Positions 1-64,000 of a DNA stretch of 64,000 bases are shown here, in pieces. Within the stretch, counting starts at the first letter, position 1; every line of letters starts with the position of its first letter. The stretch comes from Planctomycetota bacterium. Its GTDB lineage: Bacteria; Planctomycetota; Phycisphaerae; UBA1845. Location: contig JAJRPG010000077.1 of NCBI GenBank assembly GCA_024280855.1, forward strand, positions 1-64,000, read 5' to 3'. Below the pieces are notes generated by a model. That model ran no database searches, was not told the origin of the DNA, and was given only the letters and a program-made list of their open reading frames with translations. The position numbers were made by a program, and so were the translations under genes.

Positions 1-489
1 ATCATCCAGCCTCTCGTTCCCAGCGCGGACTTATTCAACGCGGCTAGTGCTGCGATCGTTGTTGGCATTATGATTGTCCCCACGATCGCATCGCTTAGCG
101 ACGATGCATTTCGAGCCGTGCCGCGAACTTTACGCGAAGCTGCGTATGCACTTTCCGCCACGCAATTTGAAGTCTCGACGCGGGTGGTATTTCCGGCGGC
201 CATGTCCGGCGTTGTAGCCGCTGTCATTTTAGCGTTCGCTAGAGCGATCGGCGAGACGATGGCTGTCACGCTCGCAGCAGGGGCGATGGCTCGTCTGACA
301 CTGGACCCGTTTGTCAGCATTCAGACGATGACCAGCTACATCGTTCAAGTTAGTCTGGGCGATACGCCGCACGGCACCATCGAATATCAAACTATCTTCG
401 CCGTCGGGATGCTTCTGTTTCTAATCACGCTCGCGTTCAATATGGTAGCTCAAGGCGTGTTGCGTCGTTTTCGGGAGGCGTATGAATGA
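1..489 (+). CDS. pstC: Phosphate ABC transporter permease PstC, 3' part
   Basis: The reading frame is open from the first base of the window and ends with TGA at 487-489, so only the C-terminal 162 residues are seen. The product is one of the two inner-membrane permeases of the high-affinity phosphate importer PstSCAB. The visible part holds the binding-protein-dependent transport (BPD_transp_1) signature: the EAA-type loop around '[15 protein letters not shown]' followed by '[16 protein letters not shown]', which contacts the ATPase PstB, and two further hydrophobic helices. Family members usually start about 150 residues earlier, outside the window. It overlaps pstA by four bases (ATGA), which indicates translational coupling within the pst operon. 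Confidence 0.93.
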
Positions 490-1370
490 TGCCTTCAAAT
501 GATAATTTCATACCAAAGCTCGCTCGTCGGCGGCGTCTTGGTCTTCTTTTTTCTGTCACCTGTGGCAGCATGGTCGTTCTTGCGATTGTTGTGCTGGGCG
601 TACTGCTAGCCAGTCTCGCACAACAAGGGTGGCATTGGCTGTCGCTTGATTTCCTCAATCATTTTCCTTCGCGACTTACTCCAGAGAAGGCGGGCGTGAA
701 GAGCGCGCTATTCGGCACGTTATGGTTGATTGGTCTGACGGCTGCGGTGTCAGTTCCGCTTGGTATGGGTGCTGCAATTTATCTGCACGAATATGCCCGA
801 AAGAATAAATTCACGCGGTTCATCGAGCTGAACATCGCCAACCTCGCCGGAGTTCCGTCGATTGTGTATGGGATTCTTGGACTTGCCGTGTTCATCAGGC
901 TGTTCGATCTCGGCAGAAGTGTGATCGCCGGATCGCTGACGCTCAGCCTGCTCATTCTACCGGTGGTCATCATCGCCAGCCGAGAAGCCCTCGCCGCCGT
1001 GCCCGACTCTATTAGACAAGCCGCATTCGCGCTGGGAGCGACTCGATGGCAAACCGTACGCTCGCATGTATTGCCGGCTGCATTACCGGGTATGATGACC
1101 GGTGTGATTCTGGCGCTCTCGCGGGCCATTGGTGAGGCAGCGCCACTCATCATGATCGGTGCGCTGACCTTCATCGCGTTTGTTCCCGAAGGTCCGATGG
1201 ATATGTTTACCGCCATGCCGATTCAGATTTACAACTGGTGCGACGAACCCGATGCGATCTTTCAGGAACTAGCCGGAGCAGGTATCCTCGTGTTGCTGGG
1301 GCTGCTTCTGCCCATGAACGCCGTAGCGGTCGGTATCCGTGCGTGGCATCAAAGGAGAAAGGCGTGGTAA
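486..1370 (+). CDS. pstA: Phosphate ABC transporter permease PstA
   Basis: This 294-residue inner-membrane permease is the partner of PstC in the phosphate importer. The N-terminal helix lies at about residues 18-45, and further helices follow from about residue 75 to the C terminus. The EAA loop is visible as '[16 protein letters not shown]' followed by '[16 protein letters not shown]', the BPD_transp_1 hallmark. '[19 protein letters not shown]' is typical of PstA. The ATG at 486 overlaps the pstC stop in an ATGA arrangement. An ATG one codon later gives almost the same protein. The TAA stop overlaps the pstB ATG (TAATG). Length matches the family. Confidence 0.95.
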
Positions 1371-2221
1371 TGGTATCCGAATCAAAAGTAGAACGACAAG
1401 GCGTAGGAGCATTAGATCGTGCCGCGCTGCTGGGCGTTAGAAAGCATACCGAATTTCCAAAGGCGCATGCTTCGGACACCGTGATTCGCGCGGAGGGCGT
1501 GACGATTCGATACGGCGACTTCGTAGCCGTCAAAGATGTGACGCTCGACATTCCCGACCGCAAGGTCACTGCCATCATTGGACCATCCGGCTGCGGAAAA
1601 AGTACGCTTTTGCGGGCTATAAACCGCATGAATGACTTTATACCTTCTATGACTCTAAGCGGTTCGCTGACCTATCGCGGCGCAGACATCTACGCCCCAA
1701 AGAGCGACCCCGTCGATCTACGTCGGCGGATAGGCATGGTCTTTCAAAAGCCCAATCCGTTCCCCAAGACGATTTTCAAGAACGTCGCTTGGGGTGCAGC
1801 CATCAACGGATATCGCGGCGACCTTCACGAACTCGTGGAGAGATCGTTGCGACAGGCCGCCCTCTGGGATGAAGTAAAAGATAAACTCCATCAGAGCGCG
1901 TTCGCGCTGTCCGGTGGTCAGCAACAACGGCTTTGCATTGCCAGGGCGATAGCATTGCAGCCTGATGTTCTTTTAATGGATGAGCCTTGCTCAGCGTTAG
2001 ACCCCATCGCCACAGCCAAGATCGAGGACTTGATTGACGAATTAAAATCTCAATACACGGTCGTACTCGTTACCCACAACATGCAGCAAGCCGCTCGTGT
2101 TTCTGACCTGACCGCTTTTATGTATATGGGCGAGCTAATCGAGTTCGACGCGACGGACACGATCTTCACCAAACCTAACCAGCAACGGACACAGGACTAC
2201 ATCACCGGACGATTTGGATAA
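1370..2221 (+). CDS. pstB: Phosphate ABC transporter ATP-binding protein PstB
   Basis: This is the ATPase that powers phosphate import on the cytoplasmic face of the PstCA permease. The ABC motifs are complete: Walker A 'GPSGCGKST', Q-loop '[11 protein letters not shown]' (typical of PstB), signature 'LSGGQQQR', Walker B '[13 protein letters not shown]' and H-loop 'VTHN'. The frame is open much further upstream, but that part lies inside pstA. The ATG at 1370 overlaps the pstA stop. A GTG at 1364 lies at better distance (6 nt) from the GGAG at 1354 and is the main alternative. From 1370 the protein has 283 residues, with about 25 residues more at the N terminus than the E. coli protein. Confidence 0.95.
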
Positions 2222-2225
2222 CGAT

Positions 2226-2903
2226 ATGACTACGCATTTCGTCAATCTGCTTGAGGAGCTTCGCCGTCGCGCTGCCAGAATGGCAAGCCTCGTCGAGGAC
2301 ATGGTTCAGGAGGCTTGTGAGTCGGTAATCGACGCCGATGAAAAGCTGGCCGGACGAGTGATCCGGCGGGACAACGATGTGGACGCTGAGGAGGTCGCGG
2401 TGGAGGCGGAAGTCATCCGCCTCATGGCGTTGTATCAGCCGGTGGGGTCGGATTTGCGGTTGCTGTGCGCCATTCTCAAAATCAACAACGACTTGGAACG
2501 CATCGCAGATTGCGCCGTGAACATAGCTGAGCGAGCGCGACACATGGAACGTAGCGCTTTGGCCCGCCACCGTGACACCATCACGGAGATGGGGGCGTTC
2601 GTTCGGGGCATGTTGCGAAATGCGATCCAGTCCTTCGCTGTCGAGGATATGGAGCTGGCTCGCAAGGCATTCGCCGAGGATGAGCATGTCGATGCGCTCT
2701 ACGAACAAACCATCAAGCAAATTGTTGCGGAAGGGGCAACCTCCTCGGAGGGGATGGCTGCCCAACTCGATGTATTGTCTGTGGCCAAGAATCTTGAGCG
2801 GATCGCGGATCACGCCACAAACATCGCCGAAGATGTAATCTTCCTTTCGACCGGGGAGATCGTCCGGCACGGGGACGGCATCCCGCAGCCGAATGTAAAG
2901 TGA
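2226..2903 (+). CDS. phoU: Phosphate signalling protein PhoU
   Basis: PhoU links the Pst transporter to the PhoR kinase and dampens the Pho response when phosphate is plentiful. The 225-residue protein shows the two tandem three-helix PhoU repeats. Each carries its metal-binding type motif: 'INNDLERIADCAVNIAE' in the first half and 'KNLERIADHATNIAEDV' in the second. The ATG at 2226 lies 4 nt behind the pstB stop. A TTG at 2214 would overlap pstB and is less likely. It sits in the usual place between pstB and the phoB/phoR pair. Confidence 0.94.
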   Translation: MTTHFVNLLEELRRRAARMASLVEDMVQEACESVIDADEKLAGRVIRRDNDVDAEEVAVEAEVIRLMALYQPVGSDLRLLCAILKINNDLERIADCAVNIAERARHMERSALARHRDTITEMGAFVRGMLRNAIQSFAVEDMELARKAFAEDEHVDALYEQTIKQIVAEGATSSEGMAAQLDVLSVAKNLERIADHATNIAEDVIFLSTGEIVRHGDGIPQPNVK

Positions 2904-2988
2904 TACTCAGCCACGCGATCAAGAGCCGGAACACGGAGAACAGGCGTTTGCCTTGCCGATCCGTAGGACCACCGTTAGCGTAGAACCC

Positions 2989-3699
2989 ATGAAAACGCCA
3001 AAGACCATTCTTGTCGTGGAAGACGAAGCTGATTTGCGAGAGCTGATCGGCTTCAACCTGGAGCGAGAAGGATATCGGTGTCTCCAGGCCTCCGATGGTG
3101 ATGAGGCGCTAGCCGAAATCACCAAGTCTATCCCCGACTTGGTCATCCTGGATAGGATGCTCCCGATTACGTCCGGAGACGAAGTTCTAACTCGAGTGAG
3201 AAAAGACCCGCGGACTGCCGCAGTCCCTGTTTTAATGCTTACTGCCAAGGCTGACGAGTCCGACGAACTGGTCGGCTTCGCTATGGGCGCGGACGACTAT
3301 GTGACAAAGCCATTTTCAATGAAGGCCCTCATGGCCCGCGTCGGCGCATTGCTACGACGTTCTCGCGAGGGAGTCTCTAACGCCGAAGAAAGCGTACTTT
3401 CTGCTGGGCCGGTCACGCTAGATGCCGAGCGACACAGTGTAAGCGTAGAAGGCGCGGCTATCACGCTCACCGCAACGGAGTTCCGACTTCTCAAAGCAAT
3501 CATGTCTGCAGGCGGTCGTCTGCGCTCGCGCGAGCAGTTGATCGACGCAGCGCTTGGCCCGAACGTGGCTGTCGTCGATCGTACCATTGATGTTCATATT
3601 GCCGCGCTCCGCAAGAAACTCGGATCAGCAGCGGCATGGGTACAAACAGTACGCGGCGCAGGTTACATCTGGCGAATGCCGGATCAAGGTGATGAATAA
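2989..3699 (+). CDS. phoB: Phosphate regulon response regulator PhoB (OmpR family)
   Basis: This is a two-domain response regulator of 236 residues counted from ATG 2989; a TTG at 2953 in the same frame would add 12 residues. The receiver domain fills residues 5-120: acidic pair in 'VVEDEAD', phospho-acceptor D55 in 'VILDRMLP', T85 and K107 in 'YVTKPF'. A winged-helix DNA-binding domain follows from about 140 to 232 ('LTATEFRLL', 'DRTIDVHIAALRKKL', 'VRGAGYIW'). Placed after phoU and 5 nt before phoR, it is best read as PhoB, which activates Pho genes when phosphorylated. The assignment to PhoB rather than another OmpR-type regulator rests mainly on context. Confidence 0.9.
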   Translation: MKTPKTILVVEDEADLRELIGFNLEREGYRCLQASDGDEALAEITKSIPDLVILDRMLPITSGDEVLTRVRKDPRTAAVPVLMLTAKADESDELVGFAMGADDYVTKPFSMKALMARVGALLRRSREGVSNAEESVLSAGPVTLDAERHSVSVEGAAITLTATEFRLLKAIMSAGGRLRSREQLIDAALGPNVAVVDRTIDVHIAALRKKLGSAAAWVQTVRGAGYIWRMPDQGDE

Positions 3700-3704
3700 C
3701 TGTC

Positions 3705-5600
3705 ATGCCTCTACGTCTTGGACGCTACTTTTGGAAACTTTTTCTAGCGAACGCCGTTGTGATGGGCATCGTGCTTGCGGGTTGTGTCTGGATTATCGTC
3801 TCCGAGTTGGATCAGTTTCGTCAGGAAGAACTCTCGAACCATCTTTCGGCACAGGCGTCGGCACTGGAAGTAGCCGTACGCGATCGATTCGATCCAGCGC
3901 ATGCCGAAGAGTTGAACGCTTTGGCCCAACAGGTCGGCTCGACCGAACTCGAAGGCGTCCGCGTTACGTTTGTCCTCGTTGACGGCGCGGTTCTTGGCGA
4001 CTCGGAGGCCAGCGTGAGCAAGATGGAGTCGCACGCTGATCGCCCGGAAATCCAGCAGGCATTAGCCACAGGTTTCGGCGAGAGCGTTCGCTGGTCGCAC
4101 ACGGTCGCCAAGGACATGAAGTATGTGGCGGTTAGGGTTGGAACTGCCAGCAAGCCGCGCGGCGTGGTGCGAGTGTCGATGGCAGTCCAGAGCATCGCGG
4201 CCCGCGCGCAGCCCGCACGGCGATTGGCTATTGCGATAGCCCTTGTGTCGGTTCTTGCTGCGATTCTACTCGCATTGGCGATTGCCCTTCTTTGGAGCCG
4301 ACGAATCCAAAGCATTACCGAGGCGGCGCGCAGCATCTCCGGCGGAGACCTGTCAGCTCGCGTGGCCGTGTCCGGTCATGACGAGATAGCCGTACTCGGT
4401 CGATCACTCAATGAAATGCGAGAAAGGCTGTCGGGGCAACTCGGCACGATCGACCGACAGCGTCGCACACTCGATTCGCTCGTGTCGCAACTCAGAGAAG
4501 GAGTCGTCGTCGTGGATGCCGATGGCCGCGTCGTCCTAATCAATTCCGAAGCCGTTGAATTATTGCAGATTTCGTCAGACGAAGTGGGCAGCTCGTTTGT
4601 CGGTCAAACGTTCGAACAATGTGTGCCGCAACACAAACTTCAAGGCCTACTTCGCCGAACTACAAATGAAGCGACGGTCGGCGGCGATGAATCATTCCGC
4701 CAATCCGCGAATAACGCTGATGAAAACATCGAAATGAAGAGTCAGGAAATTTCGCTGCAACTCGCGACGAACACCGGCGTTAGGTCTGTTCTCGCTCGTG
4801 CTTTCGATATTCGTCTACCAGACGCCAACAGTGACGAGCTATTGCCCGGCACGAGCGCTCACATCGGTCGCACCCTCGTTCTAACTGACGTCACTGAACT
4901 GACAAGGGTTATGCGGGTCAAGGCTGACTTGGCTGCGAACGCATCGCACGAACTGCGAACTCCTTTGTCCGCAATCCGAGCAGCCGTCGAAACACTCCGT
5001 GCAGTCGATTGGACATGCGACGCCGACGCCGCGGCCAAGTTCGTTGATGTTGTTGATAGGCATAGCGGTCGAATGGAAGCCATGATCGGCGATTTACTAG
5101 ACCTTTCCCGGTTGGAATCAGGGACAGGCCGATTCAACGTAAAGTCTATTTCGGTAATGAAACTTCTAGAAGAACTCCACACGAGCTATGTCGATGTCCT
5201 GACCGCGAAAAACCTGGAATGGAAAATATCTATCTCCAGCGAGGATGCCACACTGTCGGCCAACCCAGAGCTGCTCCGAATGATCTTGCGCAACCTTATT
5301 GACAATGCCATCAGATTCACTGAACCCACAGGTTACATTGAGCTATCGGTTCAGCAGGATGCGGAAACGATTGTGTTTGAGGTAGCCGACACCGGGTGCG
5401 GGATTGCATCGACTGAACAGCAACGGGTGTTTGAGCGGTTTTATCAAGTGGAACAAGCGCGCTCAGGCCCCGATCGGGGAACTGGATTGGGGCTCTCCAT
5501 CGTCCGCCATGCCGCCACCGCCATGAACGCCCGCATTGACTTGAACAGCACACTCGGCCAAGGCACGACCGTTACCGTTCGTCTACCGTTACGGATGTAG
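3705..5600 (+). CDS. phoR: Phosphate regulon sensor histidine kinase PhoR
   Basis: This membrane histidine kinase of 631 residues probably phosphorylates the PhoB product encoded just upstream. The order of segments is: TM1 about residues 9-31, an extracytoplasmic region of about 135 residues, TM2 about 170-196, HAMP, and a PAS domain from about 250 ('VVVVDADGRVVLIN'). A HisKA domain follows with phospho-acceptor H415 in 'NASHELRTPLSAIR', then HATPase_c with N-box 'NLIDNAIRF', G1 'DTGCGI' and G2 'GTGLGLSIV'. The longer periplasmic sensor and PAS are found in PhoR proteins of many phyla but not in E. coli. The ATG lies 5 nt after the phoB stop, so the two genes are co-transcribed. Confidence 0.92.
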   Translation: MPLRLGRYFWKLFLANAVVMGIVLAGCVWIIVSELDQFRQEELSNHLSAQASALEVAVRDRFDPAHAEELNALAQQVGSTELEGVRVTFVLVDGAVLGDSEASVSKMESHADRPEIQQALATGFGESVRWSHTVAKDMKYVAVRVGTASKPRGVVRVSMAVQSIAARAQPARRLAIAIALVSVLAAILLALAIALLWSRRIQSITEAARSISGGDLSARVAVSGHDEIAVLGRSLNEMRERLSGQLGTIDRQRRTLDSLVSQLREGVVVVDADGRVVLINSEAVELLQISSDEVGSSFVGQTFEQCVPQHKLQGLLRRTTNEATVGGDESFRQSANNADENIEMKSQEISLQLATNTGVRSVLARAFDIRLPDANSDELLPGTSAHIGRTLVLTDVTELTRVMRVKADLAANASHELRTPLSAIRAAVETLRAVDWTCDADAAAKFVDVVDRHSGRMEAMIGDLLDLSRLESGTGRFNVKSISVMKLLEELHTSYVDVLTAKNLEWKISISSEDATLSANPELLRMILRNLIDNAIRFTEPTGYIELSVQQDAETIVFEVADTGCGIASTEQQRVFERFYQVEQARSGPDRGTGLGLSIVRHAATAMNARIDLNSTLGQGTTVTVRLPLRM

Positions 5601-6009
5601 CCACGAGGTTTCATAGCACAGTGATGATCGACCTGCGGCGTTCGCGGAAAATAAGGGGGCGGCATCTTTCACCTGGCAAGAATGGCCTGCGACATGGATA
5701 TGTCATAGTAAGTCAAGACACCTTGTAACGTTTTACCACGCGATGCTGCGCCGCATTTTGCCGGCATGGTGAGCCAAGTGAAGACGCCCCCCTGTCAACG
5801 CTCCTGGAATAGTGTCCATCACCCGCACGGAATTGAAACCCGCCCTATTATTTTCGTGGGGGGGTGTACGACCACTGGATGCATAATGCTCCGCTCCGTC
5901 TGTTGATGGCGCTATTTGGGCACACTCTGGTACGCAAGTATTGTGTGGCTTTAATTTGTGGGGTTTTTCGAAAACGAATAATAACCTATAAAAATAGGCT
6001 ATTGTGTAT
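5601..6009. other. Intergenic stretch after phoR
   Basis: About 410 bases between phoR and the tRNA. No ORF with a credible start or family resemblance was seen on either strand, and no clear terminator follows phoR. A G-run (GGGGGGG) lies near 5861. Confidence 0.5.
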
Positions 6010-6082
<73 letters not shown>

Positions 6083-6209
6083 TCGTAGGGACAGGCAAGG
6101 TAAAACTGACAGGCACTTTAGTCAAGCACCGGCTAAAAATAGATGCTTTTTTCGAGCGTTAGTAGCTAAGAGCGAAGATTCGACGCTTGACGGGATTCAG
6201 CCATCTTTT

Positions 6210-6686
6210 CTACTGCAAAGCTGGTATGAGTCCCTGCAGCATGTCCGTGGAATTTCCCATCGTTGAACTAAGGAACATGGCTCCGATAGCCATCCCCACC
6301 CAGCCGAGTAGGCCTATGACGCTGCTGATTAGCCCTAAAATCGCCCAACCCTTGAATCGGGCATCCAACCCGTATCGTTTCGCTTTTCGGATGCGGAGGA
6401 TGGCTAGTACGCCCATCCAAATCGAAGCTACCTGGGAGGCGATGGGGATGAATCCCGTGACGCCAATCACGGCAGAAGCGACGGCAAATGACTCCGCGCG
6501 GCGTGTTTTGACGATGAGCAAATCTCGCTCAGAACTAGTGAGGGTCAAGGTTGAACCTGGCATTGCGACGTGTAAGCTGTTGGCTTCGAGGGGGGTGGCT
6601 GTTGGAACGATAGCTTGTACAGTCTGAGGTGGGGCGGCGATTGGCGGGGAAGGGCGAGCTACTGGGATGACATTTGCCTGCTGCAT
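6210..6686 (-). CDS. DUF4190-like small membrane protein
   Basis: This is a 158-residue protein with a proline- and alanine-rich N-terminal half (about residues 1-55) that looks disordered and cytoplasmic. Two hydrophobic segments follow, at about 66-95 and 112-142. The layout 'FAVASAVIGV...GVLAILRIRKAKRYG...KGWAILGLISSVIGLLG' resembles the DUF4190 family, whose members have two helices around an 'xGHxALxRI'-like turn. Function is unknown. No strong ribosome binding site precedes the ATG at 6686. The gene stands alone between the tRNA and a hairpin-rich gap. Family assignment is from overall pattern only. Confidence 0.6.
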   Translation of the reverse strand: MQQANVIPVARPSPPIAAPPQTVQAIVPTATPLEANSLHVAMPGSTLTLTSSERDLLIVKTRRAESFAVASAVIGVTGFIPIASQVASIWMGVLAILRIRKAKRYGLDARFKGWAILGLISSVIGLLGWVGMAIGAMFLSSTMGNSTDMLQGLIPALQ

Positions 6687-7125
6687 TTTATGATCGATTC
6701 TTGAAAATTATGTCTTGCGCCTTCGGTTATTGAAGACACGGGTAAGTCCCGAAAAAGATCGGGACGTACCCATGCCACCCGGCGACGAGGTCTATCCCGT
6801 ATGGATGAATCATACGATATGGCTCGTTAGCCTTGATAGGCTCCGATAACAAATCCAATGACGTGCGTGGGAATCGGAGAGGGGGTATCATCCTGGCTTA
6901 GGTTCGATCGCAGCTTCGCCTCTCTTGCAGAGAGCCGCGGGTTTCAACCCGCGCGGATTTTCGTGGCGAAAACGGGATGGTATGTCAAAGACTTGGCGGG
7001 ATAACGGATGATAGCGAAACGGTTTTCGCAAGACCGCGCGGGTTCCCGACGAGTCGGGGTTTAATTTCCCCCGCGGCTCGGTGTTTGAAACTTATTACTT
7101 ACCTGCTTGAGAAAGGTGATTCGAC
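6687..7125. other. Hairpin-rich gap upstream of fumarylacetoacetase
   Basis: No gene is seen here. The gap holds a 12-bp-arm hairpin at 6740-6771 (GGGTA-GTCCCGA against TCGGGAC-TACCC) and a REP-like element at 6932-6957. A related inverted and expanded copy lies at about 7034-7080, so the two form a head-to-head pair roughly 75 nt apart. Confidence 0.6.
6932..6957 (+). repeat. REP-like hairpin, family 2, copy 1
   Basis: The element has head GAGCCGC, stem GCGGGTT/AACCCGC around a TC loop, and tail GCGGA. The same design occurs at 19340-19365, 36307-36332, 38415-38440 and 49306-49331. A partly inverted, expanded relative lies at 7034-7080. Confidence 0.75.
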
Positions 7126-8397
7126 GTGTATATGATTGATGGTGCTGCTACTTCATGGGTTGAGGTTTCTTCGGAATGCGACTTCCCGATTCAAAATCTG
7201 CCCTATGGTATTTTCGATGCAAACGACAAACGGCTTCGGGTTGGTGTAGCTATCGGCGATAGCGTGCTGGACCTCGCAGCTATCCATGATGCGGGATTGT
7301 TTTCAAATACGATGCTGGCTGACGAAAATGTTTTTGCCTCGTCAAGTCTGAATGGGTTTATGAGTAAAGGGCGAGAGGCTTGGACTCAGGCTCGGCAGCG
7401 CATCAGCGAATTGCTTTCTTCAGATAACCCTACATTGCGTGATAACTCAGCCCTGCGCAGTCAAGCGTTGAAGCCCATGTCGCAGGTGAATTTGCTCATG
7501 CCAGTAGCTATCGGCGACTTCACGGATTTTTATTCTTCAAAAGAACACGCTACGAATGTGGGTACGATGTTTCGCGGCAAGGACAACGCGCTCATGCCCA
7601 ACTGGCTTCATCTTCCCGTGGGGTATCATGGCCGAGCTTCGACGGTGTTTGCTTCGGGCGTGGACATTCGCCGTCCTAAAGGTCAAACCAAAGCCGACGA
7701 AGCCGCCGCCCCCAGTTTCGGAGCCTCTCGACTGCTCGACTTTGAATTGGAAATGGGATTTTTTCTTGGAACGGGGAATCAGCCTGGCGAGCCTATTGAG
7801 ATCAATCAAACCAAGGACCACATTTTCGGCATGGTGTTATTGAATGATTGGAGCGCACGCGATATTCAAAAATGGGAATACGTCCCGCTTGGCCCGTTCC
7901 TTGGCAAAAGTTTTGCCACTTCGATAAGCCCGTGGGTGGTGACGATGGACGCGCTAGAGCCGTTTCGTGTGGCTAGTCCTAAGCAAGACCCAACGCCATT
8001 GCCCTATCTCGGCTTGGACGGCGCGGGCGCGTTTGATATTCAACTTCAGGCGTTTATTCAAAGCGAAAAAATGACTGAGCCTATGCGTCTCACTGCCACG
8101 AACTATAAATATTTGTATTGGAACATGTTTCAACAACTCGCGCATCATACGGTCAATGGTACGGGCATGCGCACGGGCGATTTATGCGGCTCTGGAACCA
8201 TCTCTGGCCCGACTGAAGATTCTCGTGGGAGTATGTTGGAAATTTGCTGGAAAGGTACGAAGCCAATCACCCTACCAGATGGTTCAGAGCGAAAGTTTTT
8301 CGCCGACGGCGACACGGTCATCATCAATGGTTGGTGCGAAGGCGAGGGGTACCGTGTGGGGTTCGGTGATGTGCGGGCGAAGATTTTGCCTGCGTAA
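7126..8397 (+). CDS. fahA: Fumarylacetoacetase
   Basis: The enzyme hydrolyses 4-fumarylacetoacetate to fumarate and acetoacetate, the last step of tyrosine catabolism through homogentisate. Its 423 residues match the long two-domain eukaryote-type FAH. An SH3-like N-terminal domain occupies about residues 1-120. The catalytic domain shows 'DFYSSKEHATNVG' (metal Asp and catalytic His), 'DFELEMGFFLG' (metal Glu residues), 'NDWSARDIQKWEY' (metal Asp) and 'LGKSFATSISPWV' (active-site Lys). The start is GTG 7126 behind AAGGTG at 7113-7118; ATG 7132 is an alternative. No other gene of the pathway is next to it. Confidence 0.95.
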   Translation: MYMIDGAATSWVEVSSECDFPIQNLPYGIFDANDKRLRVGVAIGDSVLDLAAIHDAGLFSNTMLADENVFASSSLNGFMSKGREAWTQARQRISELLSSDNPTLRDNSALRSQALKPMSQVNLLMPVAIGDFTDFYSSKEHATNVGTMFRGKDNALMPNWLHLPVGYHGRASTVFASGVDIRRPKGQTKADEAAAPSFGASRLLDFELEMGFFLGTGNQPGEPIEINQTKDHIFGMVLLNDWSARDIQKWEYVPLGPFLGKSFATSISPWVVTMDALEPFRVASPKQDPTPLPYLGLDGAGAFDIQLQAFIQSEKMTEPMRLTATNYKYLYWNMFQQLAHHTVNGTGMRTGDLCGSGTISGPTEDSRGSMLEICWKGTKPITLPDGSERKFFADGDTVIINGWCEGEGYRVGFGDVRAKILPA

Positions 8398-8429
8398 TTC
8401 ATCAACGGCGATATTTTTTTAGATGAATC

Positions 8430-9260
8430 ATGAAGCTTTACGACCAGCATTTACACTCCAAGTTTTCGTTTGATTCGCGCACGGACCCGAAAGACAATGT
8501 GCAACAAGCCATTAGCCGTGGGTTAGCTGGGCTGACGTTTACAGAACATTTCGATACGGACCCGGAAGATTGGTCTTCCTGCGTGTATGATGATGAGTCC
8601 TATTCGCAGGCTTTATCCGCACTCCGAGAAACTCATGGCCAGAATATTTTTATTGGGAAGGGCATCGAGGTTGATTACGCGCCTGAGCGAGAAGATTTTA
8701 TATTGAAGTTTCTCGACACGCACGAATTTGATCTCGTGATGCTCAGCGTGCATCGGTTTGGCCAGGCGCAGGTTCATCATAAGAAAAATTGGCAGGGGTG
8801 GGACGTGCCGCGCGGTACGCGACATTATTTGCAAACGGTTTTAGAAGCCGTGCAATGGTGCGCAAAAATCAAGCAGCAGCATGGCCGGGTGTTTGATGTG
8901 CTTGGTCATTTGGACCTTGTAAAACGATACACTCAGCGGTTCTTTGGCCAGGTTGATGTTGCGCAGTGTGATGATCTTATCACGGAAATTCTTCAAGCAT
9001 GTTTGGAAGCAGACTTAACGCCGGAGATCAACACTTCTACGCTTCGTCAAGGTTTGGATGAGCCGATGCCCGCTTTGTCCACCGTTCAGCGGTATATCGA
9101 ATTAGGCGGCGTGTCGGTTTCGATTGGTTCGGATGCGCATCGGGCCGCGGACATCGGGGCGGGGTTTGACCAAGCTGTTGAAATTCTTCGAGAAGCTAAG
9201 GTGTCGTCGCTGGCATGGTTTGAGAAGCGCCTTTGCCACGACATTACGCTGGCTCTTTGA
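8430..9260 (+). CDS. PHP-domain histidinol-phosphatase family protein
   Basis: This 276-residue PHP-fold metal-dependent phosphoesterase is of the HisK (histidinol-phosphatase) subfamily. Metal-binding motifs are visible: 'DQHLHSKFSFDS' at residues 4-15, 'FTEHFD' near 37, 'GIEVDY' near 78, 'LSVHR' near 108, 'LGHLDLVKRY' near 155 and 'GSDAHRAADIG' near 231. Family members dephosphorylate L-histidinol phosphate in histidine synthesis, but many PHP proteins of this type have other phosphoester substrates. No other his gene is in the window, so the substrate stays open. It starts 33 nt behind fahA and may be co-transcribed with it. Confidence 0.82.
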   Translation: MKLYDQHLHSKFSFDSRTDPKDNVQQAISRGLAGLTFTEHFDTDPEDWSSCVYDDESYSQALSALRETHGQNIFIGKGIEVDYAPEREDFILKFLDTHEFDLVMLSVHRFGQAQVHHKKNWQGWDVPRGTRHYLQTVLEAVQWCAKIKQQHGRVFDVLGHLDLVKRYTQRFFGQVDVAQCDDLITEILQACLEADLTPEINTSTLRQGLDEPMPALSTVQRYIELGGVSVSIGSDAHRAADIGAGFDQAVEILREAKVSSLAWFEKRLCHDITLAL

Positions 9261-9318
9261 CCGTTCGCACTAACCAAGACACCCGCGCAAAGAATGGGGC
9301 ATCCGCGCTAGGGGGGTA

Positions 9319-9462
9319 AGACAGATTAGGCGGGATGGGCGCACCGAGCCGGAGTCAGAGCCGCACGGCGCAAGCCTGCGGGCAAATCTTGTGAAGGTTT
9401 AGCGTAGTGAAGACATGCCACCAGGCTCGCGCCAGGTGCTCTGACTCGCCGCCAATCCTGTC
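9319..9462 (+). repeat. MITE-like extended REP doublet, copy A
   Basis: The core at 9356-9443 is an inverted pair of hairpins: CCGCACGGC-GCAA-GCCTGCGG on the left and CACCAGGC-TCGC-GCCAGGTG on the right, with outer ends CAGAG and CTCTG. Outside the core, AGACAGATTAGGCGGG on the left is mirrored by CCGCCAATCCTGTC on the right. The unit therefore has nested terminal inverted repeats. It is closely related to the unit at 47341-47497. It carries no ORF. Confidence 0.75.
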
Positions 9463-9572
9463 GTGCCCCCCCCGCGCCACGACATCAAGCTTGCCCATTG
9501 ACGGTTAGCACGAAACTAAGATACTGCTTTTGCTTTGTAATAAGGGTCGTCAGGCAGTATGAGAGATTCACT

Positions 9573-11345
9573 ATGCGTACATGGATAATCAAGCGGGCAT
9601 CGTTAGCCATGAGGCTTATCATCGTTAGTGGACTGAGCAGCGGTAGCCATCTCGCGTTGGCACAAACCAATCTGAAGTTGGAAAAGGTAGCTAACCGATA
9701 TTGGGAAGCGACGCTTGAGCGGTTTCCGGAGAGAGCTACGGCGATGGGCGATCATCGCTATAACGATCAACTAACCGATCTGAGTATCTTAGCCAGAAAA
9801 GCGTGGGAGAATTCTCTGCGCAATTTGCTATCAGATTTGAAGCGCGTTCAAAAGCCGTTGCTCAACGAAGCCGACAAACTCACGCACCGACTACTCGATC
9901 GAACCATTCAAGACGACATCTTGCGATTAGCCGTGATTTCGCCTTATATGCCGCTCGATCCACTTGACGGTATTCAAGTTCGATTTCCGCTTTTGCTTGT
10001 GTCACAACCTTTTCGCAACGTTCAGGATTATCGCAATTACATCAAACGCTTGAACGGCTTCCCTAAGCAAATCACAGATACGATCAATAACTTGCGCGAC
10101 GGTATCAATCGCGATCTGGTATCGCCGCGCGTGATTGTGAAGAAGGTCATTCCGCAGGTGCGGGCACATGTTGTGAGTGATGTGACCAGGAGCGAGTTTT
10201 ATAAGCCTATGTTTCAAGCGGATTTTTTGGGTGAGGAGCAACGTCGTGACATAGATCATGATTTACAAAACGCGATACAGGCGGATGTCATTCCTGCGTA
10301 CCTGCGACTCATGGCTTACCTCGAAGACGAATATCTACCGGCCTCGCGTTCGACGGTGGGTATTGGTGCGCTGCTCGGTGGGAAAGAGTTGTACAAAGCC
10401 TTAGCCCGGTTGCATACGACTGTGTCGATCGAGCCTGACGAGATTCATGAAATAGGTTTAGCTGAGGTAGCCCGCATTAGGCTGGCGTTTTCAAAAATTC
10501 AAACAGAGGTTGGTTTTTCTGGCACGTTGGATGAGTTCATTGTTCACATGCGTAGCGATCCCAAATATCGCTTTACCTCTAGCCAAGAGTTGTATGACGC
10601 CGCCGAGAAAATTTTGAATCGTACCAAGCCTTTGATGTCAAAACTTTTTGGCCAATTGCCCAAGGCGGATATAGTCATGAAGGAGATTGAAGCTTTTCGT
10701 GCGCCAGCAGCGCCAGTAGCTTACTATAATCCCACGCCGGAAGATGGGTCACGACCGGGCTATTTTTACATCAATACCTATGCGCCGAAGAAGCGATTAC
10801 GGTTTACGTTGGAAGCGCTGACCTATCACGAATCTATCCCTGGCCATCATCTGCAGATGGCTTTGCACCAGGAGAAAAAGGACTTACTAAAATTTCGCCG
10901 TTACGGTTCGTTCACCGCATTCGTAGAAGGCTGGGCGTTGTATACTGAAAAGTTAGGCTATGAAATTGGCGGTTATCAAGATGTCTACTCGCGCTTTGGG
11001 CAATTGACCTTTGAGATGTGGCGGGCGTGTCGATTGGTCGTTGATACCGGCATGCACGTCAAAGGTTGGTCACGACAACGTGCGATTGACTTCATGGCTA
11101 CTAATACTTCGCTGGTGATGTTGGATATTGAATCGGAGATAGACCGTTACATCACCTGGCCTGGTCAGGCGCTGGCTTATAAAATCGGTGAGCTTCGCAT
11201 CCTAGCTATCAGGCACGAAGCTGAAGAAAAACTTGGGGATCGATTCGATTTAAGAAATTTTCACGATGCACTATTATCCGAAGGCGCCATGCCCATCGAC
11301 ATGCTTGAACAACGAATGAAACAGTGGACAAGTAACCAGCCATAA
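9573..11345 (+). CDS. Exported DUF885 family protein
   Basis: The 590-residue protein begins with a signal peptide: charged 'MRTWIIKR', a hydrophobic core, and a probable cut after 'HLALA'. The rest matches the DUF885 family of putative metallopeptidase-like exported proteins common in planctomycetes and other bacteria. The hallmark 'LTYHESIPGHHLQMAL' is a probable zinc-binding helix and 'FVEGWALYTEKLG' supplies a further conserved Glu. The C-terminal 'YKIGELRI' is also typical. The frame runs upstream to 9498, but ATG 9573, directly before the signal peptide, is the better start. Enzymatic activity of the family is not well defined. Confidence 0.85.
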   Translation: MRTWIIKRASLAMRLIIVSGLSSGSHLALAQTNLKLEKVANRYWEATLERFPERATAMGDHRYNDQLTDLSILARKAWENSLRNLLSDLKRVQKPLLNEADKLTHRLLDRTIQDDILRLAVISPYMPLDPLDGIQVRFPLLLVSQPFRNVQDYRNYIKRLNGFPKQITDTINNLRDGINRDLVSPRVIVKKVIPQVRAHVVSDVTRSEFYKPMFQADFLGEEQRRDIDHDLQNAIQADVIPAYLRLMAYLEDEYLPASRSTVGIGALLGGKELYKALARLHTTVSIEPDEIHEIGLAEVARIRLAFSKIQTEVGFSGTLDEFIVHMRSDPKYRFTSSQELYDAAEKILNRTKPLMSKLFGQLPKADIVMKEIEAFRAPAAPVAYYNPTPEDGSRPGYFYINTYAPKKRLRFTLEALTYHESIPGHHLQMALHQEKKDLLKFRRYGSFTAFVEGWALYTEKLGYEIGGYQDVYSRFGQLTFEMWRACRLVVDTGMHVKGWSRQRAIDFMATNTSLVMLDIESEIDRYITWPGQALAYKIGELRILAIRHEAEEKLGDRFDLRNFHDALLSEGAMPIDMLEQRMKQWTSNQP

Positions 11346-11356
11346 GGTGCTTAGAC

Positions 11357-12022
11357 ATGCCAGCTAACATGATTCCATATTCAGTAGCTTCACAAAGCGA
11401 ATCTCAAATGCTGCAAAGCGCTCAAGCATTGCTTACCCAGATGAAGGCGCGAAGAAGCTGTCGTTATTTTAGTGATAAGCCTGTGGCGAAAGAATTGATT
11501 GAAAAGATTATCGATATTGCCCATACCGCGCCCAGCGGCGCCAATAGAAAACCCTGGCGATTCGTAGCTGTTAGTGACCCTAAATTAAAACGAGAAATAC
11601 GTTTAGCAGCCGAGGCGGAAGAGCGAGAGAGTTATGACCATCGTTTTCCACAAGCTTGGCTAGACGCACTCGAACCCATTGGTACCAACGCGGAAAAGCC
11701 TTTCCTGGAAACAGTACCTTGGCTAGTCATCATGTTTCGGATTGATTGGGAAATGATCGACGGCGAGCGCGTGCTCAACTACTACCCGGCTGAGTCAACC
11801 GGCATCGCAGCTGGCATGTTCATCGCGGCGTGTCATCAGGTAGGGTTAGCTACGCTTACGCATACACCTAACCCGATGAAATTTTTACGCGAAATTCTCG
11901 GTAGACCGGCCAATGAAAAACCGTTTCTTTTGTTACCCATAGGACATCCCGCACCAGATTGCACCGTGCCAGACATCCCGAAAAAGCCTTTATCTGAAGC
12001 ACTTCAGTGGGACGCAGGTTAG
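11357..12022 (+). CDS. Nitroreductase-fold flavoprotein, iodotyrosine deiodinase (IYD) type
   Basis: This is a 221-residue FMN-dependent protein of the nitroreductase superfamily. 'RRSCRYFSDKPV' and 'TAPSGANRKPWRF' are the FMN-binding segments. It carries what sets the IYD branch apart: an active-site lid with E89, Y93 and K114, spaced exactly as Glu157, Tyr161 and Lys182 of human IYD, which hold the zwitterion of halotyrosine. 'LGRPANEKPFLLLPIGHP' and 'TVPDIPKKPL' also align with IYD. Such enzymes reductively remove iodide or bromide from halotyrosines. Known bacterial homologues do this in vitro, but their role in the cell is unclear. The gene follows the DUF885 gene by 11 nt. Confidence 0.83.
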   Translation: MPANMIPYSVASQSESQMLQSAQALLTQMKARRSCRYFSDKPVAKELIEKIIDIAHTAPSGANRKPWRFVAVSDPKLKREIRLAAEAEERESYDHRFPQAWLDALEPIGTNAEKPFLETVPWLVIMFRIDWEMIDGERVLNYYPAESTGIAAGMFIAACHQVGLATLTHTPNPMKFLREILGRPANEKPFLLLPIGHPAPDCTVPDIPKKPLSEALQWDAG

Positions 12023-12119
12023 CATACTACCTTCGACGTTGACACGAACTCGCCGCGTTTCTAGAGTATCAGCCTAGTGATTAAGCGACTTTGAAAATAC
12101 GCCGGAAGGAAGAAAACGT

Positions 12120-13232
12120 ATGGCTGAAACCCAGACTGTCCAACGAACGCCGCTTTACGATGCTCATGTGTCGATGGGCGGTCGCATGGTCGATTTTGCG
12201 GGCTGGGATTTACCCATCTGCTTTACCAGTATCAACGAAGAACACGCCCACACCCGCACGGCATGTAGTGTCTTTGATGTATCACATATGGGCCGACTTA
12301 CTCTTACGGGAAAAGATTGCCAGTCGTTCTTGAATCGACTCTGCACCCGTAACCTCGACCAAGCCGAAGTTGGCCGAAGCTACTACTCACACATTTGCCG
12401 TGAGGATGGCGGTATCTTAGATGACGTCATCGTGTCACGTTTTGAGAAACGATGGGGCATTGTTTGTAACGCTTCCAATCGAGAAAAAATTGTTGCCTGG
12501 ATCGATAAGCAATCAAGAGGCATGGATGTCTCGTTGAAGGATCAGACCACCAGTACCGCTATGATTGCTATGCAAGGGCCAAAGACGTTGGAACTCGCCA
12601 ACGCAATTACGGGTAAAGATTTGTCTAGCCTAAAACGATACCGATGTACGGAATACACATACCTCATCATGAAAGTCTCCGTGTACCGTTGTGGCTACAC
12701 TGGTGAAGACGGTTTCGAAGTCGTCGTCCCGGCGTCAGCGATCAAAATGATGCTGCCCAAATTGTTTGGCAGTAAAGGTAGTCCTAATCCATTAATAAAA
12801 CCCGCAGGCCTGGGCGCACGCGATACCCTTCGCATCGAAGCAGCTATGCCACTTTATGGCCATGAGTTAAGCGAAGACTGGGATTCGCTGACGGCTGGGC
12901 AAAGCTGGTGCGTAGACTTGGAAAAAGATTTTGTTGGCGCGGACGCCATGCGAAAAGTCCGCGATGAGGGTCTGCCTCGCCAATTGGTTGGCCTGGAACT
13001 TGACGGGCGACGCATTGCCCGCCAGCATTACAGAGTCTTTGCAGGTGGGAAAGAAGTTGGCGAAGTCACCAGCGGAACCCTAAGCCCAACGCTAGGCAAG
13101 AGCATAGCTATGGCTTTTATTAAGTCGGATGTAGCTGAGGTGGGGACGACGCTGGAAGTAGAAATGGGTAGTAAGCGTACTGGCGCGACCGTCGTGAAAT
13201 TACCGTTCTACAAACGTCCAAAAAGTAGTTAA
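12120..13232 (+). CDS. gcvT: Glycine cleavage system T protein (aminomethyltransferase)
   Basis: GcvT moves the methylene unit from aminomethyl-lipoyl GcvH to tetrahydrofolate and releases ammonia. The 370-residue protein has the typical start 'TPLYDAHVSMGGRMVDFAGW'. Folate-domain motifs include 'FDVSHMGRL', 'YSHICREDGGILDD', 'VYRCGYTGEDGFEV', 'AGLGARDTLRIEAAMPLYGHEL' split across the fold, and a C-terminal barrel with 'EVTSGTLSPTLGKSIAMAF'. AAGGA upstream of ATG 12120 is a good ribosome binding site. gcvH follows after 63 nt. The gcvP decarboxylase genes are not in the window, and no glycine riboswitch fits in the 97 nt upstream. Confidence 0.96.
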   Translation: MAETQTVQRTPLYDAHVSMGGRMVDFAGWDLPICFTSINEEHAHTRTACSVFDVSHMGRLTLTGKDCQSFLNRLCTRNLDQAEVGRSYYSHICREDGGILDDVIVSRFEKRWGIVCNASNREKIVAWIDKQSRGMDVSLKDQTTSTAMIAMQGPKTLELANAITGKDLSSLKRYRCTEYTYLIMKVSVYRCGYTGEDGFEVVVPASAIKMMLPKLFGSKGSPNPLIKPAGLGARDTLRIEAAMPLYGHELSEDWDSLTAGQSWCVDLEKDFVGADAMRKVRDEGLPRQLVGLELDGRRIARQHYRVFAGGKEVGEVTSGTLSPTLGKSIAMAFIKSDVAEVGTTLEVEMGSKRTGATVVKLPFYKRPKSS

Positions 13233-13295
13233 ACTAGAGTCTAATGTTGCGGGCTATCTGTGAATCGCCTGCGATAAACATAAACGGAAAAAAAG

Positions 13296-13682
13296 ATGTC
13301 GATACCAACAGATCGTAAATATTGCGAAACACACGAATGGTTTGCCGGCGCAGAAGATACCATCACGATGGGCATCTCCCAGTTCGCTGCGGATGAGCTA
13401 ACAGATATTACATATGTCGAGCTTCCAGAAATCGGCAAGGTCGTATCAGTCGGCGACGTCGTGGGAGAGGTTGAGTCGGTCAAAGCGACGTCGGAGATTT
13501 TCAGCGCGGTAGACGGTGAGATTATAGAAGTAAATGAAAACCTCGCAGGCCATCCGGAGCTAATCAACGACGACGCATTCGACAAGGGCTGGATCGCTAA
13601 AATCAAAGTTTCGTCCACAGCTTCTTTGGAATCGCTTATGGATGCCGAGCAGTACAAAACATTCATGGCTGGTGCGCATTAG
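13296..13682 (+). CDS. gcvH: Glycine cleavage system H protein
   Basis: This lipoyl carrier shuttles the aminomethyl group between the P, T and L proteins of glycine cleavage. The 128-residue protein is of normal length. The lipoylation site is K63 within 'GEVESVKATSEIFSAVDG', in the usual hairpin turn. 'HEWF' and 'GISQFAADELTDITYVELP' are standard for GcvH. It lies 63 nt behind gcvT on the same strand. Confidence 0.96.
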   Translation: MSIPTDRKYCETHEWFAGAEDTITMGISQFAADELTDITYVELPEIGKVVSVGDVVGEVESVKATSEIFSAVDGEIIEVNENLAGHPELINDDAFDKGWIAKIKVSSTASLESLMDAEQYKTFMAGAH

Positions 13683-13721
13683 ACGAATATTTCTTAGCGC
13701 CAATTGCTATGAATTTCGTAG

Positions 13722-13739
13722 GGCAGGCTATTGCCTGCC
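13722..13739 (+). repeat. Short perfect hairpin before a ribosome binding site
   Basis: GGCAGGC and GCCTGCC form a 7-bp stem with loop TATT. It has no T-run, so it is not an obvious terminator. It ends 10 nt before the GGAGGA that serves the gene at 13759 and could influence access to it. Confidence 0.5.
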
Positions 13740-13758
13740 TGCGCCACTGGAGGATGAA

Positions 13759-14139
13759 ATGACGCTAGATGAAAAGGCGAAGCATGAGATTCTTGATCTT
13801 ACCGTCGAAGATTGGACACCATTATACGATGTCACCAATGTCGTAAAGGTTAATCTACCTAATCAATGTGTCGATGAGCAGATCGATGTTGCAAGAGCCT
13901 TCGTCCGCTATTTACTTGCACGCAACTTTGTAAAATTGTATTACGATTGCTGGGCCACATCTACCGAGAATTTCCGAGATACAAAGGAGTTGAGTTCCAT
14001 CGAAGTAGAACGAGAAATGTATGATCGTACCAATTGGCTGTACCACGAACCGCGTGAACCAGACGAGAGATGCGTGACGATTGGTGCAACTACAGACGGG
14101 GAGAATGCTGTATACCGGTGCGAATTTCCAACTGATTAA
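13759..14139 (+). CDS. Hypothetical protein, 126 residues
   Basis: Not recognised. The start at ATG 13759 is supported by GGAGGA at 13749-13754; the frame continues upstream into gcvH but that part has no support. The protein is soluble and acidic, rich in Asp, Glu and aromatic residues ('EDWTPLYDVTNVV', 'LYYDCWATSTENF', 'TNWLYHEPREPDE'), with no signal peptide, membrane segment or cysteine motif. A clear terminator follows at 14146. The next gene (14213) is also an unknown soluble protein with many aromatic and acidic residues, so the two may be functionally paired, but nothing in the sequence shows how. Confidence 0.65.
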   Translation: MTLDEKAKHEILDLTVEDWTPLYDVTNVVKVNLPNQCVDEQIDVARAFVRYLLARNFVKLYYDCWATSTENFRDTKELSSIEVEREMYDRTNWLYHEPREPDERCVTIGATTDGENAVYRCEFPTD

Positions 14140-14145
14140 ATTTAG

Positions 14146-14182
14146 AAGGCGCGTAGGTCGATGTCCCGGCCTACGCCTTTTA
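14146..14182 (+). terminator. Rho-independent terminator
   Basis: AAGGCG-GTAGG pairs with CCTACGCCTT around a loop of about 12 nt and is followed by TTTT. It lies directly downstream of the 13759 gene. Confidence 0.75.
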
Positions 14183-14212
14183 ACCAAAGCCCCTTAATTT
14201 TGAAGGGAAATT

Positions 14213-14797
14213 ATGCAATGCTACTTTGGTCTCGTTGGTGAACCGGTAATCGTAAATGGCCATAAGTATTTCGGGATTTGGCGTCATTTCGCTGCAGAAG
14301 TGGGAGCGACACAGGAAGATCATCCAGCCTGGGATTTGATGGCGGAATTAGGGACAACTAACTATGACTTCGATGAAGAGTGGGATGGGTACTTTCCATC
14401 GCTCGATATAGCCACAGGTTTTCAAACACGTTTCCGAGGGCTGGGTTATTCGTTTGGCATAATAGCCATTCACGTTTGCGAATCTACCGACAACGTGGAG
14501 GAAGCTAAGAAGCTTAAAGGATTTCTTGGCCTTGATGTATCCAATACGGAGCCAAACTCCGTTCTCATGCCAATTGCTGTTTGGAGGGAAAATAGACCGT
14601 ACAAAGAAAAGTTGGCTGTCCTATGGGATATGATTTCGAGATACGCTCGTTTCTGCGTCAATCAATATGGCCTGCTTGACAACTATGAAGATGCGGTTCT
14701 TCTGCGTGATTACTCTCATGCGCTTGAGCAGGTAGACAAGACCAACCAAACAGTACGCGGTGTACGGATATTAGCCATTCAAGAAATTCTAGATTAG
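14213..14797 (+). CDS. Hypothetical protein, 194 residues
   Basis: Not recognised. AAGGGA four bases before ATG 14213 is a usable ribosome binding site. The protein is soluble and has no signal peptide. It has an aromatic, acidic N-terminal half ('FGIWRHFAAEVGA', 'DFDEEWDGYFPSLD') and a helical C-terminal half ('YKEKLAVLWDMISRYARF', 'DYSHALEQVDKT'). It sits between a terminator and the flavoprotein gene at 14837, with only 39 nt to the latter, so it may be co-transcribed with that gene. Confidence 0.65.
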   Translation: MQCYFGLVGEPVIVNGHKYFGIWRHFAAEVGATQEDHPAWDLMAELGTTNYDFDEEWDGYFPSLDIATGFQTRFRGLGYSFGIIAIHVCESTDNVEEAKKLKGFLGLDVSNTEPNSVLMPIAVWRENRPYKEKLAVLWDMISRYARFCVNQYGLLDNYEDAVLLRDYSHALEQVDKTNQTVRGVRILAIQEILD

Positions 14798-14836
14798 TCA
14801 GATGCCACATTTAAAATATCAACCGAAAGCAATCTC

Positions 14837-15379
14837 ATGCCATTTTTCGATGAAATCTCAGACAACCATCTATCAATCATCCAAGACCAAAAAATGTTCT
14901 TCGTAGCTACCGCCGCAGCCGAGGGAAGAATCAATCTCTCGCCCAAAGGCATGGATAGTCTGCGTGTTATAGATCGTCGCTCGGTGGCCTGGTTAAATCT
15001 GACCGGGAGCGGCAACGAGACCTCGGCCCATGTTCAAGATAATGGCCGTATGACAATCATGTTTTGCGGCTTTGATGAAAAGCCCATCATTCTACGTTTA
15101 TATGGAATAGCCAAAGTTTATCATTCGCGCGATGCCGAGTGGGAGCGCTTCGTAAAGATGTTTCCGGACACGCCAGGCGCTCGGCAGATATTTCAGTTAC
15201 AAATCACCTCAGTCCAAAAGTCCTGTGGCTATGGCGTGCCCATTTACGATTACGTCAAAGAGCGTGACACGCTGCGCCTCAATGGCGAAAAGAAGGAAAA
15301 GTTGGGCATCGAAAAATATTGGAAAGAAAGAAATCAAACCAGTATCGATGGCCTACCCACTCGCATTATGGATGACTAA
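14837..15379 (+). CDS. Pyridoxamine 5'-phosphate oxidase-like FMN-binding protein
   Basis: This 180-residue protein is of the PNPOx-like split-barrel flavin-reductase family. 'FFVATAAAEGRINLSPKGMDSLRV' (read in two parts) is the typical first two strands of the barrel. 'AWLNLTGSGNETSAHVQDNGRMTIMF' supplies the flavin-phosphate contact region and 'ILRLYGIAKVY' the later strand. The family includes F420- and FMN-binding oxidoreductases of uncertain substrate. It should act in the cytoplasm, since no signal peptide is seen. Confidence 0.8.
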   Translation: MPFFDEISDNHLSIIQDQKMFFVATAAAEGRINLSPKGMDSLRVIDRRSVAWLNLTGSGNETSAHVQDNGRMTIMFCGFDEKPIILRLYGIAKVYHSRDAEWERFVKMFPDTPGARQIFQLQITSVQKSCGYGVPIYDYVKERDTLRLNGEKKEKLGIEKYWKERNQTSIDGLPTRIMDD

Positions 15380-15630
15380 TTCATAGGGCAGCGCGAATGG
15401 TCATGCCATGGCCTATGAAGAAGCTCGCAAAGCTAAGCACAAACTGCGCTTATGGCACGTTTAGCTACAGATAATCATCTGATTATCGGACCTGTCTCTA
15501 TTTCGCACGCAACTTACAAATTCACCCCTAGGAATCCGTCGATAGACAAGGGTGCGATAATTCTCAGCTTTTTAAGGCTTGGGGATTGTCGAGGCGGCAA
15601 CGTCTCAATAAGAAAGGTGCGCCAGGATTT

Positions 15631-17013
15631 ATGTGGTCGTGGATCGCTAGACATTTTATTGTTCCCTCGCACGAATGGCTGCTCAATCGAGCGACCATGC
15701 GTTATCAGCGGGAGCTGCGCGATTCGCAATGGCTCGCACCCACCCAGCTGTATGCACTCCAACAGGAAAAGCTCAAACGGCTAATTGCTCATGCGGCTGA
15801 GAATACAAATTTCTACCGTGATCGATTCGCACAGAATCAATTTGATGTGCATGCCGACGATGCCGTATCTGAGTTGATGAACATCCCGCTCTTGGACAAA
15901 CAAACCATTCGAGATCATTGCGAAGATATGATATGGCAGCAGACGCCCGGCGGTGTTTACGCCAATTATACCGGAGGCTCTAGTGGTGAGCCGCTCAAGT
16001 TTTACATCGACAAAAGACGCCAGGCATACGATCAAGCCGCCCGCATGAGAAGCCATGAATGGTACGATGTGCGCGTCGGTGATCGTGAGTTGTATTTATG
16101 GGGATCGCCCATAGAACATACGCGAACAGATACCCTTAAACGCATGCGCGATTGGATCACTCATCATCAGTTATTAGATGCCTTCGAGATGTCACCCGAA
16201 CGAATGGACATTTATCTCAACAAACTAGAGCGATTTCAGCCAGCTAGCATTTACGGATATCCCAGCAGCATCGCCTTACTAGCAGAGCATGGCTTGGAAC
16301 AAGGCCGGAAACTCAATCTGCCAAACCTAAAAGCGATTTTTGTGACGGGCGAAATATGCTATCCCCATCACCGGCAAACCATCAGCGAATACTTCTCAGC
16401 CCCAGTGACAAACGGATACGGCAGCAGGGAAGCCGGGTTCATTGCCCACGAATGCCCGGAAGGAAATCTCCACGTCACTGCTGAAAATGTTTTTGTCGAA
16501 ATCATTCGTGATGGCAAGCGCGTGTCCGAGGGCCAAGCCGGTGAAATTGTCGTGACTCATCTCGACGCCTATGGCATGCCTATGATTCGTTATCAAACGG
16601 GCGACATCGGTAAACTCAAGCCTGGCCGATGTGCTTGTGGAAGAGGCCTGCCGATGATGGACGTGGTAGAAGGGCGAACGACAGATTTTCTTTATCTACC
16701 CGATGGCTCTATTAAACATGCACTATCTATCATTTATCCCTTGCGCGAATTAGAAGGCGTGAAACAATTTCGCGTGCTGCAACAAGCTGACTATAGCGTG
16801 ACGGTTGATATCGTTTGCGAAAATAAAAAAGCTTGCGTCACGCGAGAAGCGGTAGCTCGTAGCGTGCTTCCTGTTCTGGGCCATGAGGTTGATCTTCAAA
16901 TAGACTTGGTGGACCGCATTCCGGTCACGCGGTCCGGCAAGTTTCATTACGTCACCTCAGATGTCTCGTTGCCAACGATAACAATCCCGCAGGAAATCAG
17001 TAGCGATGACTAA
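15631..17013 (+). CDS. CapK/PaaK-type AMP-forming ligase (phenylacetate-CoA ligase family)
   Basis: This 460-residue member of the acyl-adenylate family is of the PaaK/CapK branch. 'NYTGGSSGEPLKFYIDK' is the phosphate-binding loop. 'NGYGSREAGFIAHECPEG' and 'IRYQTGDIGKL' are the adenylation motifs. Proteins of this branch next to exosortase-type polysaccharide genes are thought to activate an acyl or sugar-acid precursor. The true substrate is unknown here. The frame runs from 15586, but ATG 15631 fits the N terminus better. It overlaps the FemAB-like gene by 8 bases, so they are translationally coupled. Confidence 0.85.
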   Translation: MWSWIARHFIVPSHEWLLNRATMRYQRELRDSQWLAPTQLYALQQEKLKRLIAHAAENTNFYRDRFAQNQFDVHADDAVSELMNIPLLDKQTIRDHCEDMIWQQTPGGVYANYTGGSSGEPLKFYIDKRRQAYDQAARMRSHEWYDVRVGDRELYLWGSPIEHTRTDTLKRMRDWITHHQLLDAFEMSPERMDIYLNKLERFQPASIYGYPSSIALLAEHGLEQGRKLNLPNLKAIFVTGEICYPHHRQTISEYFSAPVTNGYGSREAGFIAHECPEGNLHVTAENVFVEIIRDGKRVSEGQAGEIVVTHLDAYGMPMIRYQTGDIGKLKPGRCACGRGLPMMDVVEGRTTDFLYLPDGSIKHALSIIYPLRELEGVKQFRVLQQADYSVTVDIVCENKKACVTREAVARSVLPVLGHEVDLQIDLVDRIPVTRSGKFHYVTSDVSLPTITIPQEISSDD

Positions 17014-18115
17014 TCCCTCAACGCTAGTTGATCCAGTATCTATTAAATGTGCGCACGCTTTGATGCCCGCACCGTACCCTTGTCGTATTGAAGTTATAAA
17101 ATCATCGACGCGCGATGTGTGGGAAAAATATGTCGAGAACCATGCCGACAGCACCATTGGCCATACTCTTGCCTGGCATGATGCCATCCGTGAAACCTTT
17201 GGCCACGAGTCCATTTATTTGATTGCTATGCGAAACCAAAAATGTGTGGGCGTATTGCCGCTGTTTTTCATGAATAGTTGGATCATGGGGAAGTTGCTCG
17301 TCAGCGTGCCCTATGGTGTAGGCGGTGGTATCCTAGCTGATGACGACGTAGCCGCTTCAAAACTTTTTGATCGCGCTCAGGAACTAGCGCAGCAGCGTTC
17401 TTGCCGATCCATTGATTTACGAAGTCGTCTTGCATCACTTTCGCATGTGCCCAAGCTAACCGACTACGCCATCTATGAACGCACCTTACCCGATCGCGCG
17501 GAAGATGTGCTAGCTTGGTTGCCGCGCAAAGCCCGGGCCGCTGCGCGTAATGGACGAAACAAGTACAAGCTCAAAGCGGTTTTCGGAGACGGGCACCTGC
17601 GCGATGTGTGGAAGTTATATAGCCAAAGTATGCGGCGATTAGCCTCCATCAGTTATCCGTACAAGTTTTTTGAATCGCTTATCAAGCATACGCCAGGCAA
17701 TCATTGGGTGATGCTGGTCAAAAAGGGCCAGGAAACTGTCGCGGGCTTAGTGACACTATTATACCGCGACCGCGTCATGCCTTATTTCATCGGTGCGACC
17801 GACGATGCAAAGTCATGCAGCGCAGCTAACTTCGCTTATCTCTCGTTAATGGAACGAGGTGTGACTCAGGGCTATCGCGTTTTTGATTTCGGTCGCACGC
17901 GCATCGACAACGTTGGCTCATCAAACTTCAAACGTTTCCATGGCTTTGAACCGAAAGTGCTAGGCTATCAACGATTCATCCTGAACGGCGCATCTGCCCC
18001 AAAGACTTCACCAACCGACGCACGATACAAAGCGATTCGCAGTCTTTGGCCCATGCTACCAATCTCCATGACGCGAATCCTTGGCCGATATGTGTCACCA
18101 CACCTGACAGGATAA
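17006..18115 (+). CDS. FemAB-like GNAT protein, XrtA/PEP-CTERM-associated type
   Basis: This 369-residue protein resembles the FemAB family found with XrtA/PEP-CTERM systems (TIGR03019 type). 'STIGHTLAWHDAIRETFGHE' is the typical opening of the first GNAT domain. 'VSVPYGVGGGILAD' and the C-terminal 'FDFGRTRIDNVGSSNFKRFHGFEP' are conserved in the group. FemAB relatives transfer aminoacyl or acyl groups to cell-wall or glycan precursors. The start overlaps the ligase gene (ATGACTAA), and the glycosyltransferase gene follows 3 nt after its stop. Confidence 0.87.
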   Translation: MTNPSTLVDPVSIKCAHALMPAPYPCRIEVIKSSTRDVWEKYVENHADSTIGHTLAWHDAIRETFGHESIYLIAMRNQKCVGVLPLFFMNSWIMGKLLVSVPYGVGGGILADDDVAASKLFDRAQELAQQRSCRSIDLRSRLASLSHVPKLTDYAIYERTLPDRAEDVLAWLPRKARAAARNGRNKYKLKAVFGDGHLRDVWKLYSQSMRRLASISYPYKFFESLIKHTPGNHWVMLVKKGQETVAGLVTLLYRDRVMPYFIGATDDAKSCSAANFAYLSLMERGVTQGYRVFDFGRTRIDNVGSSNFKRFHGFEPKVLGYQRFILNGASAPKTSPTDARYKAIRSLWPMLPISMTRILGRYVSPHLTG

Positions 18116-18118
18116 GCC

Positions 18119-19378
18119 ATGAACATTCTCTACCTCGCACATCGCTTACCTTATCCGCCCAACAAAGGTGATAAGCTGCGCGCGTTTCATCAAATAAAAC
18201 ACCTCGCCCGCAACCACCGCGTATGGTGCGCTTGTTTCGTGGATGATCCACAAGACGAAGTTCACATTCCTATATTGCAAAAATACTGCACGCAACTAAC
18301 CACTGTAAGACTGAGTCCGCGCCTAGCCACCATCCGTGGTCTAGCCGGGTTAGCCTGCGGGAAATCTCTTACACAATCGTACTACGAGCATCAAGGCATG
18401 AGGCGCGTCTTAGATGATTGGTACAAGCGTACTACGTTCGACGTCGTCGTCGCCTTTTCATCGAGCATGGCTCCTTACGCCATGTTCGCGCCATGTCGCC
18501 GCCGTGTACTAGATTTTTGCGATTTGGATAGTGCCAAATGGTCGCAGTTCGCTGATCAATCACGATGGCCTCTACGTCTACTATATCGCACAGAAGGGCG
18601 ACGACTAGCTAACTTGGAACGACAGTGGATCGATAAAGCCGACGCTACGATTCTCATCTCGCGTTCGGAACGTGACCAGTTAAGTAGCGACATTGATCGA
18701 AGAAAAGTTCACGTTGTGGGCAACGGAGTCGAAGTTTCAGATTCGCCAATCGTCAAAAAGCCATCGAAAGAAAATGCCAACGCTGCGACTGTTGTTGGGT
18801 TTATGGGCGTCATGGATTACAAGCCCAACGTAGAAGGCGTCGCGTGGTTTGTAAAATCATGCTGGCCAACTATCCGAAAGAAGATGCCCCAAGCCGAGTT
18901 TCATATTGTCGGACGCTCACCAAATTCAAAGGCGAAAAAGTTAGCATGCTATGAGGGTGTGCGCGTTATCGGAAATGTTCCCGACGCCCAGCAAGCGGTC
19001 TCAGCCTTCGACGTCAGCGTGGCTCCGCTTCTTTTAGCACGCGGCTTACAAAACAAAGTGCTGGAAGCCATGGCCTGCGGTAAGCCGGTCGTGCTGACCC
19101 GACAGGCTGCCGAGGGGATTCATGGCGAGCCAGGCCAACATTTCTTGGTTCAAAACGATCCAACAAAATTTTCTCAGTCAGTCATTTCGCTTTTGCAACA
19201 GCCCATCGTGCGAGAGCAGATTGGCCAGCGAGCTAGGCATTACGTTAGCGTGCATCACCAATGGCGTCACGAATTAAGCAAGCTGGAACTCGTAGTCACC
19301 GGCATCAGCCAAGCGGCAAACAAGTGTGTCTATCCAAATGAGCCGCGGGCTTCAGCCCGCGCGGACGCACAAAACTAA
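18119..19378 (+). CDS. Glycosyltransferase family 4, PEP-CTERM/XrtA-associated (TIGR03087 type)
   Basis: This is a 419-residue GT-B glycosyltransferase. 'LAHRLPYPPNKGDKLRAFH' is the signature opening of the TIGR03087 sugar transferases of exosortase loci, and 'RVLDFCDLDSAKWSQFA' is the next hallmark. The donor-sugar half has 'VGFMGVMDYKPNVEGVAWF' and 'GLQNKVLEAMACGKPVVLT', where the E of 'KVLEAMACG' is the usual GT4 nucleotide contact. It likely acts in exopolysaccharide synthesis at the cytoplasmic membrane. The last 13 or so codons are formed by a REP-like element (19340-19365), so the natural C terminus has probably been extended by repeat insertion. Confidence 0.9.
   Translation: MNILYLAHRLPYPPNKGDKLRAFHQIKHLARNHRVWCACFVDDPQDEVHIPILQKYCTQLTTVRLSPRLATIRGLAGLACGKSLTQSYYEHQGMRRVLDDWYKRTTFDVVVAFSSSMAPYAMFAPCRRRVLDFCDLDSAKWSQFADQSRWPLRLLYRTEGRRLANLERQWIDKADATILISRSERDQLSSDIDRRKVHVVGNGVEVSDSPIVKKPSKENANAATVVGFMGVMDYKPNVEGVAWFVKSCWPTIRKKMPQAEFHIVGRSPNSKAKKLACYEGVRVIGNVPDAQQAVSAFDVSVAPLLLARGLQNKVLEAMACGKPVVLTRQAAEGIHGEPGQHFLVQNDPTKFSQSVISLLQQPIVREQIGQRARHYVSVHHQWRHELSKLELVVTGISQAANKCVYPNEPRASARADAQN
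19340..19365 (+). repeat. REP-like hairpin, family 2, copy 2
   Basis: The element has the GAGCCGC head, a stem GCGGGCT/AGCCCGC around TC, and a GCGGA tail. Compared with copy 1, T-A pairs are changed to C-G on both arms. It lies inside the 3' end of the glycosyltransferase frame. Its tail plus following bases (GCGCGGACGCACAA) recur at about 19553-19566. Confidence 0.72.
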
Positions 19379-19406
19379 TCTCCTATCATCATCAATTAAT
19401 TGCCAT

Positions 19407-19435
19407 CAGAGCCGCACGGCGCAAGCCTGCGGGCA
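19407..19435 (+). repeat. REP-like hairpin, family 1, single copy
   Basis: This is half of the doublet element: CAGAG followed by the hairpin CCGCACGGC-GCAA-GCCTGCGG and GGCAT. No matching inverted partner was seen within the next 150 bases. Confidence 0.7.
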
Positions 19436-19667
19436 TGTTTCCGAGCTTGGTAGTGTCGGCGAATAATTGCCACCTCGATTGCGTCAGATACTCAGATGGC
19501 GTCATATGTGAGGTATGAGTGATTTACGAGCGCAAGTTGCTAGCCGTTCCGCGCGGACGCACAAGCTCAGACGCCGTCCGCATAGTTGCCATGTTCGTCT
19601 CCCCCGCAGACAATACACCTCACGAAAATGGCTCGCATGTCATATCGTGTGGAGACTCAGCAGCCCC

Positions 19668-20489
19668 ATGATTACAACTTTTCTTTATGCCCTCGCCGGC
19701 GGTGTCGCCCTCATCTTAGCCACCTGCAACCCGCAACAAATTGCATGGAAATTCCACAGACTCGCGGGCATCCTAGTCTTGGTCCTGGTCGTCCCCGCCA
19801 CAGCTTGGCTATGGCAAAATCAGTCAGCTACGGATGGCTCATTCGTAAATATCACTACCGGACTTGGCGCAGTCGCATCGCTCGGCGCCATGGGCATGAT
19901 GCTCTTGGCTCCGTTAGCCGGGCGTATCGCATCCATTTTTCGTACTTGTTGCATCGTAACCGGCGCAGCCAGCCTGGGCAGCGCAACAATTTTAGCCTGC
20001 GCAGGAAAATCTTTTTCGATCGGGTTACTCGCCCTGGTTGTCGCCAACGAGTTGCTAGCAGCCATGCTACTGGGCAGCATCACCGTAGCTTGGCTACTAG
20101 GTCATGCATACCTCACCGCTACCAAAATGACCATCGCACCGCTGCAACATTTCAGCAAAATGCTTTTAATTTCGATAAGCGCCAGGGCATTGTTTACCAT
20201 TGCCAGTCTGGGCATAGCCTACTTGGTCGGCGGGGAAAGCGCATCGGAAACATCTTCCACAGCCGGTGTTTGGGTAATGAACCTGCTGCAAAATCAATGG
20301 ATTATCATTACCATTAGAATAGGATTAGGCGTCGTCGCTGTGGGGATTTTTGCGTACATGGTTTCAGATTGCGTCAGGCTCCGGGCTACGCAATCCGCGA
20401 CGGGTATATTGTATTTCGCCTCGATTTTTGCTTACGTCGGGGAATTAGCCAACCAACATCTCATTGTAGAATGCGGTTGGCCTATATAA
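19668..20489 (+). CDS. Predicted polytopic membrane protein
   Basis: Not assigned to a family with confidence. From ATG 19668 the protein has 273 residues with about eight hydrophobic helices and short loops. A conserved-looking segment 'LGHAYLTATKMTIAPL' follows the fifth helix and recalls uncharacterised membrane proteins seen with respiratory or redox genes. The frame extends upstream to 19515, but that region is basic, matches repeat remnants and gives no signal sequence, so the internal ATG is preferred. It follows the glycan genes on the same strand, after a 289-nt gap. Confidence 0.7.
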   Translation: MITTFLYALAGGVALILATCNPQQIAWKFHRLAGILVLVLVVPATAWLWQNQSATDGSFVNITTGLGAVASLGAMGMMLLAPLAGRIASIFRTCCIVTGAASLGSATILACAGKSFSIGLLALVVANELLAAMLLGSITVAWLLGHAYLTATKMTIAPLQHFSKMLLISISARALFTIASLGIAYLVGGESASETSSTAGVWVMNLLQNQWIIITIRIGLGVVAVGIFAYMVSDCVRLRATQSATGILYFASIFAYVGELANQHLIVECGWPI

Positions 20490-20532
20490 AGGTTGACTCG
20501 CCCAATGCGGGTCGTGGAGAGTGAATCACATC

Positions 20533-20973
20533 ATGCAATTACGATTTGATTGTCCTGAAGATAAATGCGTAGCCCTCATCGAATTCGAGCCGTTAGAAGA
20601 ATGCGGCGACACCATGAAATGTCCACGCTGTAAGACTGAGCATAAATTGCACATTACGCAATCACTGCGTGACGAGCATAGCGTGGATCAATGCGCGGTA
20701 TGCGCAGGCCGTGAGTTATTTATTAGAAAAGATTTTCCGCAAAAGCTAGGCCTTTTCATCGTCGTCGTATTCGGAGCCGCGGCTATTTATTACTTCAGCA
20801 AAAACATTTTGACCTCATGGGCTATCCTTGCCTCAGCCATTTTGCTTGACCTCGCCATCTACTATTTCATCGGCAAGGTCACGACCTGCTATGCTTGTCG
20901 CGCGGAATATCGTAAGTGCGTCCCCAATACCACCCACGAAGGATTCGACCTAGCTACTTCAGAAAAATACTAG
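20533..20973 (+). CDS. Zinc-ribbon membrane protein, 146 residues
   Basis: Function unknown. The N-terminal part has paired cysteines 'FDCPEDKC' and 'MKCPRCKTEHKLHI', and a second pair lies in 'DQCAVCAGRELF'. These look like two small zinc ribbons. Two membrane helices follow (about residues 72-88 and 94-112), then another cysteine pair 'TCYACRAEYRKC'. The start is uncertain: ATG 20533 lies 12 nt behind GGAG, while GTG 20521 is almost on top of it. The gene lies 43 nt behind the membrane protein gene and ends before a bidirectional terminator. Confidence 0.75.
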   Translation: MQLRFDCPEDKCVALIEFEPLEECGDTMKCPRCKTEHKLHITQSLRDEHSVDQCAVCAGRELFIRKDFPQKLGLFIVVVFGAAAIYYFSKNILTSWAILASAILLDLAIYYFIGKVTTCYACRAEYRKCVPNTTHEGFDLATSEKY

Positions 20974-21015
20974 GCAACTAAATCTATTGCACCATCTGGG
21001 TGGCAGGAGTATGCC

Positions 21016-21041
21016 GTCATTCCCGCCTGCGCGGGAATGAC
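21016..21041 (+). repeat. Perfect 11-bp-arm palindrome
   Basis: GTCATTCCCGC and GCGGGAATGAC flank a CTGC loop. It lies between the 20973 stop and a terminator, and looks like the widespread 'CATTCCCGC' intergenic palindrome. Confidence 0.7.
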
Positions 21042-21055
21042 TAAGCAACAAAAAA

Positions 21056-21089
21056 AGAGGCCGGACAGCCACCAAGCTATCCGACCTCT
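21056..21089. terminator. Bidirectional terminator between convergent genes
   Basis: AGAGGCCGGACAG pairs with CTATCCGACCTCT around a loop of about 8 nt. An A-run precedes it and an AT-rich stretch follows, so it can serve both the gene ending at 20973 and the minus-strand gene ending at 21125. Confidence 0.7.
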
Positions 21090-21124
21090 AAAAATATTTT
21101 TATCTGCGTTTCTGCTAAGCCAAA

Positions 21125-22390
21125 TCATCCAATATCCAAGGCCATGATTTTCGTCTTATCGCGAATAATTAGTGTCTTCCCAACCAGCGTAGGCACTGAC
21201 CATGCAACCTTATCCAGCATTTGCGCTTTAGAGATAATCGTAAATCCTTCCGGTGTAGCCTTGACTAATCCCAACACGCCATCTTCATCTAAGAGGATGA
21301 ATTTGCCATCAGCATATACACACGTCGCCTTAGCAAAACCACGTTCACGCCAGGCTATATCACCGCTCTTTATGTTTATCGCAGAGAAGAAATTGGGCGC
21401 GCGATTCCCCGTCGAGCCATATACATAATCGCCGACCTTGATCGAGTTCACATGATAGAACTGAACCTTCCTCGACGTCCAAACTTCTTCAACATCAATC
21501 TTCTCGCCGTTCTTCGTCAACTTCAAACCGCGAGAACCAGCGCCAGATGTCGAGATAAACAAAATGTCATCATCAATAACCGGCATACAAATATTTTGTT
21601 TCCACTGATTACCGATTTCATACGACCACATGTACTTACCGTTGTTGGGATCAATGCCTACAACCTCATCAGCCATGAACGTAACCAGATGGTCTTCACC
21701 GTTAAGCTTAATCAACTTCGGTGTCGAATAACTATTCTTATAGCTAAGCTGTTTCCATTTTAACTTACCCGTAAGCTTATCCAATGCGATGATACTTTGA
21801 TCTTCGCCGCCGACAAGCACGATGATCGTATCCTTATATTCAATCGGACTAGACGAGTAACCGTGATTGAGGAAATTCCCCTTGTACTTTTTCCATAAAT
21901 TCACGCCCCAATACTTCTTACCATCTTCTTTATTGAGGCAGTGCATTTTCCCAGCCATGCCTATGCTGTAGATGCGGTCACCAACAATCAGCGGCGTACT
22001 ACGCGGACCAACGCCAAACTGAACACCATGCTCTTCATTAATAATAGATTTGAATTTGTGTTCCCAAATCGTATCGCCTGTCTTGGCATCCATACAGATG
22101 GTGACTTCTTTCTTGCCGTCACGATACATCGTATACAGCCGATCATTCTCTGCGAGGACCGCCGAGTACGCTTCACCAATATCCCGCGTCCAAAGTTTCT
22201 TAGGACCATCGTCAGGCCATTTGTCAGCCAGACCCTTCGAGTCTACTTTGAAGCTTTGATTCGGACCGCCCCATTGCGTCCACTGCGCCTTCGCCACGCC
22301 ATTAGCCATCGCTGAAAGTGCCACAGACATGACAGCCACTCGGATACCTGTGCGCCAGGCGCGACTCAAGATTACGTTAATAGTTCCCAT
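21125..22390 (-). CDS. Exported PQQ-type beta-propeller protein
   Basis: The protein of 421 residues has a signal peptide ending near 'GVAKA' and then about seven or eight PQQ-like propeller blades. Each blade has the pattern of a Trp-containing last strand, for example 'DAKTGDTIWEHKF', 'NKEDGKKYWGVNLW', 'DKLTGKLKWKQL' and 'NIKSGDIAWRERG'. The opening 'WTQWGGPNQSFKVDSKGLADKWPDDGPKKLW' (read in parts) is common in planctomycete outer-membrane-assembly-like propeller proteins. No PQQ-dehydrogenase active site is evident, so it is probably a structural or binding protein. ATG 22390 is chosen because AAGGA lies 8 nt upstream; ATG 22420 is an alternative. Confidence 0.85.
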   Translation of the reverse strand: MGTINVILSRAWRTGIRVAVMSVALSAMANGVAKAQWTQWGGPNQSFKVDSKGLADKWPDDGPKKLWTRDIGEAYSAVLAENDRLYTMYRDGKKEVTICMDAKTGDTIWEHKFKSIINEEHGVQFGVGPRSTPLIVGDRIYSIGMAGKMHCLNKEDGKKYWGVNLWKKYKGNFLNHGYSSSPIEYKDTIIVLVGGEDQSIIALDKLTGKLKWKQLSYKNSYSTPKLIKLNGEDHLVTFMADEVVGIDPNNGKYMWSYEIGNQWKQNICMPVIDDDILFISTSGAGSRGLKLTKNGEKIDVEEVWTSRKVQFYHVNSIKVGDYVYGSTGNRAPNFFSAINIKSGDIAWRERGFAKATCVYADGKFILLDEDGVLGLVKATPEGFTIISKAQMLDKVAWSVPTLVGKTLIIRDKTKIMALDIG

Positions 22391-22904
22391 TACATAAATC
22401 CTTAGATGATTAGCCAACATTGTACCAAGCGCCCAGTGGTCCGATCGATGGCAAACAGTGCAAAATCGCGGCCCACGACATTACCAGTATAACCCACGGT
22501 CCCTTCCGATTCATCCAGTGTATCACCAACGATTGTGTCGAAACATGTCACTCATGTAACGTGCAGACCTCACGACGCGCCAAGTTCTAGTGAACAGGGT
22601 GCCCCATTGTTCGGGTACTCCCGAAGGGTGGGGGAAGGATGTTCAAAAACTAAATCGAGAATTAACCCTTCGTATCAACAGATTATCAGACGTTACACGT
22701 TAATACCGAGAAAAATGCCCGTAGTTACTTGTCTACCGCGACTTTACAGGCCTATAGTCCCTGCGGGGTTAGGAAAATACTTAGCCACTGACCAATATGA
22801 ATGCTTACGGCCTGTCGAGCGTTATTTTATAACGAACGGCAGGCCGTTTTAGGTTTGTTATGCCTAGTAGCCTCGATCATGCCCCCATTTGGGCAACGGC
22901 TAAC
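22391..22904. other. Intergenic region between propeller and desaturase genes
   Basis: About 510 bases with no credible gene. A 105-codon plus-strand frame at 22535 lacks a ribosome binding site and any family pattern. A strong hairpin lies at 22807-22847. Confidence 0.5.
22807..22847 (+). terminator. Strong hairpin with short T-run
   Basis: ACGGCCTG-CG-CGTTAT pairs with ATAACG-CG-CAGGCCGT around TTT, with small internal bulges, and TTTT follows on the plus strand. It is 58 nt past the end of the minus-strand desaturase, so it could serve that gene or an unseen plus-strand transcript. Confidence 0.5.
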
Positions 22905-23957
22905 TCAGGCAGCTTTTTTCACTTTGGCATCGATATGATGCGCTTCTCGAATATGTTCCGGCACGCCGTTCAAATCCCAAATAATGCCGACCTTCGACAT
23001 GCACCATAAAACATAATAAGTAAAATCGTATTCCCACCAATAGAAGCCCTGACGAACTGAGCCGGGATAATAGTGATGGTTATTGTGCCATCCCTCGCCG
23101 AACGTAATGATCGCTAGCCACCAGTTGTTACGACTTTCGTCCTTGCTCTTGTAGCGCTTCTTACCGAACACATGCGTGAGCGAGTTAATCGTGAACGTCG
23201 CGTGCGAACAAACAATCGTCGAAACAAAGAACGCCCAAATCAACATCTGTCCGCCGGAGGTGTTCCAGCCTTGATTTTGCAGATAAACGCCGAGGAAAAA
23301 CAGGCCTACACCTTCGAGTAGTGGCACGAGATTGTCATATCGATCAAGGAACCGAAGCTCTGGAAATTTCATCAAATCAGGCACGGACTTTTCTTCAAAA
23401 CCAAACGCCCCTTTAGACGTAATCCAGCCCATATGGCTCCAAAACAGCCCATGCTGTACCGGCGAGTGAACGTCGTTTTCCTGGTCGGAGTTACGGTGAT
23501 GGTGACGATGGCGAGCCGCCCACCAGATAGGCCCGCGCTGCACGCTCGAATTCCCCACGACCGCAAAGATAAACTGCGCCACCCGCGAGGTCTTATACGC
23601 ACAGTGTGAAAACAGCCTGTGGTAGAAAGCCGTGATGGAAAACATATGCACGACATATAGCCCAGCCGCGATTCCGCAGGCAATCCAACTCCAGCCTACC
23701 CAAATCACCCCTAAACACATGAGGTGCATCCCGGCATAAGGAATCAAACGCGCCCAATCGACTGCGTATTTGTCAGCCGTCTCATCGACGGAGTATTCCA
23801 TACCAGAGTTGTCAAACCAACAGCCTACCGCTCGGAAAAATTTGCGAATTCCGCCCGTTTCAGGAGCTGATGTATCTTCCGAGATTGCGTTATTACCCAA
23901 CTCGGCTTTTTCGTCTGTTGATGTTTGCGGATTCATCCGTTCTTTTGCGGATTCCAT
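22905..23957 (-). CDS. Acyl-CoA/acyl-lipid delta-9-type fatty acid desaturase
   Basis: This 350-residue membrane di-iron desaturase has three histidine boxes: 'HRLFSH', 'HRHHH' (in 'ARHRHHHRNSDQ') and 'HNNHH' (in 'EGWHNNHHYYPG'). The pattern 'HRxxSH...HRxHHxxxD...EGxHNxHH' is that of stearoyl-CoA/acyl-CoA delta-9 desaturases, which place a double bond into saturated acyl chains. Four membrane helices flank the boxes. About 55 polar residues precede the first helix. ATG 23957 has AAGGAT and AGGTAG upstream. An electron donor is not encoded next to it. Confidence 0.92.
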   Translation of the reverse strand: MESAKERMNPQTSTDEKAELGNNAISEDTSAPETGGIRKFFRAVGCWFDNSGMEYSVDETADKYAVDWARLIPYAGMHLMCLGVIWVGWSWIACGIAAGLYVVHMFSITAFYHRLFSHCAYKTSRVAQFIFAVVGNSSVQRGPIWWAARHRHHHRNSDQENDVHSPVQHGLFWSHMGWITSKGAFGFEEKSVPDLMKFPELRFLDRYDNLVPLLEGVGLFFLGVYLQNQGWNTSGGQMLIWAFFVSTIVCSHATFTINSLTHVFGKKRYKSKDESRNNWWLAIITFGEGWHNNHHYYPGSVRQGFYWWEYDFTYYVLWCMSKVGIIWDLNGVPEHIREAHHIDAKVKKAA

Positions 23958-24335
23958 GCTACCTAATATCCTTCATTTAGTAATATACGCAGCCACAATC
24001 TGGTCTACCGCGCCGCAAACCACCATTGTTCGCATCTCAGGCTTAGCTGCCTTTGGTATTTTAGGGCTTAGCTGTGAAAAATCAATGTCCGTCTGTTCAT
24101 CCAGGCCCGCTCATAATCCCCTGCAATCTGTATACCCCCAAAGCAGGCCGGGGTTACGTTTCTCGCACTTACTATAAAGATCGTCTCGAACGCCCTCACC
24201 GCATGACACGAAGACCGCCAACGAGCCTCTTGCCCGTGCCATCGCCTGTATCTTTAACACAGGCCAGCTAGAATCCACTCTGATCGATAGCAGGATGTGC
24301 CAAAACGGCAGCGCACTATTACGGAATATGCAATA
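23958..24335. other. Intergenic stretch
   Basis: About 375 bases between the divergent desaturase gene and the 24336 gene. Nothing recognisable was seen; short frames here are in poor context. Confidence 0.4.
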
Positions 24336-24716
24336 ATGTCACTTATAGAAAAAATTCTGCCAGAACTGATTCTACTTGAACCGGGGCCTGAACGTCAGCG
24401 AATGCTCGCTTACGCAATTTACGGGCCAAGGACAGGCATCACAGCTTTCATCATGGTTGTCAGCGTTACTGGCCTGTTTGTATTGTGGGACAAGCTGGTG
24501 ACATCAATTCCGTCGACATGGTCACTGCTCATCATTCTCGTATTATTTCTAATTGGCCTTGGCATGGTCATATGGTACACCCGGCTAGACATCAGACGCC
24601 GCCTGCGTACACAACTTGCCCAAACAGGCATCCCGATTTGCATCCCCTGTGGGTACAATCTAACCGGCAACAAATCCGGCGTCTGCCCGGAATGCGGGAC
24701 GATTATTGCCCCGTAG
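24336..24716 (+). CDS. Small membrane protein with C-terminal zinc ribbon
   Basis: Function unknown. The 126-residue protein has a cytoplasmic start, two membrane helices (about residues 35-55 and 65-85) and a C-terminal zinc ribbon 'CIPCGYNLTG...CPECGTIIAP'. The 'CxxCGYxLxG' plus 'CPECG' ribbon recurs in the proteins at 27836, 36523 and 36906 and is frequent in planctomycete small membrane proteins. GTG 24297 is an alternative start that would add 13 residues. No operon partner is seen. Confidence 0.7.
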   Translation: MSLIEKILPELILLEPGPERQRMLAYAIYGPRTGITAFIMVVSVTGLFVLWDKLVTSIPSTWSLLIILVLFLIGLGMVIWYTRLDIRRRLRTQLAQTGIPICIPCGYNLTGNKSGVCPECGTIIAP

Positions 24717-24815
24717 GGCACGTCGCTGATTCGCCTACTGGCGATGCCTCAACTGTCGTCATGTAATACACCCACGCAGACAAAAAACGGCTAAACATGA
24801 TTACCGAGAAAATTC

Positions 24816-24848
24816 TTGACAGGGCCCAAAGCCTGACTTATGAGTCAG
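24816..24848 (+). promoter_or_regulatory. Likely katG promoter with a dyad over the -10
   Basis: TTGACA at 24816-24821 is followed after 17 nt by TATGAG at 24839-24844, a reasonable sigma70-type pair about 55 nt before the start codon. CTGACT-TATG-AGTCAG at 24833-24848 is a perfect 6-bp-arm dyad that overlaps the -10 and could be an operator for a redox-sensing repressor. Which regulator binds is not known. Confidence 0.45.
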
Positions 24849-24866
24849 CATGCTTAATAGAGTTAA

Positions 24867-27224
<2,358 letters not shown>

Positions 27225-27267
27225 TCTCAGTGGGTAACGGTCGTCCGTCAAGTTTCATGTCAGGAAG

Positions 27268-27331
27268 AAAAGGTGTCAGGTTGAATTAATTGTCCACTGA
27301 GGAAGGAAATATATTCAACCTGACACCTTTT
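27268..27331. repeat. Inverted-repeat element, 19-bp perfect arms
   Basis: The left arm AAAAGGTGTCAGGTTGAAT at 27268-27286 is perfectly complementary to the arm at 27313-27331. The left arm with its flank (GAAGAAAAGGTGTCAGG) recurs at 28293-28309. It ends in a T-run and might also terminate katG transcription. Confidence 0.7.
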
Positions 27332-27616
27332 TATTCGTCAGGAAACTGGCGGGGTGTTTTTTTGTATCTGAGGATTAACAATCTGGCTTGCTGGCTGGTT
27401 TCCTCGTTCGCTGATATATTCAATTGACTTCGCATGTTTAGTTACCATAAAATTATGGGTGACTAGGAAGCTAATTTGAAAGGGGGGCTCTCATGCATAC
27501 AATCACTTGGCTGAATGTAGTCGCTACAACCGTGATTTCAACGATTTCGATTTCGCCTCACATTTCCCCTCTTGTGAGTATAAACAACCACGACAATTAC
27601 GTCGGTCATAACAATA

Positions 27617-27662
27617 GGGGGCAGTCACCTATATATGAGGAATTAATTGGTGACTGTCCCCC
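27617..27662. repeat. Inverted-repeat element GGGGGCAGTCACC type
   Basis: GGGGGCAGTCACC pairs with GGTGACTGTCCCCC (one bulged base) around about 19 AT-rich bases. A related element lies at 28343-28403. Confidence 0.65.
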
Positions 27663-27835
27663 TTTATCTTATCCCTTTGTCCTTATCCTTTTCATTAAGG
27701 ACGCTCCATGGAAATAGTATGCGCATTAGTAACCGCCGAAGTTGGGTAGACTGTATGGATGAGCGATATTAGTTGCGAAATGTAACGCTGCTCTACCGAA
27801 ATTGCAAAATGATGCGCACGCTCAATCGTAGACTT

Positions 27836-28288
27836 ATGGACAAGATTTCATATATGACCTTAGAAGTTAAAAATTGCTTAGATTGCGGCTATATCCTTGA
27901 TGGACTGTCGATTAATCGATGCCCGGAGTGTGGTCGTACTTTCAATATAGGTAATAACAAGACGTATGCACTTAATAATCCGCGTGGACGACCTCTGCGA
28001 TCTGGCGTTGGCTATTTAAGTGTTGCTTGCATCGGGCTGATCGTGATTATTTGGTTCATTTCTGCGAGTGAACCTATGGAGTCCTTTTATCGACCAGACT
28101 GGGTTCAGAAAAAAAGACTGGTTTGGAAGCTCGCGCAATCGGCCGAGTTAGGAGTACTTTTTGTTGGGGCAATACAATCGAGGAGGAACCGATACTCTTG
28201 GATGCATCGCCTCGGAATGTGGATTGCCGGTTTTTCACTACTGGGATTCTGGTTTTTTTTCTTTGTGCTTGGTATTTTCTCGCATTAA
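27836..28288 (+). CDS. Zinc-ribbon membrane protein, about 150 residues
   Basis: Function unknown. Near the N terminus a zinc ribbon 'CLDCGYILDGLSINRCPECG' is followed by a membrane helix (about residues 57-76) and two hydrophobic segments toward the C terminus ('GVLFVGAI', 'IAGFSLLGFWFFFFVLGIF'). The ribbon matches the motif of the proteins at 24336 and 36906, though here it is N-terminal. The start is uncertain: in-frame ATGs lie at 27809, 27836 and 27854. The gene is bracketed by inverted-repeat elements on both sides. Confidence 0.6.
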   Translation: MDKISYMTLEVKNCLDCGYILDGLSINRCPECGRTFNIGNNKTYALNNPRGRPLRSGVGYLSVACIGLIVIIWFISASEPMESFYRPDWVQKKRLVWKLAQSAELGVLFVGAIQSRRNRYSWMHRLGMWIAGFSLLGFWFFFFVLGIFSH

Positions 28289-28342
28289 AAGAGAAGAAAA
28301 GGTGTCAGGATGAAGAAAATATCTCAAGCAACGTATACCTAC

Positions 28343-28403
28343 GAACAATAGGGGACAGTCACGAAATAATTGCACGAAAATAGGTGGCTGCCCTCTATTG
28401 TTC
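28343..28403. repeat. Inverted-repeat element overlapping the end of the EEP gene
   Basis: GAACAATAGGGGACAGTCAC at 28343-28362 pairs with the arm at 28384-28403, with three mismatches in 20. The right arm includes the stop codon and last codons of the minus-strand EEP-family gene. It is related to the element at 27617-27662. Confidence 0.65.
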
Positions 28404-29411
28404 TATTGTTAAATTCTTTCTTGCCAAACCCATCTCTACTATCAAAGGCCGATGATCCGAACCTGCGCCATAGCCAATGCGCGTGCTCGTTGGCGAAATT
28501 TCTTTGGACGTGTAAACATGGTCAATCCGAAAACCGGGCAACCAATCTATCGAAGTTGTTTTGGGCCAAGTAGTGCCGCGACCTTGTCCCACGGCGTCGT
28601 GTGCATCGGTTAATCCTATTTCCAACATAGACTCGTGTAATTTCGATAGGCCGGTATAATTGAAATCGCCGGCTACGATGACTGGTATGGTTTCACTTAC
28701 AACACGATCACGCAACACACTCAGTTGCTTTCTCATTTTTCCTAATCGACTTGGTATAGGCCGAAATAAATGCACGTTATACAAAGCCACTTCCTGACCC
28801 CGCACGTCAATCGTGACGCGCACGGCAGGCAGGCCTTTTCTAAGATGGCCGGCGTACTTTTCTGGCTTACCCAGGATGGGGAATTTCGACAAGATAGCCG
28901 AGCTGTATGAGCCGCGCAGGTCGCCAATATATGTATAGGGATACTGCGACCTCAGCCTAATCGGCAAATCACTTTGCAACACAGGCGAGCATTCCTGAAT
29001 TATTACCACGTCAGGCTCGTAGTGAGAAATCTCAGCTATAGTGTCTTTTGAGTTCGCATTATGCCAATACGCATTATATGTCATTACCCGCAAATTGGAT
29101 GGCGGTATCATGGACGGTATCGGCTGCAACGTCGCTAGAACGCTGGGCATTAATGTAACTAAGAGCAATGGTAATGCGAAAAACGCCAGACGAAATTGTC
29201 GAAGCCCCAAAGCAAGCACCACAGCTACTAGACTCAAAATTCCCAGGTGAAAAATCGCGGTGCGACACACGAAGGCTATGTACCAAAAACCCACATACAT
29301 TCGACCACTTCGCACAACATCTACAGGCCCCAGCGCAGCTAGAAGAATAGCTATGTAAGCCAAGCAAATGAATGCTACGTTAGCCAATCGCATGCAGCGA
29401 GCTAAGCTCAT
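28395..29411 (-). CDS. Endonuclease/exonuclease/phosphatase (EEP) family membrane protein
   Basis: Two or three membrane helices (about residues 10-105) are followed by a complete EEP domain. Catalytic motifs are 'MTYNAYWHN', 'VIIQECSP' (metal Glu), 'YNVHLF', 'VAGDFNY' (Asp/Asn pair), 'IDHVYTS' and 'GSDHRPLI' (catalytic His). Similar membrane-anchored EEP proteins occur widely in bacteria, but their substrate is generally unknown. ATG 29411 gives 338 residues and fits the membrane topology. A GTG at 29495 would overlap the end of mutS by 25 bases. A repeat element covers its 3' end. Confidence 0.82.
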   Translation of the reverse strand: MSLARCMRLANVAFICLAYIAILLAALGPVDVVRSGRMYVGFWYIAFVCRTAIFHLGILSLVAVVLALGLRQFRLAFFALPLLLVTLMPSVLATLQPIPSMIPPSNLRVMTYNAYWHNANSKDTIAEISHYEPDVVIIQECSPVLQSDLPIRLRSQYPYTYIGDLRGSYSSAILSKFPILGKPEKYAGHLRKGLPAVRVTIDVRGQEVALYNVHLFRPIPSRLGKMRKQLSVLRDRVVSETIPVIVAGDFNYTGLSKLHESMLEIGLTDAHDAVGQGRGTTWPKTTSIDWLPGFRIDHVYTSKEISPTSTRIGYGAGSDHRPLIVEMGLARKNLTIEQ

Positions 29412-29470
29412 CGTGTCGCACGCGCTAGCAGGTATGATAATTTTCCACGAACCTCGACGAGGCGTTTCTT

Positions 29471-32134
29471 TTACGATGGGAGTTGGTCTTTCCACGTTTG
29501 CAAGAGTTGCAAGGCCTGAAGCGGCGTGAGTTGATTGGGGTCGGTCGATCGTAATAGCTCCAACATTTGCTCGCCTTGATCGCGAAACAGGGCAAGTTGT
29601 CCGTCGTTTTTAGTTTTCTTACGCGACAGCTGCGGCGACTTAGCCTCTCGCTCAAACCCGCGCTGCAATTCGTCTAATACTTCCAAGCTTCTCACGATAA
29701 CTGGCTTAGGAATGCCAGCCAGCTTAGCCACATGCACACCGTAACTCTTGCTCGCGCCGCCTTCCACGATTCGATGTAAAAAAGCGATCCCATCGCTCTT
29801 CGTCGCGCCATCACTATATTCACGCACTGCAACATTATAGTTGCGTACACCTCTGAGCATATCGGCTAATTCCGTAAGCTCATGGTAATGCGTCGCCACC
29901 AGCGTTCGACAGCCAATATCACTACTGAGATGCTCGGTAATCGCCCAAGCCAGCGAAAGCCCATCAAACGTAGACGTCCCACGACCAAGTTCATCCAGCA
30001 CCACCAGCGAACGCTTCGTCGCATGATTCAAAATGGTCGCAGCCTCAGACATTTCCACCATAAACGTAGATTGCCCTCGCATGATTTCGTCCGACGCGCC
30101 AACCCTCGCAAAAATCCTATCCGTCGGCATAAAAGTCATTGCCGACGCTGGCACATAGGAGCCGATTTGGGCCAGCAACGTAAGCAGCGCCACCTGTCGA
30201 ATGTATGTACTTTTACCAGCCATGTTCGGGCCGGTGATGACGAACACCATCGACTCGGGAGATGCCATCATGCAGTCATTAGGCACAAAACTACTGCCCA
30301 AGATATGGTCCAACACCGGATGCCTGCCGTCACGAATATCCAGCACACAATCATCGGTCATCACGGGCCTTGTATATCGCCGCGTCGCCGCTAACTCAGC
30401 CAGACCAGCGACACAATCCAATTCGCCAATCGCATTCGCAACACGCATCAAATCCGGCAAACGCTTAGCTACTTCGCTCCGAAGCTGTTCAAACAAATTT
30501 CTTTCAAGATCAATCGCGCGATCCGCCGCTGTCAACACTTCGGTTTCATGCTTTTTCAGCGCCTCGGTAATATACCGCTCCGCATTCTTTATCGTCTGCT
30601 TACGCACATATTCCGGCGGCACCAAATCACGAGAGGCGTTAGTCACTTCAAGATAATAGCCAAAGACGCGGTTGAACCCGACTTTGAGATGAGTAATTTT
30701 CGTGCGCTCACTCTCGCTTTTCTGATACGCCGCTAGCCAGGTTTGACCGTCGGCTCGGATGTTTCGTAAACGGTCCAACTCCGCATCAAAACCATCCGCG
30801 ATGTAACCACCCTCGTTAGTCGTCGCAGGAACTTCCTCACGCAGCGCACTTTTTAGCTGGTCGGCTAGCTCACCAAGCCCGTCCAAATCCTTATGAATAT
30901 CTTCCAGGATTTCAATCCGTGAACCCATCACCGGTTCTTGCAACGATGGCAGAGCAGTTAGCGCATTAGCTAATCCCAGCAAATCACGAGGGTTCGCCCG
31001 TGATAGCGCCACGCGACTCGCAATGCGTTCAACATCAGCTAGGCGGTTGAGACGATCTCGCGCCTGCTGCCTTTCCGTGCTATGTTCAACTAGAAAACCA
31101 ATACCGTCCTGCCGCCTTAAAATCTGCGCCGAATCGATCAAAGGCCTTCGCAGCCAATGTCGCAGCTTACGCGACCCAATCGGATGAACCGTTTGGTCGA
31201 TCGCAAACAGCAGCGTCCCCTCACGCGCGCCGCTTCTTAGCGTTCGGTCAATTTCCAGCGACCGCCATGTACTATGATCGATCTGAAGATAATCCTCACA
31301 CGCACGTCGCGTCACTTTGGTGATATGCACCAGCGACGTCTTCTGCGTCTCCTGCAAATATTGGATCAACGCCCCAGCCGCACAAAGCGACGGCGTCATC
31401 TCCTCAAATCCAAAACCAGCTAGCGTAGCTACGTCAAAATGTTCGTGCAGCGTTTGCTTGGCTTGATAATCAGCAAATTCAAAATCAGGCCGGCGCGTGG
31501 TCATTACCCCGCATAAGCTATGAAGATCGTCCGCAATCGTTTTCACATCCGCCCGACCATCCACAATAAGAAGCTCAGCCGGGTGCGCTCGCACGAGTTC
31601 GTCCAGCAGCGTGGTTTGATTCAGATCAATAACTTCAAAACGACCACTGGCTAATTCCACCAGTGCAAGACCCACCTCTTTTTTCGTCACGCATATCGCA
31701 GCTAGCAGATTATCGTCACTGTCGCTTAGCAGATTATCATCCGTCAGCGTGCCAGCTGTGACGACCCGCACGATGTCGCGTCTCACCACACCCTTAGCCT
31801 CAGAGACTTTTTCCATCTGCTCCGAAATAGCAACCTTATATCCCGCAGCGACAAGTTTTGAGAGATACCCATCAAGCGCGTGATAAGGAATGCCAGCTAG
31901 CGGAACCGGATTATCTTTTGATCGAGATGTCAGCGTGATGCCCAACACCTTCGAGCAAAGCACCGCATCTTCATAAAACGTTTCGTAGAAATCCCCCATC
32001 CGAAAAAACAGAACCGCATCCCCAATACGCTTTTTCTGCTCGACATACTGACGCATCGCCGGCGTCAGCTTTTGCGGGTCCATGCTAGCCGCCTTAGCAG
32101 TGATTCCAGTCGAATTGGCCTCAAGCGTCGTCAT
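29471..32134 (-). CDS. mutS: DNA mismatch repair protein MutS
   Basis: MutS recognises mismatches and small loops and starts methyl-independent or directed repair. The 887-residue protein has the mismatch-binding 'FFRMGDFYETF' (the Phe-x-Glu wedge) near residue 45, the connector, core and clamp domains, and the ABC-type ATPase: Walker A 'GPNMAGKSTYIRQ', Walker B 'LVVLDELGRGTSTFDG' and the His in 'VATHYHELTEL'. The frame continues upstream to 32176, but ATG 32134, with GAGG upstream, leads directly into the usual N terminus. It is divergent from mnmA. No mutL is in the window. Confidence 0.97.
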   Translation of the reverse strand: MTTLEANSTGITAKAASMDPQKLTPAMRQYVEQKKRIGDAVLFFRMGDFYETFYEDAVLCSKVLGITLTSRSKDNPVPLAGIPYHALDGYLSKLVAAGYKVAISEQMEKVSEAKGVVRRDIVRVVTAGTLTDDNLLSDSDDNLLAAICVTKKEVGLALVELASGRFEVIDLNQTTLLDELVRAHPAELLIVDGRADVKTIADDLHSLCGVMTTRRPDFEFADYQAKQTLHEHFDVATLAGFGFEEMTPSLCAAGALIQYLQETQKTSLVHITKVTRRACEDYLQIDHSTWRSLEIDRTLRSGAREGTLLFAIDQTVHPIGSRKLRHWLRRPLIDSAQILRRQDGIGFLVEHSTERQQARDRLNRLADVERIASRVALSRANPRDLLGLANALTALPSLQEPVMGSRIEILEDIHKDLDGLGELADQLKSALREEVPATTNEGGYIADGFDAELDRLRNIRADGQTWLAAYQKSESERTKITHLKVGFNRVFGYYLEVTNASRDLVPPEYVRKQTIKNAERYITEALKKHETEVLTAADRAIDLERNLFEQLRSEVAKRLPDLMRVANAIGELDCVAGLAELAATRRYTRPVMTDDCVLDIRDGRHPVLDHILGSSFVPNDCMMASPESMVFVITGPNMAGKSTYIRQVALLTLLAQIGSYVPASAMTFMPTDRIFARVGASDEIMRGQSTFMVEMSEAATILNHATKRSLVVLDELGRGTSTFDGLSLAWAITEHLSSDIGCRTLVATHYHELTELADMLRGVRNYNVAVREYSDGATKSDGIAFLHRIVEGGASKSYGVHVAKLAGIPKPVIVRSLEVLDELQRGFEREAKSPQLSRKKTKNDGQLALFRDQGEQMLELLRSTDPNQLTPLQALQLLQTWKDQLPS

Positions 32135-32299
32135 CGTGACAAAAACCTCATGATTGTGCGTGCCGCATCGCCGCATCCTTAACTTCGATGCTATTCACCC
32201 AGCCACCAATGTACCATCAGCCCCCATTTTCCGCGACCAAAAAGGCCTTCTTCCCCCTGTTTTTTGTCGTACATCGCGCCGCCCGCTACAATAACTCCC

Positions 32300-33448
32300 A
32301 TGAGTGAGAAAAAAGGAAAAGTAGTCGTAGCTATGAGCGGAGGCGTTGATTCCAGCGTCGCAGCCTTCCTGCTTGTCGAGCAAGGATACGAGGTCATAGG
32401 CCTGTTCATGCGACATGGCGTCAAAGAAGAAGCCCCAGCCCAAACCTGCGACACCAATGACGTCAGCCTGGAAATCGCACCACGCACCCATCAAGGCTGC
32501 TGCAGCGCCCTCGATGCCGGGGACGCACGATTCGTAGCTGGCATGTTAGACATCCCCTTCTACTCACTAAACTTTGAACACGACTTCGACGAACTCATCG
32601 ACTACTTCGCCGACGAATACGCTCAAGGCCGAACCCCCAACCCCTGCATCGTCTGTAACGACAAACTCAAGTTTGGCCGCATCGTCGAATACGCGGACGC
32701 CGTTGGCGCAGACTACATCGCTACCGGTCATTACGCCCAAATTTCAACCCGCGACGGCAAGCCTTCACTCATGCGCGGCATCGATAGCGCCAAAGACCAA
32801 TCCTACGTTCTGTTTGGACTCGAGCGCGATGTCTTGGACCGCGTTCTATTTCCCGTAGGCCAATACACCAAACCGCAAATTCGTGATCTAGCTGCCAAGT
32901 TTAATTTACCCAACCGCGACAAGCCCGACTCCGTCGAAATTTGTTTCGTACCCGACCGCGACTACGCCCGCATCGTCAAAGAACGCCGCCCCGACGCCTT
33001 CAAGCCAGGCGACGTCATAGACAACGAAGGTAATATCATGGGCCAGCATAACGGCATTGGCCACTATACCGTAGGCCAGCGACGAGGTCTGGGCATCGCT
33101 GCGCCAAACCCTATCTACATAAACCAAATAAACGTCGGCGAAAATACGGTTACGGTCGGCGAAGCAGATTCCTTGCTTAACACTGGCCTCATTGCTAAGC
33201 GCGTCAGCTTTCTCGTCGATGAACCAGGAAAATCTTTTCGAGCAAACGTACAAATTCGCTACTTGCATCGAGCCGCCTCAGCTACGGTACAAGTCACCAA
33301 TGACGGCGAAGTCGAAGTTGTTTTTGACGAACCCCAACGAGCAATCACGCCCGGACAGGCCTGCGTTTTCTATGACGGCGATGTGGTCATTGGCGGAGGC
33401 TGGATTGAGCGGGCGATGCGCAAAAATAAAGCGCCCCAACCGACGTAG
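32300..33448 (+). CDS. mnmA: tRNA-specific 2-thiouridylase MnmA
   Basis: MnmA adds sulfur to U34 of the tRNAs for Lys, Glu and Gln. The 382-residue protein has the PP-loop 'SGGVDSSVA' at residues 13-21, catalytic C116 in 'TPNPCIVCN', and the second cysteine C215 in 'VEICFVPD'. 'TGHYAQI' and 'KDQSYVLF' are conserved in the family. ATG 32300 is preferred over an upstream frame start at 32264, because the family begins just before the PP-loop. A metal-type cysteine cluster near residues 50-68 ('QTCDTND', 'QGCCS') is seen in many MnmA. Confidence 0.96.
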   Translation: MSEKKGKVVVAMSGGVDSSVAAFLLVEQGYEVIGLFMRHGVKEEAPAQTCDTNDVSLEIAPRTHQGCCSALDAGDARFVAGMLDIPFYSLNFEHDFDELIDYFADEYAQGRTPNPCIVCNDKLKFGRIVEYADAVGADYIATGHYAQISTRDGKPSLMRGIDSAKDQSYVLFGLERDVLDRVLFPVGQYTKPQIRDLAAKFNLPNRDKPDSVEICFVPDRDYARIVKERRPDAFKPGDVIDNEGNIMGQHNGIGHYTVGQRRGLGIAAPNPIYINQINVGENTVTVGEADSLLNTGLIAKRVSFLVDEPGKSFRANVQIRYLHRAASATVQVTNDGEVEVVFDEPQRAITPGQACVFYDGDVVIGGGWIERAMRKNKAPQPT

Positions 33449-33511
33449 CCAATCCTTGACTCGTCGGGTAGGACGCTCCTAGTGTCTCACTTCCTTGTGG
33501 GACATGCGGCG

Positions 33512-34963
33512 CTAAGCAGCGCCGGCAATAGACTGTTCCTTGTCAGCGGAAACCAATCCCAATTGTTCTTCTAATTCTTCGACCAACACATTAAGGTCTT
33601 GCTCACGTTGACCAGCCGGGGTCATCCAACGGGCAGGTTCACTAGCCTTGAGGATTTTTCCGATACGCCGACACGCAAGAATAACCGTCGAATGATTCTT
33701 ATTGCCCATATACCGCCCAATTTCCGGGAAGCTCATCCCCGTATGCTTGCGGGCAAGATACATCGCAATACCACGGGCCAGGGCAATCGTGCGAGATTTC
33801 CGCGACGTGTGTAAATCAGCCGGCGTTAAGCCAAAGAAGATAGCTACGACGGTTTCAATATCAGAAAGCACCACAACCGGAGCCGTCTGACGAACCAAGT
33901 CACGCATCGCACGCTCAGCCAGCGATACTGTAATAGGCTGACCCATCACCTGAGCCTGAGCCACGACCTTCAACAACGCGCCTTCCAACTCGCGGATATT
34001 AGCCCGGAAGTTTTCTGCAATGTGCATGATGACGGCTTCACCAATATCGACCTGCAACAGTGACGCACGACGACGCAACACTTCCGCTCGTACCGCTACG
34101 TCAGGCGAATCTACACGGACGACCATGCCAGATAGGAAACGACTCACCAACGACTCGGAAAAATGACCGATCATTTTTGGGTGAGCATCGGAAGCTAGCA
34201 CAATCTGCTTACCAGCTGCGTCAATCGACTTAAACGTATTTAAGAATTCTTCCTGCGTACCACGCTTGTTGGCGAAGAAGTGTACGTCATCAATAATCAA
34301 AACATCAAGATTACGATACTGCTCACGGAACGCACCTTCTTCACGGGCACGAACGGAGAACACGAAGTCGTTCGTGAACTCTTCGCCGGATACATACTTC
34401 CAGGTTAACTGTGGCGCATGTTCGGTCAGGTGATTGCAGATGCCTTGAAGTAAATGCGTTTTACCCAGCCCGCAACCACCGTGAATGAACAAAGGGTTGT
34501 AAGTCTTACCCGGAGCCTCAGCCACTGCTACCGCTGCGGCATGGGCCATGCGATTGGAAGCACCAACCACAAAGGAGGACAACTTACCCTTCAATCGCGG
34601 TCTAGCTATCACCTGCCCAGGATGGCGAGGTTGCCTAGCCAACCTTTCCGGATTGTGGGTCACAAAATCCAATTGACGATCAGGCTGCTTCTTACGAAGG
34701 TCTTTCGCAAGCAGCGGATCGATGGCGAAGCTGAGGGTGTATCGGTGTCCCGTCACCTCCTCGATCGCTTCTAAAATAGTGTCAGAAAAGTGTCGCTCAA
34801 TCCAATCACTAATAAAGTGGTTGGGAGCATTCACCCGACAGTATTGGTCCGTGAACAAAAACCTGGTGGCGTTCTTGAACCAAACATTGAATCGCTGCGA
34901 TCCAATTTTGTCGGCTATACGTGCTTCCACTTGCGTAACGGCGTCAGTAGCGCAGACAGTCAC
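33512..34963 (-). CDS. dnaA: Chromosomal replication initiator DnaA
   Basis: DnaA binds DnaA boxes at oriC and opens the duplex for replication. The 483-residue protein has domain I from the start ('FNVWFKNATRF'), a short linker, and an AAA+ domain with Walker A 'GGCGLGKTHLLQ' and Walker B 'VLIIDDVHFF'. The C-terminal domain IV carries the signature 'SRKSRTIALARGIAMYLAR' and 'NKNHSTVILACRRI'. The start is a GTG at 34963, fixed by AAGGAGG at 34969-34975. The longer frame to 35032 would add an implausible hydrophobic leader. dnaN, recF and gyrB are not adjacent. Confidence 0.97.
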   Translation of the reverse strand: MTVCATDAVTQVEARIADKIGSQRFNVWFKNATRFLFTDQYCRVNAPNHFISDWIERHFSDTILEAIEEVTGHRYTLSFAIDPLLAKDLRKKQPDRQLDFVTHNPERLARQPRHPGQVIARPRLKGKLSSFVVGASNRMAHAAAVAVAEAPGKTYNPLFIHGGCGLGKTHLLQGICNHLTEHAPQLTWKYVSGEEFTNDFVFSVRAREEGAFREQYRNLDVLIIDDVHFFANKRGTQEEFLNTFKSIDAAGKQIVLASDAHPKMIGHFSESLVSRFLSGMVVRVDSPDVAVRAEVLRRRASLLQVDIGEAVIMHIAENFRANIRELEGALLKVVAQAQVMGQPITVSLAERAMRDLVRQTAPVVVLSDIETVVAIFFGLTPADLHTSRKSRTIALARGIAMYLARKHTGMSFPEIGRYMGNKNHSTVILACRRIGKILKASEPARWMTPAGQREQDLNVLVEELEEQLGLVSADKEQSIAGAA

Positions 34964-34968
34964 CGCGA

Positions 34969-34975
34969 CCTCCTT
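34969..34975 (-). promoter_or_regulatory. Ribosome binding site that fixes the dnaA GTG start
   Basis: AAGGAGG lies 5 nt before the GTG at 34963 on the minus strand. It is a full anti-Shine-Dalgarno match and rules out the longer frame. Confidence 0.8.
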
Positions 34976-35032
34976 CAAAAAAAGAATAGGAAAAAAATAG
35001 AAACCAAAATATATTGCTACGAATCTAACCAA

Positions 35033-35330
35033 ACGTGCAAGACAAATGTAGATTGCAGTACAGTGACCGAGTCATACTGGCAAATCCCGTTGTGCCCTTG
35101 CGTGTGATGCCCTTGCACCCAACAAGAATCAATTTACCAATACTGATAACGATAGTCAACACTTTTTTTGTACTATTAGAGCGCGAGCGCTGTCAAGTTA
35201 TCAACCATAAGGACTTAGCGAAAAAAATAAATCTTTGCCCACGAACCCATCCACATCGGCGAGGCACCTTTGTGGATAACAGCAATTTATTTTAATTTAT
35301 TTCGCAAAATGTCTAATGATTAAGCGGTGT
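35033..35330. other. Possible oriC / dnaA upstream region
   Basis: About 300 bases separate dnaA from a GNAT gene. A perfect DnaA box (TTATCCACA on the minus strand) lies at 35271-35279. Weaker matches are TTATCAACC at 35198-35206 and CCATCCACA at 35247-35255. An AT-rich stretch (TTTATTTTAATTTATTTCG) follows the perfect box, and AGCGC-GA-GCGCT is a dyad near 35180. This is the usual look of an origin or of a self-regulated dnaA promoter. The box number is modest. Confidence 0.45.
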
Positions 35331-36266
35331 TCAGGTAGCGATCCACGCCTGGCGCTCCAGCGCGTGTTCAAAATTCCATCGATCATACATGCGCCGGGCC
35401 GGATGGTTTCGCGCATCAACAGCAAGTGTCACCAACCTGTCACCAGCCTCTCTCGATGTGTCAATAACGCGACAGAGTAGTGCATCAGACACGCCTTGGC
35501 CGCGGACAGGCTTAGCCACACCAATATAGACGATTTCCACAGCAGGTTGAAATTCTATCTTGTTTACCAAAACCACACCCGCTGGTTTTCCACCGGCTAG
35601 GGCAACCCACCATCGCGATGGCGTGAAAATCCCCGTGGCACGATGGTCCGCCAACACCTCCTCGACAGGCCGAAGACCGCTAAGTTCTGCACAGTCAAGG
35701 GTTTCCGAATACGAGGCCTGGAGCGCTTCACAAAAAAGACCTACTTTGTCCTCGCTAAATGAAACCCAATCCAACGGGGCTTGGCGGGCATAAGATTCGT
35801 TTTGGCGAGAAACGCCGCGCGTAAGATAGATTAGATTGGTAAGATGAGAGAACTTGCTTTGCTGCAAAATGTCAATCTCGAAGGGTAAAATTGGATCAAC
35901 CAAGGCCTCTAAAAGCCCGATTGCTTTGGTCCTGACCAATGCTACCAGGCCATTAAGGCACGCCACCGCGGCCTCTGACCGCCCGGTTTCTTGCTGGTCA
36001 TCGACTCCAAAGAAGACCAGTCCTGCTCCGCCGGGAGACTTAACAACCAAGGCAGCGGCGGCCAGATGCGAGCCAATGTAGCAACCGCACAAAAATAAGT
36101 CAGCCTCAGTACCTCGCTGACGATTGGAGATCAAGCCTGCGACTTTTGCCCCAGGCTCCCCATGAGGCCTCCAGCATTCGCCCATCGCCATATGTAGCCC
36201 CTGCATATAATCCGGGTGGTCTTCATCCATCACGGAAGCTGAATTATTGCGAGAAAGTGAGGTCAT
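35331..36266 (-). CDS. GNAT family N-acetyltransferase
   Basis: The 311-residue protein has a C-terminal GNAT domain with the acetyl-CoA loop 'VAKPVRGQGVSDALL' and the late strand/helix 'LAVDARNHPARRMYDRWNF'. The first 150 residues look like a degenerate second GNAT repeat, as in mycothiol-synthase-like tandem GNATs, though without the acetyl-CoA loop. The substrate is unknown. It is cytoplasmic and stands alone upstream of the dnaA promoter region; a REP-like element lies 41 nt upstream of its ATG. Confidence 0.82.
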   Translation of the reverse strand: MTSLSRNNSASVMDEDHPDYMQGLHMAMGECWRPHGEPGAKVAGLISNRQRGTEADLFLCGCYIGSHLAAAALVVKSPGGAGLVFFGVDDQQETGRSEAAVACLNGLVALVRTKAIGLLEALVDPILPFEIDILQQSKFSHLTNLIYLTRGVSRQNESYARQAPLDWVSFSEDKVGLFCEALQASYSETLDCAELSGLRPVEEVLADHRATGIFTPSRWWVALAGGKPAGVVLVNKIEFQPAVEIVYIGVAKPVRGQGVSDALLCRVIDTSREAGDRLVTLAVDARNHPARRMYDRWNFEHALERQAWIAT

Positions 36267-36306
36267 TGTTCAAAATACCTTTTTGCAATTACAGCGTAAG
36301 CGAAGT

Positions 36307-36332
36307 GAGCCGCATGCTTCAGCTTGCGCGGA
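36307..36332 (+). repeat. REP-like hairpin, family 2, variant copy 3
   Basis: The element keeps the GAGCCGC head and GCGGA tail of the family, but the stem is GCATGCT/AGCTTGC around TC, with one T-T mismatch. It is nearly identical to the copy at 38415-38440. Confidence 0.72.
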
Positions 36333-36448
36333 GTTTGAATGTTAATGGACACACAGATAAAAACAAACGCTGCACCTGACCGTAACAATTATTCAGCCAG
36401 GGATTAAGACGGTGAGGATGTGACTATCCGCTCAGGCAGTAAAAAAAC

Positions 36449-36480
36449 GGCCTACCTCATGGATTTTCATGAGGCAGGCC
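36449..36480 (-). terminator. Rho-independent terminator of the frameshifted gene copy
   Basis: On the minus strand GGCCTGCCTCATG pairs with CATGAGGTAGGCC (one mismatch) around a short loop and is followed by a run of seven T. It lies 43 nt past the stop of the pseudogene at 36523. Confidence 0.8.
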
Positions 36481-36522
36481 GCATGGTTGTTATTGGCTTA
36501 GATGCCTATGTAATGGAAAGCC

Positions 36523-36803
36523 TCAAATAGGCTCACCACATTCCGGGCATCGGGGCTGCGATAATCCCCTGAGAATATGGCTACATTTCCGGCAACGTGT
36601 TTCACCGTCCCCTCTGGCAGCACTAATCGTTACCAGCACCCACCCAAGCCCGCACATCACGACGAGCGCAATGGGTATCATGCGCCAAATAAACGCGAAA
36701 AGTCATAATTTTTATGCACTCGAGCGTCGTATGCAAGATAAATACACAGGATCGCGGTTAGTACGCTCAACGCAATAGTGATGATACCGCTAATTTTTCG
36801 CAT
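36523..36803 (-). pseudogene. Frameshifted copy of the small zinc-ribbon membrane protein
   Basis: The ATG at 36801-36803 (AAGGTG upstream) opens a frame of 41 codons that stops at TGA. The following part in another frame encodes the rest: 'FAFIWRMIPIALVVM' aligns with 'YFPWPVIPIPVMLT' of the intact neighbour at 36906, and the C-terminal 'RCRKCSHILRGLSQPRCPE' is the same in both. One indel near the 'NYD' codons therefore breaks the gene. The stop and the second start overlap as ATGA, so coupled expression of two halves cannot be excluded, but a pseudogene is more likely. Confidence 0.72.
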
Positions 36804-36831
36804 GTGTGTCACCTTGAATATCCAAAACATA

Positions 36832-36862
36832 GCCTGCCTCATTTATAGTGAGAGAGGCAGGC
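36832..36862 (-). terminator. Terminator of the intact gene copy
   Basis: GCCTGCCTC pairs with GAGGCAGGC around about 13 nt, and TATGTTTT follows on the minus strand. It corresponds to the terminator at 36449-36480, so the duplicated unit includes gene plus terminator. Confidence 0.7.
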
Positions 36863-36905
36863 CGCGTGGTTGTCTTTGGCTTAGATGCCTATGTAATGGA
36901 AAGCC

Positions 36906-37205
36906 TCAAATAGGCTCACCACATTCCGGACAGCGAGGCTGCGAAAGCCCCCTGAGAATATGGCTACATTTCCGACAACGAAGCTCACCGTCACCCCGCG
37001 ATTCGCCAAACGTCATCAACGCCCAGCCAACGAGGCTGCAAGCGGTGAGCATGACGGGTATCGGGATAACAGGCCACGGAAAATAAAAATACATTCCGCG
37101 AATACCCTGCACACCCTTTCTGTACATGCAGTACAAAACGAAAATCCATGCGAATACAGCCAACACACTAAACATCAACGTAATGGCGCGGTTAGTATTT
37201 CGCAT
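36906..37205 (-). CDS. Small membrane protein with C-terminal zinc ribbon (intact copy)
   Basis: Function unknown. The 99-residue protein has two membrane helices (about residues 9-29 and 45-66) and the C-terminal ribbon 'CRKCSHILRGLSQPRCPECG'. The start at ATG 37205 matches that of the paralogue; ATG 37214 is possible. The paralogue lies immediately downstream at 36523 with the same last 19 residues, so the pair came from a tandem duplication. Relatives with the same ribbon are at 24336 and 27836. Confidence 0.7.
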   Translation of the reverse strand: MRNTNRAITLMFSVLAVFAWIFVLYCMYRKGVQGIRGMYFYFPWPVIPIPVMLTACSLVGWALMTFGESRGDGELRCRKCSHILRGLSQPRCPECGEPI

Positions 37206-37801
37206 AATTACCATCTATGTTATCAATGGCTGCGCTTTGCGTATAGTACGAATTCTTAGTCACCCATTATATATGCTGATACCACAAACGCACCAGCCCC
37301 CCCCCCCCGGGGGTTGTCAAGGAAAAAATGAAATATATTTTTGTCTCCTGTGCGGCGTGTGGGGCAAATCTCGAAACAATCTCCGTTTACCAGGGGTTCT
37401 GTCGGAGCCGGTAGCGCAAGCGCCCGGTGTCTTCGAATTGTCACAGAATAACAAACTTATCATATGATTTCGGTGTCTATGTCGAATTGAAAACACGGGT
37501 CGCTCGCGCTCGCCGCTCGGATTTTCTTGGTAGACCTGTTTAGCTAGGTAGGCTTCCCGGTGTACATCGAAACGCCCTACCGTTACTATTTGAATGCCGC
37601 GAACATGGCACTTTAACAAGCCTCACGGAAAACGGTAAAGGCAGGTCTACGACCGTGCCCTACAAGAAGTAAGCCTGTCACCGATTTCCCAAGCACAAAA
37701 ATAATAGACACGGGTCATCACGACTTAGGTATTTCACCATAATTTTTGCGCGAATCGGCTACGGAATTGGAAAGTGGGCAGTTGACGGGTTGTGCGTTAA
37801 C
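37206..37801. other. Long intergenic region with C12 tract and structured element
   Basis: About 600 bases without a supported gene. A run of 12 C followed by 5 G lies at 37297-37313. A 9-bp perfect long-range pairing (37530-37538 with 37642-37650) encloses smaller hairpins. Frames of about 100 codons on both strands lack starts in good context. Confidence 0.5.
37530..37650. ncRNA. Possible multi-branched structured RNA or DNA element
   Basis: GTAGACCTG (37530-37538) pairs perfectly with CAGGTCTAC (37642-37650). Inside lie GGTAGGC/GCCCTACC (37547-37553 with 37574-37581), TGCC/GGCA (37595-37598 with 37607-37610) and GCCT/AGGC near 37620-37642. This looks like a closed multi-helix junction of about 120 nt. 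It matches no RNA family I recognise. Strand is undetermined and chance cannot be excluded. Confidence 0.25.
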
Positions 37802-38227
37802 TCAACTATGGAGCATCGGGGCTATTTCCATCGATTCGTTGGCTGCATCAAGCTCGTCCAGCAGCGCGAATAACACACGATGGTCGCAGGGTTTAGTGCA
37901 GAAAAAGTCTGCGCCGGCGTAGTCAGCCATTTGTTCGATGTAGTTTCGTGATAGCTTATTTTTGGCGTCGGTCATCATAACGATCATGGCGTCGAGGTTT
38001 TGCCAGCAGCGACGCACGTTGGCACACACCTCGAAGGCGTCCATGTCTGTGAGGTTCATATCGAGAATGAGCGCATGACACAAGCTGACTTCGCCGTGCC
38101 AGATGGCGTCTTCACCGAGAGAAAAAGAGTCTACTCGATACCCTGCATCTTCTAATTGATCGCTAAGATGTGCGCGAGGCGCATCGTCCGCATCGGCTAT
38201 CACCACGCGATATTGCTTCGCGCTCAT
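37802..38227 (-). CDS. Single-domain response regulator (CheY-like receiver)
   Basis: The 141-residue protein consists only of a receiver domain. 'VVIADADDA' supplies the acidic pocket, D56 in 'LILDMNLTDMDAFE' is the phospho-acceptor, the Thr is in 'VMMTDAKN', and the Lys in 'FFCTKPCD'. No output domain is present. It probably serves a phosphorelay or a protein-protein switch. No histidine kinase gene is adjacent. A REP-like element lies in the gap to queD. Confidence 0.88.
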   Translation of the reverse strand: MSAKQYRVVIADADDAPRAHLSDQLEDAGYRVDSFSLGEDAIWHGEVSLCHALILDMNLTDMDAFEVCANVRRCWQNLDAMIVMMTDAKNKLSRNYIEQMADYAGADFFCTKPCDHRVLFALLDELDAANESMEIAPMLHS

Positions 38228-38414
38228 GCCTCTCCCCTTGTAATTGATCCGGGCACGATGGAATCAATACTTGACGTGCCCGGCCCCTCCAGCGTTAGTG
38301 TAGAATACGTAGCGTCGGTGGACCAGAGATTTCCCTATGTTTAGCGGAGGCGATGATACGTCCGGTATTGTGGTTGCTTTAGCAGCACAGTCGCTTTTGT
38401 AAGTTAAATCAAGT

Positions 38415-38440
38415 GAGCCGCATGCTTCAGCTTGTGCGGT
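38415..38440 (+). repeat. REP-like hairpin, family 2, variant copy 4
   Basis: This copy is nearly identical to that at 36307-36332 (GAGCCGCATGCTTCAGCTTG, then TGCGG). It sits 12 nt beyond the queD stop. Confidence 0.72.
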
Positions 38441-38451
38441 GCTTAGAATCT

Positions 38452-38862
38452 TTAACCGCGATATTCGCAACGGGCGTTGCAAGTCTCAGCTATGTTGATT
38501 TGCGACAGGATAGGAAGCGTTGGTTTTAGCTGGGTCCATATCCAACGGGCGAGGATTTCCGAAGTTGGATTTTCCAGGCCTTCGATATCGTTGAGATAGT
38601 GATGGTCCAGTCGATCATAGATAGGAGCGAAAAGTTGTTTGATCTGCGCAAAGTCAATTAGCCAACCTTTTTGCGGATCAATGTTTCCCTCGCAAGCAAG
38701 CTCCACCTGAAAACTATGGCCATGTAGTCTGGCGCATTTGTGACCCTCGCCGGCGTTGGGTAATAGGTGGGCCGCCTCGAAGGTGAACTTGCGAACGATA
38801 CGAACGGTATCGCTCGGCTGTGGGACTGCAGGAATGGAATCAGGCATCGCGCGGCTACTCAT
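38452..38862 (-). CDS. queD: 6-carboxytetrahydropterin synthase QueD-like protein
   Basis: This is a T-fold enzyme of the 6-pyruvoyltetrahydropterin synthase family, which in bacteria usually makes 6-carboxytetrahydropterin for queuosine. Zinc ligands are seen in 'FEAAHLLP' and 'LHGHSF', the catalytic Cys in 'KCARLHGH', and the substrate-binding Glu in '[13 protein letters not shown]'. ATG 38862 overlaps the end of the upstream PPIase gene by 8 bases (ATGAGTAG), giving 136 residues. Other que genes are not in the window, so a pterin role cannot be ruled out. Confidence 0.88.
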
Positions 38863-39991
38863 TGTCCTCTGGATACAGGATTTCAAATAGCTCGACTTGG
38901 AAAACGACGGTCTCTCCGGGGGCGATCATCTCCGGGACGCCACGATCTCCAAAGGCTAAATGGGGAGGGAGAATGAACATCCATTTTCCACCCTCGTGCA
39001 TCATGGAAACACCTTCTTCCAATCCCTTGACGAGGTTGGACAGTATTTTACTAGGGGCTTGTTTCCCTCGATAGGTACTTTCGATGTCGCGGCCATCGAG
39101 ACCCGATACTTTATAGTGATACGAGATCGTATCGGTTAGCATGGGGGCCGCGCCCGTCCCTTTTCGCATAACGGCATATTTTAATCCGGACTCTGTCGTG
39201 GTGAATTTTGAGCCAGCTTCTTTTTCGATTCGTATCATTGCGTCATCGAGCACGCGTTGCCTGGCATCAATAGCCTCTTGTCGTAATCGATCAGTCTCGG
39301 CTTGGAGTGCTTCCACGACGCCTTGGGCAGCTTTACGATCGTAATTACCTTCCAAGCGAATAGTCTTGATCCTAATGGGCGAGACTGGTACGACGTCTAA
39401 TAAGCCATTGGCGAAGTCAGGGTGCGTACTTAGTGATACGCCAGAGATTTTGTCGGCTACGTCCATACCCTCTACGACGCGGCCTATGACTGTATATCCA
39501 CCGAAGTCGCGGGGATCTCCCAGCGACTGATTGTTGCGGGTGTTGATAAAGAATTCCGCCTGTGTGGAGTTGGTAACATTAAATGCGTGGTACATCGCTA
39601 CCGTGCCACGACGGTGTCGCATGTCTTCTGTCCACTCTAGCTTGATGCCGGGTCGCAGTCCGTTCTCTCGCGGTTTCATCTTCGTCGTGAACTTTCCACC
39701 CTGAATCAGCTTACCTTCCAGTACGCGATGGAAAATAAGCCCGTCGTAATAACGTTTGTTTACATAGTCCAGGAAATTAATGACAGACTTGGGTGCGGTC
39801 GTGGCATCCAATTCCATAATCACGTCGCCTAGCGTAGTCGTCATGCGCACGCGCGGGTGTAATCCGTCGGCAGACGACTTGCCTGACTGGGCAAGGGTAG
39901 TAGTAGCCTGGCAGGATAGGATAAGCAAAGCCGCTGTCGCCCATTTCGAGCATGTGAAACATGTTGAGCATGTCCAATTTGAACGGTACAT
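38855..39991 (-). CDS. Exported cyclophilin-FKBP fusion peptidyl-prolyl isomerase
   Basis: One polypeptide of 378 residues carries two unrelated prolyl isomerase folds. An N-terminal signal peptide ends near 'TTTLAQS'. A cyclophilin domain spans about residues 47-210 ('[13 protein letters not shown]', '[10 protein letters not shown]'). A charged, helical linker of about 60 residues follows ('[20 protein letters not shown]' region). A C-terminal FKBP domain spans about 275-373 ('[17 protein letters not shown]', '[17 protein letters not shown]'). In the cyclophilin the active-site Phe of 'GFMxQGG' is replaced by Lys, so activity may be altered. It is the fourth of four PPIase genes in a row. 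Confidence 0.88.
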
Positions 39992-40011
39992 GAAAATCAA
40001 TCCATCAAGGG

Positions 40012-40548
40012 TTATTTTTTGGGAAACTTTTTATCGAGAATACTGTTCCACTCGCCGAGTTGCTCTTTTTGCGCATCGAACAGTGAAGCCGCATCCCCTG
40101 AAATCGTAACGCTATTCATACAGTCGCCATCTGATACCGCATCGACAACGGATTGCCCATCGGTGACTTTCCCGAAGACAGTGTGCTTATCGTTGAGCCA
40201 ATCCGTAGCAATATGGGTTACGAAAAACTGGCTGCCGTTGGTCCCCGGTCCAGAATTAGCCATCGACAACATACCAGGCGAATCGTGACGCCGCGTGGGA
40301 TGGAATTCATCTTTGAACTGATATCCAGGACCACCAGAACCTGTACCGGTTGGGTCGCCGCCTTGAATCATAAAATCGGCAATGACCCGATGGAAGTTCA
40401 GTCCGTTGTAATACCCGCGCTGGGCTAAGTTGACGAAGTTGGCTACTGTAGCCGGCGCTTCATCTGGAAAAAGTTCCACATGAATCTCGCCTTTGTCCGT
40501 AGCGATAACAGCCGATAGGCCTGTGCTTGATTGCGCATTATCTGTCAT
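40012..40548 (-). CDS. Cytoplasmic cyclophilin-type peptidyl-prolyl isomerase
   Basis: This 178-residue cyclophilin has no signal peptide. '[19 protein letters not shown]' contains the catalytic Arg, Phe and Gln, and '[23 protein letters not shown]' (read in parts) has the substrate-binding segments. It catalyses cis-trans isomerisation of prolyl bonds during protein folding. It is 49 nt from the upstream cyclophilin gene and 20 nt from the fusion gene, in a probable operon. Confidence 0.93.
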
Positions 40549-40597
40549 AGTTTCATGTTCCGTTATTAGGCCAATTTACTTACTGCTTAGTGGCATA

Positions 40598-41176
40598 TTA
40601 TTTTTTGACGATTACTGATTTAATGATGACCGGCGTAACAGGTACTACCTTGCCGCCAGGATATTTTGGATTTACTTCAGTCTTGGTAGTACGAATTTTT
40701 TCGACCACGTCCATCCCCTCAACCACCTTACCAAACACCGCATAAGCTGCGCCACCGCTGCTGGGCATGTCTAAATTTTTGTTATCTTTTACGTTTATAA
40801 AAAACTGTGACGTCGCAGAATCCGGGGCACCGGTGCGGGCCATCGCGATGGTCCCTATGACATTTTTAAGACCATTTTTCCATTCATTCTTGATCGGCGA
40901 ATGCATGCCAGCCGTCTTTTTGTTTAGGTCTTTGTCCATCCCGCCGCCCTGAATCATAAAGGTGGGGATGACGCGATGGAATACCGTACCATTATAAAAC
41001 CCCTCCTTAGCATATCGTAGAAAATTAGCCGTGCTAATTGGCGCTTTTTCGATGTCCAATTCAAGCACGATATTACCTAGTGAGGTTTCCAGCGTAACTC
41101 GGGGATTGGTTTTCCCCTCTGCAAAAGCTGAGGCCGAGATCAAAGTCATAGCCAATAATGTTGTCATGGTGCGCAT
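40598..41176 (-). CDS. Exported cyclophilin-type peptidyl-prolyl isomerase
   Basis: This is a 192-residue cyclophilin with a signal peptide 'TLLAMTLISASAFAEG' and a cut after 'AFA'. Catalytic residues are in 'FHRVIPTFMIQGGGMD', and 'ATSQFFINVKDN' is the second active-site segment. It should act in the periplasm. It lies in a row with three other PPIase genes on the minus strand. Confidence 0.93.
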   Translation of the reverse strand: MRTMTTLLAMTLISASAFAEGKTNPRVTLETSLGNIVLELDIEKAPISTANFLRYAKEGFYNGTVFHRVIPTFMIQGGGMDKDLNKKTAGMHSPIKNEWKNGLKNVIGTIAMARTGAPDSATSQFFINVKDNKNLDMPSSGGAAYAVFGKVVEGMDVVEKIRTTKTEVNPKYPGGKVVPVTPVIIKSVIVKK

Positions 41177-41228
41177 TTGATATATTCCTTAAAAAAGTCG
41201 TAAAAGTCTTAGTCGTAATCGTGTCACG

Positions 41229-42068
41229 CTACGGTAGTGCAATAAGTTCAACCTCAAAAATCAACGTCGCCTTAGCGGGAATAGAAGGAGGTCGGCCATT
41301 TTCGCCATAAGCCAGGTCAAAAGGAATCTCCAGACGTCGTTTCCCACCTACATTCATTGTCGCTAATCCTTCTGTCCAACCCTTGATTACCTGATTGAGG
41401 CCAAACGTCGCAGGCTGACCACGTTGGACAGAGCTATCGAAAATCTTGCCGTCTGTAAGCCAACCGGAATAATGCACCGTCACTTTGGATTGCGCGCTTT
41501 CAGGTGATGGGCCATCCCCAACTTTGATGTCCCAGTACTTTAGTCCCGATTCTGTAGTAACCAATTTAAGGCCTTCAACCGACGTCTGCTCTGGTGCTTT
41601 TGGGGGCATAATAACATCCAATAATTCTACTTCAAAAATCAAGGTAGCCTTCGCCGGAATTTTCGGAGGTCGGCCACTTTCGCCATAAGCTAACTGGTAG
41701 GGGATTTCGAGGCGGCGCTTACCGCCGACTTTCATAGAGCCAACGCCTTCAGTCCATCCCTTGATGACCTGGTTGAGGCCAAACGTTGCTGGTTGACCTC
41801 GTTGAACAGAACTATCAAACAGCGTTCCATCTTGCAACCAGCCGGAATAGTGTACCTTTACTTTGGTTTTCGAGTTAGGAGGCATGTTACCGTCCCCTAC
41901 TTTGATGTCCCAATACTTTAGACCGGAAGGTGTGACAACTTCCTTGAGACCTTCAACCGAAGCCTGCTTCAGGTCTTCCGCGTTTGCCTGAGCTGGCGTC
42001 ATGGTAATTATGGCCAGCGTAGCCGCCACGGCCAACGCGCTGGTTCGCATAGTGTTAAATCTAATCAT
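41229..42068 (-). CDS. Exported tandem-FKBP peptidyl-prolyl isomerase
   Basis: A 279-residue protein with a signal peptide ending at 'AQANA' and two FKBP domains (about residues 60-152 and 185-278). The domains are nearly identical over long stretches: '[19 protein letters not shown]' and '[19 protein letters not shown]', '[17 protein letters not shown]' in both, and 'GGKRRLEIP' in both. This indicates a recent internal duplication. Active-site aromatic residues are kept in both copies. It is the first gene of the four-gene PPIase cluster. Confidence 0.93.
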
Positions 42069-42320
42069 GATCTATTGTTCCCCTAAGTTTGGTTTAATAT
42101 TTCATCCAGGTCCATTCCCTTATAAGAGGCGGTATTGTCCATATTTATCTATAGTATGCAAACTTATCACAAGGGTACAGATAAAGGAACCTCAGACGAG
42201 ACATTTGGCGTTCTTCGCTGTCCAACCAGAATTACGCGGGGTACGATGTGAACAGCTTATGTGTCGGTGATGCCTCAGGCTATCTGCCATAAAGACGCTT
42301 TTTAGAAAGGTCGCCCCATT

Positions 42321-44255
42321 TTGACGGCTGGTGCAGAGGTCCATAGCGACGCTGGAACGAGTTTGTTGCGAAATCGTAACTTCATCCTCCTGTGGTGCGC
42401 CTACGCTGTCAGCGCCATGGGCGACCACTTATCAGAGATGGCTATCCTCAAAACACAAAACGCTCTCGACGCCAATGTAGACATGACCGCGCTCAACGCT
42501 CGGATGACTTTCACCTTTTTCCTCCCATTCTTTCTATTCAGCGCAGCCGCTGGCGTATTAGCCGACCGATTGCCGCGACGAGCGCTAATGGTCAGCGCCG
42601 ACCTCATGCGCTGCATCATTTTAGCTTCGTTCGGAGCGCTCATCCTATGGACCCAGGACTGGGGCGTATGGGGGGTGTTCTTGCCCTTGAGTTTGGTCGG
42701 CGCTTTCGCGGCTATCTTCTCGCCCGCCCGCTCTGCGCTACTATCAAATATCGTTCATCCCAACGAATTAGCCCGCGCCAACGGTATGATTAGTGGTCTG
42801 GGAATCATCGCCACCATGGCTGCGGCGAAGATTGGTGGATACTTAGCCGATTACTACGAACCCTCAGTCGCCTTTCGGGTCGATGCCGCTACCTTCGTAG
42901 TCAGCGCCGTATTGCTGATGCTCATGACCTCACATGGTACGCCACCCGTTAAAGCTTCGGCCAAAAAAAACAGCGTACTAACCGACCTTCGCGCGGGCTT
43001 TCGTTATGCTAAATCGCATCGCCACGTCGCCGAATTCATAGCCATCGCTGCCCTGGTCTGGTTTTGCGGGCCGTTGGTCAATAGCGTACTCCCCGCCATC
43101 GTGCGGGACGTTTACGAAGGAACCTATCAAGACATCAGCAACTACCGCGCCCTACTGGGCCTGGGCTTTATATTTGGTGCCGTTATCGTGTCAGTAATCG
43201 CGGGATCACTACAAAGCGGCATCATCATCACCTGGAGCTTATTCGGCATTTCAGCTAGCGTAGCTGTTCTGGCGTCTTCGGTTATTTTCTCACGATGGGG
43301 ATTCCAAGCTAGCACTCTGGCTTTCATCGGCGGATGCGGTGTTGTCGGGGCGGGCATGTTCACCGTGGCCATCATGGCTACATTTAATGCCATGTTGCAG
43401 CGGACCGTAACGAATCGATATCGAGGCCGCATATTTGGCGTGACCGACGTATCCACCGTCGGAGCATTGCTATTAGCCACCGGGGCATTGGGGTTCCCCA
43501 CATCATTCCGCGTAGACCGCTGGGTGGGAGAGATTCTCTTGGTCGTCACGCTGCTCACTTTTTCCGCAGGACTATATACCTTTTTTACAAGGCTTAAACG
43601 AAACTATATGGACGACGCCATGGTGCTGGTATGTTGCCACCTAGCCCAATTCATCTCGCGGTTCTGGTGGCGCATGCAGCGTCTAGGCCCAGCGACATTG
43701 CCACGCACAGGAGGTGTAATCGTCACAGCGAACCATACTTCTTCCGCAGACCCATTTTTATTACACGCGGCTGCGACTTATAGATTAACTTCGTATATGT
43801 TCGCCAAAGAACATGCCGAAAAACCGTTCATCAGATGGTTCGCCAAAAAAGTCGAATGCATTCTCGTGAAGCGCGATGGACAAGATACTGGTGCGACGAA
43901 ACAAGCGATGCGGTTATTGCGCGAGGGGAAAGTCGTCGGCATTTTCATCGAAGGGGGAATCGTACCTCCGGGCGAAGTTGGCGTACCCAAGGACGGCGTC
44001 GCGATGCTTGCACTCAAAACCGGTGCGACGGTGATTCCGGCTTATATTAGCGGTTTAACCTATTATGATAGTATGCTACTAGCCTTTATCATGAGGCATC
44101 ATGCGCGGGTGCGCATGGGCCAAGCTGTGGACCTGTCCGAGTTTAGAGAGGGAAAAGCCAGTCGAGAGCAAATTCGACAGGCGACGCAAAAAATTTACGC
44201 AGCCGTCCAAGCGCTTGCACCGTCCCATTTTGAAAATAATAAAACTCCCCTATAA
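42321..44255 (+). CDS. MFS transporter-acyltransferase (PlsC) fusion protein
   Basis: The first 430 residues form a 12-helix major facilitator of the LplT/enterobactin-exporter type ('NFILLWCAYAVSAMGDHL', 'GVLADRLPRRALMVSADLMR'). The last 200 residues are a 1-acylglycerolphosphate acyltransferase domain with the HxxxxD motif 'NHTSSADPF', a divergent 'FIEGGIVPPGE' in place of FPEG, and 'VIPAYISGL'. By analogy with the LplT-Aas couple of E. coli, it may flip lysophospholipid inward and re-acylate it, but the acyl-ACP synthetase part of Aas is missing. The start is uncertain: TTG 42321 is used because no ATG precedes the first helix. Confidence 0.82.
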   Translation: MTAGAEVHSDAGTSLLRNRNFILLWCAYAVSAMGDHLSEMAILKTQNALDANVDMTALNARMTFTFFLPFFLFSAAAGVLADRLPRRALMVSADLMRCIILASFGALILWTQDWGVWGVFLPLSLVGAFAAIFSPARSALLSNIVHPNELARANGMISGLGIIATMAAAKIGGYLADYYEPSVAFRVDAATFVVSAVLLMLMTSHGTPPVKASAKKNSVLTDLRAGFRYAKSHRHVAEFIAIAALVWFCGPLVNSVLPAIVRDVYEGTYQDISNYRALLGLGFIFGAVIVSVIAGSLQSGIIITWSLFGISASVAVLASSVIFSRWGFQASTLAFIGGCGVVGAGMFTVAIMATFNAMLQRTVTNRYRGRIFGVTDVSTVGALLLATGALGFPTSFRVDRWVGEILLVVTLLTFSAGLYTFFTRLKRNYMDDAMVLVCCHLAQFISRFWWRMQRLGPATLPRTGGVIVTANHTSSADPFLLHAAATYRLTSYMFAKEHAEKPFIRWFAKKVECILVKRDGQDTGATKQAMRLLREGKVVGIFIEGGIVPPGEVGVPKDGVAMLALKTGATVIPAYISGLTYYDSMLLAFIMRHHARVRMGQAVDLSEFREGKASREQIRQATQKIYAAVQALAPSHFENNKTPL

Positions 44256-44298
44256 TAGGCTGTGGGTAGTGACTATTTAAGAATCAGGAAAACATAAC

Positions 44299-45897
44299 AT
44301 GGATACATTAAACACATTACAACTTTGGGATCGCTATAACCAATACATATTGCGCGCAGACAATATCAGGCTTTCGCTCGACATTAGCCGAATGCGTTTC
44401 GACGAAACTTTTTTTGATCGGCTGAATGTGCCTTTTGCCCAGGCGTTTACCTCCATGTCATTGCTTGAAGGTGGCGCGAAAGCCAATATCGATGAAGACC
44501 GCATGGTGGGGCACTATTGGCTAAGGCAACCTTCGCTATCGCCGAACGATGTCATTCGCGAGGACATCGAAAAAACCGTCGAAGACATAAAAAAATTCGC
44601 TCAAGACGTGCATGACGGCGCGATCAAACCTAATAAGTCGGATGGCTTTTATGCCGTATTACTTATCGGAATTGGCGGCTCAGCCCTTGGTCCACAGTTT
44701 GTTTGCGACGCACTAAGCACGTCGGATGACCCTATGATTGTAAGGTTTATCGACAACACCGACCCGGAGGGCATCGATCGCATTCTGGATGAACTCTCAG
44801 ACATGCTGGATCAAACGCTCACGCTGGTAGTATCAAAATCCGGCGGCACCACGGAAACTCGAAACGCCATGCTCGAAGTGAAGCAGGCTTATGAACAGGC
44901 CGGTTTATCCTTCGCCCAGCACGCCATAGCTATTACTTGTAAAGATAGTCAGCTAGATAAATTAGCAGCCCAGGACCAATGGCTTCGGACGTTTCCCATG
45001 TGGGATTGGGTCGGTGGTCGCACCTCCGTACTGTCCGCAGCCGGGCTTCTACCTGCTGCGTTGCAAGGCGCAGACATCGAGGCCCTTCTTTACGGAGCAC
45101 ACAAATGTGATGTCCTCACGCGCGGCGCGACCGTATTAGAAAACCCTGCAGCTATGTTAGCCGCGATGTGGCACTACGCCGGCGAAGGGCAAGGCTCACG
45201 CAACATGGTCGTGCTGCCGTACAGTGACCGACTTGCTCTTATGGGAAAATATCTGCAACAACTGGTGATGGAGTCGATCGGCAAATCACATGACCGAGAC
45301 GGTGTGCAGGTTAACCAAGGACTAACCGTTTATGGCAACAAGGGAACGACTGACCAGCATGCGTTTGTGCAACAACTCCATGAAGGCCCCAGCGATTTTT
45401 TCGTCACGTTCATCGAGATATTAAAACATCGGGATGAAGCCTCGGTCATGGTATCCCCCAACGTCACAGCCGGGGATTACCTGGACGCTTTTCTTCACGG
45501 AACCCGAAACTCGCTTTATAGCAATAGCCGGGATTCCTTAACCATAACCCTCGACTATCTCGACGCCCGCGCACTTGGCGGGCTAATCGCACTCTTCGAA
45601 CGCGCGGTTGGCTTATACGCAGAGATCATCAACATAAACGCCTACCATCAGCCAGGCGTCGAACACGGCAAGCAAGCCGCCAGCGAAACCATCGCCCTGC
45701 AAGCCTTAGCCCTGGCGCATCTACGAGCTAATTCGGACAAACCGTGGACCGCCCAATCACTAGCCGACGCCATCGGTCAGCCCGAAATCGCGGAAAGCCT
45801 ATACCACATATTACGTCACGCATCCGCAAATCCAGACCATCGCGTAACCATCCAGCCCGCAGACAGCCCAGCCTCAACCCAATTTCAGTCTTTATAG
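44299..45897 (+). CDS. pgi: Glucose-6-phosphate isomerase
   Basis: The enzyme interconverts glucose 6-phosphate and fructose 6-phosphate in glycolysis. The 532-residue protein shows 'GIGGSALGPQFV', the phosphate-binding 'VVSKSGGTTETRN', 'MWDWVGGRTSVLSAAGLLPA', the catalytic His in 'GNKGTTDQHAFVQQLHEG', and the Lys in 'YHQPGVEHGKQAA'. AGGA lies 10 nt before ATG 44299. It starts 43 nt behind the MFS-PlsC gene. Confidence 0.95.
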   Translation: MDTLNTLQLWDRYNQYILRADNIRLSLDISRMRFDETFFDRLNVPFAQAFTSMSLLEGGAKANIDEDRMVGHYWLRQPSLSPNDVIREDIEKTVEDIKKFAQDVHDGAIKPNKSDGFYAVLLIGIGGSALGPQFVCDALSTSDDPMIVRFIDNTDPEGIDRILDELSDMLDQTLTLVVSKSGGTTETRNAMLEVKQAYEQAGLSFAQHAIAITCKDSQLDKLAAQDQWLRTFPMWDWVGGRTSVLSAAGLLPAALQGADIEALLYGAHKCDVLTRGATVLENPAAMLAAMWHYAGEGQGSRNMVVLPYSDRLALMGKYLQQLVMESIGKSHDRDGVQVNQGLTVYGNKGTTDQHAFVQQLHEGPSDFFVTFIEILKHRDEASVMVSPNVTAGDYLDAFLHGTRNSLYSNSRDSLTITLDYLDARALGGLIALFERAVGLYAEIININAYHQPGVEHGKQAASETIALQALALAHLRANSDKPWTAQSLADAIGQPEIAESLYHILRHASANPDHRVTIQPADSPASTQFQSL

Positions 45898-46039
45898 CCT
45901 CTCAGGGGCTATCGACAACGGGTTCTGCTTGACGGAATGCGCCTGTTACTTTCAAATAATGTATCCGACGGGGTATTCTGTCGGGTGAATTGGGGGCAGG
46001 GGGCTTGCGCTTAAAATTTAGTCTACGGAGTTTATCGAT

Positions 46040-47308
46040 ATGCCTGTAAAGGTCATTCGTACGTTATCACTGTTCGCCGTCCTATGCCTTGCCATCGCAC
46101 CCGCTGCGGGCCAGGCACAAATGGTCGAAGATGCTACGCTTCGTGACATCGGTCTTTCGACTTATTGGCGGGCACAGTTACCCCTAGCCGCTGACGATAC
46201 CGTCGTGCAATCGTTCCTCGTGGACGAAGCGCTATATGTCACAACCAAAAACGGCACGATATTTGCTCTAGTCGCTGAAGCGGGATTGATCCGCTGGGCG
46301 GACAAAATCGCCGACAAAAGTTATACCATCTACGCACCGAGCCATGCCTGGACGCCTGACGGCACTGGGCCGGTGATTGTCACGACGACGACAAAGATTC
46401 ATATCATGGATCGTTATTCGGGGAAGCGCATTAATTCCTTCACCCCAGCTTTCCCACCAGGCAGCACCGCTATCGGCATAGAAAACGAATTGTACCTTGG
46501 CAGCGCAGACAGTTTGTTCTATTCATTATCCTGGCAACCGAAGCGCGGCACGATACCGATGAAGCGATGGGAAGTTCGCGCTGGTGGACCAGTTACGGCT
46601 GCGCCACAGTTTCTCAGCGGAGATAGCCTGCTTTTCGCCTCACAAAGTGGCCATGTTTTTTCATGCACGATGAGTGACAAGGTGCTAAACTGGTCCTATC
46701 GCATTGGCCAAGCCGTGGTTGCTTCGCCAGCCGTTGATGAAACTGGCGTCTATGTCGCTAGTTTGGATCGTTCTCTTTATAAAATCGACGCAGACAACGG
46801 GCAATTGCTATGGCGTCATCGGATGCCAAGCCCCCTTCGTGACGCGCCCGTCGTGGTAGACAAAATGGTCTATCAATATTGCCAGGGATACGGCATCGCA
46901 GCCATCAATCGTGACAGCGGCAAGGAAGCATGGCAGTACCCCAACGGCCTGGCTTTCGCAGCTCAGGACCAGCGAATGGTATACCTGTTCGCCAATGGCC
47001 CATCTCTCATGTGCATCAATCACGAGACTGGCCAAGCGAATGGTCGCGTGTCGTTGACGGATGCCCATCATGCTACGGTTAATGCCCAAAGCGACGCCGT
47101 CTTTCTAATCGGCAATCATGGCCAAGTGTTGTGCGCCCGACCCAGCGGTGTTTCTTATCTCCGACAAAATGCTGTATCCGTCATGAAAGAGAGACTGACG
47201 CTACCGCCACTTAAAAAAGGCGACGGCAGCAACGACCCATTCCCAGCCACTGCGACTGGCGATTCGGGAAAGAATGATCCGTTGCGTAGCGAATTCGACG
47301 CCAATTAG
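46040..47308 (+). CDS. Exported PQQ-type beta-propeller protein
   Basis: This 422-residue protein has a signal peptide ('TLSLFAVLCLAIAPAAGQAQ') followed by about seven PQQ-like repeats, for example 'VAEAGLIRWADKI', 'DADNGQLLWRHRM' and 'NRDSGKEAWQYPN'. It belongs to the same broad group as the protein at 21125 but is not close in sequence. The C-terminal 40 residues are Asp/Asn-rich and lie outside the propeller. Its partner and role are unknown. ACGGAG lies upstream of ATG 46040. Confidence 0.84.
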   Translation: MPVKVIRTLSLFAVLCLAIAPAAGQAQMVEDATLRDIGLSTYWRAQLPLAADDTVVQSFLVDEALYVTTKNGTIFALVAEAGLIRWADKIADKSYTIYAPSHAWTPDGTGPVIVTTTTKIHIMDRYSGKRINSFTPAFPPGSTAIGIENELYLGSADSLFYSLSWQPKRGTIPMKRWEVRAGGPVTAAPQFLSGDSLLFASQSGHVFSCTMSDKVLNWSYRIGQAVVASPAVDETGVYVASLDRSLYKIDADNGQLLWRHRMPSPLRDAPVVVDKMVYQYCQGYGIAAINRDSGKEAWQYPNGLAFAAQDQRMVYLFANGPSLMCINHETGQANGRVSLTDAHHATVNAQSDAVFLIGNHGQVLCARPSGVSYLRQNAVSVMKERLTLPPLKKGDGSNDPFPATATGDSGKNDPLRSEFDAN

Positions 47309-47316
47309 TCGCTACT

Positions 47317-47513
47317 TCGCACCCAAGAAAACAGGGTACAAGACAGTTTCGGCGGGATGGGTACACCGAGAGGGGTCAGAGCCGCACGGCGCCAGCCTGC
47401 GGGCCTGATGAGTCAACATGGCCAATTGCAACCAGCCGCTGGTATGTCACCAGGCTTGCGCCAGGTGCTCTGGCATGACTCGCCGCCAACTCTGTCTCGC
47501 ACCCAAGAAAACA
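47317..47513 (+). repeat. MITE-like extended REP doublet, copy B, with 17-bp direct repeats
   Basis: TCGCACCCAAGAAAACA occurs at 47317-47333 and again at 47497-47513, exactly 180 bp apart. Between them lies AGACAGTTTCGGCGGG (47341-), the REP doublet core (47377-47472: CCGCACGGC-GCCA-GCCTGCGG and CACCAGGC-TTGC-GCCAGGTG) and the mirrored CGCCGCCAACTCTGTCT. It resembles a non-autonomous insertion with target-site or end duplication. It carries no ORF. Copy A lies at 9319-9462. Confidence 0.75.
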
Positions 47514-47612
47514 CACCGTTGCCCCAATAGCTTTTCCGTTGTCAAATACGCGGCGCGTAGTGACGTGTATTAGATTTATCAAAAGCGAATTCCTTGAAGT
47601 TGTGGATACCCC

Positions 47613-49292
47613 ATGAGCCAATCACCCATCCGACGTGCCTTGATTAGCGTTTTCGATAAAACCGGCGTGGTCGCCTTTGCGAAAACACTGGTCAACGAAT
47701 TTCAGATCGACATTATTTCCACCGGAGGCACAGCCGTGCTTCTCAAGGAAAATGCCATTCCAGTGACACTCGTTGAAGACCTGACCGGATTCCCCGAAAT
47801 GATGGATGGCCGAGTTAAGACCCTCCACCCCAGAGTTCATGCAGGACTACTCGCAGACCGCCGCAATCCCGACCACATGAAACAGATGCAGGCCCAGGGC
47901 ATCGAACCAATTGATATGGTGGTGGTTAATCTCTATCCGTTTTCGCAAACCATCGCCCAGCCAGATTGCACGTTCGACCAGGCGATAGAAATGATTGACA
48001 TAGGCGGGCCTAGCATGATGCGGGCCGCTGCGAAAAATCATAAACATGTGCTAGTCGTCAGCGACGCCTCTCGTTACGACGAAACCCTAGCCGCCCTGCG
48101 CAAAGGGGGGGAAGCTATCCAATCGGCACGCCAAAGTGGCGCATTAGCCGTCTTCCAACAAACAGCCGACTATGACCGTGCGGTGGCAGATTGGTTTAAG
48201 AATCAACTGCAATCGCAAGGCAATGTAGACGGACAGGCTAATGCTGCGGCCTCACTCACGTTACCAAAATTTCAACCTGTCCTGGGCAAGCCGCTGCGCT
48301 ACGGAGAAAATCCTCATCAAACCGCGCACCTTTTGCAACATGATAACGACGCAAGAAAAATTGATCTCACCATAGCTGAAGATGGGTTCGACAGTGCCAA
48401 GTCCATGTCTTTCAACAACTATGTGGACGCCAGTGCAGCCGTGGATTTGTGCGAAGATTTGCATCGCGGCTTTGCAGATAAATCCGTCTGCGTTTTCGTA
48501 AAACACACCAACGCCTGTGGCTGTTGCGTAGATGATGACCCGCTAGAGGCCTATCGCAAGGCGTATTTGGGCGATCCCAACGCCGCGATGGGCGGCATTT
48601 TAGCCTGCAATTTTAAGGTCGAAGCCGAATTCGCTACCGTTGTCATGGAAACCTACGACCGCTGGGGCAAGGCTGCCGGCGCCGGCGGATTCTTTGTCGA
48701 AGTATGGTCAGCTATTGCTTTTTCTGATGAAGCTGTCGACATCATTCGAGACCGTAAGAAGTGGGGGGCTAATGTACGCCTGCTCCAACTGGGCAACTAC
48801 GACAATGCACCGCAGGCCGGTGAGCTGGACTTGAAGAATATTGCTGGTGGCGCGCTGCTACAGCTTCGTGATACCGTAGGTCTCAATGAAGACGAATGGA
48901 AGACGGCCACCAAGCGTGAGCCAACTGAGCAGCAGCTTCTCGACCTGCGCCTAGCGTGGCTAACCTGCAAACACACCAAGAGCAACGCGATTACCATCTG
49001 CAGCGGCGGTATGTTAATTGGTAATGGTGCAGGTCAGATGTCCCGCGTCATGAGTTGTCGCATCGCCACTTGGTTAGCCAAGGAAAATGGCCACGGCGAT
49101 AAACTTAGCGGAGCCGTCGCAGCTTCCGACGCCTTCTTCCCATTCTCAGATGGGCCGGAAATCCTAGCTGACGCCGGCGTGACATCCATCATTCAGCCGG
49201 GCGGATCAAAACGCGATAGCGACACCGTCACCTTATGTGACGACCGCAGCGTAGCTATGCTAATGACAAGCACAAGACACTTCAAACACTAA
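47613..49292 (+). CDS. purH: Bifunctional AICAR formyltransferase / IMP cyclohydrolase PurH
   Basis: PurH catalyses the last two steps of IMP synthesis. The 559-residue protein has the MGS-like IMP cyclohydrolase domain at about 1-195 ('ISVFDKTGVVAFAKTL', 'STGGTAVLL', 'DGRVKTLHPRVHAGLL'). The AICAR transformylase domain follows ('KPLRYGENPHQTAHL', 'FVKHTNACGC' with the catalytic Lys-His, 'AVAASDAFFPFSDGPE', 'IIQPGGSKRDSDT'). 'KHTNACGC' differs slightly from the usual 'KHxNPCG'. It ends with the typical 'TRHFKH'. The gene follows the MITE-like element. Confidence 0.95.
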   Translation: MSQSPIRRALISVFDKTGVVAFAKTLVNEFQIDIISTGGTAVLLKENAIPVTLVEDLTGFPEMMDGRVKTLHPRVHAGLLADRRNPDHMKQMQAQGIEPIDMVVVNLYPFSQTIAQPDCTFDQAIEMIDIGGPSMMRAAAKNHKHVLVVSDASRYDETLAALRKGGEAIQSARQSGALAVFQQTADYDRAVADWFKNQLQSQGNVDGQANAAASLTLPKFQPVLGKPLRYGENPHQTAHLLQHDNDARKIDLTIAEDGFDSAKSMSFNNYVDASAAVDLCEDLHRGFADKSVCVFVKHTNACGCCVDDDPLEAYRKAYLGDPNAAMGGILACNFKVEAEFATVVMETYDRWGKAAGAGGFFVEVWSAIAFSDEAVDIIRDRKKWGANVRLLQLGNYDNAPQAGELDLKNIAGGALLQLRDTVGLNEDEWKTATKREPTEQQLLDLRLAWLTCKHTKSNAITICSGGMLIGNGAGQMSRVMSCRIATWLAKENGHGDKLSGAVAASDAFFPFSDGPEILADAGVTSIIQPGGSKRDSDTVTLCDDRSVAMLMTSTRHFKH

Positions 49293-49305
49293 GTCCCTTC
49301 CTATC

Positions 49306-49331
49306 GAGCCGCGGGTTTCAACCCGCGCGGA
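49306..49331 (+). repeat. REP-like hairpin, family 2, copy 5
   Basis: The core GAGCCGCGGGTTTC plus AACCCGCGCGGA is identical to copy 1 at 6932-6957. It lies 13 nt after purH. Confidence 0.75.
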
Positions 49332-49585
49332 GTTGGCGTGTCATGGAGTCGAAATGTCGAATAGACCCTTTCCCCAATAAATGGAAAATGTGAACAGAGT
49401 GCTGTCACAATCGTCATTTCTGCCCTATTTCGAAGATTTGAAGGCCAAAACCCATAAACATGCTTGAATATAGGGTATGGAATCTGCTATACTGCCTTTT
49501 CGTGCTGCGGAGTTCTCCGGGGCATCCGTAAGGTCTGTTGAGAAACGTTGAATGGTTAGCCTGCATGTTCAGGTCGGGGAAATTT

Positions 49586-52500
49586 ATGTTCAGTTGTATT
49601 CGTTTCGTGTCGCTATTTGTGATGGCCTCAAGCAGCGTAGCCCTCGGCGAAGTGCCACAGCCGATGAGTGCGTTGCCGGGTAGGCAGGCCATCGCTCCGC
49701 AGATTCTTCCTCCGCAAAGCGAGGGAATTACCAAGCCGATAGAAACCCGATCAGAACCGCAAGTACGAAAAGACCCCGGCGACATCATAGACGGCTCAAT
49801 TGTTACGTTGGGTTTGGATGACTGCGACACGCCGATCAGGCCGAACAACGATTGCAATCAAAATGGCGTAGCTGATGAGTGCGAGATTGATTGCAATGTC
49901 AACGACATAGCTGATGCATGCGAAATCGTAACCGACCCATCTCTTGATTGCGATTCAAATGGTGTAATAGATGCGTGTGGTTTGACATCGTTAGATATGC
50001 TGTCTGATCCGTTTTTACAAGATAATACTTATGGCTGGTCTTTCGATGTGCAACATGATCTACTTGTTGTCAGTGCAAGGGTGTCCAAAGTGGTGTATGT
50101 ATATCGCAAGATTGATACGACATGGGGATATGAAAGTACGCTGTTACCATCGATAGATGGGGAAAGAGACTTTGGATTAGAAGTAGCTATTTTCGATGGT
50201 GAAATAGCTGTCATATCAAATGTGGGTATTAGTTTTTATCATTTTACTGAATCGACTTGGCAGCTCAAAGACTATATATCGGTTTTCAATTTGAAAAATT
50301 TCAAATTTGGAAAGGACTTAATAGTTGCACGTACTCAAAATTTTCGGGATCTACCTCATGTCTGGAGACGTATCAATGGGGTTTGGAATGATACTGAATA
50401 CATCGGAATCGAGAATAAACTTGCAGTAGATATTCGAGCCTTGGGACGCGCTTTGGCGATTCATGGCGATAATATAGTTTCATCAGCTGTCGATAGAGGA
50501 ATTAATCCGCGCGGTGGATCAGGTTTGGTTTACACATTTGAACATGTAACCCATAGCTGGAATGGCACGATATATGATTACTGGATACCCATCGAATCCA
50601 CGACGATATCTGCGCCGAATAATGTTGCTGCTGGATTTGGCAGTACGATAAGCGTCTATGGAGATACTCTAGTTCTTGGGTCGCCCTCTGAAAGCAATGG
50701 ACGAGACCAATCCCAAGGGGCTGTTTACATTTATGTGTGGACCGGAAGTAAATGGTTCCTGCAGCACAGACTAACCGCAAACATTTCAGACCCATTCTAT
50801 TCGTTTGGTAAGGATGTTACTATTGATGGCTCAAATTTAGCGATAAAAGTTACGGACGGATTTCGTATATATCAATTCGATGGCCAATCTTGGAAGTTCA
50901 CTGTTACTGTTAAACATGATGCATTGCCAGCGATCGATGGCGTTAATTATTTGGTGTACACTCCTGGTGATTCTACAGGACAACCTCCTAGCGTATTGCC
51001 CTACATTTTACCACTTAATGATTGTGATGGAATGGGCAACCCTGATGTTTGCGTATTAGAAAATGAGCAAGCAATTGATTGCGACGGCAATACGGTTCCT
51101 GATGCCTGTGAAGTAGATTGCAACATCAACGGAGTGTCGGACAAATGCGACTTGATGGCTGGTGATAGTATTGATTGCCAAGGTAACGGCATTCCAGATG
51201 AATGTGAAGTTGCTTTTAACGACTGCAATAAAAATGGTATCCCCGATGATTGCGAAGGTGACTGTAATGGTAATGGCGTACCAGATCCGTGCGAGATTCT
51301 GGCGGGCGATGCATTCGATTGCAATTACTCTGGTGTACTTGATGAGTGCGAAACGGAGCCAGTACAATTGGGCATATTACGTTCCATTGAAGAACTGGCT
51401 GCACCTACTTATCGACCATTTCCCTGGTATGCCTCTTCCATAGATATTAGCGGGGACCGTGTAATTCTCGGGTCTCCGGCTGAAGGCCAATTCGACGGTG
51501 CCGGCGTGGTCTATATTTACGCCGAGGAACGTGGTCATTGGAATCAGGAAGCTATTCTAAGCGAACCAGACCCCGCCTGGATCAATAACTTTGGACGCAA
51601 TGTCGCGATCGATGGAGACTTGGCGGTAGTCTCTATTGGCCAGGTTCCTCGTGTTTATGTCTATCGCCGTACAGATTCTGGTTGGGTCCAGGATTTTCTG
51701 TTCACAAACTCAGACGGCCTGAAAGCTTATACTGGCGATATCTTCATAGAAGGGGAACGTGTTTTTATAGCAAGCGGCGAAGAGGTTTTAGTTTTTCATT
51801 ACGATGGTGAGAATTGGGGCCGAGAAGCTTCTTTGTTGCCGCAAGGTAATCCAGATTTCCTGGGTGATGTCTGTAGTATATCCGGCGATCAAGGTACGGT
51901 GGCCATTGGCTATTGTAGGGCCGATGTTGCTGAAGATGATTCGGATAATAGTGGCGCGGTGGCCATATTTGAGCGTGATGGCAATCAGTGGGAAGAAGTG
52001 ATTAAATTTAGTGCGCCGGCCGCGAGGCGAAGCGCATACTTTGGTACCGATTTATCAATTCACGGTGACTGGCTATCAGTGGTTGAAGCTAAGGATAGTT
52101 TTTCAGGAATTACAAATAGCTGGAGCGATAGCTCAGTATATATATATCAGAGGATTGATAGCGAATGGGTTTTGAATCTACAGCTTCCCGCTCTGGGTGA
52201 GACAACGAATAAGATTCACGCAAAATCTGTGGCTATGCAAAATGATGTATTGCTCATTGGTAAATTCAAAGAAACGACCGGCTTTTTTCGTACCGGCGAA
52301 GTTGACCTGTATCGTCTGATAGTAGATGAATGGGTGTATGAACAAACTTTTACTGGGGATGAAGTTCAAAAAAACAGCGTATACGGTCTGGTATTAGCCA
52401 TGGACCAAGGGCGTGCCATTGTCAATTTTGGTTGGTATCTAAATTGGTACTACGAGGGGGATGCGAAAGCATATATTTTCAATGTACCCTTCTCCGATTG

Positions 52501-54283
52501 TAACGGCAACAAAATTCCGGACGATTGCGACATAGAGTTGGGCATCAGTGCAGATTGTAACAATAATAATTACCCAGACGACTGCGACATCGACACACCG
52601 TTTCTTGATTGCAACCAGAATGGCCAATTCGATACCTGCGAGATGGATGCAGACTCGAGCCTCGATTGTGATGCCAGCATGAGATTGGATGAGTGCGAGA
52701 ATGTGCCCTATACCGTTGGCGCGTTTGCAGATTCCGATCCTCGAGATTCAAAGTTTGGCGTTGGCTTGGCACAGGCAAAAGATATTCTTGTAATAGGTGA
52801 TTCCGACACATGGTTGACACATGTGTATCGAAAACAAAATGGCGAATGGCTGCTAGAGCAAAAAATCGACTGCGAAAGCAATACAGACAATTGTGGCCGA
52901 GCTGTGGCAACAGATGGGCACACTATTGCAGTTAACGGGGTAAGTAAAGGCCGTATCACAGGGTTTTACGGTTCCAGCATGGTCCATCTTTATCGCCATG
53001 ACGGGGCATCATGGAACTTAGATGGCACACTCGTTCCTTCAGATCGAAGCGATAATGATGGTGAAAGTACTAGTTATTATGATTACCTTCTTGGCGACGA
53101 TAACATTAGCATCGAAGGAAACACCGTAGCAGTTGGACTTGCCAGAAAGAATGGCCGAGACGGTGCTGTGTATATCCAACAGCGCATCGCTGACCAATGG
53201 CAGGAGACTCAGATTTTACATCCCGATACTGATGACATCGGAGCGGAGTTTGGAGTCTCAGTACGACTATCAGGTGAGTGGTTATTCGTTGGCGCTCATC
53301 ACAGTAATGGGTATCGTGGCAGTGTATACATATACAAATTTGATGGATCAACATGGAATATGGTGGATAGGCTGTATTCGGAATTTACCGACTACGATTA
53401 CATCCGATTTGGAGAATCATTATCAGTAGACGGCAATAGGCTTGCGGTTGTATCGCCAGAGGAGCGGTCAGCCGTCGGGGGGACAGGTGTCATATATCTA
53501 TACTGCCTTGACAACGGCCATTGGATTCAATGCGATAAAATCTCTTCTCAAGATGACTTTATCTACTTAGCAGACGGCACGCACATTAGCCTGAAGGGGG
53601 ATTATTTGGTCGTAGGTTGTCCTGATTGTAATTATAGCTCGGGAGGATTCGCCTATCTATTTAAGTACGATGGAGATTCCTGGGTCGAATTGCCGTACTA
53701 CGATGGCGACTCTAATTCTTTGAATGTGTACAGGCTCGGCACAAGAGTGGCCATTGATGATGACACCGCCCTTGTAGCCGCACCGTATGCACTTAACTAT
53801 TATTACAACGGTCGCCCGCCATCCGTCATGGCTATCGCATTCCCCTTCATCGACTGCAACCTAAACAGCTCACCTGACGAATGCGACATCGAAAGCGGCT
53901 TAAGCATGGATTGCAACGCCAACCGCAAACCCGACGAATGCGACTTGGACGACGACGGGGACTTAATTCCCAACGATTGCGATCAGTGCCTTGCCTCTGA
54001 CATTTCCTCTACGATTATTATCAATGGCTGCGACACGGGCGTGCCAAATGAGTTGGATAGCTTTGGGTGCAGCATGGCTGACGCTTTTGAATCTTGCCCT
54101 CAACATCAACTTGGTAGTGATGCAACAGTCGATTGCGTCGTAGCCATTGCTAACCAATGGATCAAAGACGGTCGGCTGGAGCAGCTAAGTCTGAGTGCAT
54201 TCAGGAAGTGCGGCATGCGGATCCCACTGCAACAAGCCGAGAGAGACCAAGTGAGTCGAAGCGTGGGTAAACGAGTTCGCTAG
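49586..54283 (+). CDS. Giant secreted FG-GAP repeat protein with DCNGNGIPDDCE linkers
   Basis: The protein of 1565 residues has a signal peptide ending near 'SSSVALG'. It is built of three large blocks of FG-GAP/integrin-like propeller blades with patterns such as 'FGxxVAIDGDxxVVS' and 'GAVYIYxxxxxxW'. The blocks are separated by cysteine- and Asp-rich linkers such as 'DCNQNGVADECEIDCNVND', 'DCNKNGIPDDCEGDCNGNG' and 'DCNGNKIPDDCD'. These linkers look like calcium-binding loops stapled by disulfides. A C-terminal segment of about 100 residues resembles no known anchor. It is probably extracellular, in adhesion or matrix. ATG 49586 is chosen because GGGGA lies 5 nt upstream and the signal peptide follows directly. 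Confidence 0.85.
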   Translation: MFSCIRFVSLFVMASSSVALGEVPQPMSALPGRQAIAPQILPPQSEGITKPIETRSEPQVRKDPGDIIDGSIVTLGLDDCDTPIRPNNDCNQNGVADECEIDCNVNDIADACEIVTDPSLDCDSNGVIDACGLTSLDMLSDPFLQDNTYGWSFDVQHDLLVVSARVSKVVYVYRKIDTTWGYESTLLPSIDGERDFGLEVAIFDGEIAVISNVGISFYHFTESTWQLKDYISVFNLKNFKFGKDLIVARTQNFRDLPHVWRRINGVWNDTEYIGIENKLAVDIRALGRALAIHGDNIVSSAVDRGINPRGGSGLVYTFEHVTHSWNGTIYDYWIPIESTTISAPNNVAAGFGSTISVYGDTLVLGSPSESNGRDQSQGAVYIYVWTGSKWFLQHRLTANISDPFYSFGKDVTIDGSNLAIKVTDGFRIYQFDGQSWKFTVTVKHDALPAIDGVNYLVYTPGDSTGQPPSVLPYILPLNDCDGMGNPDVCVLENEQAIDCDGNTVPDACEVDCNINGVSDKCDLMAGDSIDCQGNGIPDECEVAFNDCNKNGIPDDCEGDCNGNGVPDPCEILAGDAFDCNYSGVLDECETEPVQLGILRSIEELAAPTYRPFPWYASSIDISGDRVILGSPAEGQFDGAGVVYIYAEERGHWNQEAILSEPDPAWINNFGRNVAIDGDLAVVSIGQVPRVYVYRRTDSGWVQDFLFTNSDGLKAYTGDIFIEGERVFIASGEEVLVFHYDGENWGREASLLPQGNPDFLGDVCSISGDQGTVAIGYCRADVAEDDSDNSGAVAIFERDGNQWEEVIKFSAPAARRSAYFGTDLSIHGDWLSVVEAKDSFSGITNSWSDSSVYIYQRIDSEWVLNLQLPALGETTNKIHAKSVAMQNDVLLIGKFKETTGFFRTGEVDLYRLIVDEWVYEQTFTGDEVQKNSVYGLVLAMDQGRAIVNFGWYLNWYYEGDAKAYIFNVPFSDCNGNKIPDDCDIELGISADCNNNNYPDDCDIDTPFLDCNQNGQFDTCEMDADSSLDCDASMRLDECENVPYTVGAFADSDPRDSKFGVGLAQAKDILVIGDSDTWLTHVYRKQNGEWLLEQKIDCESNTDNCGRAVATDGHTIAVNGVSKGRITGFYGSSMVHLYRHDGASWNLDGTLVPSDRSDNDGESTSYYDYLLGDDNISIEGNTVAVGLARKNGRDGAVYIQQRIADQWQETQILHPDTDDIGAEFGVSVRLSGEWLFVGAHHSNGYRGSVYIYKFDGSTWNMVDRLYSEFTDYDYIRFGESLSVDGNRLAVVSPEERSAVGGTGVIYLYCLDNGHWIQCDKISSQDDFIYLADGTHISLKGDYLVVGCPDCNYSSGGFAYLFKYDGDSWVELPYYDGDSNSLNVYRLGTRVAIDDDTALVAAPYALNYYYNGRPPSVMAIAFPFIDCNLNSSPDECDIESGLSMDCNANRKPDECDLDDDGDLIPNDCDQCLASDISSTIIINGCDTGVPNELDSFGCSMADAFESCPQHQLGSDATVDCVVAIANQWIKDGRLEQLSLSAFRKCGMRIPLQQAERDQVSRSVGKRVR

Positions 54284-54389
54284 AAGCCGCTATTAACCCC
54301 AGAGACGCTGCGCAGCTGATGTCCGCAGTTCATGTGTTGATGGCGGCGCGGTTCTTGCGTTAAAATCTATTGGCTGTTCGGTTGGGCGA

Positions 54390-55013
54390 TTAGTGAATCA
54401 CGGAAAACTTACGGGCCAACGGAACACACACTATCAAACCAAGCAGGGCTAGTAAGGCGGCTGATGGGACCGGGGCGACCACTGAGTTTAGATCAGTACC
54501 CGCCGAGGTGACGAATTCATCCCAAGTAACCGCTGGCGGTGTGTAGAAATCCCAAACCGACCCATCCCAACGTGCCGCCGCAACTTGAACGGAATCTGGT
54601 GAAAGATAGTTGTCGAAGGTGAAAGCAGTCAGCACAAAATCCTGGGTAGCCATATTCCCCAGAAAATGAGAACGCCAGTATAGCTCATCCGTAGACGCGC
54701 CCGATGCAACCGTTAGCCAGCTACCCAGACTCAAAGATTCATTGAACGTCGCAGAAGCCGACCCAAGCGGAGATACGGATAAATCCCAAGCAGGAGGTTT
54801 GAACCCGGAAGTTCCATCATCCGTTGCCATCGGCGTAAGAATGAGGCCAAGGTTATTGAAGTTGGTTTGTGTGGTTAGATGGAATCCTTGATACCAACTA
54901 CCACTTGGCGTCGGTGTACCCACCAAATCGAAAGCTAAGTTTGCTTGTACACTGGAAATTGAAAAATTAAAGACAATCGCACATACGAAAAGTATTGACG
55001 TTCGCTTGATCAT
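54390..55013 (-). CDS. Exported protein with PEP-CTERM-like sorting signal
   Basis: The 207-residue protein has a signal peptide ('TSILFVCAIVFNFSISSVQA') and a C terminus with 'VPSAALLALLGLIVCVPLA' followed by 'RKF'. That is the layout of PEP-CTERM signals (short V-P motif, hydrophobic helix, basic tail), variant forms of which are common in planctomycetes. The middle is a beta-rich secreted domain of unknown function. Exosortase XrtA-type systems would cut and anchor it. AAGGAG 7 nt upstream supports ATG 55013 over the longer frame to 55073. Confidence 0.75.
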   Translation of the reverse strand: MIKRTSILFVCAIVFNFSISSVQANLAFDLVGTPTPSGSWYQGFHLTTQTNFNNLGLILTPMATDDGTSGFKPPAWDLSVSPLGSASATFNESLSLGSWLTVASGASTDELYWRSHFLGNMATQDFVLTAFTFDNYLSPDSVQVAAARWDGSVWDFYTPPAVTWDEFVTSAGTDLNSVVAPVPSAALLALLGLIVCVPLARKFSVIH

Positions 55014-55168
55014 GGCTCGCTCCTTATAACCGCCCCCGGCTGTGCCCACCACACTTATGTGGTAAATTGACATCGAACAGTCTAACTGTACACCAAGAAC
55101 ACCCTATATTCAAGAAAAATGGTGAAAATAGGCAGATATATTTGCGAATTTCTCAGGGATGAGACGGT

Positions 55169-55357
55169 CTAAGCTTCAGCAGCTTCAGGCTCGGTTTTAG
55201 CGGACGCGGATTTGTTCGCACGCTTTTTGGCGTAATGCTCTTTACGACCGGCAGCCGCTTTTTCCCAGAGTGTGTAGGCTTCTTTCTTGTCGCCTTTTTT
55301 CCAGGCTACGATGGCGCTCATTCTAACTCGTCGTAAGGCTTTTTTAGGTCTTGGCAT
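55169..55357 (-). CDS. Small basic hypothetical protein, 62 residues
   Basis: Not recognised. The protein is Lys/Arg/Ala-rich with a Trp-Lys-Lys segment 'SAIVAWKKGDKKEAYTLWEK' that looks like one helical hairpin, followed by a charged tail. It has no cysteine or membrane segment and may bind nucleic acid, but nothing proves this. No strong ribosome binding site is seen. The amino-acid make-up is consistent over the whole frame, which argues for a real gene. Confidence 0.5.
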   Translation of the reverse strand: MPRPKKALRRVRMSAIVAWKKGDKKEAYTLWEKAAAGRKEHYAKKRANKSASAKTEPEAAEA

Positions 55358-55510
55358 AAGTGTTCATTTCTCAGTTAACGGATGTCCCATCGCGGTATCT
55401 GCCCACGAAAAGACGAATTATACAGCCGAATCTCAATTATGCCAAGGGGGCTGTGATATGCTTTCTCAAACCCTCATCGGCCTTTGACGCCGGAAACCGG
55501 CCCTCACAGC

Positions 55511-56971
55511 CTACAAAATCGGCAACGAGACGTCGTTCGTATCCTCGTCTTCCTCCTCTTCATCATCCAAAATAGCTGACGCAACGGAATCTACCAGACT
55601 TTCCAAGTCGTCATCGCCAATCGTACGAAGATCAAAGCAAATCGCCTCATTACGGATTCTAGCGATCACGGGAACTTCCGCTTCTCGCAAAGCCGCTGCG
55701 ATTTCGGTCGCCCCCGCCCCCGCAGGCCGCCACTGGACAACTACCGTAGTCAACTCCTGCGCGGGCAAAGTCCCGCCGCCGGCATAAGCCACGTCTGACC
55801 CCACGAAAAAATGCTCCTCAGGAAGCACCTGCGACAGCAACTCAGACAGTTTCTCTGCCCGCTTAGCCAAGTCCTCCGTCGTCGCCGTCAGCATTGCCAA
55901 TGTCGGAACAAGTTCTGGTGCTTGCTCCCGGTCAGCATAACATCGAAGCGTCGCCTCCAAAGCCAACAGCGTCAGCTTGCCCACGCGATACGTTCTCATC
56001 AGCGGGTTAGCCTCAATCTGATCGATCAAATCCTGCCTACCCACAATAATGCCACACTGCGGACCGCCGAGAAGCTTGTCACCAGAAAAACATATCAGGT
56101 CCGCACCCGCATCCACCGACGCTTGCACATGAGGCTCATCCGGCAAACCCAATGGCTTCAAATCAAACAACGCCCCGCTACCTAAATCGTCCACCACCGG
56201 CAAATCAAAACGGTGGGCTAACTCAACCAACTCATCAATACCCACGCTCTCACAAAATCCTTCGATGCGATAGTTGCTCGTATGCACACGAACCAAAGCA
56301 GCCGTGTCGCTACCAATCGCTTGTTCATAATCGCTAATCCGTGTTCGATTGGTTGTGCCGACTTCTTTTAATGTAACACCCGCAGCGCGAATGATATCTG
56401 GCAACCGAAAGCTTCCCCCAATCTCAACCAATTGGCCTCGAGATACGACGACATCTTTCCCGTTGGCTAGCGTTTGCAAAATCAGTAGCGTCGCTGCGGC
56501 ATTATTATTAACGACAGTCGCGGCCTCTGCCCCGGTAATCTCAGCTAGAAGCTCAGAGACATGAACCTGTCGCTTGCCACGCTGCCCGGTCTCCAGATCA
56601 TATTCAAGATTGCAATAGCCTCCGATGCTTTCTGCCAAAGCTTCAACAGCAGCTTCACAAAGCGGCGCTCGACCTAACCCCGTGTGCAGCACGATTCCCG
56701 TCGCGTTAATAACACCACGCAAACTCGGCGTAGACCGTTCAAGCAAATAGACCTCAGCCTCAGCCACCAAATCGTCTGGGTCAACAGAAATGTCGTCGCC
56801 ATCAAGAATAGCTTCCCGCGCCTCGTCGATAGCCTCTTGCAGTGAGGAAACCACATACGACCTCGGCGAACCAGCTAGCCAATCGACAACCTCTTCATGT
56901 TCAAGCAAAGAGGCTACAGATGGTAACGCCCGCAGCATTTTTTTCGTCTCAGCATTCATAAGAACATCCAT
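55511..56971 (-). CDS. selA: L-seryl-tRNA(Sec) selenium transferase SelA
   Basis: SelA is the PLP enzyme that turns Ser-tRNA(Sec) into Sec-tRNA(Sec) using selenophosphate. The 486-residue protein has the N-terminal segment 'ALPSVASLLEH', then 'VINATGIVLHTGLGRAPL', 'EYDLETGQRGKRQVH', 'VVNNNAAATLL' and the PLP lysine in 'CFSGDKLLGGPQCGIIVG'. The start is uncertain: ATG 56971, ATG 56959 and TTG 56995 are in frame, and the last lies directly beside a REP doublet. An acidic C-terminal tail ('DDEEEEDEDTND') is extra. It lies downstream of selB on the same strand. Confidence 0.95.
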   Translation of the reverse strand: MDVLMNAETKKMLRALPSVASLLEHEEVVDWLAGSPRSYVVSSLQEAIDEAREAILDGDDISVDPDDLVAEAEVYLLERSTPSLRGVINATGIVLHTGLGRAPLCEAAVEALAESIGGYCNLEYDLETGQRGKRQVHVSELLAEITGAEAATVVNNNAAATLLILQTLANGKDVVVSRGQLVEIGGSFRLPDIIRAAGVTLKEVGTTNRTRISDYEQAIGSDTAALVRVHTSNYRIEGFCESVGIDELVELAHRFDLPVVDDLGSGALFDLKPLGLPDEPHVQASVDAGADLICFSGDKLLGGPQCGIIVGRQDLIDQIEANPLMRTYRVGKLTLLALEATLRCYADREQAPELVPTLAMLTATTEDLAKRAEKLSELLSQVLPEEHFFVGSDVAYAGGGTLPAQELTTVVVQWRPAGAGATEIAAALREAEVPVIARIRNEAICFDLRTIGDDDLESLVDSVASAILDDEEEEDEDTNDVSLPIL

Positions 56972-56996
56972 GACTTTCGCATGACTACTTTCCAAT

Positions 56997-57080
56997 CAGA
57001 GCACCTGGCGCGAGCCTGGTGGCACGACCCCCCACACTCGCTATTGACAATTGCCCGCAGGCTTGCGCCGTGCGGCTCTG
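56997..57080 (-). repeat. REP-like doublet, family 1, between selB and selA
   Basis: CAGAG, hairpin CACCTGGCGC/GAGCCTGGTG, a 34-nt spacer, then hairpin CCGCAGGC-TTGC-GCCGTGCGG and CTCTG. It is the same design as at 59821-59906 and as the cores at 9356 and 47377. It fills the whole gap between the selB stop and the selA start. Confidence 0.8.
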
Positions 57081-57102
57081 CAACACCGCCTTCTGGATTC
57101 TT

Positions 57103-59049
57103 TCATTTCAACTCCACAAGCGTTCGACCATCACCCTGTCTCTTCGTAAAACCAATGTGGTCGAGATACTCCATAAATGGCACCACAAATTTCCTACTAG
57201 AGTCCAACGCCTCCCGCACATGGGCAATCGTCACCGATTCATGGCTACGAATCAACTGGCTAACCGTTTCTCGCAACTTTTGTTCGTTATGAACGTGCAT
57301 GAACATTTTAGCCTCGATTTTTATTAAGTCTCCCATCGCCACCGCTAACGTCGCCAATTTCTCAACCCGCTTTCGGTCAACCTTCTTCGCAATAGCCAGC
57401 CCATCCAACGACGGAGGCTGAAAACCACCCCGCTGCATCTCATCAATCATATCAACCAGATGCTGCTCATCGGCCTTCGATAACTTAGGCGCAAACTCCG
57501 GCAGACAAGTAAACCGGCCAAACGGTTTAATCGTTTTGCGCTTCACAAAAAGATCGTACAACGGCTTAGCCAGGGACGGACTGCTCAATCGCCCCAACCA
57601 TCCAATCACCGCGTCACTACCTCGGCCCGGCTCGTCCGCATGACGCTGATGATATCGCTTTAGCCAACGCAACAACCGTTCACCTAAATCATCAATCGCA
57701 CCAGGCGTGGCCCATACCTTCGTACCTCGGATAGCTATCAACCGACCATCGGCTTTCAGTTGTTCGTAACAATCACCAACACGCGAAAGGGGGATACCCG
57801 TTCGAGCGCACATGTGAAAATCCGTCGGTGCCGTAAATCGATATTCTCGTAACACCTGCGCGACACGATCAACATCCTCGCCACTTTCCATCACTGAGAG
57901 TGCCAAGACCGTGTCCTTGATAGATGCCCGCCGTCGCCGAACCGAAGTGCGCAATATAACCCCGCCGCCAATGGTCCGCGTCGCGGATTCATCTCGTAAA
58001 ATAAATCGCTGACCATAGTTAGCCACGAAAGCTTGCCCGCTACGCAACTGTGCATAACAAGCCTCGCCCGGAGCAAGCAGCTTATCTTCAAACAACCCAA
58101 CACGAACCGGAAGCTCAGCTGTCCCCATACCCAAACGCGCCGTCTGCGTCGATTTCAACGATTTGGGATTAGACGACAAATACGTCAGCTTCACATCCGC
58201 CACATGAACAGGCTCCAGATAACCCGGCGTAGCCAATTCACTCCCTCGCCACAAAGCGTCTTTATCAATGCCACTTAAATTGATAGCTGCCCGACGTCCA
58301 CGAGCCAACACCTCGCAAGAACAGCCATGAGCCTGTAAACTTCGCACACGACAGGTCTGCCCGCCGGGCCAAACTTGCAACTCGTCACCCGCAGACACCT
58401 GCCCCTGCAATATCGACCCTGTCACCACAGTGCCACGTCCTGGCACTGTAAACACTCGATCCAAACACATGCGAAACGGGCTGGGCGGACTTTCCTGATG
58501 AGATAACTTCGCCACCTCAACAAGTGTTAGCCTCAAGGCATCAATGCCCACTCCCGTAATCGACGACACCGGGCAAATAGGCGAATCAGCCAAGGGCGAA
58601 CCATCGAGCAATTCCGTCACTTCCTCAATGACCAGCTCCACCATGTCAGCCTCAACCATGTCAGTTTTCGTCACAGCTACTACACATAGTTTCACGCCCA
58701 CAAGATGCAGAATCTCAACATGCTCCCGCGTTTGCGGCATCACAGAATCATCAGCCGCGACCACCAACAGCGCAACGTCAATCCCCGTCGCGCCAGCGAC
58801 CATCGTTTTAATAAACCGCTCATGACCCGGCACATCGACCACGCCGAACTGAACATCGCCAATGCTCAGCTCCGCGAATCCCAGCTCAATGGTCATTCCA
58901 CGCCGTTTTTCTTCAGGCAGACGGTCGGCGTCGATTCCTGTAAGAACCTTTACCAGCGACGTTTTACCGTGGTCAATATGCCCCGCAGTACCTAGGATGA
59001 AATGCTGCGAGGTGCGACTTATATTATTTTGCATGGCTTCGTCGATCAT
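57103..59049 (-). CDS. selB: Selenocysteine-specific elongation factor SelB
   Basis: SelB brings Sec-tRNA(Sec) to the ribosome at UGA codons marked by a SECIS hairpin. The 648-residue protein has the GTPase motifs '[14 protein letters not shown]' (G1), '[11 protein letters not shown]' (G2), 'DVPGHERFI' (G3) and 'VTKTDMV' (G4). These are followed by EF-Tu-like domains 2 and 3 ('[15 protein letters not shown]'). From about residue 400 come the winged-helix repeats that bind SECIS RNA. Length fits the bacterial family. The gene is divergent from the selenoprotein gene at 59142 across only 92 nt, and selA follows it. Confidence 0.96.
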
Positions 59050-59141
59050 AAGTAATAGATTATGGAATGGTTAGCCAAGCTGGCAAGTGCGTGAGCGTGC
59101 CTATGCGAAATTCAGATTGGTCTGATTAACAGGAGTTACTC

Positions 59142-59804
59142 ATGAAATGTAGACAATCAGGTTATATACTCATGACACTATCCGTGGTGTTCATGCTTGG
59201 CATAGCCGCAGCAGAAGCACAACCTTCGGGTCGCGGTCGTGGCAAAGGAAAACATGGCCCGGACAAAGCCCCTAAGATTGGCGATGTCGCGCCGAACTTC
59301 AAACTCAAATCGCTAGACGGAAAAAGCGAAACGGAGTTAGCTACGTTTAAGGGAGAAAAGCCGGTCGTGCTGATTTTCGGCAGCTATACATGACCTCCCT
59401 TTCGGCGCCAGGTTGGCGTCTTAAACAATATGTACAAAGCCTACGGTGAACAGGCTGAGTTCTTGGTGGTTTACATCAAAGAAGCCCACGCCGCAGACAG
59501 CGATTGGCCCATGGCTGTCCCTGGTGAAACGATCAACACGCCCAAGACCTGGGACCAGCGATCGGGGAATGCTAAGAAGTGTTTAACCAAACTAAAAATC
59601 GACATCCCCTGCGTGATTGATGACCTCGATGATTCCGTGGATGGCCATTACTCAGGTTGGCCCGACCGACTTTTTGTCGTAGACAAAGCTGGAAAAGTTG
59701 TGGTAAGCGGAGACCGAGGCCCGTGGGGTTTCAAACCGTCAGTCACGCAAGCCCAGGAATGGTTAGCCAAGCAGTTTCCAAATGTGAAAGCGCCTAAAGG
59801 GTAA
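59142..59804 (+). CDS. Exported deiodinase-like selenoprotein (Sec encoded by in-frame TGA at 59391-59393)
   Basis: A continuous frame of 220 codons is interrupted once by TGA at codon 84. Both sides of the TGA form one thioredoxin-like fold: 'VVLIFGSYT', U84, 'PPFRRQVGVLNN', then 'FLVVYIKEAHAADSDW', 'DRLFVVDKAGKVV' and 'DRGPWGFKP'. These are the landmarks of iodothyronine deiodinases, which read FGSCT-U-P-F, VIYIEEAHASDGW and GPWNY. Read-through as selenocysteine is supported by the hairpin at 59404-59420 and by selB and selA next door. A signal peptide (residues 1-26, 'LSVVFMLGIAAAEA') predicts export. AGGAG precedes ATG 59142. The true substrate is unknown; bacterial members need not act on thyroid hormones. 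Confidence 0.92.
59391..59420 (+). promoter_or_regulatory. UGA codon and bacterial-type SECIS hairpin
   Basis: The TGA at 59391-59393 is followed after 10 nt by stem GGCGCC (59404-59409), loop AGGTT (59410-59414) and stem GGCGTC (59415-59420): six pairs, one of them G-U. The loop begins A-G, and its G lies 18 nt from the UGA. This fits the bacterial SECIS rule of a small apical loop with G at position 1 or 2, 16-37 nt after UGA. The loop resembles the AGGUCU loop of E. coli fdhF. Confidence 0.82.
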
Positions 59805-59820
59805 GCTTGAGAAAATAAAC

Positions 59821-59906
59821 CAGAGCACCTGGCGCGAGCCTGGTGGCATGAGTCACGAAATCACTATTGATAAAAAATGCCCGCAGGCTTGCGCCGTGCG
59901 GCTCTG
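59821..59906 (+). repeat. REP-like doublet, family 1, behind the selenoprotein gene
   Basis: CAGAG, hairpin CACCTGGCGC/GAGCCTGGTG, about 36 nt of spacer, hairpin CCGCAGGC-TTGC-GCCGTGCGG, CTCTG. The spacer shares CTATTGA and TGCCCGC with the copy at 56997-57080. Confidence 0.8.
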
Positions 59907-59940
59907 ATGACAACTTATCACAAAAACCAGAAAGAACGCT

Positions 59941-61068
59941 ATGCAATCTTGGCTTACCAAACATTTGAAAATTTCCTGCATGATTATTGTCGCAACAACA
60001 ATCGTCATCGCACCGCACAAAGCGCTCGCAGGCCCCAGCCCCAAGGCGATGTTTGTGCTGCTAGAAGATGACATGGAAGAAGCTGTCGCCGATTTTTACG
60101 ACGCCTTCCATGAAGCCATCGGTCGAGATGGCCAACTCAAAAAAGGTACCAAATTACCACACGACGGACGGCCTGCGATTCTCGAAAAGATGGGTACGCT
60201 AGCCAAAAAGTATGCCGACACGCCAGATGGCGGATACATGGCTGCCAATACTTTGCTGTGGTCGGTAGACTTAGCGCCCAAAATGATTCTCCCACGATTC
60301 ACCTATTTCTCCGAACATTTCACCAACGACCCCGCTATGGATTTAATACTCGAGCAATTCGAGCTTTTTTATGGCCATTCTGGTGCGCCGCAAGATTGGG
60401 CTAAGGCGCTGCAAGTCTTAGCCAAGAAAACCAAAAGGCCACAAACAAAATTTTCTGCCGATTACTACGCCAGCTTAGCCGTCATCGGCACCGACCAAGC
60501 CAGCCAAGCTTTGCCCTGGCTTCGTAATGTATTACAAACCGCCGCCGCTCAAAAAACTTCCGACAATAAAAAGAAAAATATCGACCCCGATTTACTCATC
60601 CAATTATCCGGGCAGGCTAAGGGATTGCTCTTTGAAGTTCAGCACTTACAAGTGGGAATGCCCGCCCCTGATTTTATGACCAAAACATTCGATGGCAAGC
60701 CCTTGTCACTTTCGTCACTACAAGGCAAAGTGGTGCTGATCGATTTTTGGGCAACTTGGTGCCCAAACTGCGTAGTTGAGTTTCCCCATCTACAACAAGT
60801 CCAGAAAAAACTAAAAGGTAAGCCTTTCGTAATTCTTTCTGTTTCTCTCGACGAAAGCGGCGACATGGCTAAGCGGCTCGTGAAGCGTATGAAAGCGCCC
60901 GGCATCCACACCTGGGACATCAAAGACGGCGAGAACCCGGTCGGCGTCATGTACAACGTGCGTCAATTGCCCACATGGTATTTGCTGGATCAAAAGGGCA
61001 TTATTCGAGCGCGAGACCCAGAAACTGAAAAGCTGGTCGAATTAGTCGAGTCGCTATTAAAGCCTTAG
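59941..61068 (+). CDS. Exported TlpA-type thioredoxin-fold protein
   Basis: The 375-residue protein has a signal peptide ('IIVATTIVIAPHKALA'), an alpha-helical N-terminal region of about 210 residues without recognised family, and a C-terminal TlpA/ResA-like thioredoxin domain. The domain shows 'GMPAPDFMTKTFDGKPLSL', the redox motif 'WCPNC' in 'IDFWATWCPNCVVEFP', and the cis-Pro in 'QLPTWYLLD'. It should act as a periplasmic thiol-disulfide reductant or oxidant. It lies 136 nt behind the selenoprotein gene on the same strand, separated by a REP doublet, and could be the electron donor for the selenoprotein, but this is inference. Confidence 0.88.
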   Translation: MQSWLTKHLKISCMIIVATTIVIAPHKALAGPSPKAMFVLLEDDMEEAVADFYDAFHEAIGRDGQLKKGTKLPHDGRPAILEKMGTLAKKYADTPDGGYMAANTLLWSVDLAPKMILPRFTYFSEHFTNDPAMDLILEQFELFYGHSGAPQDWAKALQVLAKKTKRPQTKFSADYYASLAVIGTDQASQALPWLRNVLQTAAAQKTSDNKKKNIDPDLLIQLSGQAKGLLFEVQHLQVGMPAPDFMTKTFDGKPLSLSSLQGKVVLIDFWATWCPNCVVEFPHLQQVQKKLKGKPFVILSVSLDESGDMAKRLVKRMKAPGIHTWDIKDGENPVGVMYNVRQLPTWYLLDQKGIIRARDPETEKLVELVESLLKP

Positions 61069-61095
61069 ATATATAAGAAGTATGTCAGCCGAGTT

Positions 61096-61374
61096 TTAGA
61101 CGCCAAGCAATTCAGCGTACTTGGGTTCCATGACAACTTGATCGGTTGGGACCATTGTAATGACATGCCATGGGCAGACCTGGGCGCAGAGCTTGCAACC
61201 TATGCATACTGGTAGGTCGATGGTGCAAATACCCATCGCGTAAGCCGGGTGCGTGGGGTCTGCTATCTTGTCGATGCAGTCCACCGGGCAGACGCTCACG
61301 CAGGCGTCGCAGCCAGTACACATATCCTCGTCCAGGATGGCTAATTGTTTGGGCAGCTTTTTCTTCTTGGCCAT
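61096..61374 (-). CDS. 2[4Fe-4S] ferredoxin
   Basis: The 92-residue electron carrier has two cluster motifs, 'CTGCDACVSVCPVDC' and 'CIGCKLCAQVCPWHV', each with the CxxCxxCxxxCP pattern. Between them are 18 residues. The N terminus is Lys-rich ('MAKKKKLPKQ'). It is cytoplasmic. It converges with the TlpA gene and stands alone, so its partner enzyme is not shown by context. Confidence 0.92.
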   Translation of the reverse strand: MAKKKKLPKQLAILDEDMCTGCDACVSVCPVDCIDKIADPTHPAYAMGICTIDLPVCIGCKLCAQVCPWHVITMVPTDQVVMEPKYAELLGV

Positions 61375-61521
61375 GACTCTTGTTACGCTTTCATGCGATT
61401 CCGGATTAAACCCTAATCGGTCTATGTTCTAGCTCGCAGATTGTAAGGGGTTAGCCGAGGGGCGGCAACAATCTTTACGCTGGCTGGCGTCTTTGAGTAC
61501 GGAGGATAATGCGTTTGGTGT

Positions 61522-62355
61522 CTACAGTTGATTAGAGCTAGCTCTGGAATCGCCGGTGTCGCTCTGATGCCCTGGGGCATGTCTGGCTACTTCCGACTCG
61601 AACTTCGCGGACTCATCATGGCTAATGCTCACGGGTAAACCTTTATCAGGGGAGTGAACATGGGTTCCGTTGCGCTTATTATCGCCGTTTCTGAGGATTG
61701 ATTTCCCGTTGCGGCGATATTTTTGCGTGGGGATTATCGCGGTCAGTTCGTCAACTGTTGTGAGGTCTCCGCCTTTAGTCACGAATTGCCTGATAGCCCA
61801 TTGGGCTTCGTTCTCGTTCCAGACCCCGCACGCATCTGTGACGATGGATACCTTCTTATGGCGAGCCAATAAGCCCAAGGCAAGTACCTTCACCGAACGC
61901 TCCAGAGTGTTTCCAAAAATGTAGACCCTATCAGTTTTGATTTGTGTCAAGAAGCGGTCCGCCTTGGCATTGCAGAGTAAGTCATCTGTTCGCTTCCGGA
62001 AGATGAGCTGCTGGTATTGATGTAGCAAATTCGGCTGGACGGTTAGCGTATTATCGATTTCTATTAACTGATGAAGAGGCATCAGCGTGAAATCTACTTT
62101 TTCCTGCCCGCTGCTGCCATCTACACTGTATCGCGTTCGGCCTTGTTCGTGTATTTCGTGAGGGCGGCGAGAGTCTATAGAAGATACAACGGGGATATCA
62201 TAAGTACGCAACCAGCTGACCACACGTTGTAATAACGGGTACACAGTCCGCGCGTTTATCACGGGGCAGATGCCTTCTGGATGACAGAAGTCATGCTGCG
62301 TATTGAGATCAATAGCGATACAATCGTGCGAATTCTCGCATCTTGTAATAGCCAT
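61522..62355 (-). CDS. Isochorismatase-fold protein lacking the catalytic cysteine
   Basis: The 277-residue protein follows the isochorismatase/cysteine-hydrolase pattern. The Asp is D16 in 'IAIDLNTQHDF' and the Lys is K121 in 'IFRKRTDDLL'. At the place of the nucleophilic Cys ('GxxTDxCV') it has S154 in 'FGNTLERSVKVLAL'. The D-K-C triad is therefore incomplete, and a cysteine-hydrolase mechanism is not expected. The last 70 residues are polar and probably disordered. GGAGGG upstream of ATG 62355 supports the start. The role is unknown. Confidence 0.75.
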   Translation of the reverse strand: MAITRCENSHDCIAIDLNTQHDFCHPEGICPVINARTVYPLLQRVVSWLRTYDIPVVSSIDSRRPHEIHEQGRTRYSVDGSSGQEKVDFTLMPLHQLIEIDNTLTVQPNLLHQYQQLIFRKRTDDLLCNAKADRFLTQIKTDRVYIFGNTLERSVKVLALGLLARHKKVSIVTDACGVWNENEAQWAIRQFVTKGGDLTTVDELTAIIPTQKYRRNGKSILRNGDNKRNGTHVHSPDKGLPVSISHDESAKFESEVARHAPGHQSDTGDSRASSNQL

Positions 62356-63099
62356 GCCCGAACCCTCCAGTCAGCCGCACTACCGTAAACGTAGGTTGTT
62401 GGCGCATATTCCGCGCAGAAACCTAACAGTAGATGTGAGCAGGCGGCGCTTCTTTCCCTTCCTTCCCAAACCTACAAGCCTGCGTTGGGTATCCAGTAGA
62501 TGGATGCCCCGTTTGCCAGCTTGTGTCAGAGTCTAGCAGGGTGTATGGCGTCTGACGAGCTTTGTGTGAAATAAATCTCTAAGATGTTTATTTGAAATAG
62601 TTTACGGCAGTTTTTCTCGGTGTTTGAGATGTGAATCCTGCGGATTAATATCATATCGAAGCTTTGGTTGTATGGGGATGTTCAATGTTGATCGGATTTG
62701 GGTTTAGTTGAGCGGCTTTATAGGTAAAAACAGGCTGAAAAGGGCATTTTTTTAGCTGCTGAGAGACGTCGGCATTATCGTCTTAAAGTGTTTTCGGAAT
62801 ATCGGGGAATGCATCAATCGGATAAGCCTTTGAGTTTACTCGGGGTTGTGAGTTAAGTGTTTCCCCCGTGAAGTTGAGGACTATGTAAGGTCGATACATA
62901 TGTTATCGGACAATGGCCTGCGATGTGGATCGGCAAAAGCATCGTATGGCGAAAACTTGGTTTGTAGCTTTTACAAACCGATAGGTTGCATAAGAGCGCG
63001 CCTCATTGTGAGGGTGGCTGATTGCTTATGCGTGGATTGGGTTAGGTTACGAAGCGCCCGTTCAGCGTGGCCGGTTTGAATTGTATCGATGGGTGAGAC
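62356..63099. other. Long non-coding gap
   Basis: About 740 bases without a frame over 60 codons in good context. A small hairpin TTTGTAG/TACAAA lies near 62962. No tRNA or known RNA family was recognised. It may hold the promoter of the TolB-like gene. Confidence 0.4.
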
Positions 63100-64000
63100 A
63101 TGAAATTATTTGTTGATTGCAAATTGCGCAACTGTGTGGGTCTAGTAGGGTTGTATTCCGTTCTCGTTGTCAATGGTTGTTCGTTGATGCACGAAACTTT
63201 TGGTGCGCAACCAGCCGTCGAACCTGCCGCTCAAATCGAGAAGCCGCCTGCGCCTAAGGAACATCCGATTCTCACGGCTGCCCGAGCTGATAAGATTACA
63301 ATGTTCGGTGATTTTGATGGCGCAGCGCCGAATTCTTACGTTACGCGAACGGTTGTTTCGTTACGTCAGCATTCGTTTACGGAAGTAGGCGGTGACGCCG
63401 ACGTGACATTCAATTCCAAAGGAAGGCGGATGGCCTTTTCGTCCACTCGTCATAACAACAACCCTGATATTTATATTAAATCCGTTGATGGCTTAGCCGT
63501 CACGCAGCTAACAAGTGATCCATCTTCTGACGTTCATCCAGAATTTAGTCCTAATGACAGGCGGGTAGCTTTTGCAAGCGATCGCAGCGGTAACTGGGAC
63601 ATTTGGGTGATGGATATTTCCGGCGGTCAGCCGGTGCAAATTACAAATACACCTTCTGATGAAATTCATCCTTCGTGGTCGCCAGATGGTCGACGTTTGG
63701 TTTATTCCAGTCGACCTGCCCAAGGCGGGCAGTGGGAGCTTTGGTTGTCTGACGCAGAGGCGGCTGGTCGTCGAAAGTTTGTGGGTTATGGATTGTTCCC
63801 GGAATGGGCTCCGCAAGGCGAAACGATTTTGTACCAGCGTGCACGCGAGCGCGGCAGCCGTATGTTCAGCGTTTGGACGATGACTTTGGTTGATGGTGAA
63901 CCTCGGTTCCCAACTGAGCTTGCTGCTTCAGCGACTCATGCGTACACGTTGCCAGGTTGGAGCAAGGATGGTCGCTATGTCGCGTTTACAAGTATTCAGG
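63100..64000 (+). CDS. TolB-like beta-propeller lipoprotein, 5' part
   Basis: The frame opens at ATG 63100 and runs off the window, showing 300 residues. The N terminus is a lipoprotein signal with lipobox 'VVNGC', so it is probably anchored by lipid at Cys 29. After a Pro-rich stretch, PD40/WD40-like TolB repeats follow: 'FNSKGRRMAFSSTR', 'FSPNDRRVAFASDRSGNWD', 'WSPDGRRLVYSSR' and 'WSKDGRYVAFTS'. In Gram-negative bacteria TolB is periplasmic and works with Pal, but many planctomycete proteins share only the propeller. Neither tol genes nor a stop codon are visible here. Confidence 0.85.
   Translation, partial: MKLFVDCKLRNCVGLVGLYSVLVVNGCSLMHETFGAQPAVEPAAQIEKPPAPKEHPILTAARADKITMFGDFDGAAPNSYVTRTVVSLRQHSFTEVGGDADVTFNSKGRRMAFSSTRHNNNPDIYIKSVDGLAVTQLTSDPSSDVHPEFSPNDRRVAFASDRSGNWDIWVMDISGGQPVQITNTPSDEIHPSWSPDGRRLVYSSRPAQGGQWELWLSDAEAAGRRKFVGYGLFPEWAPQGETILYQRARERGSRMFSVWTMTLVDGEPRFPTELAASATHAYTLPGWSKDGRYVAFTSIQ

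Follow-up and report, generated by a model that had tools for sequence, protein, structure and literature searches.

Genomic context of the iyd gene

The window analyzed here is a stretch of 64,000 nucleotides from a Planctomycetota bacterium (contig JAJRPG010000077.1). It carries an ORF of 221 amino acids whose product is a protein with the FMN nitroreductase fold belonging to the iodotyrosine deiodinase (IYD) branch, so the identification given in the first-pass annotation was right. The gene is called iyd in this text. The genes around it are all on the + strand, in the order fahA-PHP-DUF885-iyd-gcvT-gcvH, where PHP is a HisJ-like phosphatase. The coordinates of the main features are the following:

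7126..8397, + strand: fumarylacetoacetase (fahA), three genes upstream of iyd
9498..11345, + strand: DUF885 protein, 11 bp upstream of iyd
11357..12022, + strand: iodotyrosine deiodinase homologue with FMN nitroreductase fold, ATG-started ORF of 221 aa
12120..13682, + strand: gcvT and gcvH (glycine cleavage system), downstream of iyd

The iyd ORF begins 11 bp downstream of the DUF885 gene, with which it is probably co-transcribed, and ends 97 bp upstream of gcvT. Its start codon is supported by the relatives of the same genus, since their proteins align with it from residue 1 (90% and 84% identity). In the IYD of genome G149 there seemed to be an in-frame TGA, which is the natural stop codon. 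A Pfam search of the iyd product found the nitroreductase domain (E 2.7e-25), and the NCBIfam search returned no equivalog above its own cut-off.

Elsewhere in the window, the following features were observed:

33512-35032, - strand: dnaA; the sign of the GC skew changes more than once across the window
42321-44255, + strand: MFS transporter fused to an acyltransferase domain
49538-54283, + strand: protein of 1581 aa with FG-GAP repeats, its other domain match being below threshold
55511-59049, - strand: selA and selB (selenocysteine synthase and elongation factor), side by side; no tRNA-Sec was found within the window

Sequence relationship to iodotyrosine deiodinases

The window protein was compared with 177,635 PDB sequences, and the five best matches were all iodotyrosine deiodinases, from Haliscomenobacter hydrossis and from mammals. 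The first of them was the H. hydrossis enzyme (49% identity, E = 1.5e-63), whose chain is labelled "Nitroreductase" in the sequence set and named IYD in the titles of the PDB entries. The mammalian enzymes gave values of about 1e-45 to 1e-44 (human IYD, 40% identity, E = 3.9e-45), followed by the Thermotoga IYD (2.6e-20) and by the first other nitroreductase (1e-15). As judged from the sequences, the similarity to IYD is far beyond chance. Moreover, the alignment confirmed the match of the LGRPxxEK and TVPD segments to human IYD that had been noted at first.

Active-site triad and flavin contacts

The residues E89, Y93 and K114 of the window protein correspond to Glu157, Tyr161 and Lys182 of human IYD. 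The alignment is free of gaps through the triad, with the spacing originally reported, and the pattern E-x3-Y-x20-K has a single occurrence in the window protein and a single one in the part of the human sequence checked, at the same place. The codons of the triad are:

11621..11623, + strand: E89 (human Glu157)
11633..11635, + strand: Y93 (human Tyr161)
11696..11698, + strand: K114 (human Lys182)

The triad, together with R32, R36, A62 and T170, was invariant in the alignment of 100 out of 100 related loci, a set in which a few genes are represented twice. A62 is equivalent to human Ala130 and T170 to human Thr239, counting along the alignment and allowing for a gap of one residue between positions 134 and 135. 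A strict pattern had suggested that the triad was absent in 13 loci, but the alignment shows an insertion of one residue between Y and K and an intact triad. The IYDs that carry this insertion in the lid are those of loci L059, L060, L061, L068, L069, L070, L086, L087, L091, L109, L117, L119 and L130. In the tree described below, the sampled proteins with the insertion and two without it form one supported group.

Concerning the cofactor, the FMN contacts described in mouse IYD are R96, R97, S98, R100, P123, S124, T235 and R275 (PMC3930498), and their equivalents in the window protein are R32, R33, S34, R36, P59, S60, T170 and K209, respectively. Seven of the eight contacts are thus identical, and the exception, K209 in place of R275, is a conservative change.

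Structure model

An AlphaFold2 model of the window protein was built on an alignment of 30 sequences (pLDDT 92, pTM 0.88) and compared with known structures using Foldseek and VIA-align. It superposed on the closed-lid, iodotyrosine-bound H. hydrossis structure 5ko8 (chain 5ko8_B) with an rmsd of 1.1 A over 217 residues and Z 28.3, and a Z of 28.4 was obtained both with the iodotyrosine-bound mouse structure 3gfd and with human 4ttc. IYD chains without iodotyrosine, which have fewer ordered residues, aligned over 183-201 residues. From these superpositions, the model is in the closed-lid form. At the level of backbone superposition, the whole predicted chain matches the iodotyrosine-bound structures, including the lid, whose ability to place the triad on the substrate had been raised as a point to check. 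The score was lower for Thermotoga 6pz0 (Z 23.5), and the best structure outside IYD, 4dn2, reached Z 18.4, with BluB at Z 18.3.

Separation from other nitroreductases

A phylogenetic tree was built that included the paralogous nitroreductases of five bacterial genomes and of the window's own genome, where the only further nitroreductase is of another type. Among these paralogues, BluB and RutE were identified by curated models, and the YdjA-like protein fell just below its cut-off. All 44 IYD-type proteins (those of the window, human and H. hydrossis and 41 further bacterial ones) formed a single clade with a long stem and support of 100/99. The window protein therefore lies with human and H. 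hydrossis IYD, as proposed initially, and apart from the BluB, RutE, YdjA-like and NfsA/NfsB-like proteins. The order among several of the nitroreductase branches is uncertain owing to their great length. The program also gave a warning of long branches joining at the root of the IYD clade, whose unity is independent of the order of the nitroreductase branches.

The Pfam match to the nitroreductase domain, and the fact that BluB gave the best NCBIfam score, could suggest a generic nitroreductase or a BluB-type enzyme with a chance resemblance to IYD. However, the score with the BluB model (TIGR02476) was 49.8 bits against a curated cut-off of 150 and spanned only 70 residues, whereas a true BluB scores 257. 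Furthermore, with an IYD profile the scores were 340-357 bits for IYDs and did not exceed 49 for other nitroreductases; this scoring covered the five bacterial genomes plus that of the window, and the IYD members scored were themselves part of the profile. The tree and the structure comparisons exclude such a protein as well, and the probability left for a chance resemblance is close to nil. The initial statement that this is not a generic nitroreductase is borne out by both the tree and the profile scores.

Distribution of the family

At least 564 relatives were found in prokaryote species genomes, and the best 80 of them come from Planctomycetota, Bacteroidota, Pseudomonadota, Acidobacteriota, Actinomycetota, Gemmatimonadota, Chloroflexota, Verrucomicrobiota and others. 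IYD is present in 42 of 60 genomes of the window's family and order, including its own (E < 1e-60), and in 52 of 148 genomes across the phylum. Bacterial IYDs are widespread and have a solved bacterial representative, and therefore the window gene is of a known kind. The novelty implied by the first-pass annotation is not supported, given that bacterial IYDs are common and the H. hydrossis enzyme had already been solved with iodotyrosine bound. What this protein adds is a well-supported planctomycete IYD, in a family that keeps the complete triad without variation in many bacterial phyla. "Nitroreductase" is probably the only annotation that most members of this bacterial family carry.

Gene neighborhood and tyrosine degradation

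ORFs within 10 kb of IYD were clustered in about 100 loci, and no broadly shared neighbor was found among them, nor any conserved neighbor pointing to halotyrosine metabolism; since the selection of the longest ORFs left out 23 IYD ORFs, some weak links may be missed. The shared neighbors are lineage-specific. They are gcvT/gcvH in the window's family, where they adjoin IYD in the relatives of the same genus and in two other members, and fabF-, purN- and RNase III-like genes in Bacteroidota, the latter judged by eye from sequence only. DUF885 adjoins IYD, among the loci checked, only in relatives of the same genus (L033, L034/L053).

Fumarylacetoacetase catalyzes the final step of tyrosine degradation, and its gene lies upstream of iyd on the same strand. 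The iyd gene could then serve a tyrosine-degradation operon, in which tyrosine released from halotyrosine would pass through HPPD and homogentisate dioxygenase to the linked FahA. In line with this, the genome encodes HPPD with an HmgA-like gene adjoining it, and among 44 near-complete relatives HPPD is present in 30 of the 30 with IYD versus 3 of the 14 without it. On the other hand, fahA is linked to IYD in just one relative of the same genus (L033), and across 148 genomes of the phylum IYD was found in 52 and HPPD in 12, but both in only 6, so that 46 of the 52 IYD genomes have no HPPD. As the association fails across the phylum, that seen among the relatives probably comes from shared lineage and lifestyle. 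The link to tyrosine catabolism, strong within the order but not across the phylum, was not adopted and is possibly a lineage effect, and a dedicated role of iyd in such an operon seems quite improbable.

The HmgA-like gene mentioned above (L151/L152, G000:C58:33771-36132) reaches only 55 bits with the hmgA model, whose cut-off is 511, and represents a divergent form.

Proposed function

Regarding these data, the gene very probably encodes a cytosolic FMN-dependent iodotyrosine deiodinase, that is, a reductive dehalogenase of halotyrosine. The use of FMN, the dehalogenation, and the substrate with its contacts are likely by analogy with the family. In the proposed mechanism, reduced FMN would be held by R32, R33, S34, R36, P59, S60 and T170 and would pass electrons to the substrate, a halotyrosine that stacks on the flavin. 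The lid residues E89, Y93 and K114 would clamp the amino-acid zwitterion, with the amide of A62 in contact with the phenolate. The halide could then depart and tyrosine be released. A likely use would be the recovery of tyrosine from iodo- or bromotyrosine present in the environment, although the physiological role and the electron donor are speculative. The activity of human IYD in vitro extends to the debromination of bromotyrosine (PMC4708624).

Conservation of the triad is not in itself proof of halotyrosine as the natural substrate. An enzyme with the IYD fold could act naturally on another halophenol, a quinone or a nitro compound, with the turnover of halotyrosine as a side activity. 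The crystallization of H. hydrossis IYD with 2-iodophenol as well (5krd), a genomic context with no halotyrosine-specific partner and the lack of HPPD in most IYD genomes of the phylum are consistent with this. Nevertheless, the invariance of the zwitterion-clamping triad in all 100 loci would not be needed for a substrate that lacks a zwitterion, which makes a different natural substrate unlikely. More doubtful still is that the planctomycete branch has a role other than salvage, for example acting on marine halophenolic metabolites or supplying halide, with a dedicated electron donor. The neighborhood and co-occurrence data do not settle the substrate or the electron donor of bacterial IYDs, and the deiodinase function stands as the preferred reading.

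Comparison with known systems

The closest known system is H. hydrossis IYD (5ko7, 5ko8, 5krd), which resembles the window protein in fold, length, triad, flavin contacts and the LTHTPxPM loop. It comes from Bacteroidota, whereas the window protein comes from Planctomycetota and is known from its sequence and model. BluB (2isj; TIGR02476) has in common the fold of the nitroreductase superfamily and the FMN site segment, but only 19% identity. The Thermotoga IYD (PDB 6pz0) shares the fold and the IYD annotation; it has 192 aa and is 28% identical, while the window protein retains a full-length lid. Finally, the triad, the fold (Z 28.4) and the LGRPxxEK and TVPD segments are common to mammalian IYD (IYD/DEHAL1; 4ttb, 4ttc, 3gfd). 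The mammalian enzyme has an N-terminal membrane anchor, whereas the window protein begins at the catalytic domain; the window protein has LTHTPNPM where the human enzyme has VTTTPLNC, and K209 where the mouse enzyme has R275.
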